Of a stretch of 64,000 nt of DNA, positions 1 through 64,000 are shown one piece after another. The translations under genes and the position numbers were made by a program. Under the pieces are notes generated by a model. That model saw only the letters and a list, made by a program, of their open reading frames with translations, was not told where the DNA came from and ran no database searches. The DNA lies in assembly GCA_020725545.1 (NCBI GenBank), contig DYEV01000032.1, forward strand, positions 1-64,000. Direction: 5' to 3'. The number at the start of each line of letters is the position of its first letter. Positions within the stretch are counted from its first letter, which is position 1. Origin of the DNA: Desulfobacca sp. GTDB lineage: Bacteria; Desulfobacterota; Desulfobaccia; Desulfobaccales; Desulfobaccaceae.

Positions 1-185
1 AAGCAATTTCGCGAGCCTTTTTTGGGTCAATTTTACGTAATAATTTCGATACGTTTTGCAACAGTCTCATATATTCGCAAGAACCTTGCCGGGCGCAACT
101 GAGCAAATATAACAGATATATTTGATTTATATTAAATATTTATAATAATATTGAGGCTATTGCAAAATTCACCTTTTCTATTCTT

Positions 186-257
186 TGTCATTCTGGATGA
201 AGTGAAGAATCTCATTTTTATCGGTAATCCAGATACTTCAATTTGTTCAGGATGACA
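186..257. repeat. Imperfect inverted repeat of the GTCATTCTG type
   Basis: The stretch starts TGTCATTCTGGATGAAG and ends TTCAATTTGTTCAGGATGACA, so its ends are imperfect reverse complements around an AT-rich centre. This resembles the widespread intergenic palindromes with GTCATTCTGAGCGAAGCGAAG arms. A more diverged copy lies at 30345-30405. The rest of 1-318 is AT-rich and I see no gene in it. Confidence 0.6.
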
Positions 258-318
258 ATAAAAACCATTTTTGGAAAGGCTTTATTAATAAAAATAAAAT
301 TAATAAAAGGAGAGCGTT

Positions 319-1080
319 ATGAAGTTTATCCATTTGAGCGACTTGCATTTTCATAGCTTTGATAGTGATAACAAAGGGATTGTTAGAAGATTGGAGTATA
401 TCCGGCAGAATCCGAACTACTCATCCCACAATCTTATTATCACCGGAGACATTGTGGATGATGGTCATGAGCGGCAATATGTCAATGCTTATGAAGCGTT
501 GCAACCTTTTTTGGGGAGAGTATTTATCTGTCCAGGAAACCATGATTTCGGGGCTGCGGGAAATTTTTTCAGCAAGGAGAGGGCGGAGCGTTTCGATGCC
601 ATGCTGGCCAAGCCTTTACAGCAGGGGGGGACGTTTACCGGCGACAGCACCCCGGTAGTCAATATCCTCAGAGATGTTCATGATACCGTCATGCTGATCG
701 GCTTGGACACCAACTTAGAAACTGATCATCCCTTTGATTTTGCCTGTGGCGAGGTCGGGGAAAGCCAACTGGGTTTTCTGAAAACCATCTTAGCAAGTCC
801 TGCCTCGGCCGGTATGCTTAAGATAGTATTTTTTCACCACCATCCCTTCATGCATAAAAATCCCTTTATGGAACTGAAAGATGGCCGTCAATTGATGCGG
901 ACCCTGTATGGCAGGGTGGATATGGTTTTATTCGGCCACAAACACGTTGCCGACAAGTGGGAAAACCTGAATGGCATCAAGTATGTCCTGGCGGCGAATA
1001 ATACGTATGGCAATGACTTTGCCCAGGAGATAGTTATTGCGCAGGGTCAGATTACTGTAACCCCTATTCCGATTATTTAG
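319..1080 (+). CDS. Calcineurin-like metallophosphoesterase
   Basis: This 253-residue cytoplasmic protein has the full metallophosphoesterase motif series: SDLHFH at residues 7-12, GDIVDDG at 43-49, GNHD at 73-76, HHHP near 173 and GHKH near 206. These residues form the two-metal site of the family, which hydrolyses phosphomono- or diesters. The layout is closest to the cyclic-nucleotide phosphodiesterase (CpdA/Icc-like) branch, but the substrate cannot be read from sequence. The ATG is preceded by AGGAGAG at good spacing. There is no signal peptide. It stands alone, with about 230 bp to the next gene. Confidence 0.9.
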   Translation: MKFIHLSDLHFHSFDSDNKGIVRRLEYIRQNPNYSSHNLIITGDIVDDGHERQYVNAYEALQPFLGRVFICPGNHDFGAAGNFFSKERAERFDAMLAKPLQQGGTFTGDSTPVVNILRDVHDTVMLIGLDTNLETDHPFDFACGEVGESQLGFLKTILASPASAGMLKIVFFHHHPFMHKNPFMELKDGRQLMRTLYGRVDMVLFGHKHVADKWENLNGIKYVLAANNTYGNDFAQEIVIAQGQITVTPIPII

Positions 1081-1312
1081 GCCGATGAGACAATAGGCCT
1101 GCGAAGTTCCAGGCCGACAATCTTGCAGAGCCGCTTGGCCCAACCAGGCGGCTTGATGGCAGTCCTGCGGTCTAGCTGTATCAGTCCATCCAGATCACGA
1201 CATAATTCCTTGCATCATCTGCAAATCATGCTATCTTAAACCCATCTTGAGATTTCCCGCCTGAACACAAAGGTTGAGCAACCTCTTGCATTTCTATCCA
1301 GAGGTGAGAGAG

Positions 1313-2908
1313 ATGAGGCTTTTAACGGCAGCGCAGATGCGCGAATTGGATCAGCGAACCATCGAGGCGATGGGTATTCCGGGTATTGTTCTCATGGAAA
1401 ACGCCGGGCGCACCACCTATCAGATCCTGCGGCAGGAATTCCCTGAGCTGGATGATCCCGTCGTTGTCCTGGCCGGCCGGGGCAACAACGGTGGTGACGG
1501 TTTTGTGGTGGCCCGTTATCTGGCCAATGCCGGGCGCGAGGTCATTGTCCTGCTGCTGGCTGAGCGGGACCAGGTCCAGGGGGATGCCAGGATCAATCTG
1601 GACATCCTGGAGCAATTGTCCGTGCTGGTCTATGAAATTACCAGCGAAGAGGAATTGCGGGAGCAGGTGCCCTTATTGCAAAGCGCCGGATTATTGATAG
1701 ATGCCCTTTTGGGTACGGGGTTGGCCAGTGAAGTGCGGGGGTTATACCGGCTGGCCATCGATATCCTCAACGCCATGCTGGCACCGGTGTTGGCCATAGA
1801 TATCCCGTCGGGATTATCGGCGGATACGGGCCAACCCCAGGGAGCTGCGGTGGTGGCCGATGTCACGGTCACCTATGGCTGGCCCAAGCTGGGGCAGATC
1901 CTGCCGCCGGGACGGGACCTGGTGGGGCGTCTCTGGCAGGTGGATATCAGCATCCCGCCGTCGTTGGCCGAGATCAGTGGCGTCACCTTGGCCGATCCGG
2001 CGCAGCTGCGCCTGGCCTTGCCCCATCGCCGCCGGGACAGCCACAAGGGCAATTTTGGCCACCTCCTGGTGGTGGCGGGTTCCGTGGGCAAGACCGGGGC
2101 CGCCACTTTAACCGGGGAAGGCGCCTTGCGGGTGGGGGCTGGTCTGGTAACCGTGGGGATTCCGGCCAGTCTGAATGCCATTTTGGAGATGAAGCTTACC
2201 GAGGCCATGACCATGCCGTTGGCCGAGGCCGAGGGGGTGGCGGCTTTGGGACGCCGGGCCTTGGAAGAGATTGCCGCAGCCGTGCCCGGCAAAACTGCGC
2301 TGGCGGTCGGACCGGGTTTGGGGACGCATCACGAAACCGTGACTTTGGTGCGGGAGTTGGTGCGGCGCAGCACCCTGCCTTTGGTGGTGGATGCCGACGG
2401 CCTCAATGCCCTTGCTCATGATGTTGAAAGTGTCTTCGCCTCCCAGGCGCCCATTGTTCTGACGCCTCATCCAGGGGAAATGTCCCGGATCCTGAAGTGC
2501 TCCACAAAAGAGGTGCAGGACAACCGCCTCTATGTAGCGCTGGAGGTGGCCGAGAAGACCGGGGCGGTCGTGGTGTTGAAAGGGGCGCAGAGCATCGTAG
2601 CCGACCCGAACGGTCGGGCGATGATCAATACCACCGGTAATCCGGCGTTGGCTCAAGGCGGCAGCGGCGACGTGCTTACCGGCATGATCGGCGGCTTTTT
2701 GGCCCAGAAAGTGGACCCCTTCCAGGCCGCGTGCCTGGCAGTCTATCTGCACGGTCTGACCGCCGATGTGTTGGCTGCCAGTCACGGCACCTGCGGCATC
2801 TTGGCCGGAGAACTCCTGTTAGAGTTGCCGGAAGTGATCAATGCCTTTGCTTTAGGGAATTTGCCCAAAACCGAGGAGCAGCCATGCTACAGGCTCGTGA
2901 TATCATGA
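1313..2908 (+). CDS. nnr: Bifunctional NAD(P)H-hydrate epimerase / ADP-dependent NAD(P)H-hydrate dehydratase
   Basis: A fused metabolite-repair enzyme of 531 residues. The N-terminal YjeF_N (NnrE) domain spans about residues 1-215 and has the GRGNNGGDGF nucleotide-binding loop; it epimerises R- and S-NAD(P)HX. The C-terminal NnrD domain, about 225-510, has a ribokinase-like fold with GPGLGTHHE and GGSGDVLTG motifs and dehydrates S-NAD(P)HX using ADP. The ATG at 1313 is preferred over a TTG 39 bp upstream because GAGGTGAG sits just before it. The 3' end overlaps the next gene by 25 bp, so the two are probably cotranslated. Confidence 0.93.
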   Translation: MRLLTAAQMRELDQRTIEAMGIPGIVLMENAGRTTYQILRQEFPELDDPVVVLAGRGNNGGDGFVVARYLANAGREVIVLLLAERDQVQGDARINLDILEQLSVLVYEITSEEELREQVPLLQSAGLLIDALLGTGLASEVRGLYRLAIDILNAMLAPVLAIDIPSGLSADTGQPQGAAVVADVTVTYGWPKLGQILPPGRDLVGRLWQVDISIPPSLAEISGVTLADPAQLRLALPHRRRDSHKGNFGHLLVVAGSVGKTGAATLTGEGALRVGAGLVTVGIPASLNAILEMKLTEAMTMPLAEAEGVAALGRRALEEIAAAVPGKTALAVGPGLGTHHETVTLVRELVRRSTLPLVVDADGLNALAHDVESVFASQAPIVLTPHPGEMSRILKCSTKEVQDNRLYVALEVAEKTGAVVVLKGAQSIVADPNGRAMINTTGNPALAQGGSGDVLTGMIGGFLAQKVDPFQAACLAVYLHGLTADVLAASHGTCGILAGELLLELPEVINAFALGNLPKTEEQPCYRLVIS

Positions 2909-3339
2909 CTACGGAGGTGATTACCGTGACGCCGGAGACCACGGTCCTGGACCTGGCCCGTCTGCTGGCCGAAAACAAGATCAACGGCGCACCCGTGGTG
3001 ACTGACGATGGCCGCCTGGTGGGGGTGGTCACCCAGAGCGATCTTATCGATCGGGCCAAGAAATTTGAATTGCCCCATGTTATAACGATTCTGGATGCCC
3101 ATTTTTTCTTGGAGCGGCCCAGCACCTTTAAAAAGAATCTGGAAAAAATGGTGGGGAATCTGGTGGGCGATATCATGACCAGTCCAGCCGTGACCATTCC
3201 TCCGGATATGCCCTTGGATGAGATTGCCAGCACCATGGCTCGGCGTCAGGTGCACACGCTGCCGGTGGTGGCCGGAGATGAGTTGGTAGGCATCATCGGC
3301 AAAATCGATATCATCCGGGCGTTGGGGCAGGAGGGCTAA
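2884..3339 (+). CDS. CBS-domain pair protein
   Basis: A 151-residue protein made of two CBS motifs, beginning MLQARDIMTTEVITV and repeating near residue 97 as VGDIMTSPAVTI. Stand-alone CBS pairs bind adenosine nucleotides and act as energy sensors. The start lies inside the end of nnr, so the two overlap by 25 bp. A segment rich in K/F/E separates the two CBS motifs. The target that it regulates is not evident; neighbours are nnr and tsaE. Confidence 0.9.
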   Translation: MLQARDIMTTEVITVTPETTVLDLARLLAENKINGAPVVTDDGRLVGVVTQSDLIDRAKKFELPHVITILDAHFFLERPSTFKKNLEKMVGNLVGDIMTSPAVTIPPDMPLDEIASTMARRQVHTLPVVAGDELVGIIGKIDIIRALGQEG

Positions 3340-3351
3340 AGGCGAGCAGTT

Positions 3352-3843
3352 GTGCAAGTTGTAAGCCACAGCCCTGAGGAAACCCAGGCTTTCGGGGCCG
3401 AACTGGCGGCCCTGCTCCGGCCCGGGGATATCATCCTGCTGCACGGCGACTTGGGGGCCGGCAAAACAGAGTTGGTGCGGGGTTTGGCCGTCGGTCTCGG
3501 CCTGCCGCCGGAGCAGATCAGCAGCCCCACCTTTGCCCTGATCCATGAATATTTAGGGAAGATTCTGCTCGTCCACGTCGATCTTTACCGTCTCCAGACT
3601 GTCGCGGAGGATTTCTTGCTGGAGTTGGAAGACTACTGGCAACGGCCGGTGGTGACCGTGATCGAATGGGCCGAACGTCTTCAGGACGCCCTTCCCGAGG
3701 AGTATCTTGATATTAGCCTGCAATGGCTTGCACCCGAGGCTCGGGCGCTCACCATTACGGGGTACGGCCGCCGGGGGACGGAATTGGTCCAGGCCTGGCG
3801 TGGTCTGGCGGCGGCCCGAGAACCCCGAGAAAATCAAGAGTAA
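3352..3843 (+). CDS. tsaE: tRNA threonylcarbamoyladenosine biosynthesis ATPase TsaE
   Basis: A 163-residue P-loop ATPase with Walker A GDLGAGKTE near residues 31-39, SSPTFALIHEY after it and the HVDLYRL motif typical of TsaE. TsaE works with TsaB and TsaD to place t6A37 on ANN-decoding tRNAs. The start is a GTG 12 bp after the CBS gene. The nnr-tsaE association is common in bacteria, where nnr and tsaE often sit together. Confidence 0.95.
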   Translation: MQVVSHSPEETQAFGAELAALLRPGDIILLHGDLGAGKTELVRGLAVGLGLPPEQISSPTFALIHEYLGKILLVHVDLYRLQTVAEDFLLELEDYWQRPVVTVIEWAERLQDALPEEYLDISLQWLAPEARALTITGYGRRGTELVQAWRGLAAAREPRENQE

Positions 3844-3852
3844 GGAATACTT

Positions 3853-4527
3853 ATGGTTCAGACCAAAAAAGTCACGCCGTTTAAAATCAAACCCGAGGAA
3901 GCGGATGAATTTATCTCCTTTTCTGCCCGACTGATAGAATTTGGCCAACGGCATCTGATCCTCATCATCATTGCCTTGGCGGCCGTTCTCATTGCCGGCG
4001 CGGTTTGGGGATATCTGCAGAAACGGCAGGTCATGCGCCAGGAGAAGGCCGCGGAACTCTTCCAGGCTGCGGCCAGCCAACAGAAAGGGGATAATCCGAC
4101 GCTGCCCAAAGAGCTGCAGACCATTATCCAGGATTATCCCGAGACCGGCGGCGCCCTGCAGGCTCGGCTGCTGCTGGCCAACCTCCTCTTTCAGGAGAGA
4201 AAGTATCAGGAAGCGGCCGCAGCCTTTGAAGCCTTGGGGGCCTTAGCGCCGGAATTGGCTACCCTGGTGGCAGAAAATCTGAGCTATTGCTATGAAGCCC
4301 AGAAAGACTACCAGAAGGCCGCGACGGTCTTGGAGCCTCTCGTGGCTCAAGCGGCGCTCCCCTATCGCCAGGAACTCATGTGGCGCCAGGCCCTGTTGTG
4401 GGAAAAGGCCGGAGACGCCAGCAAAGCCCTGGCCGTGTACCAGAAAATGTTGCAGGACAAGCCGCCCGCCAACTTTGTGCCCTATCTGCAGGAAAAAATC
4501 CGGATGCTTTCGGCCGGCAAAAGCTGA
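3853..4527 (+). CDS. Single-pass membrane TPR protein (YfgM-like)
   Basis: A 224-residue protein with a short cytoplasmic N-terminus, one transmembrane helix at about residues 36-55 (LILIIIALAAVLIAGAVWG) and an extracytoplasmic region of TPR-like helix pairs containing repeated Y-Q-A and AxxxEALG patterns. This matches the YfgM/TPR_21 family, which are membrane-anchored chaperone-like partners of the Sec system. It starts 9 bp after tsaE, so it is the last gene of the nnr-CBS-tsaE run. The precise role is inferred from topology only. Confidence 0.75.
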   Translation: MVQTKKVTPFKIKPEEADEFISFSARLIEFGQRHLILIIIALAAVLIAGAVWGYLQKRQVMRQEKAAELFQAAASQQKGDNPTLPKELQTIIQDYPETGGALQARLLLANLLFQERKYQEAAAAFEALGALAPELATLVAENLSYCYEAQKDYQKAATVLEPLVAQAALPYRQELMWRQALLWEKAGDASKALAVYQKMLQDKPPANFVPYLQEKIRMLSAGKS

Positions 4528-4632
4528 ACAAGACGGTGATTCAAGAAGGTCCATGGGGGGGAAGGGGGCCAGGAGACCCAGCCCCCGCTCTCAGCCCCAA
4601 ACTTCCCTCCCCAAACTCCCCTTGAAAATCCA

Positions 4633-5469
4633 TTAAAGCCCCAATAGCCGTTTGGCATTTTGGCAGGTCAGGCGATGCCGGTGGGCATCGCTGAGGCCGC
4701 CGGCTGCCATATCTTTGAGGTAGCGGGCCGGTCGCAGGAGGGGATAATCGCTGCCGAAGAGGATCTTGTCCGGATCCATAATCTCGGCGGCCAGGCGGTA
4801 GACTTCCGGTCGATAGAGATAGGGGGAGGCTGCGGTATCAAAGTAGACGTTCCTGAGGACCTCGGCCACCCCTTTTTTCAAGAGATGGTAGAAAAACAGG
4901 CCGCCCCCCCAATGGGCCAGGATGAGGGTAAGATCAGGGTAGGCCTGGATCAATTTATAGAGATCGCCCAACTGCATGGGGCTTTTGCCGGGATAGACAT
5001 GACCTACCGGTTCATTGCTGTGCAGGAGCAAGGGTACGCCGTAGCCTTGGCAGAGATCGGCGATGGGGGCCAGGGCTGCGATCATGTCATCCCCTAAGCC
5101 CTCCTGATAAAAAGCCAATTCCCCCACGCCCCGGCAGCCCGCGGCCAGGCAGCGCTCCACTTCGGCGGCGGCGCCGCTCTCCAGGGCATTAACGCAGGCA
5201 AAGGCCAGGAGATGGCGGGGGTAACGGTGTTGGGCCTCCAGGATATAGTCGTTGTGGCGGCGCATGGTGGCCAAGCGGCGCCAGGGGAAGCCAAAGACCA
5301 CCGACTGCTCCACCCCTTCGGTCGCCATGGCCGCCAGCAGGTCCTCAGCAGTGGCCAGCTTGGCTTGGGGCGAATCATAGAGCCAACGGAAGGCCGGCTC
5401 GTCGCCAAAAAAATCCTGGCGGTTCCGCACAATGTCCGGGGGAAAGATATGGGTATGGACATCGATCAT
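4633..5469 (-). CDS. Amidohydrolase-family metal-dependent hydrolase (TIM barrel)
   Basis: A 278-residue amidohydrolase_2 family protein. It opens with MIDVHTHIFPP, whose two histidines are metal ligands, and has LLLHSNEP, LAHWGGG and LFGSDYPLL, which supply the remaining His and Asp ligands. Members of this family are hydrolases or decarboxylases acting on small carboxylates, and the substrate is not predictable. It is convergent with the TPR gene; the 105 bp between them contain a G/C-rich hairpin. Confidence 0.88.
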   Translation of the reverse strand: MIDVHTHIFPPDIVRNRQDFFGDEPAFRWLYDSPQAKLATAEDLLAAMATEGVEQSVVFGFPWRRLATMRRHNDYILEAQHRYPRHLLAFACVNALESGAAAEVERCLAAGCRGVGELAFYQEGLGDDMIAALAPIADLCQGYGVPLLLHSNEPVGHVYPGKSPMQLGDLYKLIQAYPDLTLILAHWGGGLFFYHLLKKGVAEVLRNVYFDTAASPYLYRPEVYRLAAEIMDPDKILFGSDYPLLRPARYLKDMAAGGLSDAHRHRLTCQNAKRLLGL

Positions 5470-5534
5470 GGCAAGTTGGTTCCCGGATGTAGGTTGCTGG
5501 TCATTGGTTGCTGGTTGGTTGGCAACGGCATTTT

Positions 5535-5879
5535 CTAAGTGCCGGGTTTAAGGGTAACAATGGTGGCGCCCCACCCCCCCGCCGTGCCGTCGGCATCGGC
5601 ACAGTCTAGGACCAAGGGGTTTTTAGCCAGGAGGCAGCGCACCCGCGCCTTGAGCTGTCCCGTCCCTTTGCCGTGGATAATTCTGACCTGAGTCAGCCCC
5701 TGCTCCCGGCAGGCCAGGAGATAATCCTCTAACAACGGTGCCAGGTCTCGGGGGGAGAAGGTATGGAGGTCCAACTCGCCGGAAATGGGGATAACCACAG
5801 GATCGGCAAACGGCTCGGGCGGCGGTGCTTCTGAGCCATTTTTTGTTGGCAATCTGTGCTTTTTGTGGTTTCGAACCAT
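5535..5879 (-). CDS. Smr-domain protein
   Basis: A 114-residue protein consisting mostly of a Smr domain, residues about 30-112. It contains ELDLHTF, the HGKGTGQLK motif and a glycine-rich end (GGWGATIV), the usual signature of the domain found at the C-terminus of MutS2 and as stand-alone proteins. Smr domains are nucleases acting on branched DNA or on mRNA of stalled ribosomes. The N-terminal 25 residues are charged and proline-rich. No MutS2 part is nearby. Confidence 0.88.
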   Translation of the reverse strand: MVRNHKKHRLPTKNGSEAPPPEPFADPVVIPISGELDLHTFSPRDLAPLLEDYLLACREQGLTQVRIIHGKGTGQLKARVRCLLAKNPLVLDCADADGTAGGWGATIVTLKPGT

Positions 5880-5954
5880 GTCTTGGCTGCTTGAAGTGGG
5901 ATCTGCTGGCTGCTGGCGAGTCCCAGCCTTAGACTGGCCGAGGCGGCCGTCTCC

Positions 5955-6476
5955 TTACTTCTTCAGATAGCCGAAAGTCAACTGCAGGTTGCGCAGGTGA
6001 TAGATGGCTGCTTTAAGGTGGGCTTTCTGGGCCAGATCCAGATCTCGCAACACCTCTCGCTGCACCTGGGCGGCCGCGTCCAGCTGTCCCTGAGCCTCCA
6101 GGCGATCGCCCCGTTTTTGTTTTTCCTCTGCGGCCTTTTCCAAACGCTGGCCTTGGGCAGTGCTGTCCTCCGCCAGTTTTTTATTGGCTTCATACTGGTT
6201 TTCCTGACCAGCTGTTAGTTCACGAGCCTTGGCCTCCTCTGACATTTCTTTCTGCAGGATGGCGAACAGGGACTTGGCCTCTTTGACCAAGGCCTTGGCT
6301 TCGGCGGTGAAGTTGCCGGCCAGTTTTTTTTCGGCGGCATCCACGGCAACGATAGCCCGTTTATAGATCTGGGCGTGGTCTTGGGGCGCCTCCTGGGCCC
6401 AGGCCGGCATACCAGCCAGCAGCAAATTTATGACGAGGCCCAGTAGGGCTGGGATTACGCTCTTGTTTAACAGCAT
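5955..6476 (-). CDS. Exported helical protein of unknown function
   Basis: A 173-residue protein with a clear Sec signal peptide (hydrophobic residues about 8-25, AWAQ cleavage site). The mature part is almost entirely charged, heptad-like helix rich in A, E, K and Q, so a periplasmic coiled coil is likely. It resembles the DUF4398-type small helical exported proteins only loosely. I do not recognise a defined family. It is the first of a set of envelope-related minus-strand genes. Confidence 0.7.
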   Translation of the reverse strand: MLLNKSVIPALLGLVINLLLAGMPAWAQEAPQDHAQIYKRAIVAVDAAEKKLAGNFTAEAKALVKEAKSLFAILQKEMSEEAKARELTAGQENQYEANKKLAEDSTAQGQRLEKAAEEKQKRGDRLEAQGQLDAAAQVQREVLRDLDLAQKAHLKAAIYHLRNLQLTFGYLKK

Positions 6477-6686
6477 GATAACAACTCCTTGGCCGTGGCT
6501 TGACGGCCTCTGCTTAGATGGTCTACGCCGCGTTGGGGGCGCTTCCGGTCCTGACGGCAGGCTTGTCGGGCAGTGGACCGATCCAGGAGAGGCTCGGCGA
6601 AGCCTCTCTGAGAGGGCCTATCGACCCAAAGGGATGGTAATCTTCTTTGCAGGAGAAGTGCAAAGGTTTGCAGTCGCAGTTACCTC

Positions 6687-7775
6687 TTAGGAACCCGGCT
6701 GAGTCTTTTTCTTGCCGTTCGCCTGGGGTTGAGATGAAGCTCCAGGATTGGCAGGTTTATCAACAATCTCGCCGGAATAAAGACGATGGCCGGGGAAGGT
6801 GTCAACGTTCAGGGGTTCACTGGGTTTAGTAACATCCACGGCAATACCTTCCCGCTCTTTCAGGACCTGTTTTACTTTTTGCCATTCTACCAAGCCATCC
6901 AGCTGGTTATTTCTGAGAAGCGTCTCAACTTCCTTAAATTTATCGGGAACCCGCCGGTAATAATCCCCGTGGACCTGCAGAAAAACATGGTTGTCAGGAG
7001 TGAGCGCCACTTTAATGGGTTTATAGATTATCTTTATGGGCATACCCACTTCCACCTGGGGGAAGAGTTCTTCAATATGATCATGGAACATGCGCAGGCA
7101 GCCGTGGGAGGCGTAGCGGCCGATGCTCCAGGGGGCGGTGGTGGCATGCAGTCCCACCCCTTTGGCGGAAGTCGCCATCCAATAGGATCCAAGCGGATTA
7201 TCCGGGCCAGGCGGCACTTCAAAATAGAAATCGGCGTTGCTGTAGCCCATTTCCTCCATAATGGAGTCGGGGATGCGCCAGGTCGGGTTCTTAATCTTGT
7301 TAAGAATCTTATAATTCCCAGTAGGCGTTTCCCAATCCCGTTTGCCGGCGGCCAGAGGATAGCGACGCCTGAACGTGCCCTGATGAAAATGATAGACCGC
7401 CAGTTCTGCCAGATTGACCACCAAGCCATGGGAGACCTCCGTGGGCAGGATGAAGCTGTGGCTCAGGTTCAGGATTGTGCCAGGTTTGAGGGGCGCCTCT
7501 GGGTTTTTGAGATGATTCTGCCTGGCCAAAAACTGCAGCCGCACGGCCCGCTTCTGAGCCAGGACAGGTAGTCGGTCCCCTTTTTTGACCTCATATTCTT
7601 CATTGTGAAGATATACCTCCCGATAAATGTCGGCGGCCAGAACTTCTTGTCCAAAGCCGCATATTAGCATCATCAAGCCGCATCCCAGATACTTCCAGAT
7701 AGAGACTCCCAAGCAACCCCCCTGTGCTCCCCTGCCGATGCCAAAGAGAAATATGGGATCTGCGGGTACTGCCAT
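6687..7775 (-). CDS. L,D-transpeptidase (YkuD domain) with LysM-like N-terminus
   Basis: A periplasmic cell-wall enzyme of the ErfK/YbiS class. A LysM-like segment (YEVKKGDRLPVL ... LKPGTIL) is followed by a YkuD domain whose HATTAPWSIG and SHGCLRM motifs include the catalytic Cys. It would form 3-3 or lipoprotein cross-links in peptidoglycan. The start is uncertain: the ATG at 7775 has an AGAGG-like site, but a TTG at 7712 preceded by AGGGGGG would give a shorter, more typical signal peptide ending VLAAD. A proline/lysine-rich tail ends the protein. Confidence 0.88.
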   Translation of the reverse strand: MAVPADPIFLFGIGRGAQGGCLGVSIWKYLGCGLMMLICGFGQEVLAADIYREVYLHNEEYEVKKGDRLPVLAQKRAVRLQFLARQNHLKNPEAPLKPGTILNLSHSFILPTEVSHGLVVNLAELAVYHFHQGTFRRRYPLAAGKRDWETPTGNYKILNKIKNPTWRIPDSIMEEMGYSNADFYFEVPPGPDNPLGSYWMATSAKGVGLHATTAPWSIGRYASHGCLRMFHDHIEELFPQVEVGMPIKIIYKPIKVALTPDNHVFLQVHGDYYRRVPDKFKEVETLLRNNQLDGLVEWQKVKQVLKEREGIAVDVTKPSEPLNVDTFPGHRLYSGEIVDKPANPGASSQPQANGKKKTQPGS

Positions 7776-7819
7776 ATCCCTCTGGCCTCTTTGGTTGTCA
7801 TGCCCCGGCCGTTCTCCGG

Positions 7820-8581
7820 CTAATATTTCAGATCGACGCAATAGGGAAAATGATCGGACGGATAACGATCCGCTTGATTATACGTGATGATCTGGGCTTT
7901 TTTCAAGCGGAAAGGCGCGGTAATGAGGATCCAGTCGATGCGACCGCCAAAAAACTTGCCGTCAAATCTGTGTTGGGTGGAGACGCCGACCTCCGGCTGC
8001 TGGGCCAACTGCCAGGTATCCCGGAAAGGACTGCCGGCACCGGTTAAGGTGGCATGGACAGGCGAAGTGGGCAAGTCGTTAAAATCGCCGGCCAAGACGG
8101 CGGGTTGGGCCAATCGTTGGAACAGGTCCCGCAGCATCAGGGCTCCTTGCTCCCGGGCCGGGGCGGAGATGTGATCAAGGTGAGTATCGCCAAAATAAAA
8201 CCACAGATCCCGCTGCCGCTCCCGAAAGAGGCCATAGGTGATCATCCGGGGAAAAGCGCTCCCCCAACTCTTGCTGCGGTGCACCTCAGGGGTTTCGGAC
8301 AGCCAGAACTCGTGCCCGGCCCCAGCGGCCATGGTCTCGGGCCGATAAAAGATGGTGGGATATTGGCAGGTGGGGTCGATATCCCGGTGCTGGATAAACG
8401 GTTCGTAGCCGCGGAGATGCGCCGTCAGGTAATCCAATTGGGGGATGGTCACCTCCTGGCAGGCCACCAGATCAGGCAGATAGGACCAGACAACCTCCAG
8501 GACCAATTCCTTGCGGAACTCCCAGTGATTGGGACCGTCCTCGGCGTTGAGGAAGCGGATGTTAAAGGTCATGATACGCAT
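7820..8581 (-). CDS. Endonuclease/exonuclease/phosphatase family protein
   Basis: A 253-residue EEP-fold hydrolase. MRIMTFNIRF at the N-terminus, ACQEVT near residue 40, GDTHLDH, AGDFNDLP and the C-terminal SDHFPY are the canonical metal and catalytic motifs (Asn, Glu, Asp, His). No signal peptide is visible. Family members cleave phosphodiester or phosphomonoester bonds in nucleic acids, lipids or sugars, so the substrate stays open. It is upstream of and co-oriented with the L,D-transpeptidase gene. Confidence 0.88.
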   Translation of the reverse strand: MRIMTFNIRFLNAEDGPNHWEFRKELVLEVVWSYLPDLVACQEVTIPQLDYLTAHLRGYEPFIQHRDIDPTCQYPTIFYRPETMAAGAGHEFWLSETPEVHRSKSWGSAFPRMITYGLFRERQRDLWFYFGDTHLDHISAPAREQGALMLRDLFQRLAQPAVLAGDFNDLPTSPVHATLTGAGSPFRDTWQLAQQPEVGVSTQHRFDGKFFGGRIDWILITAPFRLKKAQIITYNQADRYPSDHFPYCVDLKY

Positions 8582-8640
8582 GGCCGAGTTTCTGGTGCAA
8601 AGTTTTGAGTTGCGGGACCTGACCCCTGTCTCCGCAATAA

Positions 8641-8976
8641 TTATCGAGGTGTGGGGACAGGGATCGGGACAGGGACAGGCGTACTGTCAGGCCGTGGGTG
8701 GCTCCGCCGCCAATCATTGTCATGGTGTCGATGTTTCTTTGGAGAACGCCGGTGCGTTTTTTTCTCCTGACCAGGAGGCAAGTCTTGATCACGCCAGCCG
8801 GTTTTTTTGCCCTGATCCCAGCCGGGCGGCTGGTTACCGGAGGGTTTCTCCCACTGATTATCCCAACTCAGGCGGTCCCTCTGCGGCTGCGAGTTCTTAT
8901 CAGCCCAACCGGCGGCAGCAAAGCCCACAATTGCCAGGACCAGGAGAATTGCCAAAACCCATGGCAAGCGCCGCAT
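8641..8976 (-). CDS. Small exported, low-complexity protein
   Basis: An open frame of 111 residues with an N-terminal hydrophobic signal (residues about 5-24, ending FAAAGWA) followed by a polar part rich in Q, D, P, K and H and a tail of P-V-P-I repeats. No family is recognised. The signal peptide and a downstream composition unlike random translation support a real gene, but low complexity makes this moderate. Confidence 0.45.
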   Translation of the reverse strand: MRRLPWVLAILLVLAIVGFAAAGWADKNSQPQRDRLSWDNQWEKPSGNQPPGWDQGKKTGWRDQDLPPGQEKKTHRRSPKKHRHHDNDWRRSHPRPDSTPVPVPIPVPTPR

Positions 8977-9308
8977 GTTCTCCCCCTCAACTGATTTCTT
9001 GTAGTATATATCGGCAAAGATTTTTGGACAATGAGTTTGCCATCATACCTCAAGTGCTGACGGCTTGACGTGCTTCCGCCAAGCTTTAGCCTCAAGCAGA
9101 ATCACGCCGCCCCCGCATCGTTGCTTTTCTGCCGATAATGGCTTGAGAATTGTGCAGAAACCATTAAAATCAGTTATGGTCGGACCAGATAACGGGTCTG
9201 CAGCCCTGAGGCGACGGGGAAGTGGGAGCCGGCGGGCCTTGCTGCCACGGACCAGAGCTCGGGATCAAAGCCGTTGCCGCCGCAACGGGCCTGTCAAGGA
9301 GAGGCGAT
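8977..9308. other. 332 bp intergenic region
   Basis: This separates divergent genes. The left part is AT-rich (TAGTATATATCGGC), suitable for promoters; the right 120 bp are GC-rich with several short palindromes. I could not match it to any RNA family. Confidence 0.4.
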
Positions 9309-9503
9309 ATGGTGCAACCTCAGACGCAGTTACGCGTCCTGCAAAAACGTTTACTCTGGTTTTTTACCCTGGTGGCCGTCATCGGCCTGGGAGCCGGTTA
9401 CTATTTTCAAAGCCCCTGGTATATGCTGGTAGGCTTGATGGGACTGGGCGTGGTCATCGGGGGAATTCTGCGGACGATTCTAGACCGCCGCCAGATAAAA
9501 TGA
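9309..9503 (+). CDS. Small two-helix membrane protein
   Basis: A 64-residue protein with two hydrophobic helices (LLWFFTLVAVIGLGAGYYF and MLVGLMGLGVVIGGIL) joined by a short loop, and basic residues at both ends. The ATG at 9309 follows AAGGAGAGGCGAT, a strong ribosome-binding site, which is why the longer frame starting at 9222 is not used. The family is unknown. Confidence 0.65.
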   Translation: MVQPQTQLRVLQKRLLWFFTLVAVIGLGAGYYFQSPWYMLVGLMGLGVVIGGILRTILDRRQIK

Positions 9504-9555
9504 ACCGGGAGCGCCGACCTTCAGGTCGGCATCCGAGAGGCTAAGTTATGGGTAG

Positions 9556-10614
9556 TTAGGGCTCAGTCTGTGCGGCGCGGCCCAGCCGTGGCTCCAATGC
9601 CTGGCGCACCGCGGCTACCGTCAGTCGGGTGAGACAGACCGGCTCAGGGCAGGAGATCGTCCGCGCCGTTGTGCACGGTGTGCAGGGCGCTCCCGAGGTG
9701 ATGACCGTAGCTCCCGGCGGCGCCCAAATAAGCGGCTCCGAAGGGCCAAAGATGACGTACGTCTGAGGACCGTCCACCGCCGCAGCCAGATGGCTGAGGC
9801 CGCTGTCATTGCCCACATACCTATGAAAATTGACTAAATAAGCGGCCAGACGGGCTAAAGGCAGGTTGGTGAGCAGGTGCTGCCGGCGAGAATCGGCGAC
9901 GCAAGCTGACAGCTGCTCCCGAAGCGCCGTTTCCGCTGGTCCAAGCAGCCACCAGATGTCGGCCTGCCAGTCCTCCTCCAGATGGTGGGCCAACTCAAGA
10001 TAGTTCGCCAGTGGCCAATTTTTTAAGGGATGTCCGCTGCCGGGAGCCAGACCCACCCAGCAACCGCCACCGCGGCTCTGTCCCACCAACTGCTGTCGGG
10101 CCGCCTCGATCTCCGCCTCCGGCAGGGCCAACCGCCAGGGGGTAACCTGATGCCTCACCCCCAAAGTCTGGAGATGCTCCTGCTGGATTGCCTGGATGGA
10201 CCGGCGTTCCTGCCGCGGGAAGCTGGGCAGCCAAACCACGTGGGGGATCCCGGCCTGTTGGCACCTCTCCAGAAAGATAGGGTCTTCCCGGGGGGAAAAG
10301 ATGACGGCCAGATCAAAGCCCGCCAGGATGGCCTGCAGACCTGGCTCCACTGGCCCGGAGGATCGGAAAAGATCCAGCCAAACGGCTCTCTGGCTGGACC
10401 AGACTGCGGCCACTGGCAGGGTAGTGCTAAAAAGGGAGAGTTGCTCCACCCCGCCCACCAGGGTAAAATGGGCCGCCGGATAGTGCCGGGCCAAGGCCAG
10501 GAAGGCCGGACCTGCCAGCAGGACATCGCCCAACGCCCCTTGGTGCCAGAGCAAAAGCCGGTCGGCCTTGACCGGCAGAGCTGTTGCCGCCTTGTCCTTC
10601 ATCAGGATCCTCAC
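9556..10614 (-). CDS. Glycosyltransferase family 9 (heptosyltransferase-like)
   Basis: A 352-residue GT9 enzyme. It has the N-terminal HQGALGDVLLAGP motif, a central substrate domain, and the GLAPGSGHPLKNWP and GNDSGLSHLAAAV motifs of the nucleotide-sugar-binding domain. GT9 proteins transfer heptose or related sugars to lipopolysaccharide core at the inner face of the membrane. No other LPS genes are adjacent, so the acceptor is unknown. It is divergent from the fmd/hdr locus. Confidence 0.9.
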   Translation of the reverse strand: MRILMKDKAATALPVKADRLLLWHQGALGDVLLAGPAFLALARHYPAAHFTLVGGVEQLSLFSTTLPVAAVWSSQRAVWLDLFRSSGPVEPGLQAILAGFDLAVIFSPREDPIFLERCQQAGIPHVVWLPSFPRQERRSIQAIQQEHLQTLGVRHQVTPWRLALPEAEIEAARQQLVGQSRGGGCWVGLAPGSGHPLKNWPLANYLELAHHLEEDWQADIWWLLGPAETALREQLSACVADSRRQHLLTNLPLARLAAYLVNFHRYVGNDSGLSHLAAAVDGPQTYVIFGPSEPLIWAPPGATVITSGAPCTPCTTARTISCPEPVCLTRLTVAAVRQALEPRLGRAAQTEP

Positions 10615-10617
10615 AGA

Positions 10618-10762
10618 CCGCTGAAACCTTCTTTATTCTCTCCAAGGTGGAGAAAATCCCATTTCATGGACTCTTGGCGCAGCCAAAAGACCGATCTGGG
10701 GTTAGGGGAGGGGGGCGGTGCCCCCTGGCTCCCTCCCCGAAAGCACTTTTCAACACCCTGCT
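10618..10762 (+). repeat. Dispersed TIR repeat, copy A (left end eroded)
   Basis: This shares long blocks with the copy at 57106-57277, including GGAGAAAATCCC, CTTGGCGCAGCCA and CTGGCTCCCTCCCCGAAAG, and ends CAACACCCTGCT. The left inverted end is degraded. It lies between two divergent gene starts, unlike the other copies, which abut stop codons. The G-rich/C-rich centre can form a hairpin. Confidence 0.75.
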
Positions 10763-10843
10763 CAAGGCTTCGGCTGGCAAGTGTTGCGTGCGCCGAGCAA
10801 TAGTATACAATAAACTTCGGACCAGTGATTGCAATTATGGTGG

Positions 10844-12151
10844 ATGCGCATTCCCTTGGAAGCACGAATCGAATCGGCGGTCTGTCCGGGCTGTGCCTGC
10901 CTGTGTGACGACATTGATGTGACGGTGGTGGACGGCCGGGTTTACCAGGCCGCAAATATCTGCCTCTGGGGAGCCAGTAAGGTTCTGGGGCACAAACGCT
11001 TCCACCCCAAAAAAGAACGCCGTCGCCTGGCGCAGCCGCTGATCAGACACCGGGGCCGCTGGCAGACCGTCAGTGTCGATGCGGCCATTGACCGGACCGC
11101 CGAAATCCTAATCAAGGCCCGCCAGCCGGTGGTCTATGGCCTGACCAATGCCGGCTGCGGCGCCCAGGCAGCCGCCCTCCAAGTCGCCCGGCAGGCTCAG
11201 GCCCGGCTGGAACCCGCGGATCTCGCCTGGAAAGCCCCTTATTATCAAAGCCTGAAAAAATATGGGGTGTTTTGGGCGACCCTGGAAGTCATCCGCGATG
11301 AAGCCGACACCCTGGTGTTTTGGGGAGCTAACCCCCTCCATTCCTGCCCCCGCCACGTCGTCCGGTATTCCATTTTTGCCCGTGGGCGTTTCACTGAGCG
11401 GGGCTATGATGAACGCCGTTTGGCGGCCGTGGATATTCACCGGACGGAACTGGCTGATCTGGTCGAACTCTTTCTGCAGGTCGAGCCGGGCCAGGAACTC
11501 TCCCTCCTCCAGGAGGTCCTGACAGCTACTGCAGCGGCCGGGGGCGCCGTCAGCAAAAAAGCCCGCCGCTTGGCCGCCATGCTGCAGGAAGCCCACTACG
11601 GCGTCATTTTTTTCGGCCGGGGCGTCAGCTACGGGCCGACCCCGGAACTACTGGACGGTCTGGCCGGCCTCACCGCCCGGCTTAATGAACACACCCCCTT
11701 TGTCCTCTTTCCTCTGAGCACGGATTTTAATGCCGTGGGCCTCTACCACCTCCTGCTCAGGGAATTGGGCAGCCCTTTGGCCCCGGATTTTGGAGCAGGG
11801 GAGGTGAGTTTCCATGCCGAACCGCTCCGTTGGACCGACGTCGATGCCCTCCTGGTCGTCGGCGCCGACCCCTTCTGGTTCCTGAGCGCCGCGGAGATTC
11901 AGGACCTGCACGAACGCCGGGTGCCGGTGGTGGCCCTCAGCCCTGTGGCCAACCGCACTACCGGCCATGCCGAGGTTGTGCTGCCGGTGGCGCTGGCCGG
12001 CGTGGAAACCCCGGAACTGGCTTATCGCATGGACGGCCTGCCCTTATCCTTGCCCGCCCTGCTGCCGGCCTCCCTGCCCTCTGATCAACAGCTTCTCCAG
12101 CAATTGGCTGCCGCCCTGGGCTGCAGCCACCGGGGGATGGCATGCGTTTAG
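10844..12151 (+). CDS. FmdB/FwdB-like protein with altered active site
   Basis: 435 residues, the usual length of the catalytic B subunit of formylmethanofuran dehydrogenase. Cys14, Cys17, Cys21 and Cys40 (VCPGCACLC ... NICLWGASK) match the [4Fe-4S] ligands, and WGANPLHSCPRH matches the conserved WGCNPMHAHPRH. From YGLTNAGC onward it aligns without gaps to remembered FwdB sequence, and the Mo/W-binding Cys-His (in ASVCHGPS) falls on Trp129-Lys130 (DLAWKAPYY). Molybdopterin chemistry is therefore doubtful. The ATG at 10844 is chosen over a TTG 15 bp upstream; the Shine-Dalgarno is weak. It overlaps fmdA by 10 bp. Confidence 0.88.
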   Translation: MRIPLEARIESAVCPGCACLCDDIDVTVVDGRVYQAANICLWGASKVLGHKRFHPKKERRRLAQPLIRHRGRWQTVSVDAAIDRTAEILIKARQPVVYGLTNAGCGAQAAALQVARQAQARLEPADLAWKAPYYQSLKKYGVFWATLEVIRDEADTLVFWGANPLHSCPRHVVRYSIFARGRFTERGYDERRLAAVDIHRTELADLVELFLQVEPGQELSLLQEVLTATAAAGGAVSKKARRLAAMLQEAHYGVIFFGRGVSYGPTPELLDGLAGLTARLNEHTPFVLFPLSTDFNAVGLYHLLLRELGSPLAPDFGAGEVSFHAEPLRWTDVDALLVVGADPFWFLSAAEIQDLHERRVPVVALSPVANRTTGHAEVVLPVALAGVETPELAYRMDGLPLSLPALLPASLPSDQQLLQQLAAALGCSHRGMACV

Positions 12152-13509
12152 CCATCGTTGGCGGCAGAGTTTTTGACCCTGCCAGCGGCTGGGATGGCCA
12201 GGAACGGGATATCTACCTGGCGGACGGTCGGGTGGTGGACTTTCTGCCGGCGGTGGATCAGGTAATCAATGCCCGGGGGCTGGCAGTAACTCCCGCGGGG
12301 CTGGAGATCCGCAGCCCGGTGGCCGGTTTCGGCCAAAATTTCTTGCGGCTCTGGGGGGGCTTGCCCTCACCGGCAGAATTGGGCCACACCTATGCCCTGC
12401 TGGGCTATACCCATGTCCATGAACCCTGCCTGACGCTGCCGACAGCCAATTACGTCCACCAAGAGCTGGCCGCGCTGCCCATCGTCGATACCTCGGCTTC
12501 CTTGGCCATAAACTTACGGGATGTTGATCTGTGGCTGCAAGATCCCCAAAAACTGGCCGACGTCGGCGAGGCCTGGGCCTACCTCTTGGAATCCACCCGC
12601 TGCCTCAATCTCCGGGTGGTGGAACCGTTTGTCAAATTCCGGCAGGATTTTTACCGCTACCGCGCCCTGACCGAGGAAGTGGTCGTAAACCGCTTGCTGA
12701 CCATAAGGGAACAGATGCGGCTCCCCCTTACCATGGAAGCCACCCCCGCCCTCCTGACCCTGAACCTGCCGGTCCACCCTGGTTTGCATCTTAGCGGCCT
12801 GGGGGCAGCCTTGACTGACGAAGCCCTCCTGGACCGCGCCCTCCACCTGCTGGCTACCGGCCTTACCGCGGATATGGGGCTGCTGCCGCCGGCCCCCCGC
12901 CCTGGCTTCCCGTCCCGTCCCGTTCAGGTTGATCTGGGTTGGTTTCAACCCTTTGATCTGCTTCCCGAGCTGGAGCCACAGGTGGCTCGGCGAGCCCTGC
13001 GTCTGGCGGTCCAGGGGAAGGAATGGCGTCTGGCTTTTTCGGTAGCCTCACTGCTGTCCCTGCCTCTCAGCAGCTTCTCGCAGGTTTTTGCCTGGCTGGG
13101 TGATGCCGCCAGCCGCCGGCGCGACTGGGGCGACGTTCAGTTGGAAGGAACCCACTCGTTCACTGATTGGCTTCGGGCCACCCGCCTCCTGCCGGCCCAA
13201 TATCTCGGGTTGACAGATCGGGGACATCTCCAGCCCGGCGCCCGTGGCGACGTGGCCCTTTATGACCTGCTTGGCTCTGACACCTGGGCAAAGAATTGCC
13301 AGCGCTGCCGGCTGCTCTTCAAAGCCGGAGAACTGGTCGTGCACAATTACGAAGTGGTCCAGCCGCATGTGGCCAAAGCCACCTATTATCGCCGCACTCA
13401 GGCAGTGCCCAATAAACTGGTGGCCGACCTCTGCCAATATCGCAGTCTGCGCCCCGAAAATCTCCAGGTGCGCGTCCAGCCGCACCAGCACTGGCAGCAG
13501 GTGGCCTAA
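12142..13509 (+). CDS. FmdA-like amidohydrolase-fold protein, predicted inactive
   Basis: 455 residues homologous to formylmethanofuran dehydrogenase subunit A. The fold is recognisable from GGRVFDPASGWDG, LGYTHVHEPCLTLP, PIVDTSA and YLGLTDRGHLQPG. The metal ligands of the family are missing: the SHTHVAG motif reads IRSPVAG (Arg57, Pro59), the IHVHCNN region reads LTMEATP, and TTDHPNGGPF reads FSVASLLSLPL. It is probably a structural subunit. It overlaps fmdB by 10 bp and its stop shares an A with the next ATG (TAATG). Confidence 0.85.
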   Translation: MRLAIVGGRVFDPASGWDGQERDIYLADGRVVDFLPAVDQVINARGLAVTPAGLEIRSPVAGFGQNFLRLWGGLPSPAELGHTYALLGYTHVHEPCLTLPTANYVHQELAALPIVDTSASLAINLRDVDLWLQDPQKLADVGEAWAYLLESTRCLNLRVVEPFVKFRQDFYRYRALTEEVVVNRLLTIREQMRLPLTMEATPALLTLNLPVHPGLHLSGLGAALTDEALLDRALHLLATGLTADMGLLPPAPRPGFPSRPVQVDLGWFQPFDLLPELEPQVARRALRLAVQGKEWRLAFSVASLLSLPLSSFSQVFAWLGDAASRRRDWGDVQLEGTHSFTDWLRATRLLPAQYLGLTDRGHLQPGARGDVALYDLLGSDTWAKNCQRCRLLFKAGELVVHNYEVVQPHVAKATYYRRTQAVPNKLVADLCQYRSLRPENLQVRVQPHQHWQQVA

Positions 13510-13964
13510 TGGCGACGTTGGCGGAGATTCGGGAATTTCTGCCGAATTCGGACTGCGGCCAATGCGGGCTCACCTGCGCTGAGTTTGCCGAATTTCTGCA
13601 GCGCCATGAACTGGCCCCGGAAGACTGCCCGGTGCTCCATGAACTGGATTATGCCGGGTTCATCGAGGCCCTGCGCGAAGTCCTGGGGGAGCCGCAGACC
13701 AAACCTGCCGCCGGCATGGCCGTTGATCCGAAAAAATGCATCGGCTGCGGAATCTGTGTCACGCTGTGCGAATACCACCTCGGGAATTGTGCCGACGTCA
13801 GGTTAAGCAAAGGGCCCCGGGACCTGGAGCAGGTTATTTTCCATATTGTCAATGGCTTGGTGGTCGTGGTGCACCAGGAACACTGCACCCGCTTGGTGCA
13901 GGCTGCGGAAAAATGCAGCAAATGTGCCCAACATTGCCCGACCAAGGCCATTACGTTATATTAA
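13509..13964 (+). CDS. Multi-cluster Fe-S protein with CFeSP-type N-terminal cluster motif
   Basis: 151 residues. The N-terminus has DCGQCGLTCAEFAEFL with a following Cys, the [4Fe-4S] motif found at the start of the corrinoid Fe-S protein large subunit and related redox proteins. Two more clusters follow: CIGCGICVTLCEYH and a spaced CTRLVQAAEKCSKCAQHCP. It is a likely soluble electron carrier. The start codon overlaps the fmdA stop, so the two are translationally coupled and it is probably part of the same complex. Confidence 0.85.
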   Translation: MATLAEIREFLPNSDCGQCGLTCAEFAEFLQRHELAPEDCPVLHELDYAGFIEALREVLGEPQTKPAAGMAVDPKKCIGCGICVTLCEYHLGNCADVRLSKGPRDLEQVIFHIVNGLVVVVHQEHCTRLVQAAEKCSKCAQHCPTKAITLY

Positions 13965-13978
13965 CCAAGGAAGTACAG

Positions 13979-14034
13979 TTGCCATTTCTTAGTTCTCAGT
14001 TGTTAGTGGTCGGTGATTAGTTAACAGTTAGTGG
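13979..14034. repeat. Low-complexity AGTTA/GTGGTC-type repeat
   Basis: The stretch reads as degenerate tandem units of the type TTAGTTCTCAGTTGTTAG and GGTCGGTGATTAGTTAAC. Similar wording occurs at 5490-5524 (TTGCTGGTCATTGGTTGC). I see no coding signal. It is followed at 14121-14163 by a G/C-rich palindrome (CTCGCCCCCCGCTTGCGAGG) ending GTAGGGTGAGGGGG; a relative lies at 41963-42001. Confidence 0.5.
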
Positions 14035-14201
14035 CGCAGGCCTCCGGGCCCGCCCAAACCTCCTCCCTCGGTGGGGTGGGCAATACCCACCACTTCATTG
14101 GCTTGAGGATCACCGAAACTCCCTCGCCCCCCGCTTGCGAGGGGAAGGGGTAGGGTGAGGGGGCCAGTGACATTTTCCTGCTTCGCTCATGACCGCAGGT
14201 A

Positions 14202-14696
14202 ATGACTCTTAAACAGATGGAAAAACTGCGTATTCAAACCTTAGAGCCGAATTTTCCGGACGAAGTGAGCCGGGAACCGGGCTGCCAACACCTGCAGCGC
14301 TGTTTTGCCTGTGGCGTCTGTACTGCCGCCTGTCCGGTCAGTGCCGTGACGCCGGAATTCAGCCCCAGCCGCATCCTGCGCCAGATCATCTACGGCCTGC
14401 GCAGCGACTTGCTCTCGTCGCCCGCCCTGTGGTATTGTCTGGGCTGTGCCCACTGCTCCTTCCAGTGTCCCCAGGACGTGCGCTTTCTGGATATTATTCA
14501 GGGACTGCGACATCTAGCCATCCGGGAGGGGTTCGTGCCGCCGGATCTGGCTGAACGGTGTCGGCAGGCCGAAATCTTGCTGCTCCAAGTCCGCCGGCGC
14601 CTGCTGGCCGAGATTCTCCACACGTCCCGGCAAACTGAGCCTCTCGAAGATCTCCTGGGCCTTATTATTGCAGATCTCCAGGGAGGTGCCCGGTAA
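14202..14696 (+). CDS. hdrC: HdrC-like Fe-S subunit
   Basis: 164 residues with two classic [4Fe-4S] motifs, CFACGVCTAACP near residue 31 and CLGCAHCSFQCP near 84, the arrangement of heterodisulfide reductase subunit C. It passes electrons between HdrA and a partner subunit. A leucine-rich helical tail follows the clusters. There is no HdrB (CCG-domain) gene anywhere in the window. It lies 237 bp after the Fe-S protein and 22 bp before hdrA. Confidence 0.88.
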   Translation: MTLKQMEKLRIQTLEPNFPDEVSREPGCQHLQRCFACGVCTAACPVSAVTPEFSPSRILRQIIYGLRSDLLSSPALWYCLGCAHCSFQCPQDVRFLDIIQGLRHLAIREGFVPPDLAERCRQAEILLLQVRRRLLAEILHTSRQTEPLEDLLGLIIADLQGGAR

Positions 14697-14718
14697 TGGG
14701 CGGCAGCCAAGCAGGACC

Positions 14719-17700
14719 ATGACCCCGCCACGCCCCCTTAGCAGCATTGCCCATCACCGGGTCTTGGTCATTGGCGGGGGGATTGCCGGCATCCAGGCCG
14801 CCCTCAATGTGAGTGCCATGGGCCTACCCGTCACCCTGGTGGAGGAACGCCCTTCCCTGGGCGGGGTCATGGCCCAACTGGACAAGACCTTTCCCACCAA
14901 CGACTGCGCCATGTGCATCCTCTCCCCACGTCTGTTGGAAATCAGCCGCCATCCGGATATCCACCTGCTGACTTCCAGCCGCGTGGTGCACATAGCCGGC
15001 GCCGCCGGGAACTTTCAGGTGACCGTGCATCAGACGCCGCGCTATGTGGATCCAGAAAAGTGCACCGGCTGCGGCGAGTGCCTACGCGTCTGCCCGGCCA
15101 AAATCCCCGATCCATATAACGCCGGTCTCAATACCACCAAGGCCATCCACTTGCCGTTTCCTCAGGCGGTGCCGTTGGCTGCGGTCATTGACGCCCAGGC
15201 CTGTCGAGTTTTCCAGGGAAAGAAATGCGGCGCCTGTGTCAAGGTCTGTCCGGCCCAGGCCGTCAATCTGGCGGAGCAACCGCAGGAATGGCTCCTGCAG
15301 GTCGGCGCCGTGATCGTGGCCACGGGCGCGGCGCCAGCCGCTGGAGAAGCCGTTTGGGGACCCCGGCATCCCAATATCGTTACCAGCCTGGAATTCGAAC
15401 GTCTTTTGAGCGCCACCGGCCCCCATCAGGGCAGCCTCCGCCGGCCGACGGACGGCAAAATCCCCTCCCGCCTGGCTTTTATCCAGTGTGTCGGCTCCCG
15501 GGATCCCCGCTTGGGAATCCGCTACTGTTCGACCATCTGCTGCACTGCCAGTCTCAAGGAAGCAGTGATCGCCACGGAATTGGCCGGCGGCAATCTGGCG
15601 GCCACCATCTTTTATATGGACTTGCGGACCTCGGGGAAAAATTTTGAGCGCTATCTGGATCAGGCTCAACACCATGGGGTCCGCTTGTGTCGCTCCCGGG
15701 TGACCCGACTCCATGCTGAGCCTGCCGGAGACGTGACGGTCTGCTACACCGATGCCCACGGCCGGCCGTGCACCGAAACTTTCGATATGGCGGTCCTGGC
15801 CATGGGTTTACATCCCCCGGCCGCTGGGGCCACCCTGGCCACCGCTTGGGGCTTGCCCCGCAACGAACACTATTTTTTCGCTGCCATGCCGGGAAGTCAG
15901 GTCCAAGCGCGGCGGCCCGGGATTTTCCTCTGCGGCACCGCCCAGGAGCCCATGGACATCGCCGAAGCGGTGACCACGGCCGGCGCGGCCGCCGCTGCGG
16001 TTTCCCAACTCCTGGCTCTGGCCGACCGCCGTCTGGGGGACGCGCCGACCGTGCCGGTTCCCAGCGCCGCAGATCGGCAGCAGCCCCGCATCGGCGTTTT
16101 CCTCTGCCACTGCGGCACCAACATCGCCGGTGTTTTGGAGCTGACTGCCCTGGCCGCCGCAGTGTCTCAGCTGCCCACAGTTGTTCACGTCGAGGAGGAG
16201 CTTTTTGCCTGCTCCTTGGACGCCACCAAAAAACTGGCCGAAATTATCCGCGCCAAACACCTCAACCGCATTGTCGTGGCGGCCTGCTCGCCGCGGACGC
16301 ACGAACCGGTCTTCCGGGAGGTCGTGCGGGCCGCCGGTCTCAACCCGGGGTTTGTCGTCATGGCCAATATCCGGGAGCAATGCGCCTGGGTACACCAACA
16401 GGAACAGGAGGCAGGCCTGCTCAAGGCCCGCCACCTCCTTGCCATGGCCGTGCGCCAGGCCGCCTGCCTGGAACCGCTCCAGGTCCAGAGTGCCGCCATT
16501 TTCCCCAGCGCCCTTATCATCGGCGGTGGGGTGGTCGGCCTTACCGCGGCCCTGACCTTGGCTGACCAAGGCTTCCCCTGCTACCTCCTGGAACGGCAGC
16601 CGGACTTAGGGGGACTAGCCCGCCAGCTGCAAAGCTCTCTGACCGAGCCGCAGCCAGCCCAACTCCTCCTCGACCTAATCTCCCGGGTCCGGAGCCATCC
16701 GAACATTACCGTGTTGACGCGCACCGAGTTGTGCCGGTTGGAGGGTTCTTGCGGCCAATTTCAGACCACGGTACGACAAAAGACGTTGGCAGGTCCCCAA
16801 GACCTGCGCCTGCAGCATGGCGCCATTATCGTCGCCACCGGCGGCCGCGAGTTCAAACCCCATGGACGCTTTCTATACGGCGAAGACGACCGAGTTCTCA
16901 CTCAACTTGAGTTGGAGGCCAGACTGCAAGCCGGATCGCTCCCCCTGCCCCCGGCACCGGCCATCATCATGGTCCAATGCGTCGGCTCTCGGGAACCCGA
17001 GCATCCCTACTGCAGTCGGGTATGCTGTGCGACTGCGATAAAAAATGCTATACTCATAAAACAACGTTGGCCCTTAGCTGATGTGGTCATCCTCTATCGG
17101 GATATCAGAACCTATGGGTTCCTTGAGGATGCCTATCTGCAGGCCAAGGACTTGGGCGTCAGGTTTCTGCCGTATATCCCGGAGCGCCCACCCCGTTTGA
17201 CCGTCGGGCCCCGGCGCCATCTGCAGGCGCTAGTCTGGGATGAACTGCTGGGCTGTGATCTGCACCTTCCGGCTGATTTGGTGATCCTGAGCGCCGGGCT
17301 GGAACCACGCCCTGAGACGGCGGCCGTCGCCCAATTACTAGGCTTGCCCCGTGCCGCGGATGGATTCCTCCTGGAGGCGCATCAGAAGTTGAGGCCGGTG
17401 GAGACGGCCGCAGAAGGCATCTTCCTCTGCGGTCTGGCCCATTCCCCGCGCCATCTGCCGGAGGCCATCTCCCAGGCTCAAGCGGCCGCGGCAGCCGCAG
17501 CGCGCCTCCTCTACCAAAAATCCCGCTGGACCGGCGATCTGACCGCCAGCATCCAGGGGGGCGCGTGCCGCCGCTGCCTCAGTTGCCTGGCAACCTGTCC
17601 GGTGGGGGCCATCCGCTTGGGGCCGGAGGGCAAACCAGCCGTGCAAGCCCACCTCTGCCAGGGGTGCGGCACCTGTGCGGCCCAATGCCCGGCCCTCGCC

Positions 17701-17766
17701 ATTACCTTGAACCGTTCCACGGCTGCCGAAATCGCCGCGCAAACGGCCGGTCTCTTTGCCGATTAA
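14719..17766 (+). CDS. hdrA: Large HdrA-type flavoprotein (two FAD domains)
   Basis: 1015 residues. Order: a first Rossmann/FAD domain (GGGIAG near residue 19) with an inserted ferredoxin pair (CTGCGECLRVCP near 115 and CRVFQGKKCGACVKVCP near 161); an internal HdrA N-terminal-like domain (IGVFLCHCGTN near 458); a second FAD domain (GGGVVG near 602) without a ferredoxin insertion; and two C-terminal clusters (CRRCLSCLATCP and CQGCGTCAAQCP). HdrA flavoproteins bifurcate or confurcate electrons. Canonical HdrA is about 650 residues. The start at 14719 follows an AGCAGGA site; no MvhD or FloxA-type partner is present. Confidence 0.9.
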   Translation: MTPPRPLSSIAHHRVLVIGGGIAGIQAALNVSAMGLPVTLVEERPSLGGVMAQLDKTFPTNDCAMCILSPRLLEISRHPDIHLLTSSRVVHIAGAAGNFQVTVHQTPRYVDPEKCTGCGECLRVCPAKIPDPYNAGLNTTKAIHLPFPQAVPLAAVIDAQACRVFQGKKCGACVKVCPAQAVNLAEQPQEWLLQVGAVIVATGAAPAAGEAVWGPRHPNIVTSLEFERLLSATGPHQGSLRRPTDGKIPSRLAFIQCVGSRDPRLGIRYCSTICCTASLKEAVIATELAGGNLAATIFYMDLRTSGKNFERYLDQAQHHGVRLCRSRVTRLHAEPAGDVTVCYTDAHGRPCTETFDMAVLAMGLHPPAAGATLATAWGLPRNEHYFFAAMPGSQVQARRPGIFLCGTAQEPMDIAEAVTTAGAAAAAVSQLLALADRRLGDAPTVPVPSAADRQQPRIGVFLCHCGTNIAGVLELTALAAAVSQLPTVVHVEEELFACSLDATKKLAEIIRAKHLNRIVVAACSPRTHEPVFREVVRAAGLNPGFVVMANIREQCAWVHQQEQEAGLLKARHLLAMAVRQAACLEPLQVQSAAIFPSALIIGGGVVGLTAALTLADQGFPCYLLERQPDLGGLARQLQSSLTEPQPAQLLLDLISRVRSHPNITVLTRTELCRLEGSCGQFQTTVRQKTLAGPQDLRLQHGAIIVATGGREFKPHGRFLYGEDDRVLTQLELEARLQAGSLPLPPAPAIIMVQCVGSREPEHPYCSRVCCATAIKNAILIKQRWPLADVVILYRDIRTYGFLEDAYLQAKDLGVRFLPYIPERPPRLTVGPRRHLQALVWDELLGCDLHLPADLVILSAGLEPRPETAAVAQLLGLPRAADGFLLEAHQKLRPVETAAEGIFLCGLAHSPRHLPEAISQAQAAAAAAARLLYQKSRWTGDLTASIQGGACRRCLSCLATCPVGAIRLGPEGKPAVQAHLCQGCGTCAAQCPALAITLNRSTAAEIAAQTAGLFAD

Positions 17767-17783
17767 CAAAAGGAGTACGACAA

Positions 17784-18218
17784 GTGCGGGAAAGTTACTG
17801 CGGCATCTGCAACGAATGCCAACTGGGAGATTACGAATTTCTCGAAACCGTTGCCCTCATGAAGGAATACATCGAACGGTTCCGGGCCAACTACTGGACC
17901 CACTGTTTTCCGGAAGAGGAAGGCTTTAATTTCGTCGAGTTCCGTAAGGGCTTGGATTGGCTCCTGAGCCACAAGGATTGCCCGGGCTGCAAACAGGGGC
18001 GGGGCACGGCCGATTGTCCCATCCGGAATTGTGCCCGGAGCCGGGGGATTGAGAATTGCTATGAATGTTTAGATCTCAAGGATTGTACCAATTTTCAATT
18101 CCTGGAACAGGAATTCCCCGATGTGAAAATCAAACTGCTGCGCCGTCAGATGCAATTCAAAGCCCAGGAATACCACCGGCGCTTGGAGGATACGCGTCGG
18201 AACAAAACCAAGATATAG
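17784..18218 (+). CDS. DUF3795-type cysteine-rich protein
   Basis: 144 residues with cysteine groups YCGICNEC at the N-terminus, DCPGCKQG, DCPIRNCARSRG and CYECLDLKDC, matching the DUF3795 zinc- or metal-binding pattern. The function is unknown; such proteins are common in strict anaerobes. The GTG start follows AAAGGAG with good spacing, 17 bp after hdrA, so it belongs to the hdr operon. Confidence 0.85.
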   Translation: MRESYCGICNECQLGDYEFLETVALMKEYIERFRANYWTHCFPEEEGFNFVEFRKGLDWLLSHKDCPGCKQGRGTADCPIRNCARSRGIENCYECLDLKDCTNFQFLEQEFPDVKIKLLRRQMQFKAQEYHRRLEDTRRNKTKI

Positions 18219-18359
18219 CTGCAGCGCTGCCAACTGTTGGCGTCATCTTCCCGGCCTTCTGCCTCAGGATGGCGCGATCCCGGGCGAGGCGCCATGACCT
18301 CAAACACCAGTCGGCTTCCGGCGAGAGGCGATGCTAATTTCTCGCGCCCCGATTTCGCC

Positions 18360-18557
18360 TTAAGAAATCTCGCCGGGCAGGTCCACCCTGGTCTTGCCAA
18401 CTTCCCTGGATTGGCACACCGTTCTCTCCTCTAAAAATCGCATCAATCGGGCCCGGATAACTTTACCTTCCTCGCCCATGCCTGCCAAGATATACTCCGT
18501 CAACCCGCAGAGCTCCATTTTAGAAACAATGGTTGTCTTTTTATTCCTTTTGCGCAT
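18360..18557 (-). CDS. Possible small basic protein
   Basis: A 65-residue frame beginning MRKRNKKTTIV, with an ATG preceded by GGGAG at 9 bp spacing. The composition (charged, one Leu/Arg-rich helix around GKVIRARLMRFLEE) is protein-like. I do not recognise it. It lies alone on the minus strand within an otherwise empty region. Confidence 0.35.
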   Translation of the reverse strand: MRKRNKKTTIVSKMELCGLTEYILAGMGEEGKVIRARLMRFLEERTVCQSREVGKTRVDLPGEIS

Positions 18558-18979
18558 ACCATTTCTCCCAATCGAAGGCTTTGGAAGAATCTTCTTCAAA
18601 ATATGTGCCAAGCTATAACGATATGAATTTAAATGATAATTAGCTGCGGGGAGGTTTTGCCGGACTATACTTTACTCAAGAAGTCTGGGTTAATCTTCAC
18701 ACTCTGGAGAATAAAGCTGGCAGGTGTCGGCCAGTATGGGGCTGGCAAATCTCTATGATATGGGTCTATTTCAGCAAAGTCTGGGGGTAAGCGAGCAAGG
18801 GCAGCCCAGGGGCCAGGGGTGACGAAGGGGGGAGCGACTGTCTTATCTTGTCAAGGGTTAAGTGGTGGTGGGGGGGCCCCCAGGATAGCGGCGACAGCAC
18901 CTAATTTTACCGGCTAGCCCCCGGCAGGCCTTGAAATTCCCTCTTCCCGCTCGGGGGGAGAGGCTTGGCCGTTTCCGGA
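18558..18979. other. Intergenic region with no recognised feature
   Basis: About 420 bp between the possible small gene and the ABC permease. It holds an AT-rich stretch around 18600-18650 and G-runs around 18800-18890 but no convincing coding frame, RNA motif or terminator. Confidence 0.4.
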
Positions 18980-19717
18980 TTACTCATCATAGCGGCGGAT
19001 AAAAAAAATGCCCAAAAGGAAACAGACCAGGCCATAAACCGCAATAACCGTCAAAGCTGGAAGGAAGGCGACCGACCAAGAGGGTTGGCGCAGCAATTGA
19101 TTGACGTGCGTCAGGGGCAGGATCAGGATGAATTGCTGCAGCAGCCACGGCATCTCGTCCACGGGAAAGAAGGTGCCACTAAAAAAGGCCATGGGCATAA
19201 TAAAAAAGTTGGTAACGCTGGCCGCATCGTCATGAGAGCGGGAGAGAAGCCCGACGATGACCCCGAAGGAGGCCGCCGCAAAGCAGTTGAGCAGGACGGT
19301 CACTATAAACAAGGCCGTCAGCGCCGGGCGGCTCCCCACCAGATAACCGCAGCCCACCAGGATGACGGCCGCAAAAAGCCCCCGGCTCATGCCGGCCACG
19401 ACTTGCCCCACCATGATGGCGGTGGCGCTCACCGGCGCTTGCAGGTATACCTGAAAATTGCGGAAAAACAGACGGGACACGGTAATGCCGTTGGCAATCC
19501 AGGTATACGAATTGATCATGGAGGTGACGGCGATCAGCCCCGGCATCAAGAAGTCCAGGTAACTCCCGCCTGGCAGGACTACCCGTTTGCCCAGACCGAC
19601 GCCAAAAACCAACAGGTATAACAGTGGCGTCAGCATGGTGGATAGGACAAAGCCGAGGCGCAGTAAACGGCGCTTAAAGATCAGGATTTCCCGTAAAAAG
19701 ATCGGCAACCAACTCAT
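18980..19717 (-). CDS. ABC-2 type transporter permease
   Basis: 245 residues with six hydrophobic helices and the ABC-2 family motif MPMAFFSGTFFPVDEMP before the last helices, as in NodJ/YadH-type exporters. It is an inner-membrane protein. Such permeases normally sit next to an ATP-binding subunit; none is adjacent here (upstream is a repeat and glnB), so its partner must be encoded elsewhere. Confidence 0.88.
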   Translation of the reverse strand: MSWLPIFLREILIFKRRLLRLGFVLSTMLTPLLYLLVFGVGLGKRVVLPGGSYLDFLMPGLIAVTSMINSYTWIANGITVSRLFFRNFQVYLQAPVSATAIMVGQVVAGMSRGLFAAVILVGCGYLVGSRPALTALFIVTVLLNCFAAASFGVIVGLLSRSHDDAASVTNFFIMPMAFFSGTFFPVDEMPWLLQQFILILPLTHVNQLLRQPSWSVAFLPALTVIAVYGLVCFLLGIFFIRRYDE

Positions 19718-19774
19718 GGGGCTGGAACTCGGGACAGGTAATTGCGGGCAGAGGGCTGCCTCTTAACTCACTGG

Positions 19775-19941
19775 AGCAGGCTGTTGAAAAAACATCTTGT
19801 GCTCCTCAGCCAGGGAAAAGATATTCGTTGCCTATTGGCACAGCCAAAAAGCCTGGTTGGGGTTGGGGGAGGAGTGTGAGAGGGGGGCCAGGGTGCTTAC
19901 CTGTCTGGCCTCCTTCCGACAAGCACTTTGGCAGCAACCTT

Positions 19942-19944
<3 letters not shown>
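19775..19944 (+). repeat. Dispersed TIR repeat, copy B
   Basis: It starts AGCAGGCTGTTGAAAAAA and ends AAGCACTTTGGCAGCAACCTTTTA, the last three bases being the TAA stop of glnB read on the minus strand. The interior has GGCACAGCCAAAAAGCC and TTGGGGTTGGGGGAGG, as in the other copies. It separates glnB from the ABC permease. Confidence 0.75.
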
Positions 19945-20394
<450 letters not shown>

Positions 20395-20406
20395 TCATGT
20401 GGAAAT

Positions 20407-20435
20407 TTGACATTCTGGCCGGTCATGTTTATAAT
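20407..20435 (+). promoter_or_regulatory. Consensus sigma-70 promoter of slyD
   Basis: TTGACA at 20407-20412 and TATAAT at 20430-20435 are both exact consensus hexamers, separated by exactly 17 bp. Transcription would start near 20442 and leave a leader of about 100 nt before slyD. Confidence 0.85.
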
Positions 20436-20467
20436 GACTTCTAAAAGAAAGCCCGTATACTTTTCCT

Positions 20468-20506
20468 AGGAGGGACGGTCTGCCGGCTGTCTCTCCTTTC
20501 TTTTTC
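20468..20506 (+). promoter_or_regulatory. Terminator-like hairpin in slyD leader
   Basis: GGAGGGAC and GTCTCTCC arms around a GC loop are followed by TTTCTTTTT, all between the promoter and the slyD start. This could attenuate slyD or simply structure the leader. Confidence 0.45.
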
Positions 20507-20544
20507 CAGGAAAAAACGGGTGCTCAACCACTTAGGAGAAAAGA

Positions 20545-21045
20545 ATGTCCGTGATTCAAGATGGTAAGTTTGTGCAGGTGCATTATGTCGGTTCCCTCGA
20601 TGACGGGACGGTGTTCGACGACAGCCGGGGTCGGCAACCGCTGGAATTCCAGATCGGCAACCAGAGTGTTATCCCTGGCTTTGAAGAGGCCATCAAATCC
20701 ATGGCTTTGAACGAAGAGAAAAATGTGACCTTGGCCCCGGAAGCCGGCTATGGTTATCGCCAAGAAACCCTGATCCGGGATTTTCCCACCACCATGTTGG
20801 GCCAAGACCGGGTTGAAGTTGGCCAGAATGTTTGGTTTGACAGTCCCCAGGGACCCGTCCCAGGAAAAGTGGTGGCCATGGCAGCCGATACCTTCACGGT
20901 AGATTTTAATCATCCCTTGGCTGGCCAGAACCTTAATTTCCAACTTACCCTTGTGGGCATTACCGATCAGCCCACCCAGGTGGGTTGTGGCTGTGGCTGC
21001 GGATCTGATCCCGCCGATTGCGGTTCGGGCGGCTGCGGTTGCTAA
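20545..21045 (+). CDS. slyD: SlyD-like FKBP peptidyl-prolyl isomerase
   Basis: 166 residues. The FKBP domain (YVGSLDDGTVFDDS, VIPGFEEAI) carries the inserted IF chaperone domain typical of SlyD, followed by a C-terminal metal-binding tail rich in Cys and Gly (VGCGCGCGS ... GGCGC). SlyD folds proteins and delivers nickel. The ATG follows TTAGGAGAAAAGA. A terminator follows directly at 21055. Confidence 0.93.
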   Translation: MSVIQDGKFVQVHYVGSLDDGTVFDDSRGRQPLEFQIGNQSVIPGFEEAIKSMALNEEKNVTLAPEAGYGYRQETLIRDFPTTMLGQDRVEVGQNVWFDSPQGPVPGKVVAMAADTFTVDFNHPLAGQNLNFQLTLVGITDQPTQVGCGCGCGSDPADCGSGGCGC

Positions 21046-21054
21046 GCCGGTAAG

Positions 21055-21083
21055 AGGCCGGGCCCCTGGTCCGGCCTTTTTTC
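21055..21083 (+). terminator. Intrinsic terminator of slyD
   Basis: GGCCGG and CCGGCC arms around a short GC loop, followed by six T residues, 10 bp after the slyD stop codon. Confidence 0.85.
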
Positions 21084-21331
21084 TTCCCCTCTCTCCTGGT
21101 CCCAGCCAGGACCGCCTCCTCATCCCCCTTGGCCACGCTTTCCCATGACCAATTTCCCGGCGCACTCCCAGACACTTTTTCCGCAGATCCGCTTGCCCCT
21201 TGTCTTGCTGAGAGGATTATCCACGGCCTGCGACTGACGGTTGCCGACGCCGCCTTTCATCAGGTTAAGGCCTTTGGGCGCCGGCGGTGGGCCCTTAGCA
21301 CCCGGCCCTTTCCCTCAAAACCCTGGCGCGC

Positions 21332-21357
21332 GGGAGGCGCTAAGGCCTCCCTTTTTT
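21332..21357 (+). terminator. Plus-strand intrinsic terminator without an obvious gene
   Basis: GGGAGGC, a six-base loop, GCCTCCC and six T residues. The T-run is on the plus strand, so it does not serve amrS on the minus strand, and slyD already has its own terminator. An unrecognised transcript between 21084 and 21331 is possible. Confidence 0.6.
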
Positions 21358-21376
21358 CAGTTCATGCTCACTTTTT

Positions 21377-22390
21377 TCATTGCCAGACGCCGTCAATGCT
21401 GGCGCCGCATTGGGCGCAGGTGCCATTTTGAAGATAATTTTTGCGGATGCTAAAGCCCACCCGATCAATGACCATGGCGCCGCAGGCGTGGCAGAAGGTC
21501 TTTTCCCCCGCATCGCCGGGGATATTGCCGGTATAGACGTAGCGCAGGCCCGCGTCCAGCCCGATCTGTCGGGCCCGTTGCAGGGTGGCCGCCGGCGTGC
21601 GGGGACGGCTGAGCATTTTATAGGTGGGATAGAAGGCGGAGACGTGCCAAGGGATGGCCGGGTCGAGGTCCACCAGGAAGTTGGCGATATCCTGCAGTTC
21701 CTGGTCCGAGTCGTTCAGGCCGGGGATGACCAAGGTCGTCACTTCGATCCAGACTCCCAGCTCTTTCAGCAGTTCAATTGTCGCCAGAACCGGCTGCAGC
21801 CGGGCCTTGCAGATCTTGCGGTAGAAGGAATCGTTGAAACTTTTCAGGTCAATATTGTCGGCGTCCAGGACCTCAGCCATCGCCCTGGCCGAGCGTTCGC
21901 TCATAAAGCCGTTGGAGACAAAGACGTTGCGGATGCCTTGTTCCCGGGCGACCACGGCCGTGTCATAGGCAAACTCCCCAAAGATGGTAGGCTCCGTATA
22001 GGTATATGAGATGCTGGCCGAACCGGTGGCCTGGGCCCGGGCCACGATCTGGGCCGGCGTCAACTCTAGGCCAGGGATGTCTTTGGGCTCCAAACGGGGG
22101 TATTGCGAGATTTCGAAATTCTGACAGTGTTCGCATTGGAAGTTGCAGCCTACCGTAGCAATGGAGAAGGAGCGGCTGCCAGGGAGAAAATGAAACAACG
22201 GCTTTTTCTCGATGGGGTCGACGTTTTGGGAAATGATCTTGCCGTAAACCAGGGAATAGAGGGTGCCCTCCCGGTTTTCCCGGACCATACAGATTCCCCG
22301 TTTCCGGGGATCGATGACGCAGCCATGGGCACAGAGGTAACAGTGGACCTTATTATCCTCTCTTTTCTCGTAAAATCTGGCTTCCTGCAT
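21377..22390 (-). CDS. amrS: AmmeMemoRadiSam-system radical SAM protein
   Basis: 337 residues. After an N-terminal cysteine pair (HCYLCAHGC) comes the radical SAM motif CNFQCEHCQN (CxxxCxxC). The C-terminal part has a further CHACGAM ... CAQCG pair, probably zinc-binding. This is the AmrS family, related to pyruvate formate-lyase activases. The ATG at 22390 follows AGGAGG. The partner proteins AmrA and AmrB (Memo) are not in this window. Confidence 0.9.
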   Translation of the reverse strand: MQEARFYEKREDNKVHCYLCAHGCVIDPRKRGICMVRENREGTLYSLVYGKIISQNVDPIEKKPLFHFLPGSRSFSIATVGCNFQCEHCQNFEISQYPRLEPKDIPGLELTPAQIVARAQATGSASISYTYTEPTIFGEFAYDTAVVAREQGIRNVFVSNGFMSERSARAMAEVLDADNIDLKSFNDSFYRKICKARLQPVLATIELLKELGVWIEVTTLVIPGLNDSDQELQDIANFLVDLDPAIPWHVSAFYPTYKMLSRPRTPAATLQRARQIGLDAGLRYVYTGNIPGDAGEKTFCHACGAMVIDRVGFSIRKNYLQNGTCAQCGASIDGVWQ

Positions 22391-22580
22391 GGCTAGCTCC
22401 TCCTGCCCGCTGTCAGAGTTCCTGTTTTTAAATTTATCACATGAGGGCAAATCCGCAAGCACCCGCGGTTGTATAGATCGGAGACATAGGTAAAACCTGT
22501 TCGGGGACATGGATAACACATTACAAGGGCATATCCACTTTTGTCAGGAGAACGGCTATGACTTGGAAGCATGTGACTCC

Positions 22581-22806
22581 ATGTCTCAGAAAATCAAATT
22601 TGTTCTTTTGGCCTTGGTGGAAGGAGCGAAGATCGCCCAACTTTGTCGTCGTTTTGGGATCAGCCGCAAAACGGGTTATAAATGGTTGGAGCGTTTCCAG
22701 GGGGGGGCGGCCAAGGGCGGGCGGAGCGCTGCCGCCGGCCCAGGCACAGTCCGGGCATCACCCCGGCGGAGTGGGAAAAGGGCGCCCCCTGGGGATCGGC
22801 TAGAGC
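22581..22806 (+). pseudogene. IS481-family transposase relic, frameshifted and truncated
   Basis: The first 45 codons encode MSQKIKFVLLALVEG ... LCRRFGISRKTGYKW, the N-terminal helix-turn-helix of IS481 transposases. A G8 run near 22698 breaks the frame; in the next frame CRRPRHSPGITPAE continues the family pattern until about 22806. The DDE catalytic region is absent. No inverted ends were found. Confidence 0.75.
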
Positions 22807-22858
22807 CACAAACATACGAAGTTGACGGTGTGGTTGTTGCGTTTGGGGGTGCAAGTTG

Positions 22859-22902
22859 TCAGAGAGGGGAGCGGGGACCACGTCCCCTGCCCCCCTCTCT
22901 GA
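22859..22902 (-). terminator. Long hairpin downstream of the Hsp20 genes
   Basis: TCAGAGAGGGG and CCCCTCTCTGA form an 11 bp outer stem, with an inner GGGGAC/GTCCCC stem. It lies 27 bp after the Hsp20 stop at 22929 (minus strand). No T-run follows, so it may be a processing or stability element rather than a simple terminator. Confidence 0.55.
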
Positions 22903-22928
22903 GGAGCAATCAGGAAAGTCTTGGGAAA

Positions 22929-23330
22929 TTACTGAGTCTTGATCTCGATCTTCCGGGGTTTGGCCTTTTCCACCTTGGGCAGCGTCAGGCGCAGCACCCC
23001 GTCTTTCATCGCCGCTTCGATGCGGTTCTGATCCACCAGTTGCCCCAGGGTGAATTCCCGGAAGAAGTTGCCCACCTCATATTCCTGCACCAGGAGCTGT
23101 TCCTGCTCACCCCAGGGCGGGGCAATCTCGCCGCTGATGGTTAACTGGCTGTCTTTCAGGTCAATGGTGACTTTGTCGGCCGGCACCCCGGGCATATCGG
23201 CCAGGACCACAATGGCTTCTTCGGTCTCATAGATATCCACAGCCGGCAGGAAGACCCGACCGGGTTTGGTAGCTTCACTTTTGACGGGCGCAGTTTCTTT
23301 CGCCTTGGGTTGCAGTTCCTTGTCAGCCAT
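22929..23330 (-). CDS. Small heat-shock protein (Hsp20), second of two
   Basis: 133 residues with an alpha-crystallin domain from about residue 28 (FLPAVDIYETEEAIVV) to the GVLRLTLPK motif near the C-terminus. It is an ATP-independent holdase. A charged N-terminal arm rich in K, E and P replaces the longer arm of its neighbour. It lies 15 bp downstream of the other Hsp20 gene, so the two are an operon. Confidence 0.92.
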   Translation of the reverse strand: MADKELQPKAKETAPVKSEATKPGRVFLPAVDIYETEEAIVVLADMPGVPADKVTIDLKDSQLTISGEIAPPWGEQEQLLVQEYEVGNFFREFTLGQLVDQNRIEAAMKDGVLRLTLPKVEKAKPRKIEIKTQ

Positions 23331-23345
23331 ACCAATTCCCTCCCC

Positions 23346-23801
23346 TTAGGCGGTCTTGACCGTAATCTGTTTGCATTTGATCTCTTCGGGTTTGGCCAAG
23401 GTGATGGTCAGAACACCGTCTTTAAAGACCGCCGCTACCTTGGCGGGATCCAACCGTTCGGGCAGTCGGACCACCCGGCGGAAAGAGCCGGCTTCCCGCT
23501 CCCGGCGGTGATAGCCCACGACTTTCTCCTCCTTTGGGATCTTCCGCTCCCCGCGCAGGATGAGCCGGTTGTCTTCCAAGGTAATATCAATATCTTCCGG
23601 TCTGACGCCGGCCAATTCGGCCCGCACATAGACCTGGTCCTTGTCTTCGGAGATATTCAACAGGGGGAAGACCCCGGCCCGCCGGCGAAACCGTTCGGGA
23701 CCGAAGCCAAAGGCCTGCTCCCAGAGGCGGTCCATTTCCCGCCGCAGTTGATCCAATTCCCGCCAAGGCTCCCAGGACGGCTCAAAGGTATACCACGGCA
23801 T
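23346..23801 (-). CDS. Small heat-shock protein (Hsp20), first of two
   Basis: 151 residues. The W-rich N-terminal arm (MPWYTFEPSWEPWRELD) is followed by a complete alpha-crystallin domain (PLLNISEDKDQVYVRAEL to GVLTITLAKPEE). The ATG follows AAGGAGGGTG. Together with the smaller paralogue it likely forms mixed chaperone oligomers. I saw no clear heat-shock (sigma-32) promoter upstream. Confidence 0.93.
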   Translation of the reverse strand: MPWYTFEPSWEPWRELDQLRREMDRLWEQAFGFGPERFRRRAGVFPLLNISEDKDQVYVRAELAGVRPEDIDITLEDNRLILRGERKIPKEEKVVGYHRREREAGSFRRVVRLPERLDPAKVAAVFKDGVLTITLAKPEEIKCKQITVKTA

Positions 23802-23954
23802 AACTTTACACCCTCCTTTTCAAGATATATTTTCTCCAAGTTATTATGCTGTGGGATTTATTCATTAAGTAAGCATGGACAGGAAGGGCGTCAAGGGCGG
23901 GCGGGCTCTTTTTGTGAAGAGATATTTTTGCGCGGCTCAGGGCAATCTTTTCGT

Positions 23955-24515
23955 TCAGGCGGAGGGCAGGCGCCGGCGGGAAGTCTCGCCGGTCAGGGCT
24001 GGCACGACCAAAGCCAGGGTTGCGGGGCTGACGTGCAGGCGCTCATAGACGGCAAAACCAGCTTCCTGGACGGCCTTTTGCCGCCAGTAGCGGTCCCGCT
24101 CCGGGTCTTTGGAGTCATAGCCCACTTCGTAGTAAATCCGGCTGATCTGCGCCGTGGCCAGCAACTTAATGCAGACGTAGCAGGGTTCCAGGGTGACGTA
24201 GAGGGTGGCGCCTTTGATGGCGACGCCGTGCCGGGCCGCCTGGGCAATGGCGTTGGCTTCGGCATGGGAAGCCCGGCAGAAATTGTATTTGTCCGCATCC
24301 GGCACCTGCAGGGCCCGGCGGTGGCAGTAGGGGCTGCCGTCCGGCAGGACTTCATCACTGCAGTGGGGCGCGCCGGGCATGGAGCCGTTGTAGCCGGTGG
24401 CCAGGATCTGGCGCTCTTTCACCAGGACCGCCCCGGTAGGCCGGGAGTTGCAGGTGGAGCGGGTGCTCACCAGCTTGGCGATGAGCATGAAATATTCATC
24501 CCAGGAAGGGCGCAT
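23955..24515 (-). CDS. Deoxycytidylate (dCMP) deaminase
   Basis: 186 residues of the zinc-dependent cytidine/deoxycytidylate deaminase family. HAEANAI provides the zinc His and catalytic Glu, and EPCYVCIKLL the two zinc cysteines. The early SCRPTGAV-type segment (NSRPTGAVLV) and the long central loop with CSDE ... CHRRALQ match dCMP deaminases that make dUMP. The C-terminal 30 residues are family-atypical. Confidence 0.9.
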   Translation of the reverse strand: MRPSWDEYFMLIAKLVSTRSTCNSRPTGAVLVKERQILATGYNGSMPGAPHCSDEVLPDGSPYCHRRALQVPDADKYNFCRASHAEANAIAQAARHGVAIKGATLYVTLEPCYVCIKLLATAQISRIYYEVGYDSKDPERDRYWRQKAVQEAGFAVYERLHVSPATLALVVPALTGETSRRRLPSA

Positions 24516-24573
24516 ACACTCATTCAGGAGGCGGCATAAATTTTATCCAACAATTTTTTATATTATCCCAAAA

Positions 24574-25206
24574 TCATAAAACTAGCAAGGGCCGGCGGCC
24601 GGCTCCGGCCCCGCCCCGCTGACGCGCTTTCTGGAAGAGAAACAACCCACCGGCGGCCGAACTGCCGAGCACATGACTCTCCCCCACCGTCTGAACAGAT
24701 CTGGTACCGGGGTAAAAGAGCACCGAGTCGCCGGCCGCAGACTCCCAGGCCAGCTTTAAGACCAGGAGACCGAGAAGCAGCCAGCCCCAGAGGCGCCCGT
24801 CAGCGGCTTCTTGCAGAATACACAGAGCCAGATACACCAAGGCACCCACCACCAAGCCGGAAAGACCGCCGTAGGTGTCCACGGCGGGCTTGGCCAGCAC
24901 CAGGAAGAGGCCGATAGACAGGGCCATGGCCAGGACCAACCAACCGAGCGGGCGGCCCAGTCTGACTTCCAGAAGCCAGCCGATCACCAGGAGGGCGCTG
25001 AGGTTATAGCCCAGGTGCCACAGGTCAAAATGCACCAGGTGGGATGTCAGCAACCGCCAGATTTCGCCCCGGAGGACCGCCTCGCGATCGTAGATGAGAA
25101 GCGAGGCTAGCTGCGGGAAGAGGTAGGCAGCAGCCGCTCCACAGAGCATCATCAAGGTCCAGGAAGGCAGAATAAATTTCAGGATTGTTTCTTTCTGTGG
25201 GCCCAT
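24574..25206 (-). CDS. rrtA: Rhombosortase (rhomboid-family protease)
   Basis: 210 residues with about six helices. EIWRLLTSHLVHFDLWHLGYN is the rhombosortase hallmark; GLSGLV supplies the catalytic Ser and SHVLGSSAAG the His. Rhombosortases cleave GlyGly-CTERM proteins in the inner membrane. The gene directly upstream and overlapping by 28 bp encodes a protein with exactly that C-terminal signal. Confidence 0.85.
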   Translation of the reverse strand: MGPQKETILKFILPSWTLMMLCGAAAAYLFPQLASLLIYDREAVLRGEIWRLLTSHLVHFDLWHLGYNLSALLVIGWLLEVRLGRPLGWLVLAMALSIGLFLVLAKPAVDTYGGLSGLVVGALVYLALCILQEAADGRLWGWLLLGLLVLKLAWESAAGDSVLFYPGTRSVQTVGESHVLGSSAAGGLFLFQKARQRGGAGAGRRPLLVL

Positions 25207-25985
25207 AGCTGCCAGCCGCCCAGGCCCGCGAGCAGGCCGAGCCAGAGGATGTCCACACTGCCGCCGCCCCGGGAGCCGGTTCGCTGGACCACCTGAAATT
25301 CTTGTGGTGCGGTCTTGACCCGGTGCTTGAAGAGAGCCAGCTGTTCGTCGAGATTGGTGATCACTTCGTGGCTGGCTTCTTGGAAGCCCTTGAGGCTGTC
25401 CTGGCGCAATTGTTCGTCCAATTTGACCAGGGGGGTCCTGCTCTTGAGGCGGCTGGCGCCCGGCGCCCGAAAGAGCAGCCGGCGGCTGGCAATATCATAC
25501 ACCGCGGCGTCCAGCAGCGTGTGAGTGGTGTTTTTGTCCGCCGGCACCACATAAGCGCCCACCAGGGTCCAGTAGGTGATGCTGGCCAGCCCCTCATCCA
25601 CAAATTGGGTCTGATCAAAAGACAGCAGGGCCACCACATCCACATTGAAAATGCGTTGGATCTGATCCAGGTTTTGGAAGCCGCCTTTCGGGATTAAATA
25701 GCTGGAAGGGATAATCTCGACGGCCCTGACAAAATCATACTGCCGGAAGTGGTCGGCTACCTGCCGCATCAGATCGGTTTTGTCATTTTCGGTGAGGTGC
25801 AGATGCCGGCCGCTGGTTTCCGGGACAAAGGCGATGCCGACCCGGATGGGCAAATTGAGGCGCGCCATTCCTGGCGTTTCGATGGGCTCGGTCCGGTCGG
25901 GGTGAAGATATTGCACCACACTACTGGCCGTGTGCGTGGCCCGGCTGACGCAGCCAGAGACGCAAAACAGGAAAATCCCGACCAA
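25179..25985 (-). CDS. Rhombotail-type lipoprotein with GlyGly-CTERM
   Basis: 268 residues. A short signal ends in lipobox VSGC, and the C-terminus has a Gly-Gly-Gly motif (SRGGGSVDILWLG), a hydrophobic helix and a basic tail (AHRKK), which is the GlyGly-CTERM sorting signal. The central domain matches the rhombotail lipoprotein family in outline. Substrate of the adjacent rhombosortase. The start is a TTG with a poor Shine-Dalgarno; no ATG is available in frame after the preceding stop. Confidence 0.8.
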   Translation of the reverse strand: MVGIFLFCVSGCVSRATHTASSVVQYLHPDRTEPIETPGMARLNLPIRVGIAFVPETSGRHLHLTENDKTDLMRQVADHFRQYDFVRAVEIIPSSYLIPKGGFQNLDQIQRIFNVDVVALLSFDQTQFVDEGLASITYWTLVGAYVVPADKNTTHTLLDAAVYDIASRRLLFRAPGASRLKSRTPLVKLDEQLRQDSLKGFQEASHEVITNLDEQLALFKHRVKTAPQEFQVVQRTGSRGGGSVDILWLGLLAGLGGWQLWAHRKKQS

Positions 25986-26083
25986 GACAACAAAACACCA
26001 CCGTCGGCAGGAAGCCTTCTTTCAATCCCTTCTTGGTGCAATCAAGCTCATTTTATCTGGCCAGCGACCACTGGTCCTTGGCC

Positions 26084-26389
26084 TTACTTGGCCTTCTCTT
26101 TGACAAATTCGCCGTGCTGGCCGAATTCCGCAAAGATCAATTTGCCTTCCTTCAAGACGGCTTGGTGCTCTGTCCCATCTGCATTGATGACCTTGACCCC
26201 CTCCTTGGTGAGGGCCCAGGTGCCGCCGCTGCAGGTTTTATCAGGCTTGAATTCCATCCACAGGTCCGGGAGGCTGGTACTTTGCCACCGGCCGATGATA
26301 TCTTTTTCGGTGGGCCCCTGAGTACAGGCGGACAGGAGCAGGGTGAGGGCCAACAGCACGAACAGCATGCGGGCAAGGTTTTGAGGCAT
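26084..26389 (-). CDS. Small lipoprotein of unknown function
   Basis: 101 residues with signal peptide and lipobox LLSAC, then a small domain (IGRWQSTSLPDLWMEFKPD ... GGTWALTKEG) resembling lipocalin-like or DUF5640-type beta proteins. It is probably outer- or inner-membrane-anchored. It lies about 100 bp from the rhombotail gene. Confidence 0.7.
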   Translation of the reverse strand: MPQNLARMLFVLLALTLLLSACTQGPTEKDIIGRWQSTSLPDLWMEFKPDKTCSGGTWALTKEGVKVINADGTEHQAVLKEGKLIFAEFGQHGEFVKEKAK

Positions 26390-26435
26390 ACAAACAACTC
26401 CTTATCTGAGAACATGAGCAGGTTAAACCCCCGGC

Positions 26436-27968
26436 CTACCGCTGCGGCATGGGGCAGGTCTGGGGCAGTTTGGGGTCAAACCGCTCCGGGCCGGAAAGCA
26501 CCGGACGGCCGATTTTTTTAGCCAGGCCGGTGAGCATACCGGCAAAGATGTAATTATGGAAAGGTAATATGGCATACCAATAGAGTATCCCGCCCAAACC
26601 CCGGGGCAGGAAGCGGGAGACCTCCCGGATCTCCACTTGGCCTGCGTCGTGCGGTGTGATGGTAAATTCCAGGACGGCTTCCCCGGGCAGTTTCATTTCG
26701 GCCAACAGCAGCAGGCGGCGTTGTGGCTCCACCTCCAAAACCCGCCAGAAGTCAACGGCGTCACCCACCAGTAGTTGGCTGGGATGGCGCCGGCCGCTCC
26801 GGCAGCCGATGCCGCCGAGCAGCCGGTCCACGGCCCCCCGCAGCCGCCACCAGGCATCGCCGAAAAAGTAGCCGGTGTCGCCGCCGATGCGGACGAGCTG
26901 CTCCCACGCTTCAGTGGGCGTCGCCTGCAGTCGGATCCGGAAACCGCTGGCCAAAACCGTGCCGCCGGCAAAGGGCGTATCCCCACAGTAGACCCATTCG
27001 GGTGGTACCGGACCGCCGGCATCGGCCCAGCAGGTCTCCACCTGTTGCATCTTGATCTTTTCCAGGGCCAGCCGGATGGTTTCCCGGCAGGTGAGGAGTT
27101 TTTGGGGAATGATCTCCCGGATGCGGTTTTCGGTACAGACCACCGGATTGCGCAGGCCGGCCGCCAGAGGCTGGGCGATGGCCGCGGGGACCGGCGTCAC
27201 CAGGTGGATCCAGAGGCCGCTCAATTTGGGGGTGAGGACCGGCACCGGAATGATCAAACGCTTGGGCAGCCCCGCTTCTTCTGCGTAGATGCGGAAGAGT
27301 TCTTCATACGTGACAATATCCGGACCGCCGATGTCAAAGGTTTGTCCCAAAACCTCGTCGTGTTCCAGACAGCCCTGCAGATAATTCAGGACATTGCTAA
27401 TGGCGATGGGCTGCACCGGATTGCGCACCCATTTGGGTGTGGTCATCACCGGCAGGCGATCCACCAGGTAGCGGAGGATTTCAAAGGAGGCGCTGCCCGA
27501 CCCCAGGATCATGGCGGCCCGCAGAAACGTCGTGGGAACCGGCCCGCTTTGCAGGATGCGGGCCACTTCGGTGCGGGAGCGCAAGTGTTCGCTGAGGTTG
27601 GGGTCGTCGGGCTGGCCCAGGCCACCCAGATAGATAATCCGGTTCAGACCGGCCTGGGTTGCGGCCGCCACCATATTCCGGGCTCCCTGGCGGTCCGTTT
27701 CGGTGTAAGTCCCAGGGGCCGCAAGCATAGAGTGCACCAAATAAAAGGCGGCCCAGCAGCCCTGGGCGGCCCGGAGCAAGGAAGGTTCGTCCAAAACGTC
27801 GCCCTGGACCAACTCCACATGAGGATGGCTGGCCCACGGCCGGCATTGCAGTTTCTTCACTGACCGTCCCAAGGCCCGCACCCGGTAGCCGGCTTGCAAC
27901 AATTGGGGGATCAACCGGCCGCCTACATAGCCGGTGGAACCGGTCACTAAAATCGGCTCAGATCGCAT
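26436..27968 (-). CDS. SDR-type NAD(P)-binding protein with DUF2867
   Basis: 510 residues. The N-terminal extended SDR domain has TGSTGYVGGRLIPQLL and the catalytic-region sequence typical of the atypical NmrA-like group. After about residue 330 a DUF2867 domain follows (GDTGYFFGDAWWRLRG). Proteins with this pair occur in many bacteria and are predicted oxidoreductases. The substrate is unknown. Confidence 0.87.
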   Translation of the reverse strand: MRSEPILVTGSTGYVGGRLIPQLLQAGYRVRALGRSVKKLQCRPWASHPHVELVQGDVLDEPSLLRAAQGCWAAFYLVHSMLAAPGTYTETDRQGARNMVAAATQAGLNRIIYLGGLGQPDDPNLSEHLRSRTEVARILQSGPVPTTFLRAAMILGSGSASFEILRYLVDRLPVMTTPKWVRNPVQPIAISNVLNYLQGCLEHDEVLGQTFDIGGPDIVTYEELFRIYAEEAGLPKRLIIPVPVLTPKLSGLWIHLVTPVPAAIAQPLAAGLRNPVVCTENRIREIIPQKLLTCRETIRLALEKIKMQQVETCWADAGGPVPPEWVYCGDTPFAGGTVLASGFRIRLQATPTEAWEQLVRIGGDTGYFFGDAWWRLRGAVDRLLGGIGCRSGRRHPSQLLVGDAVDFWRVLEVEPQRRLLLLAEMKLPGEAVLEFTITPHDAGQVEIREVSRFLPRGLGGILYWYAILPFHNYIFAGMLTGLAKKIGRPVLSGPERFDPKLPQTCPMPQR

Positions 27969-28123
27969 ACGTATCCTCCCGGCAGACCATGTTTAGGAAA
28001 AGGGCGCAACCTCGGCCACTTATTAAGATGGGTATTAAGCAGGTTGCTGTGCCAGAGAAAAGTTAACGGAATTTATGTAACGGGTGTCGGGTAACTCCTG
28101 ATCTCTCTTCCCTCTTGCCTGCC

Positions 28124-28303
28124 CTAATCCTGGACACAGCCGCAGGTGGAGACCATGACCCAGTGGTCTTTTTCCTGAGGCGGTAATTGCTGATATTCCT
28201 CTTCACTGAGCAGAAACTCGGCGGGGAGGTAATTCATGTCTTCTTCACACAAACAGCCCCGCCCATAGCAGTGTTCACAATTTTTCGGCACGTAGACGCG
28301 CAT
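28124..28303 (-). CDS. Small cysteine-rich protein
   Basis: 59 residues starting MRVYVPKNCEHCYGRGCLC, which resembles half of a DnaJ-type zinc finger, and ending TCGCVQD. The ATG at 28303 follows AAGGAG. It is probably a small zinc protein; family unknown. Confidence 0.6.
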   Translation of the reverse strand: MRVYVPKNCEHCYGRGCLCEEDMNYLPAEFLLSEEEYQQLPPQEKDHWVMVSTCGCVQD

Positions 28304-28372
28304 TAAGTTCTCCTTGCACGGCAAAAATGGTGGTATATTCGTAAGCTCTTATTTAATGTTAGCATATCTTGG

Positions 28373-28449
28373 GGCTGTTGCGAAAGGCTTTTCAAGGGAT
28401 GGGGGGGGCCCGCTACCTCCCTCCTCCAATTCCCTGAGGACTCCCCCTA
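28373..28449 (-). repeat. Probable diverged short copy of the TIR repeat (copy G)
   Basis: Read on the minus strand it begins at the TAG stop of nadE (TAGGGGGAGTCC) and ends GCCTTTCGCAACAGCC, which resembles the AACAGCCTGCT end of the other copies. It has a GC-rich centre but lacks the conserved interior block. Confidence 0.4.
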
Positions 28450-30090
28450 ACTTTCGAAGCGGGCGGCGATGGGCATGCGCCGGCCGCTGCCAAAGGCCTT
28501 GGAGGTTACCTTTAATCCTGGCGCGGCTTGCCGGCGTTTGTATTCATTGCGGTCCACGGTCCGCAGGATCCAGCGGACCACTTCGGGATCAAAGCCCCGG
28601 GCCACGATGTCGGCATAGACCAGGCCCTCATTGATATAATACTCCAGCACCTGATCCAGAATCTCGTACGGCGGCAGGGTATCCTGGTCGGTTTGGTTGG
28701 GACGCAGCTCCGCAGACGGGACTTTGGCAATGATTTCCGGGGGGATAATTTCTCCCTGCCGGTTGATGTGATGGGCTAGTTGGTAAACCATGGTCTTGGG
28801 GACATCGGAGATGACCGCCAAACCGCCGCTCATATCGCCGTAAAGGGTGCAATAGCCCACCGCCAGTTCACTCTTATTGCCTGTGGATAATACCAGGTAA
28901 CCGTATTTATTAGAAAAGGCCATTAAGAGATTGCCGCGGATGCGGGCCTGGATATTTTCCAACGAGACGTCCAGATCACTGACCGGAAAATGTTCGGCCA
29001 AGGCCTGCAGATAGGCCTGATAAATGGCAGTGATGGGAATGGTGACGGTTTTGACGCCCAGGTTGTGGGCCAATTTCTCGGAATCGACCACGCTGCCTGG
29101 AGAGGAGTACAGGGAGGGCATGATCACCCCCAGGACGTTTGCCGGGCCGATGGCCTGGGAGGCCAGATAGCAGGTAACCGCCGAATCAATACCGCCGGAG
29201 AGACCGACCACGGCTTTCGTAAAACCGCATTTGCGCAGGTAATCCCGCACCCCCAGGATAAGGGCATCGTGCACCGAAGCGATTTTCTCCAAGGGTTGAA
29301 AGGGGAGGGGGGGGCCCGGCGAAGCCAGGTCCAGGGTCTCCACCGCTTCCACAAAGGGCGGCAATTTTTTGAGCAACTCACCTTGGGCATTCAGGACCTG
29401 GCTGTCGCCGTCGAAGATCAGTTCGTCATTGCCGCCCACCTGATTCACATAGATGAAAGGCCGCTGGTGGGTCAGGCAATGCTGGCGCAAGAGCTGAAAG
29501 CGGATCTGGTCCTTGCCGCAAGCAAAGGGCGAGGCGGAAATATTCACCAACAGAGTGGCGCCTTGCTGGACTAGTTCTTGAATAGGATTAAAAGGATAGA
29601 GGCTGCAGGCATCTCGTTCTCGATACTGGGCCCAGGCGTCCTCACAGATGGAGAGGCCGATAAGTTGATCCTGGAAAGGGATGACGCGCACCTGCGGTGG
29701 GGTGGCGAAATAACGGGTTTCATCAAAAACGTCATAGCTGGGCAACAGCGACTTGGCCTGAGAATACCGCTGGCCCTGATAAATCAGCAAGGCAGCATTA
29801 TACAAGGCCTTGCCACAGGACTGATCGGAAGGTATGGGTGCCCCGATGATCAGTCCCGTGGTTGGCCGGCGTTGTGATAGATCAGTCAGATGGTCCAGGG
29901 CCTCCTGCACCGCGGCAATGAGAGAGGCCTTGTCCAGGAGATCACGGGGGGGATAGGCCACCAGGAACAGTTCGGGGAAGATAATGAGATCGGTCGCGCC
30001 GGCCAGTCGGTCGAAAACTTCACAGGCCCGCTCCAGATTGCCGCTGACATCACCGACGATGGGATTGAGTTGGGCCAGGGTCACTTTCAT
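28447..30090 (-). CDS. nadE: Glutamine-dependent NAD+ synthetase
   Basis: 547 residues. The N-terminal nitrilase-type glutaminase has Glu (IIFPELFLVAYPP), Lys and Cys (GLSICEDAWAQ) of the catalytic triad, and the C-terminal NadE domain has VGLSGGIDSAVT as the ATP pyrophosphatase loop. It makes NAD+ from deamido-NAD+. The ATG at 30090 gives the expected MKVTLAQLNP start; a longer frame to 30138 has no support. Confidence 0.94.
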   Translation of the reverse strand: MKVTLAQLNPIVGDVSGNLERACEVFDRLAGATDLIIFPELFLVAYPPRDLLDKASLIAAVQEALDHLTDLSQRRPTTGLIIGAPIPSDQSCGKALYNAALLIYQGQRYSQAKSLLPSYDVFDETRYFATPPQVRVIPFQDQLIGLSICEDAWAQYRERDACSLYPFNPIQELVQQGATLLVNISASPFACGKDQIRFQLLRQHCLTHQRPFIYVNQVGGNDELIFDGDSQVLNAQGELLKKLPPFVEAVETLDLASPGPPLPFQPLEKIASVHDALILGVRDYLRKCGFTKAVVGLSGGIDSAVTCYLASQAIGPANVLGVIMPSLYSSPGSVVDSEKLAHNLGVKTVTIPITAIYQAYLQALAEHFPVSDLDVSLENIQARIRGNLLMAFSNKYGYLVLSTGNKSELAVGYCTLYGDMSGGLAVISDVPKTMVYQLAHHINRQGEIIPPEIIAKVPSAELRPNQTDQDTLPPYEILDQVLEYYINEGLVYADIVARGFDPEVVRWILRTVDRNEYKRRQAAPGLKVTSKAFGSGRRMPIAARFES

Positions 30091-30653
30091 AGTCACAAAG
30101 ACAATGTTCGTTTTTTTTCCACAGGGTATCACACCCACATGGCTCTGTCATCCTTTTTGCTCAAACCGGCGCCAGCTTGCCGCACCACTTGGATAATTAA
30201 ACTAAGGGAGGAACTTTGCCGATGTTTGGCATGGGATTGGCTTGCGATCTTTGCCGAAGCATATTATGATTTATTCCAGTAGGGTCCGGTAAGGATTTGC
30301 TCCAGTACGGGGCGCGGCGAATTTATCTTACGGTGGCCCATGCGGTCATGCTGCGGGAGCGAAGCAATCGAGCATCTCAGATCCGTCGCTGCACTCAGGA
30401 AGACAATACCCTTTGTCCGGAGAAGATTTCGCCCCCTGGGAGGGTTATTACCCCCCCTGCAAGAAGTCTGCCGGACACGTCTGGAGTGATTCATTACCAA
30501 GATTCAGACCGGAGGAATGATTGCTAGTCGGGTTCAGGCTGACAGGCGTGAGCCGTCGCCCTCATCTTAGCTGTTTGTTGCTTTCGGCTTTTACCCTCGG
30601 TAATACGTATTGCGCTAGCACGATCTGGCGTTCAACCAAAGGATGTAGATTGT
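30091..30653. other. 563 bp intergenic region with a palindromic repeat
   Basis: No gene recognised. At 30345-30405 lies GTCATGCTG ... GTCGCTGCACTCAGGAAGACA, a diverged member of the same palindromic family as 186-257. The rest shows no coding bias. Confidence 0.5.
30345..30405. repeat. Diverged GTCATGCTG-type inverted repeat
   Basis: GTCATGCTGCGGGAGCGAAG at the left and CGCTGCACTCAGGAAGACA at the right are imperfect reverse complements. Together with 186-257 it shows a small dispersed palindromic family. Confidence 0.5.
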
Positions 30654-31346
30654 ATGCAGCCGTCTGAAGATATTCTCAAATATCTGCCCCTCGCCTTGAT
30701 CCTGTTCGATGCTCAGGGGCGCTTCTTAACCGCCAATCCTGCTGCCTGTCAGTTGTTTCGGTTGGATTGCCAGACTGCCCACGGCAAGATGCATCAGCTC
30801 GTCCTTCCTGATTTAAACATCGCCAATTGTTCACCGGCTCCTGAGGGCAAAAACCATGAAGGGGCAGGAAAACCTTTGGGGCATTTTTGTGAGGGCAGAA
30901 TCGTTTTAACCCGCAAAGGGCAAAAACTTTTCTGCAGGAGCATCTATCTGCCCGACGAGGCGGCGCCCCCGACTCGCATCGTCCTGCTGGTGGAGGATAT
31001 GGGCGATCATCGCAATCTGGCCGGGCGGGTCCTCGAGGAAGAGCGACTTATGGGGGTCACCGAAATCAGCAATACTATGGCCCACAAACTGAACCAATAT
31101 CTCCAGGTGATTATGGGCTATGTCAGTCTCATAACCTTGGAAATTGATCCCGACCATGCTTATACTGAATATCTCAATAAGATTCTGGAACAGTTAGAAA
31201 ATATCCGCCTTACTACCCACCTCCTTTCCAACATCAATCATTATGCCATCATTGAGCGGCCGGATGGGCGCCGCATGTTTGACTTGGATCAGGCCTGCTG
31301 CCCGCCGACGGACCCGGCATGCCAGGCGTCTTTTGAGCGCTCGTAA
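30654..31346 (+). CDS. PAS-domain protein with histidine-kinase DHp-like region, no ATPase domain
   Basis: 230 residues. The N-terminal PAS domain (LPLALILFDAQGRFLTANP) is followed by a helix pair with NTMAHKLNQYLQVIMGY, which resembles the H-box of sensor kinases. The protein ends about 90 residues later without the N, G1, F and G2 boxes of a HATPase domain. It may be a phosphotransfer or sensor fragment, or a truncated kinase. No response regulator is adjacent. Confidence 0.7.
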   Translation: MQPSEDILKYLPLALILFDAQGRFLTANPAACQLFRLDCQTAHGKMHQLVLPDLNIANCSPAPEGKNHEGAGKPLGHFCEGRIVLTRKGQKLFCRSIYLPDEAAPPTRIVLLVEDMGDHRNLAGRVLEEERLMGVTEISNTMAHKLNQYLQVIMGYVSLITLEIDPDHAYTEYLNKILEQLENIRLTTHLLSNINHYAIIERPDGRRMFDLDQACCPPTDPACQASFERS

Positions 31347-31350
31347 TTGC

Positions 31351-32286
31351 TTAACCGATGCTCACCTTGGTGCCCACGCAGCTCACCATGAAGGTTTTCG
31401 GGAAGGCGGCCATAAGTTGGGTCAAGGCCCGGAAGCCGGTACAATGCCCAGCCAGGATCAGGCCGATGTTCAGCTCCTGCAATCCTGTGATGGTATTCTG
31501 GATAAGCTCCGGGCCGCCGGCTGTCAGGTGAAAGCCGCCGATCACCGCCGCCACCTTGGTTTCGCCAGTTAGTTTTTGGGCATAGTTCACCATGTTGGTG
31601 ATGCCTGGATGGGAGCAGGCCGCCACAATGACCAACCCTTGGTCTTTGACCCGGACTACCAGAGCCTGTTCATCTTCAAAGCTGTCCTTCTCCTCCTGCC
31701 CCGCCACAATCCGCTTGGGTCCGGGCAGGGGGGTCTCATAACTCACGCTGGCCTCAATGGAGCCGGTGAGCATGGCCATCCCGTCAATCACCACGGGCGC
31801 CGTATTTTCCTGCAAGCGGCCGCCCAGGCGCAACAGCGCCTCCCGGTCCAACGTCCACGGCCCCATCCGGCCTTTAGGCGTAATGAGTAACTTGGGAAGA
31901 TAACTGGCCGGATGTAGGTAGATGTCCAAGGGTTGCTGGCGCCGCTGGAGCAATTCCTGCAGGCCGCCGTAATGATCCGGATGGCCATGGCTGAGGAAGA
32001 GGCCATCGATGGATTCCACCGGGATTTCCAGGGCTTCCAAATTGTTAAAAAAGACCAGGGGGGAGTTGGAGGTATCCATGAGTATCCGGCGGCTCTTACC
32101 ATTGTGCTGGACTGTCACCAACACGGCCAGGCCATGGGCCGCCAACAAAGGTTTTTTCAGGCGCCCCGGAGCAGCCCGCTCCACCACCCCTGGCAGCGAT
32201 GGCTCAAAAACATCAATAAAATTATCCACTACGATATCGACGGTTACTGACGAGAGTTCGGGAAGTTCCATAGGCTGCGCCTCCAT
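31351..32286 (-). CDS. MBL-fold metallo-hydrolase (MJ0301-like)
   Basis: 311 residues with SHGHPDHYGG, the HxHxDH metal motif, and further histidines in ACSHPGI, GGFHL and AGHCTG. The family (COG1237) includes the archaeal enzyme annotated as a dihydropterin-ribofuranosylaminobenzene phosphate synthase. The function here is not certain. It is convergent with the PAS gene, only 4 bp away. Confidence 0.85.
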   Translation of the reverse strand: MEAQPMELPELSSVTVDIVVDNFIDVFEPSLPGVVERAAPGRLKKPLLAAHGLAVLVTVQHNGKSRRILMDTSNSPLVFFNNLEALEIPVESIDGLFLSHGHPDHYGGLQELLQRRQQPLDIYLHPASYLPKLLITPKGRMGPWTLDREALLRLGGRLQENTAPVVIDGMAMLTGSIEASVSYETPLPGPKRIVAGQEEKDSFEDEQALVVRVKDQGLVIVAACSHPGITNMVNYAQKLTGETKVAAVIGGFHLTAGGPELIQNTITGLQELNIGLILAGHCTGFRALTQLMAAFPKTFMVSCVGTKVSIG

Positions 32287-32608
32287 AACAGTTTGGGCCT
32301 CGTTTCTCTCCCGCTAACCGAGCCGGGCTGGACGTCCGAAAAATTTTCACATACACTTTCATTTTAGCCATGGTTCTAAACTAGTTGTCAAGGAAAAAGG
32401 CAAAACTGTGACGGCAATATAATTGGGTCACCCCCTAACTGCAACAGGAAAATGTCCCCCCCGCATAAAAAGTGACATTTTCAAGTTGCGATAACCGGGA
32501 ATCTCCAAGCAAAGGGGGCCAGCCACAAATATGTCTCATCATAATGCCTGTAATTTACAATACTTATAGCAAACAACTAACCAGGCCTGAATATTTGCAA
32601 AAAAATGC

Positions 32609-32637
32609 TTGACAAAGATTGTGATGTATAGTACAAG
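32609..32637 (+). promoter_or_regulatory. Promoter of the c-di-AMP riboswitch leader
   Basis: TTGACA at 32609-32614 is followed after 17 bp by TACAAG; TATAGT overlaps it. The predicted start near 32644 lies just before the aptamer. Confidence 0.5.
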
Positions 32638-32689
32638 TATCGGCACCAGAAAACCACAGCCAAGTAACGCTGGTTGGAGGACCAAAAAT

Positions 32690-32812
32690 AGTTAGCCAAA
32701 TCTCCCTCCCGGAGGGAGAGCGGGGGAACCAAAACCACGGGTGAATCCTTGGCCTTAGGGCCAGGGAGGGGCATGCTTTAGCTCTAACCCACCAGCTAAC
32801 CACGCAGGCATT
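32690..32812 (+). ncRNA. c-di-AMP riboswitch (ydaO/yuaA class)
   Basis: After a CTCCCTCCC/GGAGGGAG hairpin the sequence has GGGGGAACC at 32722, GGGTGAATCC at 32739 and CCAGCTAACC at 32792 followed by ACGCAGGC, the conserved core elements of ydaO aptamers in the right order. Known members turn genes off when c-di-AMP is high and often precede cell-wall hydrolase genes. Here the gene 170 bp downstream is a 3D-domain cell-wall protein. Downstream hairpins GAGGCAG/CTGCCTC at 32903-32918 may form the expression platform. Confidence 0.85.
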
Positions 32813-32978
32813 AAAGCAAGCTATTGAGGCGATCCACCGCGGGATCCTCATTATTCTCGTCCCGGCAACTTCCTTCTAAACCAGCACCCCTCTTGATCCA
32901 CTCGAGGCAGAACTGCCTCCGTAGTTGGAGTGGACGATTATTCCCCAAATAGGCTGATGGTTTATTTGGAGGTAACCC

Positions 32979-33335
32979 ATGAAAAAGACAATTGTTTTTT
33001 GCTTTCTGGCCGTTTCCCTCCTGCTCTTGGCAACCCCCCAGCCCACCATTTCCCTGACTAGCGCCGTGGTCAAGGTCACCGCGTATTGCCATTCCGGCCG
33101 CACTGCCTCCGGTATTCCGGTGCAGGATGGCATCCTGGCCCTGAGCCGGGATCTGGAGTATCAGTTGGGCATGCGTTTCGGTGACCTGGTAAAATTGGAG
33201 GGTTTAGGAACGTATGCCTTTGAAGATCGGATGGCCAGCTATAAGCGGCGGCAGGCGGACATCTGGCTGCCCCGCTATGCCGAAGCCATGCGCTTTGGCG
33301 TCAAATACAACATCATGCTGGTCAAGGTCATCTAA
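32979..33335 (+). CDS. Exported 3D-domain (RlpA/MltA-like) protein
   Basis: 118 residues with a signal peptide and a 3D domain: TAYCHSGRTASGIPV near residue 33, GILALSRDLE and the Asp-containing EDRMAS. The 3D fold occurs in lytic transglycosylases such as MltA and in resuscitation factors. The ATG follows TTGGAGG. It is preceded by a c-di-AMP riboswitch, which fits control of peptidoglycan turnover. Confidence 0.85.
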   Translation: MKKTIVFCFLAVSLLLLATPQPTISLTSAVVKVTAYCHSGRTASGIPVQDGILALSRDLEYQLGMRFGDLVKLEGLGTYAFEDRMASYKRRQADIWLPRYAEAMRFGVKYNIMLVKVI

Positions 33336-33410
33336 AAGGCAGGCATCGCCGCTGGTGCCCTGGCCAACCTGCGGCCGGGGGGCCGGACCCCCAGGTTTGT
33401 GACGGCACGG

Positions 33411-33971
33411 CTATTTCAGGCGTTCCACATAGGTCCCGGTGCGGGTGTCCACTTTTAACCGGTCCCCGATGTCAATGAAAAGGGGCACTTGGATTATTGC
33501 ACCCGTTTCGAGGGTCGCCGGTTTGCTGCCGCCGCTGGCTGTATCACCTTTAAAGCCCGGTTCGGTGTGGGTAACCGTCAGTTCCACAAACGTGGGCAGT
33601 TCCACGGCTATGGGCTGGCCTTTGTAATAGAGGACTTTCAGATTGAGATTGTCCTGGAGGAAATCCTTGCTGTCGCCCAGCTGAGCGGCGGTGAGGTAGA
33701 TCTGTTCGTAGGTTTCGTTGTCCATAAAACAATACCGGTCGCCTTCGGCATACAGGTATTGCATGTCTTTTTCCTGCAAATCAGGCCGCTCCACCTTTTC
33801 GCCCGAACGGAAAGTCTGATCAATGACCCGGCCGGTAATCAAGTTTTTTATCTTGGTGCGGACAAAAGCCCCGCCCTTGCCGGGCTTGACATGTTGAAAT
33901 TCCACGATAATATAGGGCGCTCCTTCCCATTCAATCTTTAATCCCTTGCGAAAATCGGCTGTCGAGTACAT
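33411..33971 (-). CDS. efp: Elongation factor P
   Basis: 186 residues, the standard length. The N-terminal KOW-like domain carries the modifiable lysine in [10 protein letters not shown], and two OB domains follow, ending [21 protein letters not shown] rescues ribosomes stalled at polyproline. It is upstream of the ftsB-like gene on the same strand but in the order ftsB-like first, efp second. Confidence 0.95.
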
Positions 33972-34015
33972 GGCGTTTCACCTGCCTGTGGTTATCGTCG
34001 TGAGTTGGCGCGGTC

Positions 34016-34468
34016 TTATGGGCGGTTGGGCCGTTTGGCCTTGGCAGCGGGACTGGGCGGTGGACCCAAAGCAGGAGCCTGAGTTACCCGGGGGCCCGAG
34101 CCGACCTCTGGCTCCAATTGATAGATAATCTCGTTTTTCTTAATAAAGCGCAGATCTCTGCGGATGGTATCCTCGATATAATCCTGATCATTCCGGAGTC
34201 GGTCGATCATCTTCACCATGCGGTCGATTTCATCCTTCAGGACCAGGTTTTCCTGTTCGAGTCGGTCCCTTTCCCGGCGCAGAGTATATAAATGGTAGAG
34301 TCCTTTATCGCCGAAAATTAACCAGCTCCCCAGGCCCATGGCCACCAGCAGCAGCAGCCCCCAGAAAAACTTGCCCCCGGGAATCTTGCCGAGGAGGCGT
34401 CCCAGTGACTCTTTGGCCTTGGGCGGCGGTGCAGATTGTTGCCTCTGACGCGAGGGTGGTAGGGCCAT
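34016..34468 (-). CDS. Septum-formation initiator (FtsB/DivIC-like)
   Basis: 150 residues: a basic, proline-rich N-terminus, one transmembrane helix (FWGLLLLVAMGLGSWLIFG) and a coiled coil (LRRERDRLEQENLVLKDEI) ending in RRDLRFIKKNEIIYQL, the classic DivIC/FtsB layout. A proline-rich tail follows. It would act in the divisome with FtsL and FtsQ. Confidence 0.85.
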   Translation of the reverse strand: MALPPSRQRQQSAPPPKAKESLGRLLGKIPGGKFFWGLLLLVAMGLGSWLIFGDKGLYHLYTLRRERDRLEQENLVLKDEIDRMVKMIDRLRNDQDYIEDTIRRDLRFIKKNEIIYQLEPEVGSGPRVTQAPALGPPPSPAAKAKRPNRP

Positions 34469-34652
34469 GGCTCCGATCCTGACGTAGATTAGATGTATAA
34501 TCGCAAAAGAACAGGGTTCCGGTCAACCAAAATCTGCTTTGCAGCCACAGATTTTTGTTTTAAATTGGAGAGGTTGGACAAACTGCGGCGGCAGGTCCGG
34601 CCGCAGTCGGCGGCGCCGCGCCGCCGGGCCAGACGGTTGCGAGGCTATCTAA

Positions 34653-35867
34653 TTGATTATATTGAGTCATATTAAAAAGGCGGGGGCTTTGCCGCCCGAC
34701 TCCGGGGCCGGCGCCTGGGCCAGGGCCTCGGCCGACTATACCATGCAACTGTTGGTCTTTGCCCTGGTGGCAGCGGCCTTTACGAACGTTTATATCACGC
34801 AGCCGGTCTTGCCGGTGTTGCAGCAGGAGTTCGGGATCAGCGCCTCACGGGCCTCGATCACCATGTCGGCGGTTATCTTTGGGATGGCTTTGGCCAACTT
34901 GCCGTTTGGGACCCTGGCTGATATCGTGGCGGTGCGTTGGCTTATCCTCAGCGGCGGCCTGATGGTGGCCGCCAGCGGCCTGATTTGCGCCCTGAGCCAG
35001 AATTTTTGGCTGTTGGTGGCCGCCCGTTGGCTCCAGGGCCTGTTCATCCCGGCTCTGACCACATGTCTGGCCGCTTATTTGGCCGTCAATGTCCCCCCTG
35101 ACCGGCTCAATGTGGTCATGGGCTCGTATGTCTCGGCCACAGTGGCCGGCGGCCTGGGCGGTCGCCTTTTGGGGGGGTTCATCCATCCGCCGCTCCATTG
35201 GCGCTATGCCTTTGTGACTGCCGCGCTGGGGTTGCTGGCCGCGACTCTAGCCGCAGTGCTGTGGCTGCCCAGCGGCCGGCGGCCCCAGCGGACCATGGCT
35301 GCCCGTGGTTTCCGGCAAATTCTGGCCGATGCCCGGACGCTCAGGCTGCTGCTGGTCCCCTTTGGCGCCTTTTTTGTCTTTTCTTCTTCTTTTAACTACT
35401 TGCCGTTTTACCTGGCCGGACCACCCTTCTATGCCTCCACCCAGGTCATCACTTTGTTTTATCTCACCTATCTGATGGGAATCGTCATCGGCCCTCTGGC
35501 CGGCACCTTGAGCAATCGCATGGGCAATGGCTGGGCCATGATGAGTGGTGCCGCAATCTTTGCCCTGGCCCTTTTCACCACCCTCGTGCCGACCATGCTT
35601 GTCATTGTCCTGGCCCTGCTGGGCATCTGCCTGGGCTTCTTCACCATCCATGCGGCTGCTGCCGGCGCCTTAAATCGGCGCATCAGCAGCGGCCAGGGCA
35701 AGGCCAACTCCCTGTACGTCTTGTTCTATTATCTGGGTGGGGCTTTGGGCATCACCCTGAACGGCTATGCCTATGGCCTGATGGGTTGGCCGGGCGTGGT
35801 GGGATTGGGGATCGTGACGCTCCTCATCCCCGGTGGCATCGGCTTCTGGGAACGGCAGGAACCTTAG
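34653..35867 (+). CDS. MFS transporter (YnfM-like)
   Basis: 404 residues with twelve hydrophobic helices and the MFS loop motif FGTLADIVAVRW between helices 2 and 3. It resembles the YnfM/arabinose-efflux group. The start is uncertain: TTG at 34653 is the longest, TTG at 34689 follows AAGGCGGGGG, and ATG at 34743 would start directly at helix 1. The stop codon TAG is formed by the first bases of a TIR repeat relic. Confidence 0.85.
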   Translation: MIILSHIKKAGALPPDSGAGAWARASADYTMQLLVFALVAAAFTNVYITQPVLPVLQQEFGISASRASITMSAVIFGMALANLPFGTLADIVAVRWLILSGGLMVAASGLICALSQNFWLLVAARWLQGLFIPALTTCLAAYLAVNVPPDRLNVVMGSYVSATVAGGLGGRLLGGFIHPPLHWRYAFVTAALGLLAATLAAVLWLPSGRRPQRTMAARGFRQILADARTLRLLLVPFGAFFVFSSSFNYLPFYLAGPPFYASTQVITLFYLTYLMGIVIGPLAGTLSNRMGNGWAMMSGAAIFALALFTTLVPTMLVIVLALLGICLGFFTIHAAAAGALNRRISSGQGKANSLYVLFYYLGGALGITLNGYAYGLMGWPGVVGLGIVTLLIPGGIGFWERQEP

Positions 35868-35905
35868 CAGGTTTTTGAGAAAGTGTGCTTAGCGGGGGAG
35901 GGCTG
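35865..35905 (+). repeat. TIR repeat relic (copy E)
   Basis: It begins TAGCAGGTTTTTGAGAAAG, matching the end TAGCAGGTTGTTGAAAAAG of the family, then TGTGCTTAGCGGGGGAGGG. Only about 40 bp remain. It abuts the stop codon of the MFS gene. Confidence 0.6.
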
Positions 35906-35956
35906 AGATGAGGGGACTGCATCTTCACCCGTTTGCTGAGAACCGGCTCCTGCCAG

Positions 35957-36050
35957 GGACATGGCAAGACAATTCAGATTGACCAAGTTTTCTCTATCCG
36001 GGGCAGCTATCTGCTGCTCTGCCAAAGACCGGCCGGACGCGAGCATTTGC
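35957..36050 (+). repeat. Dispersed fragment shared with 43177-43322
   Basis: GGCAAGACAATTCAGATTG and following sequence match, on the opposite strand, GGAAAGACAACGCAGATCG at 43322; both continue with CTGCTCTGC and GCCGGAC. The 43 kb copy has an extra 57 bp or so. In one frame both read GKTxQIxQxF ... LLLCxxPAG, so they may be remains of a mobile or coding element. Confidence 0.5.
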
Positions 36051-36114
36051 TGATAGCTATTCCATCTGTCATCTCATTCCAAGGGTTTCCTGCCCCGGTT
36101 CCCGCCATAATCCA

Positions 36115-36852
36115 TCACGACTCACGGCTCACCCCTCCTTCCGAAAGACGGCGCACTGTCAGAGCGTTAAGGGCAGCGAAGCCGGCTGCGTCGTTGTCAA
36201 AGAAGCAATAGACGTCCAGGCCCCGGGCTTCCCAGGCTTTGAGGCGCCCGGTCCAGGTCTGCAAGGTGCTGAGGCTGTAATTCCCCTGGTAGGCCCCGCC
36301 TGGGCCATGCAGGCGGACATAGACAAAGTCAGTGGTCACTTCCAGGGGGGATTGATACCCGGCAAACTCATAGATACACAGGGCGGCCCCATATTGTCTG
36401 AGAAGTTCATAGGTTTCAGGGACCAGCCAGCTGGGGTCCCGGAATTCCAGGGCAGAACGATAGCTGGGCGGCAGGCTGGCCAAAAAGGCCTCGAGGCGGG
36501 CCGGCTGTCGGCGCCAGCGCGGCGGCAACTGGAAGAGGATAGGCCCCAGGGTGGCCCCCAAAAGGCTGACCCGGGCCAGAAAGGTGGCCAGCGTCTGGTC
36601 CACGTCCTTGAGTTTCTTCAGGTGGGTGATGACGCGACTGGCCTTGACCGCAAAAATAAAACCCGGGGGGGCACTCTGCCGCCAAGCTGTCAGGGTCTGA
36701 ACCGTGGGCAGATGATAAAAGGAGCTGTTGATCTCCACGGCCTGGAAGTATTGCTGATAATGGCTGAGGAACCTTTTGGCGGGGAGATCCGGAGGATAAA
36801 ACGGTCCACGCCAATGGTCGTAGTGCCAGCCTGAGGTCCCCACCAGGATCAT
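36115..36852 (-). CDS. DUF72 (YecE-like) protein
   Basis: 245 residues. MILVGTSGWHYDHWRGPFYP at the N-terminus and RDPSWLVPETYELL plus VYVRLHGPGG are DUF72 hallmarks of a TIM-barrel family. The function is unknown, possibly a hydrolase. The start at 36852 is preferred to 36900 because family members start at this residue; the Shine-Dalgarno is weak in either case. Confidence 0.88.
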   Translation of the reverse strand: MILVGTSGWHYDHWRGPFYPPDLPAKRFLSHYQQYFQAVEINSSFYHLPTVQTLTAWRQSAPPGFIFAVKASRVITHLKKLKDVDQTLATFLARVSLLGATLGPILFQLPPRWRRQPARLEAFLASLPPSYRSALEFRDPSWLVPETYELLRQYGAALCIYEFAGYQSPLEVTTDFVYVRLHGPGGAYQGNYSLSTLQTWTGRLKAWEARGLDVYCFFDNDAAGFAALNALTVRRLSEGGVSRES

Positions 36853-36971
36853 TGCCGCTCTCTCAGCATGGTGCGTCCCCAACGGGAGAGCTTCTGGCAA
36901 AGTAGCTCTTTACGAGGCTCGGAATGCCAAAAGGAAGAAACCTTAAATTTTGCAGGAGCCCTGGAGTATGC

Positions 36972-37172
36972 TTATTTTTTCAGCAACAGCAAGAGTCCCA
37001 CTGCGATAAGGCTGAAAGCGGCGATGGCGCCCCAACGCCCCAGGAACACCTGAACAGGGGTGGCCCGGGGACTCCGGCGGGCCGCCCGGCGATTGAAATT
37101 AGATATTAATAAAAAAATCATGCCCACGAGGGCAATGATTGCCCCCAGGCCCATTTCATATTCTTTTCCCAT
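36972..37172 (-). CDS. Small two-helix membrane protein
   Basis: 66 residues: hydrophobic helix 1 (LGAIIALVGMIFLLISNF), a basic loop (NRRAARRSPR) and hydrophobic helix 2 (FSLIAVGLLLLLKK). The ATG is preceded by AAAAGGACG. No family is recognised. Confidence 0.55.
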   Translation of the reverse strand: MGKEYEMGLGAIIALVGMIFLLISNFNRRAARRSPRATPVQVFLGRWGAIAAFSLIAVGLLLLLKK

Positions 37173-37404
37173 ACTCGTTCCGTCCTTTTCAACGCCGCAG
37201 TGCTACCAGGTTGCAAGCAACCGGCTATTTTCCCCCTTCACGCCGTCCCTTTTCCCCCGAACACCTATAACCCTTCCTTCCGGTCTATACACCCCGCAAG
37301 CGGGCAGCGAGGGAGTCTAGGAAAGGAAAGTTATTTAACAAAATCATTTTTCCCTCCAAGCGGGGAGAGAGGGAAGGAAATGATGGTTGCTTTTGAAAGC
37401 TTTT
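37173..37404. other. Intergenic region ending in a plus-strand terminator
   Basis: No gene recognised. It contains a long hairpin at 37343-37384 (ATCATTT ... AAATGAT arms with CCCTC/GAGGG inside). A small RNA on the plus strand that ends at the terminator at 37405 is possible. Confidence 0.35.
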
Positions 37405-37431
37405 GGTATGAGAATCTCATACCTCTTTTTT
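37405..37431 (+). terminator. Perfect-stem intrinsic terminator
   Basis: GGTATGAG, loop AAT, CTCATACC, then TCTTTTTT. The 8 bp stem is perfect. No plus-strand gene ends nearby. Confidence 0.75.
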
Positions 37432-37499
37432 AACCAGAAACCCGGCCGGCCCTAAGCCCCCTCCCTGCCGCCCAGGCCGGGCATGGGGGCGCGGAGGTG

Positions 37500-37528
37500 A
37501 AAACTGCTGGAAAGCAGGTTTTTTTTCT
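37500..37528 (+). terminator. Second plus-strand terminator before glmM
   Basis: AACTGCT and AGCAGGTT arms (one bulge) around GGA, followed by eight T residues. It insulates glmM from upstream transcription. Confidence 0.55.
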
Positions 37529-37700
37529 GATATATAGAGCTCATATAAGATATAACTTATTTTTCGCCGAAAAAATGGCAACACAGCTCGCAACCATTTT
37601 CCCCAATGTACCATGAGCTCGGCCCCCAGACAAGATAGGGGCGGCGCAGTGGGCCACAGTGTTGGTATCGGTTGGCCGTTTCAAAGGCTTGAGGAGTTTT

Positions 37701-39059
37701 ATGAGAAAGTTGTTTGGCACCGATGGCGTCCGTGGGGTCGCCAACGCCTACCCCATGACCGCCGACATGGCCCTAAAACTGGGCCAGACCATCGGACATG
37801 TCATTAAAACCGACCACCAGGGGGGCCGGGTGGTGGTGGGCAAGGATACCCGCCTCTCGGGCTATATGTTGGAATACGCCATTGTTTCCGGCATCTGCTC
37901 CATGGGGGTGGATGTTCTTTTGGTGGGTCCTTTGCCCACTCCGGGCATCGCCTTTATAACCTCTTCCATGCGAGCCGACGCTGGCGTGGTTATTTCGGCC
38001 TCCCACAATCCTTATCAGGACAACGGCATCAAGATTTTCTCGGGCATTGGCCTGAAGCTCCCCGACGAAGTGGAGGAGCGCATCGAACGAATTATCTTTG
38101 CGGAAGATTTTGAGAAGTTCACCTGTTCACCCACGGAAGTGGGCCAGGCTTTCCGACTCGACGATGCCGCCGGCCGCTATATCTCCTATCTGAAAAGCAC
38201 CTTCCCCCGGGATCTCCGTCTCGACGGCCTAAAGATTGCACTGGACTGCGCCCATGGCGCCACTTACAAGATTGCGCCGGCGGTCCTGACAGAGTTGGGC
38301 GCCGAAGTCATCCCTTTCGGGGTCCGTCCCAATGGCCGCAACATCAACCGGCAATGCGGCTCCACCTACCCTGCCACCTTACAGAGCATGGTGCGCCGCC
38401 ATAATGCCGATCTGGGCATTGCTTTGGATGGCGACGGCGACCGGGTCATCCTGGTGGATCATAAGGGCAATCTGGTGGACGGCGACCATACCATGGCCAT
38501 CTGTGCCCAATATCTTCTCAGCACCAATGCCTTGAAGAAAAAAACCCTGGTAGGCACGGTCATGAGTAACATGGGACTGGAAGTGGCCATGAAACGCCTG
38601 GGCGGCCGCCTCCTGCGGACGCAGGTAGGCGACCGCTACGTCATTGAACGGATGCTGCAAGGCGGCTATAATCTGGGCGGGGAGCAGTCCGGGCACATCA
38701 TCTTCCTGGATCACAGCACCACCGGCGACGGCACCTTAAGCGCCCTGCAGGTGCTGGCCATCATGCAGCGGACCGGCAAGACCCTCCAGGAACTGGCCCA
38801 AGTTATGGAAACCTACCCCCAAACCCTCATTAATGTAAAGGTGCGGGAAAAAAAGGACCTCAAAGAGATCCCGCCGGTGTTCCACGCCATCCGGACCGCG
38901 GAAAAGAAGCTGGGCCAACGGGGCCGCCTGCTTATCCGCTATTCCGGCACTGAACCGAAGCTGCGGGTCATGTGTGAGGGCGAGGATTGCCGGGAAGTGG
39001 AGACCATCGCCCAAGAAATTGCGGCCATCATTCACGATCATTTAGGCCAGGCCGCCTGA
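37701..39059 (+). CDS. glmM: Phosphoglucosamine mutase
   Basis: 452 residues. [15 protein letters not shown], the catalytic-serine loop [14 protein letters not shown], the metal-binding DGDGDR and the phosphate-binding [10 protein letters not shown] motif are all present. It interconverts glucosamine-6-P and glucosamine-1-P for peptidoglycan and LPS. The ATG at 37701 follows GAGGAG and matches the family start. coaX follows closely. Confidence 0.95.
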
Positions 39060-39116
39060 GAGGCTGAGGTGGCCGGGCCAGAAACAACCGAAGCTACGTT
39101 TCCTGTTCCCGAGGTT

Positions 39117-39911
39117 ATGCCAGTGCTTATTGTCATGGATGTGGGTAATACCAATACCGTCATTGGCGTCTACGATGATCAGAAGCTCATCAGTGACTGG
39201 CGCATCCGCACCGAAAAAGAAACCACGGCCGATGAATACGGTATTCTCCTGCGCAATCTCTTTCAATCCCAGAACCTGACTCTGGAACCCGGCACCGATC
39301 TGGTCATCTCCTGCGTGGTGCCGCCCATGATCAATACCTTGGATAAATTCAGTCGCCGCTACTTGCAGGTGAAGCCGCTCATGGTGGGGCCCGGCATTAA
39401 AACCGGCATGCCCATTTACTATGACAACCCCAAAGAGGTGGGCGCCGACCGCATCGTCAACTCGGTGGCCGCGTTTGAACAGGTGAAAGGCCCGGTCATC
39501 GTCGTGGATTTTGGCACGGCCACCACTTTTGACGTGGTTTCCGGCCTGGGGGAGTATCTGGGCGGCGTCATTGCCCCCGGCGTCATGATCTCCTGCGAAG
39601 CTTTGTTTCAGCGGGCCTCCAAATTGCCCCGGGTCGAGATCTTCAGCAAACCCAAGAGCATTATCGCTAAAGATACCATCAGCAGTATGAATGCCGGCAT
39701 CATTTACGGCTACGCCGGCCTGGTGGACGGCATTGTCCGCCGCATTAAAGAAACCCTGAAAGAACCCATGAAGGTCATCGCCACCGGCGGCTTGGCCTGC
39801 CTCATTGCCTCCGAAACCCAGACCATTGATTATGTCAATGATTATCTGACGTTGGAGGGATTGCGGATCATTTATAACCGCAATCGGCCCAAAAAAGAGG
39901 AGCGCTCGTAA
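39117..39911 (+). CDS. coaX: Type III pantothenate kinase
   Basis: 264 residues with [14 protein letters not shown] (ATP loop), [13 protein letters not shown] (pantothenate and dimer contacts) and [12 protein letters not shown]. It phosphorylates pantothenate, the first step of CoA synthesis. The ATG at 39117 is preferred over a GTG at 39069; MDVGNTN is close behind. It lies 57 bp after glmM. Confidence 0.94.
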
Positions 39912-40144
39912 CTCTTGGCGGCCGCGGCGTCTTCTCGATCAATATCTGGGCAGGGAGAAAGAAGCATTCGGGGAACTATTCTTTTAGGCAGATATCTCAA
40001 TAGAGGCAGGTTGCCATGCCGTTGGCATGGGTGGGCCGGGAGGCTCGCCCCATGACATGAAGAGGTTATCCGACCAGGAACTACCGACCACTGACCTGCC
40101 AGGGCAGCTGGCCGGGGCAAATTCAGCAGACCAGGAGCATATGC

Positions 40145-41155
40145 ATGGGCGGAGAATTAATTGAACTGGAAAAAAATGCCGGCTATCAGGCCATCTTGAC
40201 CTATTTACAGGAATACACCCGCAAAATCAGGGATATTCAAGAAAAATATGCCCTGAGCAACCGGGAGATCATGAGTCCGCGCCTCATCGACAATCCCAAA
40301 TTGACCCAGGAGGAGTTGGCGGCATTGGCCGACTTGAAACTGCGCCTGGACGCCATCATCAACGAAGTGGCGGCCCGGGTGGAAAAGCACCGGGGCATCT
40401 CCTACGAGGAATATACCCAGCGCTATGAACTGAATGCTTATGACCGTTTGCGGGTGAATTCTTTGGTCAGCTCGGTCCGGGATATTAACAAATCCATCCA
40501 GAAGATCAAGTTCACCGTGGAGAATTTCTCCCGCTGCAACCGCTATATCATCAATGAGCTGGACCAATGCCTTGATCAGGGCGATGTCAGCAAAGGCCGG
40601 CTCCTGGTCCTGGGTAACATCCTCCTGATCTATGAACTGGCCAACTATATGATCAACTTCCTGCAAGACTTCCGCCTGGATGGCATTGACGAAATCCTGG
40701 ACCTCTCCCAGAAAGAAGTGGCCAAGATCGATGCCGCCATGCAGACCCTGCAGAAATTAAAAACGGACGCCGATGCGCCGGAGATTGATCCGAAAGTGAA
40801 AGACCGGGTTCTCGCCAACTTGCGGGATCGGGAAGAGTCTCTGGCCAGCTTCCGGCAGGAATGGGATAAGTATCTGAGCGGGGTCGAAGATGTCCAAACC
40901 AAAGTCGGATCGCTCAAGGACAAAATCCCGACCTTGCAACTGATCCGGGACAATGCCCAGAATCAGTTGGATTTTTATGAAATCGTCAAATTATTCGGCA
41001 TTATGATGGTGGCCGAAGCAGTCCGCCAGAATCTGGAGACCATCGAAAGTGTGGCCCTGCCCCTGGATGAACTGGAATTGATCTCCCTGCCGCCCCATCG
41101 GGTGCAGAAACTCATGGGCCTCTCCCAAGAGGCGGGCACGATCCAGATAGGTTAA
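40145..41155 (+). CDS. Coiled-coil helical protein of unknown function
   Basis: 336 residues without signal peptide or membrane helices. It is helical throughout with charged heptad-like segments, for example SVRDINKSIQKIKFTVENFS and DPKVKDRVLANLRDREESLA, and a hydrophobic stretch near residue 160. The ATG follows CAGGAG. It resembles no family I know; it may be specific to this lineage. Confidence 0.75.
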   Translation: MGGELIELEKNAGYQAILTYLQEYTRKIRDIQEKYALSNREIMSPRLIDNPKLTQEELAALADLKLRLDAIINEVAARVEKHRGISYEEYTQRYELNAYDRLRVNSLVSSVRDINKSIQKIKFTVENFSRCNRYIINELDQCLDQGDVSKGRLLVLGNILLIYELANYMINFLQDFRLDGIDEILDLSQKEVAKIDAAMQTLQKLKTDADAPEIDPKVKDRVLANLRDREESLASFRQEWDKYLSGVEDVQTKVGSLKDKIPTLQLIRDNAQNQLDFYEIVKLFGIMMVAEAVRQNLETIESVALPLDELELISLPPHRVQKLMGLSQEAGTIQIG

Positions 41156-41329
41156 GGTTTGGCATTGCCAGGCCCCGGGACGGTTAATTCAGGCCAGACT
41201 CACTGGCTGGTACCAAAGGGCTCTTGGGGGCGTCAGAAAGCTCAGCTCCCTGCCCCCTGAGTCTCCCAACCTTGACTGAAGGACGGTAAAACCATCGACA
41301 CCAAATATAGCCGCTATTCCACCGAACAA

Positions 41330-41932
41330 TTGGAAGTGATCCTGACCCACCTGACCGACCCCCAGGAAAAGGAGTTGGTCAAGGCGGAGCTCAGCCGCCG
41401 GTATTATGAGCACTACCTGGGGCTTGGCAAAGAAGCCGGCCGGGTCCGGACGGACCAGCCCGCCGCAAACCTAAAGGCTGAGGAGGAGCACAAGAACGCC
41501 CTGCCGGGTGCGGCCGGCGGGGGGGACCAACCTCCGGGGCAGGACATTGACGCCGCAACGGACGACGCCCCTCTTGGCGATCTGGAGGCCGTGCAGCCCG
41601 TTGATCTCCCCAGTCCGGTCCCGAGCGACCGCCCCCGGCAGCAGTCCAGTCAGCCGCCCGCAGGGAAGAAAAAGCGGTGTTTTATCGCTACCGCGGCCTA
41701 TGAGTCGCCGTGCGCCTCTCAGGTCATCCTGTTGCAGCAGTTCCGGGAGCGCTCGTTGTGTGGTCGCCCCTGGGGAGAACGGTGCCTGCGCCTCTACTAT
41801 CGGCTCAGTCCAGCCGTGGCCGACATCCTGGATCGCTGCCCTAACCTGCGGCCGCTGGTCCGGGGAATCCTCGCCCCCCTTATCTGGTGGCTCGGTTGCA
41901 GGCCGGGCCGGACGTTGCGGCCCAGGACTTAG
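41330..41932 (+). CDS. CFI-box protein of unknown function
   Basis: 200 residues from TTG. The C-terminal half has CFIATAAYESP followed by FRERSL and YYRLSP, a conserved CFI-box module of unknown function found in many bacteria. A disordered, proline- and acidic-rich linker separates it from an N-terminal helix. Coding sequence continues upstream of the TTG to an in-frame stop at 41270s; an ATC at 41294 sits at ideal distance from AAGGA and may be the true, non-canonical start. Confidence 0.7.
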   Translation: MEVILTHLTDPQEKELVKAELSRRYYEHYLGLGKEAGRVRTDQPAANLKAEEEHKNALPGAAGGGDQPPGQDIDAATDDAPLGDLEAVQPVDLPSPVPSDRPRQQSSQPPAGKKKRCFIATAAYESPCASQVILLQQFRERSLCGRPWGERCLRLYYRLSPAVADILDRCPNLRPLVRGILAPLIWWLGCRPGRTLRPRT

Positions 41933-42163
41933 GCGAGTGGCCATCCGGAAGGTCCTAAATCCCTCGCGCCGTTCGCAGGGTGGGGGTTTGGGTGAGGGGC
42001 ATAAATAATTATCTCAGCTTGTTAAGCGTGCTGCAGACCCAGGTGGACATGTCGGCTTTATACTCCGCAGCTAGTTTCCGGATGAAGACTAGACTGGACA
42101 ACATTCCTCTTGCCACCACTTCTCCTTGACAGGCGCTTTCCCGTGTGATAAAAGGACAATATA

Positions 42164-42311
42164 CAGGTTCCTCCGGGATAAAAGGGAAGACGGTGCAAAT
42201 CCGTCACGGTCCCGCCGCTGTAACCGGGGACAACGCCGGCATAATGCCACTTGCTCGTGGGCAGGGAAGGCGCCGGCCGAGGCTGATCCGGAAGTCAGAA
42301 GACCTGCCTGT
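42164..42311 (+). ncRNA. Cobalamin riboswitch
   Basis: The order AAAGGGAAGACGGTGCAAAT, CCGTCACGG, CCCGCCGCTGTAA, GCCACT, GGGAAGGCGCCGGC and GGAAGTCAGAAGACCTGCC is the conserved core of the AdoCbl/Cbl aptamer (B12 box at 42274-42295). Such leaders repress B12 synthesis or transport genes. Here two terminators follow, and the next gene is ihfA, not a B12 gene. Expression platform: terminator at 42384, with an upstream CCTCAATCC-type segment that could pair alternatively. Confidence 0.92.
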
Positions 42312-42383
42312 ATGTTGACGTTGAAGCCCATCGCCGAGGCAGCGAGGCTTCAGGATTGAGGACCAAGAAAGCAGGGTGCAATC

Positions 42384-42419
42384 CTCAATTCTCCCGTGGG
42401 GAGGGTTGAGTTTTTTTTT
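42384..42419 (+). terminator. Riboswitch-associated intrinsic terminator
   Basis: CTCAA-TT-CTCCC and GGGAG-G-TTGAG arms with a short loop, followed by nine T residues. It lies 70 bp after the cobalamin aptamer and is the likely off state of its expression platform. Confidence 0.85.
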
Positions 42420-42459
42420 GAAAAGCTGCGACCTCCCGTTCTCCTTATTCTTTGGCACC

Positions 42460-42499
42460 CTGCCGACCTGGATTGGCGCATCCGGGTCGGCAGTTTTTT
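42460..42499 (+). terminator. Second tandem terminator
   Basis: A 9 bp perfect stem, CTGCCGACC/GGTCGGCAG, with six T residues, 40 bp after the first terminator. It makes read-through from the riboswitch into ihfA unlikely. Confidence 0.85.
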
Positions 42500-42650
42500 G
42501 TCTCGGCAGCCCATCCCCCGCGCTCCCCCGGGGCGGCCTGCAGAATGACGGCTATCCCCGACGGAAAAATTTTTTCCTGATAAATCCCTTGCAATGAATG
42601 TGGTAATTATTTATATTTCAATAAATTACTGATTTATCTGCGGAGGATTT

Positions 42651-42950
42651 ATGCCACTCACCAAGGCCTCCCTGGTGCAGGCACTGTTTGAACGGGAGAT
42701 ATTATCCAAGGCCGAAGCTGCCCGAGCTGTGGATACGGTATTTCATCTCCTGAAACAAACCCTTGCCGGTGGCGAGGATGTTTTGATCAGCGGCTTCGGG
42801 AAGTGGGTGGTACGGGAGAAGAAGGAACGGCGGGGCCGCAACCCGCAGACCGGCAAGGACCTGACCATTAACGCCCGCCGGGTGGTCACCTTCCGAGCTT
42901 CCGGAGTCCTGCGCCGCCACATTAATAAAGAAAAACCCACCTTGGAATAA
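42651..42950 (+). CDS. ihfA: Integration host factor alpha-like DNA-binding protein
   Basis: 99 residues of the HU/IHF family. The start MPLTKASLVQALFER and the arm GRNPQTGKDLTI, which intercalates DNA through its proline, are typical of the alpha subunit. It bends DNA. The ATG follows GCGGAGG. It lies between two terminators and a tRNA gene and probably has its own AT-rich promoter near 42600. Confidence 0.9.
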   Translation: MPLTKASLVQALFEREILSKAEAARAVDTVFHLLKQTLAGGEDVLISGFGKWVVREKKERRGRNPQTGKDLTINARRVVTFRASGVLRRHINKEKPTLE

Positions 42951-42958
42951 AACCCTGC

Positions 42959-43032
42959 TGGGGGATCGTCCAACGGCAGGACAGCGGCCTTTGGAGTCGC
43001 CGATAGAGGTTCGAATCCTCTTCCCCCAGCCA
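42959..43032 (+). tRNA. tRNA-Gln (anticodon TTG)
   Basis: The acceptor arm TGGGGGA pairs with TCCCCCA, followed by an encoded GCCA. The anticodon loop CTTTGGA gives anticodon TTG, reading CAA, and the T-arm GAGGTTCGAATCCTC is standard. A terminator follows. Confidence 0.95.
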
Positions 43033-43050
43033 CACAACCACAGAACTCAC

Positions 43051-43073
43051 GGGGGCGCCAACGCGGCGCCCCC
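43051..43073 (+). terminator. Hairpin after tRNA-Gln
   Basis: GGGGGCGCC, five-base loop, GGCGCCCCC: a 9 bp perfect GC stem, with a mildly T-rich tail (TCATCTCTTGT). It is 18 bp after the tRNA CCA. Confidence 0.7.
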
Positions 43074-43176
43074 TCATCTCTTGTCCACTTTATCACTTCG
43101 CATCAGCCTAAGTTTACCCTGGTCAGAAAAATAAATAAGGCATCACTGCTGTCTGGCAGACGATACTTGATAGAAT

Positions 43177-43322
43177 CAAAAACTCGTGTCCGGCAGGGCT
43201 GTTGCAGAGCAGAAGACCAATGGCGCAAGAGGTTGCGGCATAGCCAAGCAGCTTCTTGGAGTCCAGATGATACCTATCCCGGCTAGCGAAAAATTGTTCG
43301 ATCTGCGTTGTCTTTCCGTGTA
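43177..43322 (-). repeat. Dispersed fragment shared with 35957-36050
   Basis: On the minus strand it reads GGAAAGACAACGCAGATCG ... CTGCTCTGCAACAGCCCTG, matching the plus-strand sequence at 35957-36050 with an extra insertion of about 57 bp. The rest of 43074-43451 shows no recognised gene. Confidence 0.5.
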
Positions 43323-43451
43323 ACTGGGAGGGACGAGTTCTTAATGGACGGGTGCAGAGGCAGTCCCCCGCACCGACTCCCTCTCCCCCAAACATGGGGA
43401 GAGAAGCAATACCCTGTGGTCGATTCCGCCTCAAGAGTTTGACTTGTCCTG

Positions 43452-43874
43452 CTACCCCGCTGCCGGCTGCCGGGTTTGTAGGACGCTGTCCAGAATGCCG
43501 TTGATAAAGGCCCCGGATTGTTCCGTGCCGAAGCGTTTGGCCAATTCCACGGCCTCGTTGATGACGACCTTGGGCGGGATTTCCGGGCAATAGAGGAGTT
43601 CAAAGAGGGCCAGACGCAGGATGGCGCGGTCCACGGCGGCCAGGCGTTCCAGGCGCCAGTGTTGGGAAAAACGGGAGATGTAGGCGTCCAGTTCCTCCCG
43701 ATGGCTCCAGACGCCCTGGATCAGGCGGTGGCAATAGGCCGAGGGTTTTTCGTCGGGATGAAAATGCTCCCACACCAAGGGGGCCGCTTCGGGGCCCGGA
43801 TAGCGGCCCACGTCCAGTTGATACAAGCATTGCAAGGCCCGTTCCCGGGCCAGACTTTTACTGGGGCGAGTCAC
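43452..43874 (-). CDS. nusB: Transcription antitermination protein NusB
   Basis: 140 residues, all-helical. SLARERALQCLYQLD at the N-terminus and RAILRLALFELLYCPEIP, INEAVELAKRFGTE and FINGILD follow the family closely. NusB binds boxA of rRNA leaders with NusE (S10). It follows ribH by 6 bp, the common ribH-nusB pairing. Confidence 0.95.
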   Translation of the reverse strand: MTRPSKSLARERALQCLYQLDVGRYPGPEAAPLVWEHFHPDEKPSAYCHRLIQGVWSHREELDAYISRFSQHWRLERLAAVDRAILRLALFELLYCPEIPPKVVINEAVELAKRFGTEQSGAFINGILDSVLQTRQPAAG

Positions 43875-43880
43875 TGGGTC

Positions 43881-44351
43881 TTAGGCCTCGATCTGGCGGA
43901 GCAGGTGGACCATTTCCACCGCAGCCTCGGCCGCGGCGAAGCCCTTGTTGCCGGCCTTGCTGCCGGCCCGCTCAATGGCCTGCTCCAGGGTGTCGGTGGT
44001 AATGACCCCGAAGAGGACCGGCACGCCGGTTTCCAGGGAAACGCTGGCGATGCCTTTGCTGACCTCAGCAGCGACATAATCAAAATGGGGCGTGGAGCCA
44101 CGGATAACGGCACCCAGGCAGATCACCGCGTCGTATTTTTGGGTCTGGGCCACTCGTTTGGCCACCAAGGGGATCTCAAAGGCCCCGGGCACTTTGAACA
44201 CGGTGAGGTCTTCCTCCCGGGCGCCCCGCCGGCGCAGGCTGTCCAGGGCGCCGCCCAGGAGCCGCTCGGAAAAGAGGTCGTTAAAGCGGCTGACTATAAG
44301 AGCAAATTTCATGCCATCGGCAACTAAATGGCCTTCAACTGTCTTGATCAT
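43881..44351 (-). CDS. ribH: 6,7-dimethyl-8-ribityllumazine synthase
   Basis: 156 residues with [29 protein letters not shown] and the phosphate-binding [11 protein letters not shown] motif. It condenses the pyrimidine and the butanone phosphate in riboflavin synthesis and forms icosahedral shells. It is third in the order ribE, ribBA, ribH, nusB on the minus strand. Confidence 0.96.
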
Positions 44352-44513
44352 AGATTTTTCCTTATTCTATAGCGCCTGGGCGTCGGGGCATTGACGCCGA
44401 CCGACGACGGCCCCAAAGTGGCCAATTGCCAGGGGTTAAGATGAGGAATGAGGGAATTAACTTGCCTTCCCTCTGACCTTTGGCCTCTGGGCTCTTGCTG
44501 CGGTTCACTGTCC

Positions 44514-45716
<1,203 letters not shown>

Positions 45717-45855
45717 AGTATTTTTCCTCAACTACCTGTTCCTTGACCATTTTGGGTTGCCATCCTGACAGCCGGGCGGCGTTTGCCAAACGTGCCTGGC
45801 ATCCATGCTTTGGCCAAGGACGTATTTTTATGCAGCGATGCTGACCTGCAGGTGA

Positions 45856-46503
45856 TCAGATAAACCCATGGCGGACCAGCAGCTCTGGGGTAAGGCGGTG
45901 GGACGCTGGCTCCCCCAGGGGTTGGAGGAGCTTTTCCACATACTTGCCGATGATGTCCGTCTCGACGTTGAGCCGGTCTCCCACCCGCATGTCCTCAAGG
46001 GTGGTTTGACTGGCCGTGTGCGGGATAATATTGACTGTGAATTCGTCGCCGTGGACCGTGTTCACCGTTAGGCTGACGCCGTCCAGGGCGATGGAGCCCT
46101 TTTCGATGACATAGCGGCTCCATGGGGCCGGCAGGCGCACTGTCAGCTGCAGATGGCGGGGCCCCTGACGGAGGCGGACCACTTCCCCGACGCAGTCGAT
46201 GTGGCCGCTGACAATATGGCCGCCGAGACGATCTCCCAGCCGTAAAGCCCGCTCCAGATTCACTCTGGCCCCCACCGCCTTGGTGCGTAGATTGGTACGC
46301 TGCAGGGTCTCCGGGGAGACCTCCACGGTAAAGCTACGAGGGGTTAAGGCCACGACAGTGAGGCAGGGGCCGCTGACCGCAATGGAGTCCCCCAGCTTCA
46401 CCTCGGACAGGTCAAACGGCGCGGTGGCTTGCAGGCGCAGACCATCGGCCAGGGGCTGCAGGGCGGTGATCCGGCCGATACCTTCCACCAAGCCGGTAAA
46501 CAT
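45856..46503 (-). CDS. ribE: Riboflavin synthase alpha subunit
   Basis: 215 residues made of two similar lumazine-binding barrels. The start MFTGLVEGIGRI and the repeats GGHIVSGHID and PHTASQTTLED are the family signature. It dismutates two lumazines to riboflavin. No ribD is seen in the window, and I found no FMN riboswitch in the 46504-46673 leader. Confidence 0.95.
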   Translation of the reverse strand: MFTGLVEGIGRITALQPLADGLRLQATAPFDLSEVKLGDSIAVSGPCLTVVALTPRSFTVEVSPETLQRTNLRTKAVGARVNLERALRLGDRLGGHIVSGHIDCVGEVVRLRQGPRHLQLTVRLPAPWSRYVIEKGSIALDGVSLTVNTVHGDEFTVNIIPHTASQTTLEDMRVGDRLNVETDIIGKYVEKLLQPLGEPASHRLTPELLVRHGFI

Positions 46504-46673
46504 GGCAGGCTTCTCCTCGGGACACAGGCGATTTGTTCACAAAATCAAAAATTAAATATAACTCCCCGCGGCAAAAAACACAAGAGCCGTTCCCAAAGGT
46601 CCTCTCGGTCAGGCCTGTTCCCCGGCAGTTGGATGGAAGACTTGACCCGCGGCGGCTTTTTCTATAGATTGAA

Positions 46674-47018
46674 ATGATTATGGGAAGGGCAGTGTTCGCC
46701 ATCATCTTATCGGCGCTCATTTTTCCGGGGCTGGGCCAAGTCTATAAAGGGGAAGTCCGCAAAGGGGTGTTTTTGATTCTTTCGGCCTCATTGCTTCTGG
46801 CCGTCCTGGTCTTGAGTTTCTTGATCATCTATAGTTTCGGCTATGGCGACCTGGTGGCCCAGACCGGTAATGCCGAGACCGTGCCCCCCGAGCAATTACA
46901 GGCTCTCTTGGGGCAGACGATCAGACATCCCCTGGTGTTATTCACCTTTGGGCTGCTGCTGGCCACCTGGGTCTATGGCCTGGTGGACGCCGGGCGGACA
47001 GCGCCGCCAGCCCGCTGA
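46674..47018 (+). CDS. Small membrane protein (DUF5683/TM2-like)
   Basis: 114 residues. LIFPGLGQVYKGEVRKGV near the N-terminus is the hallmark of small TM2/DUF5683-type membrane proteins, with hydrophobic helices on both sides. The true start could be ATG 46674 or 46680. It lies 10 bp before the protease gene, suggesting an operon. Confidence 0.8.
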   Translation: MIMGRAVFAIILSALIFPGLGQVYKGEVRKGVFLILSASLLLAVLVLSFLIIYSFGYGDLVAQTGNAETVPPEQLQALLGQTIRHPLVLFTFGLLLATWVYGLVDAGRTAPPAR

Positions 47019-47028
47019 GGAGTGGAGC

Positions 47029-47856
47029 ATGACCGGCATCGGTGAAATTTTCTGGCTATTTTTGATCCTGATGGCCCTGCAGCCCATGTTCAAGCAGAAG
47101 ATGTTGAACCTGGCCCGGCAGCGTCTCATCGCCCGTTTGGAAAAAGAGCGGCAGTCTCGGGTGATCCTGTTGGTGCACCGGCAAGAGACCATGAGTTTTC
47201 TGGGCATCCCGGTTTTTCGCTACATCGATGTCAATGATTCGGAACAGGTGCTGCGGGCCATCCATCTCACCGATCCCGAGGTGCCGTTGGACATTATCCT
47301 GCATACCCCTGGCGGCCTGGTGCTGGCCTCCATGCAGATCGCTCGGGCGATTCACCGTCATCCCGGCAAGACCACAGTCTTGGTGCCGCATTATGCCATG
47401 TCCGGGGGCACCCTCATTGCCCTGGCCGCGGATGAGATCATCATGTGCGAGGACGCGGTCCTGGGGCCGGTGGACCCCCAGTTGGGCCAGTATCCCGCCG
47501 CCTCTCTGCTCCGGGCCGTGGCCCGCAAGCCCATTCACTCGGTGGATGATAAGACCCTTATCCTGGCGGATCAGGCTGAAAAGGCCATCTGGCAGATCCG
47601 GGAGGGGGTCCGGGAGTTCCTCATCGACACCATGGCTCCGGAAGAAGCCGATCGTTTGGCCCGTCTCATGTCCGAAGGCACCTGGACCCATGACCATCCT
47701 ATTTCCTACAGACAGGCTAAAGAATTGGGACTGCCGGTGAGAAGCGACATGCCTAAGGAAATCCTGGAGTTGATGGAATTCTTTCCCCAACCGGTGCGGC
47801 AGCAGCCGGCGGTGGAATATCTGCCCATACCCCGCAAATTTGATGCACCCCGGTAA
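47029..47856 (+). CDS. Membrane serine protease (SDH_sah / ClpP-class)
   Basis: 275 residues. One N-terminal transmembrane helix is followed by a ClpP/crotonase-fold domain: LDIILHTPGG, the serine motif HYAMSGGTLIAL with Ser as likely nucleophile, and VLGPVDPQLGQYPA. This is the SDH_sah (serine dehydrogenase proteinase) family. The ATG at 47029 follows GAGGAGTGGA. Confidence 0.85.
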   Translation: MTGIGEIFWLFLILMALQPMFKQKMLNLARQRLIARLEKERQSRVILLVHRQETMSFLGIPVFRYIDVNDSEQVLRAIHLTDPEVPLDIILHTPGGLVLASMQIARAIHRHPGKTTVLVPHYAMSGGTLIALAADEIIMCEDAVLGPVDPQLGQYPAASLLRAVARKPIHSVDDKTLILADQAEKAIWQIREGVREFLIDTMAPEEADRLARLMSEGTWTHDHPISYRQAKELGLPVRSDMPKEILELMEFFPQPVRQQPAVEYLPIPRKFDAPR

Positions 47857-47879
47857 AGGTTTTCTTATGAGGAAATGCC

Positions 47880-48212
47880 ATGAAGCAGTATGTTCTGGAT
47901 GAGATCGCCCGCCCCGATCTGGAGCGCATCAAGGCCTATCTGGATGGCAAGGCCAAGCCCTCCGGGTTGGAGGGTTTGTGGTGGGTGGAGCTGACCGGCG
48001 AATTACTGAGCGACGAGCAGTCCTCACACCCAGAATGCCAGCCCCACCGGTTTGCCGTGGAGCTGGGGCGGACCTCCCTGCGCTTTGAATTGTTCATCCG
48101 CAGCAATCGGCACCTGCGCTGCTCGTGCGCCGGTTATGCCAACGAACCGCAGCGGGCCTGGATCCTGCACTTTGCTGATCGTCTGGTGGAAGACTTACAA
48201 CTACGCACCTGA
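47880..48212 (+). CDS. Hypothetical protein, 110 residues
   Basis: No family recognised. It is a mixed alpha/beta-like sequence (RPDLERIKAYLDGKAKPSG; LWWVELTGELLS; RFELFIRSNRHLRCSC) with no signal peptide. It follows the protease gene by 23 bp. Its TGA stop is followed immediately by a TIR repeat (TGACAGATTATTGCAAAAG). Confidence 0.65.
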   Translation: MKQYVLDEIARPDLERIKAYLDGKAKPSGLEGLWWVELTGELLSDEQSSHPECQPHRFAVELGRTSLRFELFIRSNRHLRCSCAGYANEPQRAWILHFADRLVEDLQLRT

Positions 48213-48382
48213 CAGATTATTGCAAAAGTGTCTGAGGGGAGGGGGCCAGGGGGACTAGCCCCCTGCCCCTTTACCCAAAATCCCTCCCAACCCCAGATAT
48301 GTCTTTTACTTGCGCCAACAGACCAGCAAAAAGGAATTTCTCTGGCCTGGAGAGAAAGGCAAAGGTTTTTCAACAGCCTGCT
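48210..48382 (-). repeat. Dispersed TIR repeat, copy C (inverted)
   Basis: On the minus strand it runs from AGCAGGCTGTTGAAAAACC to CACTTTTGCAATAATCTGTC, with TTGGCGCAAGTAAAAGAC and GGGGTTGGGAGGGATTTTGGG inside. The plus-strand left end overlaps the stop codon of the upstream gene. It lies between convergent genes. Confidence 0.75.
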
Positions 48383-48421
48383 AAAAACGTGAGGGTGGAG
48401 AAGAGTTTTGGCGAGGGGATC

Positions 48422-49252
48422 TTAGGACGGACGGCCCCTCTCATGCCGTTTCACTTCTTCCCAGATGGCGTCCATTTCTGCCAGGCTGGCGGTTTCCGGG
48501 GTTTTTCCCTGTTTAATCAAAGCCCGTTCGACCATATGGAACCGCTTGATGAATTTATGGATGGTGCGGCGCAGGGCCCCCTCGGAGTCTAAGCGCAGAA
48601 AACGGGCGACGTTGACCAGACAGAAGAGCAGGTCGCCCAGCTCTTCTTCCTGATGATCGGGATCAGATTCGTTTATGGCCTCCCGGAATTCCTGGAGCTC
48701 CTCCTCGAATTTATCCAGGACACCGGCCAGATCGGGCCAGTCAAAGCCGATGCGGGCCGCGGCCTCGCCCAATTTTTGGGCTTGCATCAGGGCCGGCTGC
48801 TCCGGCCGCAGTTCCGCCAATAAGGGCCCCGGGCCGGTCTTGCCTTCGGCGGCCTTGGCCTCCTGCCAGATGGTCCGCAGCTCGTCGATGGTGTCGGCCT
48901 TGGCGGTGCCAAAGACATGGGGATGGCGGTGGATCATTTTGGCCTGAATAGCGGCGATGACGTCCGCGAGGGAGAAACTGCCCGCTTCCCGGAACATCTC
49001 GCTGAGCATGACGATGTGCAGGAGCACATCCCCCAATTCTTCCCGGATTTTTTCAGGCTGCCGGGAATCCAGGGCTTCGGCCAGCTCATAGGCTTCTTCC
49101 AACATGTAGGTTTTCAGGGTCTGGGGGGTCTGTTTGGCGTCCCAGGGACAGCCGTTGGGCCCCCGCAACCGCCGGATTATTTCCACAAAATCCCTTAATA
49201 TCGTGTCTACAACAGGGGATTGGTCCTGTCCCACGGACAGGGGTGCGGTCAT
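48422..49252 (-). CDS. mazG: Nucleoside triphosphate pyrophosphohydrolase MazG
   Basis: 276 residues with two MazG domains; GPNGCPWDAKQTPQTLK and EEAYELAEALD hold the first acidic metal site, and EELGDLLFCLVNVARFL the second. It hydrolyses NTPs to NMP and pyrophosphate. The ATG at 49252 follows GGAGGTATAAGGAA, excluding the longer frame. Confidence 0.92.
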   Translation of the reverse strand: MTAPLSVGQDQSPVVDTILRDFVEIIRRLRGPNGCPWDAKQTPQTLKTYMLEEAYELAEALDSRQPEKIREELGDVLLHIVMLSEMFREAGSFSLADVIAAIQAKMIHRHPHVFGTAKADTIDELRTIWQEAKAAEGKTGPGPLLAELRPEQPALMQAQKLGEAAARIGFDWPDLAGVLDKFEEELQEFREAINESDPDHQEEELGDLLFCLVNVARFLRLDSEGALRRTIHKFIKRFHMVERALIKQGKTPETASLAEMDAIWEEVKRHERGRPS

Positions 49253-49256
49253 TTCC

Positions 49257-49811
49257 TTATACCTCCTCACGGGACTGGGTCCCTTTCTTCCTGCCCCCCC
49301 ATTCCCGTTCAAACTTCAAGGCCCGTTCCTTGACCTGATCCTTAAATTCTTGGGGCAGGAGCACCAGGGCTTGCTGATATATGCCTTTGATATGGGGCGC
49401 GATGAGGGACTCCTGCAATAATTTGGAATCTTTGGGCACGACCATGGCAAGAATGGTCAGGAGGAATCCCAGGATGACGCAGCCTTTGAGGACAGCGAAG
49501 AGGCCGCCCAGAAGCCGGTCCAGCGACCCCAGAAAAATGGCCGCCAAGAAACGGTGCAGGAAATTCCCGGCCAGGCGGATGAGCCAGTAGACCAGGATTA
49601 AAATGATCAGGAAACTGACAATCCGGCTATATAAGGGCGTGTGCAGCCATTGTCCCACCAGGCGGGCCAGCTGCAGGTAGTAATGGGCCGCAAAGATAAG
49701 ACCGATGACCAGACCGACAATGACGGAGATCTCCTGGAGTAGACCCCGCCAATACCCCCGTACTCCCAGGAGCACCAAAACGACAAGAATGCCTAGATCC
49801 AATAGATTCAT
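49257..49811 (-). CDS. CvpA-family membrane protein
   Basis: 184 residues with four hydrophobic helices and the CvpA pattern LLDLGILVVLVLLGVRGYWRG and FLGSLDRLLGGLFAVLKG. CvpA proteins are linked to colicin V production and biofilm formation. The gene ends 4 bp before mazG on the same strand, so they are cotranscribed. Confidence 0.85.
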   Translation of the reverse strand: MNLLDLGILVVLVLLGVRGYWRGLLQEISVIVGLVIGLIFAAHYYLQLARLVGQWLHTPLYSRIVSFLIILILVYWLIRLAGNFLHRFLAAIFLGSLDRLLGGLFAVLKGCVILGFLLTILAMVVPKDSKLLQESLIAPHIKGIYQQALVLLPQEFKDQVKERALKFEREWGGRKKGTQSREEV

Positions 49812-49928
49812 GGTCTTCGGGTTGGTTTGCCGGCATTCCCCGGCGCCGGGTAATTTCTCCTGACAAAGTCTTGGGCGATTGGTGCAAGGGAGAAGCGGCT
49901 TACCGAGCGGTCGCAATCAGAGGCCGGC

Positions 49929-50411
49929 TCATTTTTCCAGGGGCGGCCCCTGGTCCTCAGGAGGGAGCCCCATCTTTTCGGCCAGCTTCCGTCTGTTGTC
50001 GGCGACCACCTGGGCGATTTGGCTCCGGTTGTCGGTGGCTTTCTCCGGTTTGACGGCAGCGAGGACCCCACCGATGAGATAGATGGTCTCCACCTTCTGA
50101 TGATAGGCGCTGGCCAAGGTTGCCGCTACTTTCAGATAGGCCAGAGCATCAGGCAATTTGCCCTGCTTTTCCATGATGACCGCCAGGTTGTTGTTGGCAA
50201 AAGGATTGTCAAAATCTTGTTTGATGACTTTGGCAAACTCCTCTTGGGCGGCCGTCAGGTGATTCTGAGAAAGTTCGTCAAACCCTTTGGTCAGAAGCGC
50301 CAAGATTTCGTCGCTTAGCTCCCGGGAGGCGCCTGCGGCCTGGGCCGCGGGGAAGCTGAACATTATCACGAAGATGAGCAACCAGCCGAGCAGTCTGAAG
50401 CGCCGCACCAT
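49929..50411 (-). CDS. Exported TPR protein
   Basis: 160 residues. A signal peptide (WLLIFVIMFSFPAAQAAG) precedes two TPR-like repeats (AAQEEFAKVIKQDFDNPFA, NNNLAVIMEKQGKLPDALA) and a charged tail. It lies upstream of cvpA/mazG on the same strand. The partner is unknown. Confidence 0.7.
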   Translation of the reverse strand: MVRRFRLLGWLLIFVIMFSFPAAQAAGASRELSDEILALLTKGFDELSQNHLTAAQEEFAKVIKQDFDNPFANNNLAVIMEKQGKLPDALAYLKVAATLASAYHQKVETIYLIGGVLAAVKPEKATDNRSQIAQVVADNRRKLAEKMGLPPEDQGPPLEK

Positions 50412-50540
50412 GACCTCCCTTGGCAAACCGTCTGTTCCTTATTAAATAAAGCCCTTAGCCATTCGTCAAGCAGAAAACCGCGATCACCCCGCACCGCCGC
50501 CGCCTTTGGCTTGAAATTGCCGCCGAACCAGCCCCGGGAG

Positions 50541-51161
50541 CTATTTCCTGAGGCTGCTCCGGGAACCGCCGACGTTGCGGAAAACGGCCTGGAAATTCCG
50601 GTACAGGGCTTTATTGTGGCGAAGACGGTGGCATTTCTTGAGGTAGCGATTTTTATCGGGATTATCCGGCAACAGATCGATGCCTTCCCAGCCCTGGGGG
50701 CGGGGAAAGGCGTAATAGGGATATTCTTTAGGGATGCCCCGGACATAGACTACCTGCGGAATAACCCATTCGGAGCGGGCCAAAAAGACCCGGTGCATAC
50801 CGTCATTGATGATCAAGGCCACGGTGCCGTCGGCCTCAAAGGATTCTTCGATGATGGGCGGATAGAGATCATAGTCCACCAGGGCGCCGTTGGGCTCGCG
50901 GACGGTATAGGTGACAAAGCCGTTGAGGCGGAACATGTCCAAGCCGTGCTCTTGCAGACTCCAACGTAGCTCCTGGACCTTGCGCAGTTCAGCCAGCCAG
51001 ATGTAATTCTGGGGCGGATGGAGACAATTGGTATGAATGCATTCGAGGGAGATGAGGGCCTGCTGGTAGATTTTGACCTCCGGCTGCTCCTGCAAGGGCA
51101 CCTGGCGGAGGCGGGCCAGGAGTTCGGCTTCTGGATGAGGCACAACCTGAACAATATCCAT
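50541..51161 (-). CDS. Protein with DGxHR motif, partner of ThyA-like gene
   Basis: 206 residues. Asp120-Gly-Met-His-Arg (INDGMHRVFLAR) resembles the DGxHR motif of ParB/sulfiredoxin-like domains. The rest (FVTYTVREPNGALVDYD, GIPKEYPYYAFPRPQGWEG) is not recognised. It follows the ThyA-like gene by 18 bp, so a joint function is likely. The ParB link is a single-motif inference. Confidence 0.6.
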   Translation of the reverse strand: MDIVQVVPHPEAELLARLRQVPLQEQPEVKIYQQALISLECIHTNCLHPPQNYIWLAELRKVQELRWSLQEHGLDMFRLNGFVTYTVREPNGALVDYDLYPPIIEESFEADGTVALIINDGMHRVFLARSEWVIPQVVYVRGIPKEYPYYAFPRPQGWEGIDLLPDNPDKNRYLKKCHRLRHNKALYRNFQAVFRNVGGSRSSLRK

Positions 51162-51179
51162 CCCGAAAATATCCTTTCC

Positions 51180-52655
51180 TTATTCCTGTTCGAAATCCCG
51201 GCCGGTGCGCAAACACTCCTCGGCCCGGGCCAACTGCCGCCCTAAGTAAAGGGCATGATTCAGGTCCGAGAGGGCCAGGTCCCGGGCCAATTGCTGCTGA
51301 AGGTGGACTGCCTTGGTGCCCCGATATTCCTTGAGGGTGACATCGCCGTGGCGATGTTCCACCAAGATGTCGTTGCCATCCAGGCTTAGGCGGAAATAGC
51401 CGCAAGGGTCCTCCCGGAGGCGAAAGGTGCGGTGGCTGAGCAAGGCCAGGGCCCGGTCCAACTCTTTGCGGTCGATGCTGATGGAGTGGCTGACCACGGT
51501 AATCGGGCCGGCGGGCAGGCCCAGCGGCGCAGCCAGAAACTCCTGGACGGCCATCAGGCCATAGACGTTGGGCAGCCAGGCGTCCAAGGCGTTGTGGGTG
51601 CGGAAGGTGGCGTTCACCGTCAAGGCGCCGTCATAGCGCCGGCAGAAGAGGGAGACAAAACAGGGCTGGCCGCGGGGGACCTGTAAATCTCGGCGGTTAT
51701 CCCAGAGGGTAAGATAGGCCTTGCGGTCTTCGGGGTCGGCCTGCAGCCGCGCTAAAACCGCGGCCAGGTTGTCAGCGCCGAAATAGGTCCGCAGCCGGTG
51801 CCCGTAGCTGTAGGTTTCGTCGGCCCCCATTTCCCCCCGGAGGAAATCTCGCTGATAGCGGCGCAGGTGTTCCGGATCGAAGTGAAATTTTTGTAAGTCG
51901 GCTTCTGCCTCGAAAACGGGTTGGGTGATAACCACCTTCAGGTTCGGCAACTCGAGGCGCTCACCTTTGGCCAACTGCACCGGGTGGCCGAAGCGGCTGA
52001 TGACAAAGAGGATCTCCTCCCAGGCCTCTAGGGGCGTTTCCCGGACCACCGTGTGGGCTTGGGGAATACTGGGAAAATGGGAGACCTGAACCCGAGGCAG
52101 CGGGATATGCCGCCGGGGGCGGTCACCGGGCGGCGTCGCCGGTCGCGGTTGCCAATGGTGGAAAAAATCCTGCACCCGCTGCAGGGTGGCGTCATCCTTG
52201 GGCTCCCCCAGGATGTGAATCTCGGGTACAGCGAGAAAAAGCTCCGGCCGCACTAGGTTATCAATGAGCCGGTTGGTGCCTTTGATTCTGCAGGTTTGGA
52301 CCTCCTGGCCCTGCGCCTCGGCCTCATAAGCAATGAACGGCGAATCCGCCTCCTCCAGACCGTGGCGAAAAAAGGCCTGCAGGTCCTCCAGGGAACCGGA
52401 GCGGTTGCGGCCGCAGACCAACAGCGTCTGGATCTGGGGATTGTAAAGCAGGTTGCGGAGCAGTTCCCGCAAGCCGTTGCCATAGAGGGTGCCGAAGACG
52501 GCGATGGGAGAAGTGGCCGGGTCCAGATCCACCCCCGCCTGGCGGAACCGGTCGACCACATACTCCACCCGGGACCACAGGGTCAACACGCCAATGGTAC
52601 CTGTGGGGTTGATGATGGTGAGCTTGTCGCCAAAGTACAGGGGGATAAAGTTCAT
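51180..52655 (-). CDS. Thymidylate-synthase homologue with MtrA-like N-terminal domain
   Basis: 491 residues. The C-terminal half follows the thymidylate-synthase fold: YSYGHRLRTYFGADN, a Pro-Cys332 pair (GQPCFVSLF) at the catalytic position, and FRTHNALDAWLPNVYGL, where canonical enzymes have RSxD (here RTHN, so Asp is Asn355). The N-terminal part (TSPIAVFGTLYGNGLREL, LLVCGRNRSGSL) resembles DUF4346/MtrA-type domains. It is much longer than ThyA (about 265). It may use an unusual folate-like or pterin cofactor; substrate unknown. The start at 52655 has a weak Shine-Dalgarno. Confidence 0.75.
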   Translation of the reverse strand: MNFIPLYFGDKLTIINPTGTIGVLTLWSRVEYVVDRFRQAGVDLDPATSPIAVFGTLYGNGLRELLRNLLYNPQIQTLLVCGRNRSGSLEDLQAFFRHGLEEADSPFIAYEAEAQGQEVQTCRIKGTNRLIDNLVRPELFLAVPEIHILGEPKDDATLQRVQDFFHHWQPRPATPPGDRPRRHIPLPRVQVSHFPSIPQAHTVVRETPLEAWEEILFVISRFGHPVQLAKGERLELPNLKVVITQPVFEAEADLQKFHFDPEHLRRYQRDFLRGEMGADETYSYGHRLRTYFGADNLAAVLARLQADPEDRKAYLTLWDNRRDLQVPRGQPCFVSLFCRRYDGALTVNATFRTHNALDAWLPNVYGLMAVQEFLAAPLGLPAGPITVVSHSISIDRKELDRALALLSHRTFRLREDPCGYFRLSLDGNDILVEHRHGDVTLKEYRGTKAVHLQQQLARDLALSDLNHALYLGRQLARAEECLRTGRDFEQE

Positions 52656-52813
52656 AGAATTAAGCCGTGAGCTCCGCAAAGGATATTGAATTGGGCGTTT
52701 GCTGTCAACTACCGGCACCGCAGTCGCAGATCACCCTTACCGACCGGGTCCGACGGGACTCGGCCAGGTTCTTTGGCTTGCGGAGAATTTGTCAACTTAT
52801 AGTTTCCTGAAGT

Positions 52814-53512
52814 TCACAGCAGGGTCTCTGGTCTGGTGTCAGGAGCATGGCTGTTTGGTTGCCGCCGCCCCAGCCAGCAGAGGATCAACCCGCCGACCAG
52901 GAGGAGTGCGGAGTCGGGGAGCGGGGCGGCCACGACCAGCATTCCGGTGTCCACGGGATTGAACATTTCTGCCGCACTGATGGCGGCCAATCCACTGAAC
53001 CCGGTGGCTGAAGCGAAGACCAAATCGTCCAGGAAGTAGATCTGCTGATTCTTGCTGCCCCCTCCGGTCAGAGTGACGGCGCTGCACGGGGTATCGGCAA
53101 CAAATCCCCAGAATTTATAATAATAGCCCGAAGTGATGAAGCCGATGGTGCCCGCTTCAGGAGTGCTGACAACCAGATAATTTCCGGAGCCGCCGGGACC
53201 ACCTAAAGTCCAGACACCGCCGAAGGCGAAAGTTTCGGATGAAAAGTGCCAGGTGGTCCGACTGGTATTCTGACTCCAACTGTTCAAAGTATCATGCCAA
53301 TAGCCCATAGGACTGATGGAACCTTTGACCGTCGTGACCGCCAAGCCATCTACCAAATTGGGGTCATTGAAGTCTTCGGTTTGAAAATTTCCACTGACTG
53401 CCCCAGACCAAGCGGTCAGATCAGTATAAAAGGCCACCGCGGCGTCGCCGGTGCCGATTGTTGCTGCCAAAAAGAAAATGGCCAATCCCACCGAAACCAG
53501 AACTCTCATCAT
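52814..53512 (-). CDS. Exported protein with PEP-CTERM-like sorting signal
   Basis: 232 residues. A signal peptide ends at TGDAAVAFY. The C-terminus has APLPDSALLLVGGLILCW followed by GRRQ, the variant PLPxS-type PEP-CTERM signal recognised by exosortases. The middle (GNFQTEDFNDPNLVDG, GYYYKFWGFVAD) matches extracellular beta-rich PEP-CTERM proteins. The exosortase itself is not in this window. Confidence 0.8.
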   Translation of the reverse strand: MMRVLVSVGLAIFFLAATIGTGDAAVAFYTDLTAWSGAVSGNFQTEDFNDPNLVDGLAVTTVKGSISPMGYWHDTLNSWSQNTSRTTWHFSSETFAFGGVWTLGGPGGSGNYLVVSTPEAGTIGFITSGYYYKFWGFVADTPCSAVTLTGGGSKNQQIYFLDDLVFASATGFSGLAAISAAEMFNPVDTGMLVVAAPLPDSALLLVGGLILCWLGRRQPNSHAPDTRPETLL

Positions 53513-53611
53513 GCTCCATCCTCCTTGACAAACCGGTTCAGATTGATGATACGGGGTTGCGTCTACAGGTCAATGATGGCCTCTGCTCCAGGCGCGGTTG
53601 GCCCGTTCCGC

Positions 53612-54010
53612 TCAACCCCGAAAAAACAGCCGTGGTGCCAACGTCACCCAGAGCAGGACGAAGGGCCAGAGCCGACCGGCCCAAATATTATAATCCGCGA
53701 AAAGTCGCTGCCAGGTATGGCCGACGACCAAACGGCCGAAGAGAAATTCAAAAGCCACCGTCAGGACCAGCCAGAGGAGGCCGATGGAGATGGCCTGGCC
53801 GGCCGAGGCAGGCGGATAGCGTTTCAGGACCGCCCACATGTATATCCCCAAGAACAGGATGGCCAGCAGACTGGAGAGTTGATGAGCCCGGAGTTCACTC
53901 AAAGAGCGGCCATACCAGGCCTCGCGAATCATGCCATTGCCGATGGCGATGAGCAGCATGGGCAGCCAGAGGAGGGCAAAGCGGAACACAATGGCAGCCT
54001 CACTCGGCAA
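53612..54010 (-). CDS. Four-helix membrane protein of unknown function
   Basis: 132 residues with four predicted membrane helices, for example FALLWLPMLLIAIGNG and LLAILFLGIYMWAVL. IGNGMIREAWYG and an RxxxG motif recur in uncharacterised small membrane proteins. It overlaps the 3' end of dnaB by 11 bp. Confidence 0.7.
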   Translation of the reverse strand: MPSEAAIVFRFALLWLPMLLIAIGNGMIREAWYGRSLSELRAHQLSSLLAILFLGIYMWAVLKRYPPASAGQAISIGLLWLVLTVAFEFLFGRLVVGHTWQRLFADYNIWAGRLWPFVLLWVTLAPRLFFRG

Positions 54011-55388
54011 ATTCTAAGGGTTGTGCATCGGCAAAATCATCGAACCGGGTGAACTGGCTGGAGAAATGCAGTTTGAAGCTGCCAGTGGGGCCGTTCCGTT
54101 GTTTGCCGATGATGATTTCGGCCACGCCCTTATCCGGAGAATCTTTGCGGTAGACCTCATCTCGGTAGATAAAGATAATGACGTCGGCATCCTGTTCGAT
54201 GGCCCCGGATTCCCGCAGGTCAGAGAGGACCGGTCGTTTGTTGGGGCGCTCTTCCACCCGGCGGTTGAGCTGTGACAGGGCTACCACCGGGATATCCAGT
54301 TCTTTGGCCAAGGCCTTGAGGGACCGGGAGATATCGGAAATCTCCTGTTCCCGGTTGCTGACATCGCCGCGGCCCCGCATGAGTTGCAGGTAGTCAATGA
54401 GGACCAGACCCAGCTTGTTATCCCGCTTCAAGCGCCGACACTTGGCCCGGATCTCGAGGGCGCTCATGGCCGGGGTGTCATCGATGAGGATGGGGCATTC
54501 GGACAACTGGCCGGCTGCCGCGGTGAGACTAGCCCATTGGTCTTTGGTCAAAAAGGCCCGGCGCAAGCGGGAGGCATCGACCCGGCCGATGGCACTCAGG
54601 AGACGCCGCACCAACTGCTCCTTGGACATCTCCAAAGAGAAGATGGCCACCGGTAGGCGGGAGTGATGGGCCACGTTATAGGCAATGTTCAGCGCTAAGG
54701 CAGTCTTGCCCATGCTGGGGCGGGCGGCCAGGATAATCAGGTCGGAGTTTTGCAACCCAGCAGTGTACTGATCCAGATCCCGGAAATGACTGGCAACCCC
54801 GGTGGTCACCTTCTGCTGGCCGAACAACTCTTCCAGCAGGGTGATCTCTTTTTCCACCAGGGTCTTGAGGGGAAAAAACCCCTGGCGCATCTTGCTTTCC
54901 GCAATAGTGAAGATGCGATTTTCGGCTGCATCGAGGAAGGCGGCCACATCGCTGATGGGCTCGTAGCATTCCGCCGCAATGGTGTTGGAACAGTGGATCA
55001 GCCGGCGGAGGACCGATTTTTCCTGAACGATGGTGGCCCAGTAATCGATGTTGGCCGCGGAACCGACGTTATCGCCGAGGGAGGCCAGGAAGCCCGGGCC
55101 GCCCACGGCGTCGAGAAGCTGGTGGTCGGCCAACAAAGCGGTGACGCTCACCAGATCCACCGGCTCCCGTCGGCGATACAGCTCGAGCATGGCCGCGTAA
55201 ATCTTTTCGTGGGCCTCATGATAAAAATCCTCAGGGGCCAGGACATCGGCAATGACATCCAACGCTTCGGACCTGAGGAGAATCCCCCCCAAAACGGCCT
55301 GCTCCGCCTCCAGATTGGCCGGCGGCACCCTGCCTTCCACCGCCATAGGTTTCTTCTCCCGGGCAAGTATGGGGGTCATGCGAGCCAT
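54000..55388 (-). CDS. dnaB: Replicative DNA helicase DnaB
   Basis: 462 residues. The N-terminal DnaG-binding domain (PPANLEAEQAVLGGIL) precedes a RecA-fold domain with Walker A AARPSMGKTALAL, LIDYLQLM and RESGAIEQDADVIIF. It unwinds DNA at replication forks. The start could be one of two nearby Met codons. The downstream membrane-protein gene overlaps its end. Confidence 0.96.
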   Translation of the reverse strand: MARMTPILAREKKPMAVEGRVPPANLEAEQAVLGGILLRSEALDVIADVLAPEDFYHEAHEKIYAAMLELYRRREPVDLVSVTALLADHQLLDAVGGPGFLASLGDNVGSAANIDYWATIVQEKSVLRRLIHCSNTIAAECYEPISDVAAFLDAAENRIFTIAESKMRQGFFPLKTLVEKEITLLEELFGQQKVTTGVASHFRDLDQYTAGLQNSDLIILAARPSMGKTALALNIAYNVAHHSRLPVAIFSLEMSKEQLVRRLLSAIGRVDASRLRRAFLTKDQWASLTAAAGQLSECPILIDDTPAMSALEIRAKCRRLKRDNKLGLVLIDYLQLMRGRGDVSNREQEISDISRSLKALAKELDIPVVALSQLNRRVEERPNKRPVLSDLRESGAIEQDADVIIFIYRDEVYRKDSPDKGVAEIIIGKQRNGPTGSFKLHFSSQFTRFDDFADAQPLEFAE

Positions 55389-55769
55389 GGATCTACCTCT
55401 TGGTGCATGCGTCTTCTGATCATACCAGTAACTTCAGACCGCCGTCTGGCAGATTGGGCCGCCACCCAGGGCACGTAGGCCGGGCTGCGGCTGGGGCAGG
55501 TCTTTGAGAATGACTTATCGGCTTGATATTACAGAGAATTCTGTTGATTGGAAAGGCGTTGCCCCGCCAGCTAATTGGTTATATCATTACCCGGCGGCCG
55601 GGAAAATAGCAACCAAAAATTGAAAAAATACCTTTGGCCCACGGGTTAGGTTGACCTGCCAACAGGGATAAAGGCGCCCGAAAAATGGCTTGCCCAGCCC
55701 CTGGCCTTGCGATACAATGGCCCAAAATGGAACAAATAGGTTCCCTGGTTTCTATGCAGGAGTCAGCAT
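55389..55769. other. Intergenic region between dnaB and the PfkB kinase
   Basis: About 380 bp between divergent genes. It holds a sigma-70-like promoter at 55690-55718 but I see no further gene or RNA motif. Confidence 0.4.
55690..55718 (+). promoter_or_regulatory. Sigma-70-like promoter before the PfkB kinase
   Basis: TTGCCC, 17 bp, TACAAT: four and five matches to the two consensus hexamers. It lies about 50 bp before the kinase ATG at 55770. Confidence 0.5.
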
Positions 55770-56714
55770 ATGAACATCTTCATCTCCGGTTCATTGGCCT
55801 ATGACCGGATCATGGATTTTCCCGGCAGGTTCGCCGACCATATCCTCCCCGACAAGATCCATATTCTCAACGTCTGTTTCATGGTCAACGGCCTCACCGA
55901 AAAGTTCGGCGGCACAGCCGGTAATATAGCTTATAACCTGGCCTTATTGGGCGAACGTCCCTTGATTTTGGCCACGGCTGGCAAGGACTTCGGTCGCTAC
56001 CGGGAATGGCTGGCGCGGCATCAGCTGCCTTTGGACGGCATCCGTCTCATCCCCGAAGAATTTACCGCCGGGGCTTATATCACCACCGACCAGGCAGACA
56101 ACCAGATCACCGGCTTTAATCCCGGTGCCATGAAATACCGCTCTTTGTATTCCTTTGATAGTGTTGATGCAGGTCAAAGCATTGCCATCGTCTCCCCCGG
56201 CAACCTGGATGATATGTTAATCTACTCCCAGATTTACCGGGAAAAAAATATCCCTTACATCTTCGATCCCGGCCAATCCATTCCCATGTGGTCCGGGGAA
56301 CGCCTAGCGGAGATGCTCACCGGTGCCAGCATTACCATTTGCAATGATTACGAGCTGGAAATGATCCTGAAAAAAACGGGATGGCGTTTGACTGACATCA
56401 TCGAACGCTGCCAGGTGCTCATAACGACGTTGGGCGAACAAGGCTCGCGTATCCGCCGCCAGGATGAGGAGCGCCACATCGCCGCGGTGCCGGTCAACCA
56501 GGTGGTGGACCCCACCGGCGCCGGCGACGGCTACCGGGCCGGGCTCATCAAAGGCCTGGTCATGGGCAAGGGGCTGGTGGAAGCGGCGCAGATCGGGGCC
56601 TGCTGCGCCAGCTATGCCGTGGAGTTTTACGGCACCCAGGAACACTCCTTTACCTTAGAGGAGTTTTGGGCCCGCTACGAGACCTGCTTCGGGCTGTTGT
56701 CAGGGGATTGCTAG
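55770..56714 (+). CDS. PfkB-family carbohydrate/nucleoside kinase
   Basis: 314 residues. It has GGTAGNIAYNLALLG near the N-terminus and DPTGAGDGYRAGL, the anion-hole and catalytic-Asp motif, near residue 250. The overall pattern is closest to adenosine-kinase-like members. The ATG follows GGAGTC. The substrate is not clear. Confidence 0.9.
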   Translation: MNIFISGSLAYDRIMDFPGRFADHILPDKIHILNVCFMVNGLTEKFGGTAGNIAYNLALLGERPLILATAGKDFGRYREWLARHQLPLDGIRLIPEEFTAGAYITTDQADNQITGFNPGAMKYRSLYSFDSVDAGQSIAIVSPGNLDDMLIYSQIYREKNIPYIFDPGQSIPMWSGERLAEMLTGASITICNDYELEMILKKTGWRLTDIIERCQVLITTLGEQGSRIRRQDEERHIAAVPVNQVVDPTGAGDGYRAGLIKGLVMGKGLVEAAQIGACCASYAVEFYGTQEHSFTLEEFWARYETCFGLLSGDC

Positions 56715-56735
56715 CGAGCAGCCCATTAACTTGCC

Positions 56736-57107
56736 ATGACCGATGTTGCCCCCGAACAACTCCTGGAATTGCCCACCGAGGCGCTCCACCAACTCCCTCC
56801 GCACCGGGTTCTGGCCCTCATCCAGGAGCTTTGCCGGCGTTGGGGGTTCTATGGCCAGAGCCTGACCCTGCGGCACGAAGGGGCAGAATATGTGGTTGCC
56901 TGCCAGGAGAATGCTTTTGCGGTCTACCGGCGGCTAGCCGTGGCGGCCACCCCCCATGCCACCCCGGGTTGGCCGGTCTGCTTGGTGACCAGGGACCACA
57001 TCATCGATGAATGCACCCCGCCGTTCGAAGAAAAAGACTACTTCGCCTGCCACCTAGGGCTGGCCGACTGGCTGACCCTCATCCAGCAGGCCTGCGGAGC
57101 AGACTAG
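56736..57107 (+). CDS. Hypothetical protein, 123 residues
   Basis: Not recognised. It is a soluble protein (RVLALIQELCRRWGFYGQ; EYVVACQENAFAVYRRL) with several Cys residues. It lies 21 bp after the kinase, so cotranscribed. Its TAG stop is formed by the first bases of the TIR repeat (TAGCAGGCTGTTG). Confidence 0.65.
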   Translation: MTDVAPEQLLELPTEALHQLPPHRVLALIQELCRRWGFYGQSLTLRHEGAEYVVACQENAFAVYRRLAVAATPHATPGWPVCLVTRDHIIDECTPPFEEKDYFACHLGLADWLTLIQQACGAD

Positions 57108-57277
57108 CAGGCTGTTGCACAACACCCTTTATTCTCTTTAGGTGGGAGAAAATCCCTTTTCCAGGCTTTTGGCGCAGCCAGAAGGCCGGGTTGGGGGTGG
57201 GGCAGGGGTTTTAGGGGAGGGGAAGGGGGCAGCGCCCCCTGGCTCCCTCCCCGAAAGCACTTTTTCAACAACCTGCT
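57106..57277 (+). repeat. Dispersed TIR repeat, copy D (complete)
   Basis: 172 bp, from AGCAGGCTGTTGCACAACA to TTTTTCAACAACCTGCT, ends being imperfect reverse complements. Interior blocks GGAGAAAATCCCTTTTCC and CTTTTGGCGCAGCCAGAAG are shared with copies A, B and C. A strong hairpin, GGGGGCAGCGCCCCC within G-rich and C-rich arms, lies in the right half. It sits between the stop codons of two convergent genes. Confidence 0.85.
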
Positions 57278-57285
57278 AACCGCGG

Positions 57286-58695
57286 TTAGGCCATCTGGCC
57301 GATGATCTTGAAGAGGGTCATGCCTTTGTGCAAGGTCTCCTCGTATTCGGCCACCTCCTCGGAATCATAGACGATGCCTCCCCCTACGGCAAAATGGACC
57401 TGCTCGCCGGCGCGAATAGCCGTGCGGATGGCAATGTTCAGGTCCAGGTTGCGGTGCAGCCCCAAATAGCCGATGGCACCGCAGTAGACGTGGCGGACTA
57501 CCGGCTCCAGTTCGTCAATTATCTCCATGGCCCGGATTTTGGGGCAGCCGGTGATGGAGCCGCCCGGGAAGGCGGCCCGCAGGATATCCACATGGCTGCA
57601 GGCCGGCCGCAATTGGCCGGTGACGATGGAGACCAGGTGATAGACGTTTTCGTAGGCCTCCAGGCGCTTGTGTTCTTTGACCCGCACCGTCCTTCCCTGA
57701 CAGACCCGCCCCAAATCATTGCGCAAGAGATCCACGATCATGGATAGTTCAGCGTCTTCTTTCAGTGAGGTCTGCAGCTCCTGGCGCAGGGCCGCATCTG
57801 CCTCAGGGGTGCGGCCCCGAGGCCGGGTGCCTTTGATGGGCCGGGTCTCCAGATAATCACCCTGCCGCAGGAGGAAGCGCTCCATGGAGGTGGAGAGGAT
57901 CTGGAAGTCGCCGCAGTTCAAGTAGGCATAAAAGGGCGCGGGATTGCGCCGGAACAACTGCAGGAAGAGGCGATAAAAATCTCCCTGGAAGGCGAAGCTG
58001 AAGCGCTGTGACAGATTCACCTGATAGATATCACCCTGGCGGATGTATTGCCGGGCCCGGCGCACTGCGGCGAGATAACTCTCCTTGGAGAAGGTGCTCT
58101 TGAGCTCACCCACCCGATAGTCCGGCAGAGCCGGGGCCGCGGCGGCCGCCAGGAGGTCTTCCCAACCCAAAGGCGGGGGTCCGGCATCGGCCAGAATACC
58201 GGTTGGGGGTTCATACTGGACCTTGATCTGCCAGGTGCGCCCCTGCCAGCGGTCCTGGACAATGACCTGGCGGGGAAAGGCCAGGACCATCTCCGGCAGC
58301 CGCAGGTCGTCTTTGACCGTCACCGGCAGCCGCTCCAAGTGATTCTTCAGGTCATAGGCCAGGAAGCCCAAAGCCCCGGCGGCGAACGGCGCCACCGGCG
58401 GCGAACCGGGCAGGGCCAGGGCCCCCAAACAATCCTCCAGGATAGCAAAAGGGTTGCCGGTCAACATCTGCGCCCGGCCCGGCCCCTGGACCTCCACCTG
58501 CCGGCCCTTGGCCCGCAGCACCAGGAATGGGTCCCAGCCCAACAGCGAATAGCGGGCCGAATCCAAGTTGCCGCCGCTCAACAGCAGCATGGCATAAGGC
58601 CGCAACCGCAGCCCCAGGAAGAGCTGCTCGAGGCCAATGCCTTCCCCGGGTAGGTGCCGGGGGGTGATCTGCACGTCAGTGATGCGTCCCCACAT
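57286..58695 (-). CDS. pabB: Aminodeoxychorismate/anthranilate synthase component I
   Basis: 469 residues of the chorismate-binding family. FPGGSITGCPKIRAMEIID and GAIGYLGLHRNLDLNIAIRT are the PabB-type signature, and the Trp/chorismate-binding region QVNLSQRFSFAF precedes it. With the glutaminase gene upstream it would make aminodeoxychorismate for folate, or anthranilate. PabB is favoured by the PxxxITGCPKIxAM motif. Confidence 0.9.
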   Translation of the reverse strand: MWGRITDVQITPRHLPGEGIGLEQLFLGLRLRPYAMLLLSGGNLDSARYSLLGWDPFLVLRAKGRQVEVQGPGRAQMLTGNPFAILEDCLGALALPGSPPVAPFAAGALGFLAYDLKNHLERLPVTVKDDLRLPEMVLAFPRQVIVQDRWQGRTWQIKVQYEPPTGILADAGPPPLGWEDLLAAAAAPALPDYRVGELKSTFSKESYLAAVRRARQYIRQGDIYQVNLSQRFSFAFQGDFYRLFLQLFRRNPAPFYAYLNCGDFQILSTSMERFLLRQGDYLETRPIKGTRPRGRTPEADAALRQELQTSLKEDAELSMIVDLLRNDLGRVCQGRTVRVKEHKRLEAYENVYHLVSIVTGQLRPACSHVDILRAAFPGGSITGCPKIRAMEIIDELEPVVRHVYCGAIGYLGLHRNLDLNIAIRTAIRAGEQVHFAVGGGIVYDSEEVAEYEETLHKGMTLFKIIGQMA

Positions 58696-58939
58696 GAAAG
58701 TGGCCAGGGGTCAGGGGCCAGGGGCCAGGGCAAAGGGAAAAAGGCTGCGGGGATAGGCAATAGGGTTAAACAATTGGGATTCCTCCTCTCAAAATTTCCA
58801 TGTCCTCTTGGTCTCCCGCGCGCCCGGAAAATTCACGTTTGCCGCTCATGGCGGGCTTGGGCGGGCACGGCGGCCCGCCCCACTGAGAAAAGATTTTTCC
58901 GGAAACCGTATTTTTTGACTAAATTGCCGGCAGCCATAA
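58696..58939. other. Spacer between pabB and pabA
   Basis: It contains degenerate tandem GGCCAGGGGTCAGG-type units at 58702-58734. No coding or RNA motif is evident. Confidence 0.4.
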
Positions 58940-59575
58940 CTATGGGGCCAGTTGCTGGCCATGATCCATTTTCCCTACAGGTCTTTTTTTACGGCTCACC
59001 GCTCTCTGCTCACGGCTCACCGCCAAAAAATTGCCCACCAGTTCCCTCCCGTACTCCGTCAAAAACGACTCCGGGTGAAACTGCACGCCGTGCAAGGGAT
59101 ACCAGCGGTGGCTGAGGCCCATGATGACGCCGTCGGCACTGCGGGCCGTCACCACCAGGGCGTCGCTGGCCGGCTTAACCATGAGGGAATGGTAGCGGGC
59201 CGCGCCAAAGGGACTGGGGAGCCCGGCAAAAATGCCCTGACCCTGATGGAACACCTCATGGCGTTTGCCATGCACCGGCACCGGCGCCAGGACGGTGCTG
59301 CCGCCGAAGACTTCGTTGATGGCCTGCATGCCCAGGCAGACGCCGAGGATGGGAATTTCTTGATAAAAATGGCCAATGACCGCCTTGCTGATGCCGGCTG
59401 CGGCCGGGGCCTTGGGGCCTGGCGAAATGCAGAGCCAATCGGGTTTTAGGGCGGCTATCCCGGCCAGGTCAATGGCATCGTGGCGCCGGACGATCACCTC
59501 CAGGTCAAATTCATAGAACAATTGCACCAGGTTATAGGTGAAGGAGTCGTAGTTGTCGATCATCACCAGCCGCAT
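58940..59575 (-). CDS. pabA: Glutamine amidotransferase component (PabA/TrpG)
   Basis: 211 residues. MIDNYDSFTYNLVQ opens it; the nucleophile elbow is GVCLGMQAI and the His-Glu pair lies in GVQFHPESFLTEYG. It supplies ammonia to the chorismate-binding subunit. The last 25 residues (REQRAVSRKKRPVGKMDHG) lie beyond the family end and are encoded by a repeat-like stretch. Its leader holds a terminator-like hairpin. Confidence 0.92.
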   Translation of the reverse strand: MRLVMIDNYDSFTYNLVQLFYEFDLEVIVRRHDAIDLAGIAALKPDWLCISPGPKAPAAAGISKAVIGHFYQEIPILGVCLGMQAINEVFGGSTVLAPVPVHGKRHEVFHQGQGIFAGLPSPFGAARYHSLMVKPASDALVVTARSADGVIMGLSHRWYPLHGVQFHPESFLTEYGRELVGNFLAVSREQRAVSRKKRPVGKMDHGQQLAP

Positions 59576-59593
59576 GGTTTTGCCCTCCCGCCC

Positions 59594-59632
59594 AAAAAAA
59601 ACAAGCCACCCAAAGCGAGTCTGGATGGCTTG
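59594..59632 (-). terminator. Terminator hairpin in the pabA leader
   Basis: On the minus strand CAAGCCATCC and GGGTGGCTTG pair around a loop, followed by eight T residues and then the pabA ATG about 20 bp on. No minus-strand gene lies upstream, so it is probably an attenuator of pabA. Confidence 0.65.
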
Positions 59633-59784
59633 CGCCTAGAGCATAACTCAGTTTTTTCATACCATGATATCGGTGCCTGTGCAACCGGAAAAATGACGGA
59701 GTGCCATTTAAGGGATTGCCCCCCTGGCCGAGGGGAGACCGTTTCCCCCCTTGACTCCCTCAATTCATGGGCTACAATGGATTT

Positions 59785-60870
59785 ATGCGGGTTGGGCATA
59801 TCCATTTTCCTTTTACGGCCTTGGTGGGCCAGGAAGAGCTGAAGCTGGCCCTGTTGGTGAACGCGGTCAATCCGGCCATCGGCGGCGTCCTCATCCGGGG
59901 TGAAAAAGGCACCGGCAAATCCACGGCGGTGCGGGCCCTGGCCGGACTCCTGCCCGACCAGGAGGTGGTGGCCGGCTGCCTCTATGGCTGCCATCCCCAG
60001 GGGCTTGACGGCTTCTGTGATGATTGCCTCAGCCGCAAGGTGGCGGACAACGGCCTGCCGGTGAGCCGGCGGCCGGTGCCGGTAGTGACGCTGCCTCTGG
60101 GGGCCACGGAAGACCGGGTGTTGGGCACCCTGGATCTGGAGGCCGCCCTGCATGAGGGCCGGCGCCGCTTTGAACCGGGACTCCTGGCCCGGGTGCACCG
60201 GGGGATCCTCTACATTGATGAGGTGAATCTTTTGGAGGACCACCTGGTGGACATCCTCCTGGATGTGGCCGCCTCCGGGGTCAACGTGGTGGAGCGGGAG
60301 TCCGTCTCTTTTGCCCATCCGGCCCGTTTTCTGTTGGTGGGCACCATGAACCCGGAGGAAGGGGAGGTGCGGCCGCAGCTGCTGGATCGCTTCGGCATCT
60401 GTGTGGAGGTGCGGGGGCTCCTGGAGCCGGCCCGGCGGGCCGAGATCGTCCGGCAGCGCCTGGCCTTTGAGGCCGACCCCAAGGACTTTGTGGCCGCGCA
60501 CCGCCAGGCTGAAGAGGATCTCAAAGAGCGCCTGCTCCGAGCCCGGGCCCTCCTCCCGGCCGTCAGGGTGGGTGATGCGGCCCTCGGGCTGGCCGTGCGC
60601 CTGGCCCTGGCTTTGGGCGCGGAAGGCCACCGGGCCGATCTCACCGCCATCCGGGCGGCCAGCGCCCTGGCAGCCCTGGCCAATCGTACCGAGGTTACCC
60701 TGGCGGACGTCAAACAGGCCGCGGTCTTGGCCCTGCGGCACCGCCGGGCCGTCTCCCTGGACGACGAGTCCGGCGACCCCAACCTGCTGGTGGAACAAGT
60801 GGAGGCCGCGGCGCACAATCTTCAGACCGAGCCACCCCCGCCGGTCCAACCGGAAAAAAAAAGTCCGTAA
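59785..60870 (+). CDS. chlD: Chelatase AAA+ subunit (ChlI/BchI-like), N-terminal part of chlD
   Basis: 361 residues of the magnesium-chelatase ATPase family. Walker A is GEKGTGKST, Walker [15 protein letters not shown], and the arginine-finger region and helical lid follow. The frame stops at 60868-60870, six bases after nine consecutive A residues. A -1 slip there enters the VWA-encoding frame without a stop. This is the reported arrangement in chlD genes that make a small and a medium chelatase subunit from one gene. The cobalt or magnesium specificity is unknown. Confidence 0.88.
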
Positions 60871-61757
60871 GGCGCGAGACTCCCATCTCTGAGGCGGCCC
60901 AGATTTTTGCCACGCCGCCGCCCCTGCAGCTGAAATACCTGGAATTTCACTATCCCCGCCGGGCCCAAGGCAAACGCGGCCGGCGCCTGGCTACCCCCAC
61001 CCGGAGCCGCCACGGCCGCTATGTCAAACCCCGCTGGCCAGACGCGGCCGACCCGGACGTGGCCCTGGACGCCACCTTGCGGGCCGCGCTGCAGCGGAAC
61101 CCAGACCTGGTCCGGACCGGGGGGCGACTCATTGCCGACGATCTGCGCTATAAACGCCGGGTGGGCAAGACCCAGGCCCTGCTCTTGCTGGTAGTGGACG
61201 CCAGCGGTTCCATGAGCGCCCAACGCCGCATGGCCGCGGCCAAACAACTGGTCCTGTCGTTTCTGGTCCAGGCCTATCAGCGCCGGGACCGGGTGGGCAT
61301 GATCGTCTTCCACGGCGCCCAGGCCCGGGTGCTCCTGCCGCCCACCAACAGCGTCGCCCTGGCCCGCAAAAAGCTGCAGGTGCTGCCCACCGGCGGCAAG
61401 ACGCCCCTGGCCCACGGCCTGTATCTGGCCTACCGCCTGGCCCGCCGCGAACTGCGGCGTCAGCAGAGCCTCACCCCCCTCATCGTCGTCATCTCCGACG
61501 GCAACCCCAACGTCCCCTGCTTCTCCGCGGATGCCAAGGCCGACGCCTTGCGGGTGGCCAAGGCCATCGCCCGCCGGGGCCTGCCGGCCCTGTTTGTGGA
61601 TACCAACACCAACTTCATGGAACATGGCCTGGGGCTGGCCCTGGCCAAGGCCATGCGCTGCCCCTATGAACGCTTTGAGACCATCGCCGCCGGTCTGGGG
61701 CTTGGACACCTGCTGCCGTCCAGGAAACAAGAGTTATTTTATTGGTCGCCTGAGTAA
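60863..61757 (+). CDS. chlD: VWA-domain part of chlD, reached by a -1 frameshift
   Basis: No plausible start codon with a ribosome-binding site lies in this frame before GTG 61059. The reading frame is open from the A9 run onward, and its text ([36 protein letters not shown]) is the linker of ChlD/BchD proteins. The VWA domain follows, with the MIDAS motif DASGS and the NP/TGGKT region. The fused product is about 657 residues, the usual ChlD size. Confidence 0.75.
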
Positions 61758-62073
61758 GATAGGAAAATCTCTTATGCCTGCACCCGTCGGCGGCGACAAC
61801 CTGCTCTTGGCTGTAAATTTTGCGCAGTTGGCTGACGAAACCTCTGTCGTCTCTGCCGGACGCGCCCTGCCGGCTGGGCTTAGATCTAAGAAAAAATACT
61901 CACTGGTCCTGCGGCGCAATGTGGCGACGCTCCCAAGTCTAAGAGGCTGTCAGCGGCCCTGGATTTGGAGTCAACGGTTGTCGGCCTCTCCCTTTCTCTG
62001 AAAATAAATGGACAAATATTCTTGAAAAATATCATAGTATAATCTACATTAGCCGGAATATCGATAGAAAGAA
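61758..62073. other. Intergenic region before cas6
   Basis: 316 bp. An open frame from ATG 61774 to 62001 has composition not typical of protein and a weak Shine-Dalgarno, so it is not called. TATAAT at 62038-62043 is a possible -10 box for cas6 without a good -35. Confidence 0.35.
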
Positions 62074-63051
62074 ATGCATATGTCTTTTTGGCAGGAAATC
62101 CCCTTTGTGCGCCTGGCTTATACGTATCGCTGCCAGGAAGAGCTCCATCTCCCCCGCTATAAGGGTTCGGCCTTGCGCGGTGCCTTTGGCCATGCTTTGA
62201 AAAAGGTCACGTGTGCCTTGCGGCGGGCTTCGTGTACCGAGTGTCTCCTCCGGCAGTCCTGCGTCTATGTCTATGTTTTTGAGACGCCGCCGCCTCCCGG
62301 AAGTCGGCGCCTGCGGTTATACCCTGCGGCCCCGCACCCTTTTGTGCTCCGCCCGCCGGCCGATCCGCGGCTACGCTTTGCACCCGGGGAAGCGCTCAGC
62401 GGCGAATTGCTGCTTATCGGCCGGGCCATTGATTACCTGCCCTATTTTGTCTATACCCTGGAGGTGTTGGGTCAGGAAGGCTTGGGCCGCGGCCGGGGGC
62501 GGGCTGAGCTGGTCGAGGTCCGCGAACTGGACCGCAGGCAGCAACCAGTGGGCGAGATCTATGCCGCGACTACCGGCTTGCTCACTGCGCCGACCCAGGC
62601 TGCCCGGCGCCAGACCAAGGCCGCGGCGGCACAATCGCCTCATCAGGCCCTTGATCTTTCACTGGAATTTCTGACCCCCGTCCGTTTGAAATATCAGGGG
62701 CGTTTCCTGGAACGGCTGGAATTCCATCACCTGATCCGCAACCTCCTGCGCCGCCTGGCCTCTTTGGCCTACTTCCACTGTGGTCTCGATCCGGAGGCCT
62801 TTTCTTTTAAGGAAACCATCGCCGCGGCCGAAATAGTTCTTAGTTCCTCTTGTCAACTCCAGTGGCTGGATTGGGAGAGGTACTCCAGTCGCCAACAGAG
62901 CCGCCTGCTCATGGGTGGCCTCATTGGCAAGATTCAGTTCCGGGAGGTTCCACCTCCATTCTTTTCTCTGCTGCTCACCGGCGAAGACCTCCATGTGGGC
63001 AAAATGGCCAGCTTCGGGCTGGGCAGGTATGAAATGGCGATAACAACTTAA
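62074..63051 (+). CDS. cas6: CRISPR pre-crRNA endoribonuclease Cas6
   Basis: 325 residues of the Cas6 (RAMP) family, PF10040 type. YKGSALRGAFGHALKK near residue 29, a cysteine group (CTECLLRQSC) and PFVLRPPADP match the family start, and the C-terminal Gly-rich loop (GGLIGKIQF ... GKMASFGLGRYE) closes the RAMP fold. It cuts crRNA precursors. No repeat array is in the window. ATG 62074 or 62080 are possible starts. Confidence 0.88.
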   Translation: MHMSFWQEIPFVRLAYTYRCQEELHLPRYKGSALRGAFGHALKKVTCALRRASCTECLLRQSCVYVYVFETPPPPGSRRLRLYPAAPHPFVLRPPADPRLRFAPGEALSGELLLIGRAIDYLPYFVYTLEVLGQEGLGRGRGRAELVEVRELDRRQQPVGEIYAATTGLLTAPTQAARRQTKAAAAQSPHQALDLSLEFLTPVRLKYQGRFLERLEFHHLIRNLLRRLASLAYFHCGLDPEAFSFKETIAAAEIVLSSSCQLQWLDWERYSSRQQSRLLMGGLIGKIQFREVPPPFFSLLLTGEDLHVGKMASFGLGRYEMAITT

Positions 63052-63067
63052 CTTTCTGGAGAAATAA

Positions 63068-64000
63068 ATGCGGTATCGGGATGTTCTCATCTGTACAGTC
63101 GGCACCAGTCTGCTGGGGAATTTACAGAAAATTGATAATGAGCGTCTTAGCAGAGACTTACAGAATCACAATCACGTGGGCTTGGCCCTCCACCTTCTCC
63201 AAGTATCTCCCGACGATCGACTCTTAGGGGCGGAAATTAATTCCATCACCAGTATCATCCGCCACAACCTCCTCCAGGACCGCCGCCAGCTCATCTTGTT
63301 AATATCCGATACCGCAGATGGCACCTTTATCGGCCAAGTCCTGCGCCAGTATTACGAGCATGCCAAAAACCCCTATCGGTTCCGCCAGGTGAATGTGCAA
63401 ACCCTGGAGGGCCTCACCGACACCGCGGCCCAGCGTTTCCGGACCGAGGGACTCCGCAGTCTGGTCCGCGCCATCGCCAAAGTAGTCCGTCTCGAAACCT
63501 CCGAACGTCTGGTCATCAACGCCACCGGCGGTTACAAAGCCCAGATCTCTTTTGCCGGCATGATCGGCCAGGCTTTGGAGATCCCGGTCTGCTACTTGTT
63601 TGAAAAATTCAGTGAAGTCATCGAATTACCCCCCCAACCCATTGCCCTGGACCTCTCCTTCTGGCTGGAAAACGTTGAGACCTTCTTCGCCCTGGATCAG
63701 AACGAATTGGCAGAAAATCCGACGTCACACGATGAAAAATTTGCATCGTTAGTGGATGAAATTTCAACAAATGGCCAGACGCTCATCGGCTTCTCGGCCG
63801 TCGGCCAATTGTTCCACGAAACTTACCAACATTGGTTTGCTAAACAAAGACTCAACATCCTGCCGCCCAGCACTGCCATTCCCCCAGAAAAGAAAGACAT
63901 TAGCTATGAAGACAGCAACCCGGGGCGCCTCAGAGGCCTCCAGGGTTTCCTGGAAAAAATCTGCCAACTACCGTATGTTACCAGGATCAATACCTTTTAT
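63068..64000 (+). CDS. CRISPR-associated CARF-domain protein (partial at the window end)
   Basis: 311 residues visible, open at 64000. CTVGTSLLGNL at the N-terminus and NATGGYKAQISFAG near residue 151 are the ligand-binding motifs of the CARF family of APE2256/TIGR02619 type. CARF proteins bind cyclic oligoadenylates made by type III Cas10 and activate an effector. The effector domain would lie beyond the window; the last residues are a helical region. ATG 63068 follows CTGGAG and starts 16 bp after cas6. Confidence 0.85.
   Translation, partial: MRYRDVLICTVGTSLLGNLQKIDNERLSRDLQNHNHVGLALHLLQVSPDDRLLGAEINSITSIIRHNLLQDRRQLILLISDTADGTFIGQVLRQYYEHAKNPYRFRQVNVQTLEGLTDTAAQRFRTEGLRSLVRAIAKVVRLETSERLVINATGGYKAQISFAGMIGQALEIPVCYLFEKFSEVIELPPQPIALDLSFWLENVETFFALDQNELAENPTSHDEKFASLVDEISTNGQTLIGFSAVGQLFHETYQHWFAKQRLNILPPSTAIPPEKKDISYEDSNPGRLRGLQGFLEKICQLPYVTRINTFY

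Follow-up and report, generated by a model that had tools for sequence, protein, structure and literature searches.

The analysed window, a 64,000-nucleotide stretch of the Desulfobacca sp. contig DYEV01000032.1, carries between positions 10844 and 18218 a block of six genes on one strand, related to formylmethanofuran dehydrogenase and heterodisulfide reductase genes (Table 1). All positions agreed with those first noted in a sequence-only reading of this DNA, which had described three translationally coupled genes followed on the same strand by hdrC, hdrA and a DUF3795 gene. Coordinates and frames bear out the coupling, through a 10-bp overlap of the FmdB-like and FmdA-like genes and a TAATG junction (1-bp overlap) between the FmdA-like and Fe-S genes, and coordinates and profile matches agree for the three downstream genes.

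Table 1. Features of the six-gene block (positions in the window)
Feature	Position	Strand	Length	Remark
FmdB/FwdB-like subunit	10844..12151	+	435 aa	
FmdA/FwdA-like amidohydrolase-fold subunit	12142..13509	+	455 aa	
Fe-S protein	13509..13964	+	151 aa	
Gap between Fe-S gene and hdrC	13965..14201	+	237 bp	
HdrC-like protein	14202..14696	+	164 aa	
Double HdrA	14719..17766	+	1015 aa	
DUF3795 protein	17784..18218	+	144 aa	GTG start

The flanking genes tested were all unrelated to the block (7/7), six of them lying on the opposite strand. The gap upstream of hdrC was considered as a possible repeat, which was rejected since the window gave only short and weak matches to it; it is local, given that in the same-genus genome G003 an overlap of about 13 bp (starts approximate) joins the Fe-S gene to hdrC.

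The Pfam families of the six block proteins included no HdrB (CCG), F420-subunit (F420-oxidising FdhB/FrhB-type), MvhD or hydrogenase domain, and a profile search of the same six proteins revealed no FwdC. When the window was scanned for HdrB (CCG) with a regular expression, a single match appeared (1428-1679, + strand), which by eye looked like an out-of-frame chance match, and the MvhD-part matches of the genome were all located on other contigs. The six PF01568 (FmdD-type) matches of this genome fell in frames of 706-977 aa, so that a stand-alone FmdD (FwdD) was not found there. The absence of HdrB, MvhD, FmdC, FmdD and hydrogenase initially reported applies to the six block proteins; that of MvhD does not extend to the relatives, where the block is joined to an HdrA with an MvhD (PF02662) domain.

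Retained and lost residues of the block proteins

The FmdB-like protein matched TIGR03129 (E 2.9e-87, 292.9 bits, cut-off 327.8) and its predicted structure matched FwdB (5t5m_B, Z 46.8), 7bkb_H (Z 43.9) and the Elp-Hdr chain 8rvu_D (Z 28.5, rmsd 2.7, 322 aligned), deposited as a formate dehydrogenase alpha subunit and which we take to be ElpA. The cysteines of the FwdB N-terminal [4Fe-4S] site (C14, C17, C21 and C40) were present in 20/20 aligned family members, and the metal-ligand Cys, catalytic His and Arg of FwdB in 0/20, W129, K130 and S292 occupying these positions in the window; the 20 sequences leave out L011 and L018 (absent from the ORF set) and L041 (FmdB frame broken by a stop). 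Alignment and model together indicate an FwdB fold with a single [4Fe-4S] site and devoid of the metal-ligand Cys, catalytic His and Arg.

FmdBA had been called "dead", a term that fits the loss of catalytic residues but is too strong for the FmdB pocket as a whole, where many FwdB positions are kept. Eleven pocket positions (W160, N163, D197, G258, G260, N296, G299, D342, R395, D397 and P400) were conserved in 20/20 family members, versus 0-6/14 in FhcB. The FwdB set has 114 conserved columns, of which the family keeps 39 that FhcB has lost, shares 14 with FhcB and lacks 10 that FhcB retains, while 51 are kept in neither; this conservation is overstated because the FwdB set was mostly made of Methanomicrobiales. 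Since FmdB keeps many positions lost in the cofactor-free FhcB, its pterin pocket may survive.

These positions, together with two new invariants located in former active-site loops (D294 and W345, 20/20), raise the unlikely possibility that FmdB is still active. It would hold a pyranopterin (pterin-guanine-dinucleotide) and a metal without amino-acid ligand, and perform an undescribed redox reaction coupled to HdrA that replaces HdrB as one end of its flavin-based bifurcation, with FmdA guiding the substrate. Arsenite oxidase AioA is a precedent, being named in PMC10100899 as the sole MopB enzyme without a protein ligand to the metal. Several observations weaken this alternative: Cys, His and Arg were lost together, W345 and a YY motif could fill the pocket, the composition of the FwdB set inflates the conservation, and the copies of another family of the phylum (f71) have lost P400, as has L227, which also lacks N163, D197, G258 and G260. 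Moreover, FmdD supplies the last cofactor-binding domain and no stand-alone FmdD was found in the genome, while the relatives that do lie next to FmdD hold the Cys (L178, L226 and the L180 fragment) or the Arg (L215).

The FmdA-like protein matched TIGR03121 (E 1.5e-33, 115.9 bits, cut-off 392.75), and its predicted structure was closest to FhcA (6s6y_E, Z 37.9), with a Z of 35.9 to the FwdA fold. In the FwdA alignment columns of the binuclear zinc ligands (HxH, Lys and Asp), the window protein has R57, P59, R and A, and it is also devoid of the segment holding a further conserved His (the FmdA count leaves out L011). The predicted fold is maintained, but the zinc ligands tested are lost.

This loss of metal ligands would also suit a purely structural FmdBA carrying no electrons, by analogy with FhcB, described as a non-catalytic scaffold in PMC10100899 and PMC12054007. 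We consider such a role quite improbable, given that each of the four cluster cysteines was found in 5-6/14 FhcB sequences versus 20/20 in the FmdB family, and that FmdB adjoins Fe-S and Hdr genes.

By sequence, cluster ligands are retained in the Fe-S protein, HdrC and HdrA. The Fe-S protein combines the four-cysteine motif of PF04060 (C16, C19, C23, C40) with a two-cluster ferredoxin part (C77, C80, C83, C87; C126, C136, C139, C143), the 12 ligand-motif cysteines being invariant in 12/12 aligned sequences. HdrC (TIGR03290, E 4.5e-22, 78.6 bits, cut-off 160) has two CX2CX2CX3C motifs (C34 and C79), with eight invariant ligand cysteines (17/17). HdrA (NF040770, E 2.6e-268, 892.2 bits, under the cut-off of 1100) displays two FAD motifs (G19 and G602), inserted-ferredoxin cysteines in its first half (115-177) and a C-terminal two-cluster ferredoxin (950-990), the cluster cysteines of both ferredoxins being invariant in 13/13. 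The DUF3795 protein (PF12675, E 2.7e-9, above cut-off) has 11 cysteines invariant in 13/13.

Conservation of the block in the order and beyond

A search of other genomes, suggested by the sequence-only reading, showed that the block is not unique to this genome: it was wholly or partly present in 22/29 genomes of the order, within a group of anaerobic bacteria, with FmdB in 20. Block-type DUF3795 (at least 183 bits) was detected in 22/29, a count that omits five weaker matches of 97-150 bits, three of which are second copies (G011, G019 and G026) and two the sole match of their genome (G016 and G023). FmdB never occurred without DUF3795 (Fisher p 2.3e-5 for joint inheritance, 29 genomes, kinship ignored), and the two DUF3795 genomes without FmdB correspond to contig ends, inside FmdA in G020 and inside HdrA in G001. 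Beyond the order, the arrangement FmdB-FmdA-FeS-HdrC-HdrA was found in 4/4 complete loci of f71 (f3, f13, f34, f40, f71 and f74 are family tags), and the HdrA shared 40-43% identity with copies of another family of the phylum having this five-gene order. The genes of the block were, from these comparisons, evidently inherited together.

It is very improbable that fmdBA-feS and hdrCA-DUF3795 are merely adjacent, unrelated units working apart. The 237-bp gap would fit such a separation, as would the intervals of some relatives (up to 878 bp between FeS and HdrC, up to 1592 bp between HdrC and HdrA) and the split block of G002, where FmdB to HdrC are followed by an unrelated gene on one contig and DUF3795 lies on another. 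However, FeS and HdrC are at most 44 bp apart or overlap in 9/16 loci, the gene order is identical in f71, and inheritance is joint.

Other distributions run against the single complex that we propose below. Besides the split in G002 and the absence of any FmdB found in G001, HdrA is apart from the trio in f13 (near it in 0/6 loci, three with ample flanks) and f3 (0/2 loci, one adjoining CODH/ACS genes and one on a 3.3-kb contig).

Partner genes and C1 chemistry

Many relatives add to the block a FwdF-like polyferredoxin (best NCBIfam match FwdF), a HdrA-MvhD (PF02662) fusion and another HdrA, and a few add a CO dehydrogenase. Across the 29 genomes, polyferredoxin and block were both present in 19, the block only in three, the polyferredoxin only in one and neither in six (p 0.0011); the corresponding counts for FmdB-positive genomes only were 17/3/3/6 (p 0.010). 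The Desulfobacca genome, G002 and G021 had no polyferredoxin, another observation that counts against the complex proposed below.

Formyltransferase Ftr (PF01913) was found in 0/29 order genomes, the control giving matches in 2/14, both methanogens; this speaks against methanofuran chemistry, and methanofuran/H4MPT formyl chemistry was therefore rejected. MetF, present in 29/29 genomes, is uninformative as a partner and was dropped. As a donor of the whole trio, ANME-1 was rejected because the pieces are scattered in these archaea, with an FmdA-like gene alone and, at two further separate sites, a second FmdB-like gene that retains Cys-His and a shortened Fe-S gene.

FmdB accompanied by FeS, FmdD or FmdA was located near CODH/ACS or CooC in L178 (Archaeoglobi), L053, L214, L215, L226 and L227. 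The module could accordingly be a CO dehydrogenase accessory by descent and still by function, passing CODH electrons to HdrA or serving in maturation, with another CODH or ferredoxin as partner in the order. This appears improbable, as an archaeal-type CdhA query gave weak partial matches in 7/29 order genomes (best 21.3 bits) and neither CdhA nor cdhC was matched in the Desulfobacca genome, and as the f40 unit L213 has no CdhA directly behind FmdA. Dependence on CODH/ACS in the order was rejected on the same Desulfobacca results.

Proposed function

The block may well encode a soluble electron-transfer complex built around HdrA, in which a formylmethanofuran dehydrogenase core that has lost its C1 chemistry is the partner and FmdBA acts as relay and scaffold, although we hold this reading with no more than even confidence. 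The block proteins would assemble into one complex, in which HdrC and the Fe-S protein with its three clusters would carry electrons between the HdrA flavins and FmdB. FmdBA would serve both to relay electrons and as a docking scaffold, and would link HdrA to a low-potential pool, putatively the FwdF-like polyferredoxin in many relatives and CO dehydrogenase in a few. HdrA would bifurcate or confurcate electrons between this pool and another carrier, to which HdrA-MvhD would give access. The eleven kept pocket positions of FmdB would nevertheless seem to exceed the needs of a pure conduit.

If this proposal is true, bacteria as well as archaea have converted the core that fixes CO2 in methanogenesis into wiring for HdrA complexes, and a testable electron hub is identified in Desulfobacca-type organisms. 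The relatives form a natural series, in which the Cys is mostly retained where FmdD is present near CODH/ACS genes and is lost where FmdA is present near HdrA, a range that illustrates how a molybdo/tungsto-enzyme may turn into an electron conduit.

Comparison with known systems

The block shares with soluble HdrABC the FAD and Fe-S motifs of HdrA, and differs by the absence of HdrB (CCG) from its six proteins. With the Fdh-Hdr-Fmd supercomplex (7bkb) and Fwd (5t5i/5t5m/5t61), it has in common the predicted FwdB and FwdA folds, HdrA and HdrC homologues and, in many relatives, the FwdF-like polyferredoxin, but not the catalytic Cys/His/Arg, the zinc ligands, FwdC or FwdD, nor Ftr in the order. 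FhcABCD of methylotrophs (6s6y) also includes an FmdB-type protein without catalytic Cys, and no structure matched FmdA better than its FhcA; however, the zinc-ligand columns of FhcA are intact, FhcD is Ftr, and FhcB mostly lacks the Fe-S cysteines and pocket positions retained in the block FmdB.

Precedents exist in archaea. According to PMC12054007, the type II HdrA-"Molybdop"-FdhB clusters found in ANME-2/3 and Methanosarcinales relatives place beside hdrA a MopB protein without Cys118 equivalent, as in the block, for which the authors proposed a non-catalytic supporting role; these clusters differ in containing FdhB, MvhD and HdrBC, in having no FmdA described there, and in a MopB clade near FdhG/FhcB and not in FwdB. 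In the Elp-Hdr(-Fmd) complex of Methanothermobacter marburgensis, as presented in PMC12350162, ElpA is a MopB-family protein without molybdopterin in an arm bringing electrons to HdrA. The likeness lies in a MopB protein without metal-ligand Cys, here genetically linked to HdrA, and in the match of the FmdB model to 8rvu_D. On the same source, ElpA is truncated and derived from FdhA, whereas FmdB is full length, derived from FwdB and comes with FmdA; Elp-Hdr also has an F420 subunit (ElpB), an MvhD-type ElpC and HdrABC, whereas HdrB, F420 subunit and MvhD are lacking in the block.

The sequence-only reading had proposed a new complex. A conserved unit with HdrA stands, but its kind is not wholly new: with ElpA-Hdr shown and HdrA-"Molybdop" proposed, the principle is already known, and a bacterial FmdBA-HdrA unit was not found in the literature searched, mostly in listings and outside subscription papers. 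The block is best read as a bacterial version, devoid of C1 chemistry, of the archaeal Hdr-Fwd supercomplex, which suggests that an old enzyme core was retained to serve as wiring in a new complex.

Gene content and surroundings of the block

The six genes of the block are arranged on one strand (table), and its first two products, named FmdB and FmdA by NCBIfam, both score below the respective cut-offs (292.9 bits vs 327.8 and 115.9 bits vs 392.75), so that neither passes as a true enzyme. Two FAD motifs were identified in the double-unit HdrA. The block lies on contig C32 of a 2.94-Mb genome (G000, 99.96% complete), flanked, among the genes tested, by L,D-transpeptidase, endonuclease/phosphatase-family, heptosyltransferase-family, ABC-2 transporter, P-II, FKBP and radical SAM genes. 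This genome also holds HdrA- and MvhD-type matches with single in-frame TGA codons, perhaps selenocysteine. No cdhC (ACS) match was found in it, and one is present in the other three genomes of the genus.

Coordinates of the block and of related loci
Feature	Position	Strand	Remark
Six-gene block	10844-18218	+	gene coordinates and frames
FmdB	10844-12151	+	10-bp overlap with FmdA
FmdA	12142-13509	+	TAATG common to FmdA and Fe-S gene
Fe-S gene	between FmdA and 237-bp gap	+	start joined to FmdA by TAATG
HdrC	14202-14696	+	first gene 3' of 237-bp gap
HdrA	14719-17766	+	1015 aa, double unit
DUF3795	17784-18218	+	last gene of block
In-frame TGA, HdrA-/MvhD-type (G000)	C29:210381-214027; C6:8603-8989; C25:180682-181050
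Cyclophilin-type prolyl isomerase gene	L046:6600-7127; L048:9995-10573; L050:9648-10181		Pfam: L046 only
Genes between HdrA and Fe-S gene (f40)	L053:2337-7501		nucleotidyltransferase-like pair and reverse-transcriptase-like protein, labelled by eye
ANME-1 second FmdB-like genes	L171:5110-6411; L172:8452-9771; L173:333-1634
FmdB-FmdD modules	L178:9057-19192; L215:6632-9701; L226:498-11035		also L179, L180
Genuine-type FwdB-FwdA	L223:2377-6161; L224:6476-10263

Distribution within the order

The block is real and conserved, its composition and joint inheritance being observed within the Desulfobaccales. FmdB relatives occur in 20 of the 29 order genomes (one as a 41-residue fragment at a contig end), with 52-71% identity across the 16 longer loci read, and the block-type DUF3795 gene (at least 183 bits) in 22. 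Both genes are found together in 20 genomes, FmdB alone in none, DUF3795 alone in two and neither in seven (Fisher p 2.3e-5, kinship not corrected). The two DUF3795-only genomes are both cut by contig ends, one (G020) holding FmdA-FeS-HdrC-HdrA-DUF3795 on a contig that stops inside FmdA, while in the other (G001) a 3.6-kb contig carries no more of the block than HdrA-DUF3795. The six genes are complete and in order in 12/16 loci read, with extra genes interposed in some; 3/16 are cut by contig ends, and the last (G002) has an unrelated long gene 3' of HdrC and its DUF3795 on a separate contig. Several relatives carry a cyclophilin-type prolyl isomerase gene between FmdB and FmdA.

A polyferredoxin for which FwdF scores highest in NCBIfam (94.3 and 105 bits vs a cut-off of 375) is present at full length in 20/29 order genomes, directly 3' of DUF3795 in 13 of these 20; the same survey did not find it in G000. 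Outside the order, it accompanies 5/5 loci of family f71 and two of f40 (L213, L214); locus L083 shows none within its 2.9 kb upstream, and the upstream sequences of L053 and L216 are too short to reach its position.

Relatives outside the order

FmdB-like matches (E 1e-20 or better) were retrieved from 36/395 sampled genomes of the phylum, order members included. The four complete f71 loci (L219-L222) encode polyferredoxin, HdrA-MvhD, HdrA, FmdB, FmdA, Fe-S protein, HdrC and a double HdrA that is 40-43% identical to that of the window; a fifth (L225) stops inside FmdB. In f40, 5/6 loci encode, in this order, HdrA-MvhD (779 aa except in L053, where the sequence covers just the end of it), HdrA (543-551 aa), Fe-S protein, FmdB and FmdA, with unrelated genes interposed in places and CdhA-CdhB additionally in L053 and L214; the sixth (L069) has less than 1 kb of upstream sequence. 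The MvhD part is PF02662 in all five proteins tested (f40, f71 and order). The HdrA link is missing in f13, whose complete loci read FmdB-FeS-FmdA, and in f3, whose locus L227 adjoins CODH/ACS genes; the FwdB of f34 is of genuine type.

FmdB-FmdD modules adjoin CODH/ACS or CooC genes in some bacteria and in one Archaeoglobi genome, where FeS-FmdB-FmdD heads a CODH/ACS gene row (most names by eye); their ligand position holds Cys (L178, L226, L180 fragment) or Arg (L215), and the Fe-S protein joins them in L178, L215 and L179. Genuine-type FwdB (CHGP) and FwdA (43% to Archaeoglobi FwdA), then a 281-282-aa gene, also occur in the phylum, near genes resembling, by eye, those of the H4MPT pathway (L223, L224).

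Active-site residues, predicted structures and phylogeny

Loss and retention of residues are both observed in FmdB. When 20 family sequences were aligned with 27 FwdB-type sequences (from methanogens plus one each from Archaeoglobi and Peptococcaceae) and with 14 of FhcB type, the FwdB columns for the metal-ligand Cys, the His and the Arg (Arg288) were kept in 0/20, and the four Fe-S cysteines in 20/20. Among 114 FwdB-conserved columns, the family keeps 53 and FhcB 24 (family only 39, both 14, FhcB only 10, neither 51). W160, N163, D197, G258, G260, N296, G299, D342, R395, D397 and P400 are retained in 20/20; every family sequence also has D294 and W345, which differ from the FwdB residues. 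In a wider table, all eleven retained positions persist in f40 and complete f13 copies, whereas P400 is missing from the complete f71 copies and four other positions from L227. PMC12054007 and PMC11656701 name Cys118 and His119. In addition to an FwdB grouping with genuine ones, three ANME-1 genomes encode a second FmdB-like protein with Cys-His, whose gene is followed in L171 and L172 by an amidohydrolase-type gene (Pfam for L171 only).

In FmdA, at the zinc-ligand positions, the two His of HxH are present in 5 and 3 of 25 family sequences, Lys in 4/25 and Asp in 5/25, mostly in f40 and the fragment L079; the aligned window FmdA has none of these four. Both His, Lys and Asp are kept in 4/4 ANME-1 FmdA-like copies.

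The AlphaFold2 model of FmdB (pLDDT 88.1, pTM 0.88) matched FwdB (5t5m_B: Z 46.8, rmsd 1.7, 415 aligned), FhcB (6s6y_F: Z 31.9) and the Elp-Hdr chain 8rvu_D (Z 28.5, 322 aligned), with Nfn-ABC and complex I subunits next (Z about 26-27); that of FmdA (pLDDT 86.0, pTM 0.89) matched FhcA (Z 37.9) and FwdA (35.9). Such predicted likeness to Fwd and Fhc proves no function. The 51-row tree is unrooted, and its long branches, including L227 and L178, drew a warning from the program. In it, one split (100/99) separates genuine FwdB, the FmdD-linked copies and the ANME-1 second copies from the rest. If the root lies on their side, the Cys-less copies without FmdD would form one clade with a single Cys loss, L215 apart.

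Proposed function and comparison with known systems

The block is probably functional. Its products may form one complex, in which electrons would pass between the HdrA flavins and FmdB via HdrC and the Fe-S protein, FmdBA acting as a putative relay or scaffold. Bacterial FwdB-family members, Cys-less sequences in the FwdB and the FhcB set alike, and AioA as the only ligand-less enzyme are on record in PMC10100899, the consulted parts of which do not mention an Hdr-linked unit; those of PMC9012536, PMC4543118 and PMC11493965 add nothing on a block-type unit. The idea of a MopB-type relay or scaffold for HdrA is established for ElpA (PMC12350162) and has been put forward for the Molybdop proteins that accompany type II HdrA (PMC12054007). 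Both precedents are archaeal, and the role suggested for FmdBA is the same idea. The block is a new bacterial variant of a kind already known from archaea, above which its retained FmdB pocket is the feature that could raise it.

Follow-up and report, generated by a model that had tools for sequence, protein, structure and literature searches.

REP/BIME and ERIC repeats are dispersed and intergenic, are often located near gene ends and can form hairpins. The repeat family analysed here, from a 64,000-nucleotide stretch of a Desulfobacca sp. contig (the window), has these characteristics as well. However, it differs from REP/BIME and ERIC in having terminal inverted repeats (TIRs) shared with IS5 elements and a duplication of four target bases, YTAR. 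RUP of pneumococcus (PMC2229807) and the MITEs of Haloquadratum (PMC3119063) are also similar to it. According to the available descriptions these are likewise short, non-coding and present in high copy number, share TIRs with insertion sequences, duplicate their target and are mobilised in trans (PMC2229807; PMC3119063). The Haloquadratum MITEs have only the terminal ends in common with the insertion sequence, and one of them is described from a genome lacking a functional transposase, both as found here (PMC3119063). An autonomous partner in the same genome is usual for active MITE families but is not required for a fossil one (cf. PMC3119063). Unlike the present family, RUP is linked to IS630 and TA (PMC2229807), and an excess at stop codons does not appear in the accounts available for RUP and the Haloquadratum MITEs (PMC2229807; PMC3119063).

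IS5 itself is described to duplicate the tetranucleotide Py-T-A-Pu, most often CTAG (PMC5493358). The same 4-bp YTAR duplication with a preference for CTAG is seen here, and complete elements that share the ends of the family code for an IS5-family DDE transposase, as IS5 does (PMC5493358), while the element studied here has no transposase. The E. coli IS5 insertions covered by that description are located upstream of or in genes and not at stop codons (PMC5493358), where many of the present copies lie. No description of YTAR insertions at stop codons was found in searches of an open-access literature library.

A sequence-only reading of the window had proposed a family of repeats with copies at 10618, 19775, 48210 and 57106. 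The existence of the family is confirmed, and its size is far greater than had been noted. These four full copies (57106-57278(+), 163 bits; 48382-48211(-), 126 bits; 19775-19944(+), 102 bits; 10618-10761(+), 105 bits) belong to a genome-wide family, from which the scoring profile was built and which was analysed by searches of the draft genome and of 3-kb stretches around copies. The copy at 57106 has 42 BLAST matches within its own genome, and family copies align with each other from end to end. A profile search of the first set of stretches identified 46 copies. The genome-wide search that had been suggested was performed with a sequence model for which 24 full copies were used. It gave at least 133 hits, some of them second hits of the palindromic core on the opposite strand; the number of distinct copies that are recognisable, though diverged, is estimated at ~100 in the 2.94-Mb genome. 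Two relics had been reported in addition. The one at 35865 is genuine, with its TIR directly following the TTAG stop of a gene ending at 35867, although it is recognisable only at its stop-side end and in scattered pieces, whereas the match at 28373 is weak and ~10 bp separate its end from a TTAG stop. Coordinates are listed in Table 1.

Table 1 Copies of the repeat and their target sequences in the window
Feature	Position	Strand	Remarks
Partial copy, profile positions 88-169	4535..4619	-	33.0 bits; between two convergent genes
MITE, left end decayed	10618..10760	+	104.9 bits; no stop-codon contact; neighbours are gene starts
Full-length MITE, left target decayed (GGAG)	19777..19941	+	101.5 bits
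Right target TTAG	19942..19945	-	Holds TAA stop of P-II (GlnB-like) gene 19942-20280(-)
Partial copy, profile positions 92-155	22843..22908	+	23.3 bits
Weak relic	28373..28436	-	13 bits (300-bp search); near stop of gene 28447-30090(-)
Target TTAG	35864..35867	+	Contains TAG stop of gene 34662-35867
MITE relic	35868..36028	-	Weak profile matches; TIR CAGGTTTTTGAGAAAGTG
Target copy, now CTGA	48209..48212	+	TGA is stop of gene 47880-48212
Full-length MITE	48213..48380	-	125.9 bits; empty site in G001
Other target copy CTAA	48381..48384	+	Pairs with CTGA at 48209..48212
Left target CTAG	57104..57107	+	TAG 57105-57107 is stop of gene 56736-57107; TIR at offset 0
Best full-length MITE, TIR to TIR (CAGGCTGTTG...CAACAACCTG)	57108..57275	+	163.5 bits
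Right target CTAA, one base off left CTAG	57276..57279	+	Sequence, gene calls

The element measures ~165-175 bp (range 130-180 bp), which is too short for a transposase gene, and is a multi-copy, non-coding sequence. In the consensus, YTAR is followed by CAGGCTGTTGAAAAAC, a GGTGGGAGAAAATCCC block, a CCTTTTGGCGCAGCCAAAAGG hairpin and a G-rich stretch, and subsequently by a long GC hairpin, TTTTTCAACAACCTG and again YTAR. Many copies miss the first ~50 bases. A separate 5' module was sought in these left-truncated copies, but only the common interior was seen, so that they look like deletions. The same architecture is present in a second genome of the genus (G001) and in two genomes of another family of the same order (G009, G010). 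The host organism stands close to Desulfobacca, its best named relative being uncultured Desulfobacca N1_Bin_Bin_94_1 with 81% identity at the protein level. In the host genome old copies prevail, and the targets on either side of one element often differ at one base. One family copy (L035:1243-1555) is apparently split by an inserted palindromic repeat of the GTCATCCTGAGC type, a nested insertion. Rfam places a cobalamin riboswitch and a c-di-AMP riboswitch in the window (42148-42325 and 32684-32825), and a tRNA is found at 42959-43029.

The ends of the repeat, CAGGCTGTTGAAAAA, are identical or nearly identical over 15-17 bp to those of complete insertion sequences (L086-L089), and the similarity is confined to these terminal 15-17 bp. 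An end-sequence search of 29 genomes of the order revealed inverted end pairs spaced 1357-1358 bp apart in four genomes, and these are complete insertion sequences. The one in G002, a member of the same genus, encodes a 361-amino acid transposase with DUF772 and DDE_Tnp_1 domains (Pfam) that matches the IS5-family model NF033581 (E = 5e-88). The transposases of the other complete elements are 86-89% identical to it, the G014 copy carrying one internal stop. Transposases of this type occur in 8 of the 29 genomes, among which G002 with an intact one. No intact IS5 transposase of the matching type was found in the host genome, which holds one fragment of 31% identity, or in G001; its partner is thus deduced from the relatives. 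The repeat is a non-autonomous element of the IS5 family (MITE), and judged from the shared ends an IS5-type transposase would have moved it in trans. Since no transposase with these ends is left in the host genome, the family there has the character of a decaying fossil. Many IS5-type ends in G028 and G014 lie ~65-125 bp from contig ends, so the complete insertion sequence is probably multi-copy and breaks these two assemblies, and its counts in them are likely underestimates. A second, younger MITE family of ~136 bp with the same IS5 ends is found in G015, G021 and G023 (L091-L102). Its YTAR duplications are often perfect and its interior is quite different, with a TGTCATCCTGAGCGAAGCGAAGGATCT palindrome.

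In the complete elements of relatives the flanking four bases are often identical on both sides while differing between elements; perfect duplications of CTAG, TTAA, CTAA, CTAT and TTAG are found, and a G001 copy of the family (L076) is flanked by TTAG on both sides. It had been proposed that the TAG stop of two genes is made from the repeat's own TAGCAGG. This does not hold: the TAG varies among copies and usually agrees between both ends of one copy, and hence belongs to the duplicated target and not to the repeat. As each form of YTAR (CTAG, CTAA, TTAG or TTAA) includes either TAA or TAG, an element that enters a stop codon rebuilds a complete stop at its own edge. Because YTAR also reads YTAR on the other strand, two convergent genes overlapping there each keep a stop.

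Contact with stop codons had been reported for all window copies except the one at 10618. Indeed, the contacts at 57106, 48211, 19775 and 35865 are exact to the base and contact is absent at 10618. At 57106 the convergent gene has its stop at 57286, 7 bp beyond the right target, and the P-II product at 19775 agrees with its family model through to the final residue. Random placement of other copies relative to stops had been named as the outcome that would speak against a link with stop codons, and the result of this check is against randomness. In the first set, 17 of the 38 copies with intact ends carry a gene stop in the duplicated target, compared to 63 of 379 background sites (16.6%; p = 5e-5). 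An independent second set, consisting of weaker copies from a later model with criteria unchanged, gave 17 of 37 versus 41 of 301 (13.6%), or 16 of 36 after removal of one duplicate copy (p = 7e-6). For both sets together the numbers are 33 of 74 versus 15.3% of available non-coding YTAR sites (p = 2e-9). The background consists of YTAR sites, taken from stretches near copies, that overlap a stop or are intergenic; genes were called by a home-made hexamer model and intactness of ends was judged from profile coordinates. As ends at stops may be better preserved in copies, all copies whatever their state were counted as well, and 35 of 101 are at stops (p = 1e-6). The offset between stop and TIR is zero in 33 of the 40 touching ends, and no start codon is touched by a copy in either set. 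In five copies (L009, L036, L105, L301 and L321) each end meets a stop, both stops of L301 being T-TAA. Copies of the same family in G001 are at stops in 5 of 13 cases (p = 0.04).

The touched proteins with a full-length family match (AsnS, PdxJ, SmpB, P-II, a macrodomain protein and CobB) end where their family models end, showing that the stops are native. Empty sites were sought by DNA searches with concatenated flanks. At two clean loci, 48211 and L002, G001 has an uninterrupted CTAA with a native stop and the same last residue. At 48211 the G001 gene ends in ...CGCACCTAA AAAAAAGC and the host sequence reads ...CGCACCTGA, element, CTAAAAACG; CTAA in G001 thus corresponds to CTGA-element-CTAA in the host, where the stop has changed from TAA to TGA with its function kept. 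At L002, GCCGCTAAAG in G001 corresponds to CCCGCTAG-element-CTAAAG (CTAG-element-CTAA) in the host. The element at 57106 is missing from the same gene pair in a relative (L107), where the two convergent genes overlap in TTAA; the alignment of the final codons is less exact, and the L107 protein is 1-2 codons longer. The copy at L036 may be an old relic shared with G001, and at L105 the G001 sequence differs at the site.

An IS5-family MITE, moved in trans and inserted in YTAR, whose survivors have gathered at gene ends, is with high confidence the best explanation. An IS5-type DDE transposase supplied in trans would use the CAGGCTGTTGAAAAA ends to carry the ~165-175 bp element from site to site. 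The element inserts into a YTAR tetranucleotide and duplicates it. An insertion in a stop codon leaves a complete stop beside the element and the protein unchanged; convergent genes with stops overlapping in YTAR receive one target copy each, both proteins remaining unchanged. Selection would remove most insertions in genes and some upstream of genes. At stop codons an insertion would alter no protein and would be away from promoters, and over time the survivors would become concentrated at gene ends. In the stretches sampled, genes hold the largest number of YTAR sites (794), and stop-codon sites amount to 7-8% of all YTAR sites; yet few copies overlap any gene call, which argues that harmful insertions are removed. 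Of the two interpretations that had been offered for the family, a non-autonomous element located at 3' ends is thus borne out by the ends shared with insertion sequences, the 4-bp duplications, the empty sites in a relative and the strong excess at stops. A simple and testable reason can be given for the gathering of some transposable elements at the ends of genes: if the 4-bp target includes a stop codon and has the same reading on either strand, an insertion leaves one gene, or two together, unharmed. The same logic should hold for other elements with YTAR, CTAG or TTAA targets.

The preferred reading of the bias for stop codons is that harmless insertions have survived. It could instead reflect active targeting, the machinery preferring gene ends, for instance through melting or supercoiling of the DNA where convergent genes end. 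The three-fold excess over available non-coding YTAR sites would suit such a preference, as would a slight excess of copies in convergent gaps (14 versus 8 expected, p = 0.03), and DNA structure has been proposed to influence IS5 insertion (PMC5493358). However, YTAR together with loss of harmful insertions explains the pattern without targeting, and among the young 136-bp MITEs of G015, which share these ends but belong to another family and make up a small sample, 1 of 9 is at a stop (p = 0.04 versus 45%), which fits survival better. Targeting as the source of the bias is therefore considered possible but not likely. Slightly less probable still is the speculation that IS5-type machinery directly targets stops or convergent ends, or that copies at convergent ends are kept as insulators of two genes. 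If direct targeting were true, this would be 'safe-harbour' transposition, in which an element spreads with little damage since its target motif is a stop codon. It is very improbable that the stops were created by insertions truncating reading frames. A duplicated target carries TAR, which in one of the three possible registers would terminate a reading frame, and the longer L107 protein means that this is possibly partly true at 57106, but the empty sites at two loci give the same last residue without the element and the touched proteins reach the end of their family models. An early reading as a Tc1/mariner- or IS630-type MITE with TA duplication (ends TA-GCAGG...CCTGC-TA) was based on TA being the most constant part of the flanks, and the genome does harbour one IS630-type DDE_3 gene, with an in-frame stop. 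It was rejected, and its probability is regarded as minimal, after the DDE_3 search and the finding that the duplications reach four bases and that complete elements with the same CAGGCTGTTG-type ends encode an IS5 transposase.

The other interpretation that had been offered, a spread terminator, takes the family as a transcription terminator or an RNA element of 3' ends that is dispersed and has been retained on account of its GC hairpin, mobility being secondary. The strong hairpin that had been noted inside the repeat is indeed real as a fold (z = -3.4), the copies follow stops, and the G-rich core also occurs without TIRs in other genera of the order. However, many copies are truncated or occupy tandem or divergent gaps. 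A promoter/terminator scan called no terminator at the 48211 or 57106 copies, and no T-tract (U-tract in the RNA) adjoins the hairpin. RNAalifold on a MAFFT alignment gave no structure and pairing was therefore counted on profile columns, which revealed no compensatory base changes: 77.6% of cells were paired versus 77.1% with shuffled partners, within the shuffle range. The repeat has no match in Rfam. There is thus no sign of a conserved terminator and the intrinsic-terminator reading is not supported; a role as terminator or RNA element in the wider sense is judged improbable. Copies may affect transcript ends locally. A strong hairpin behind a stop codon need not be a terminator and can be the fossil of a transposon.

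A GC-rich core, TTGGGGGAGGGGGCCAGGGGGC...CCCCCTGCCCCCTCCCCCAA, resembling the inner hairpin of the MITE occurs in several genera at scattered sites that show no obvious IS5 ends (L050, L051, L053 and L054 in G015, G008, G018 and G017, respectively). It represents degraded copies or else a palindromic repeat of its own, and its G-runs could form a G-quadruplex.
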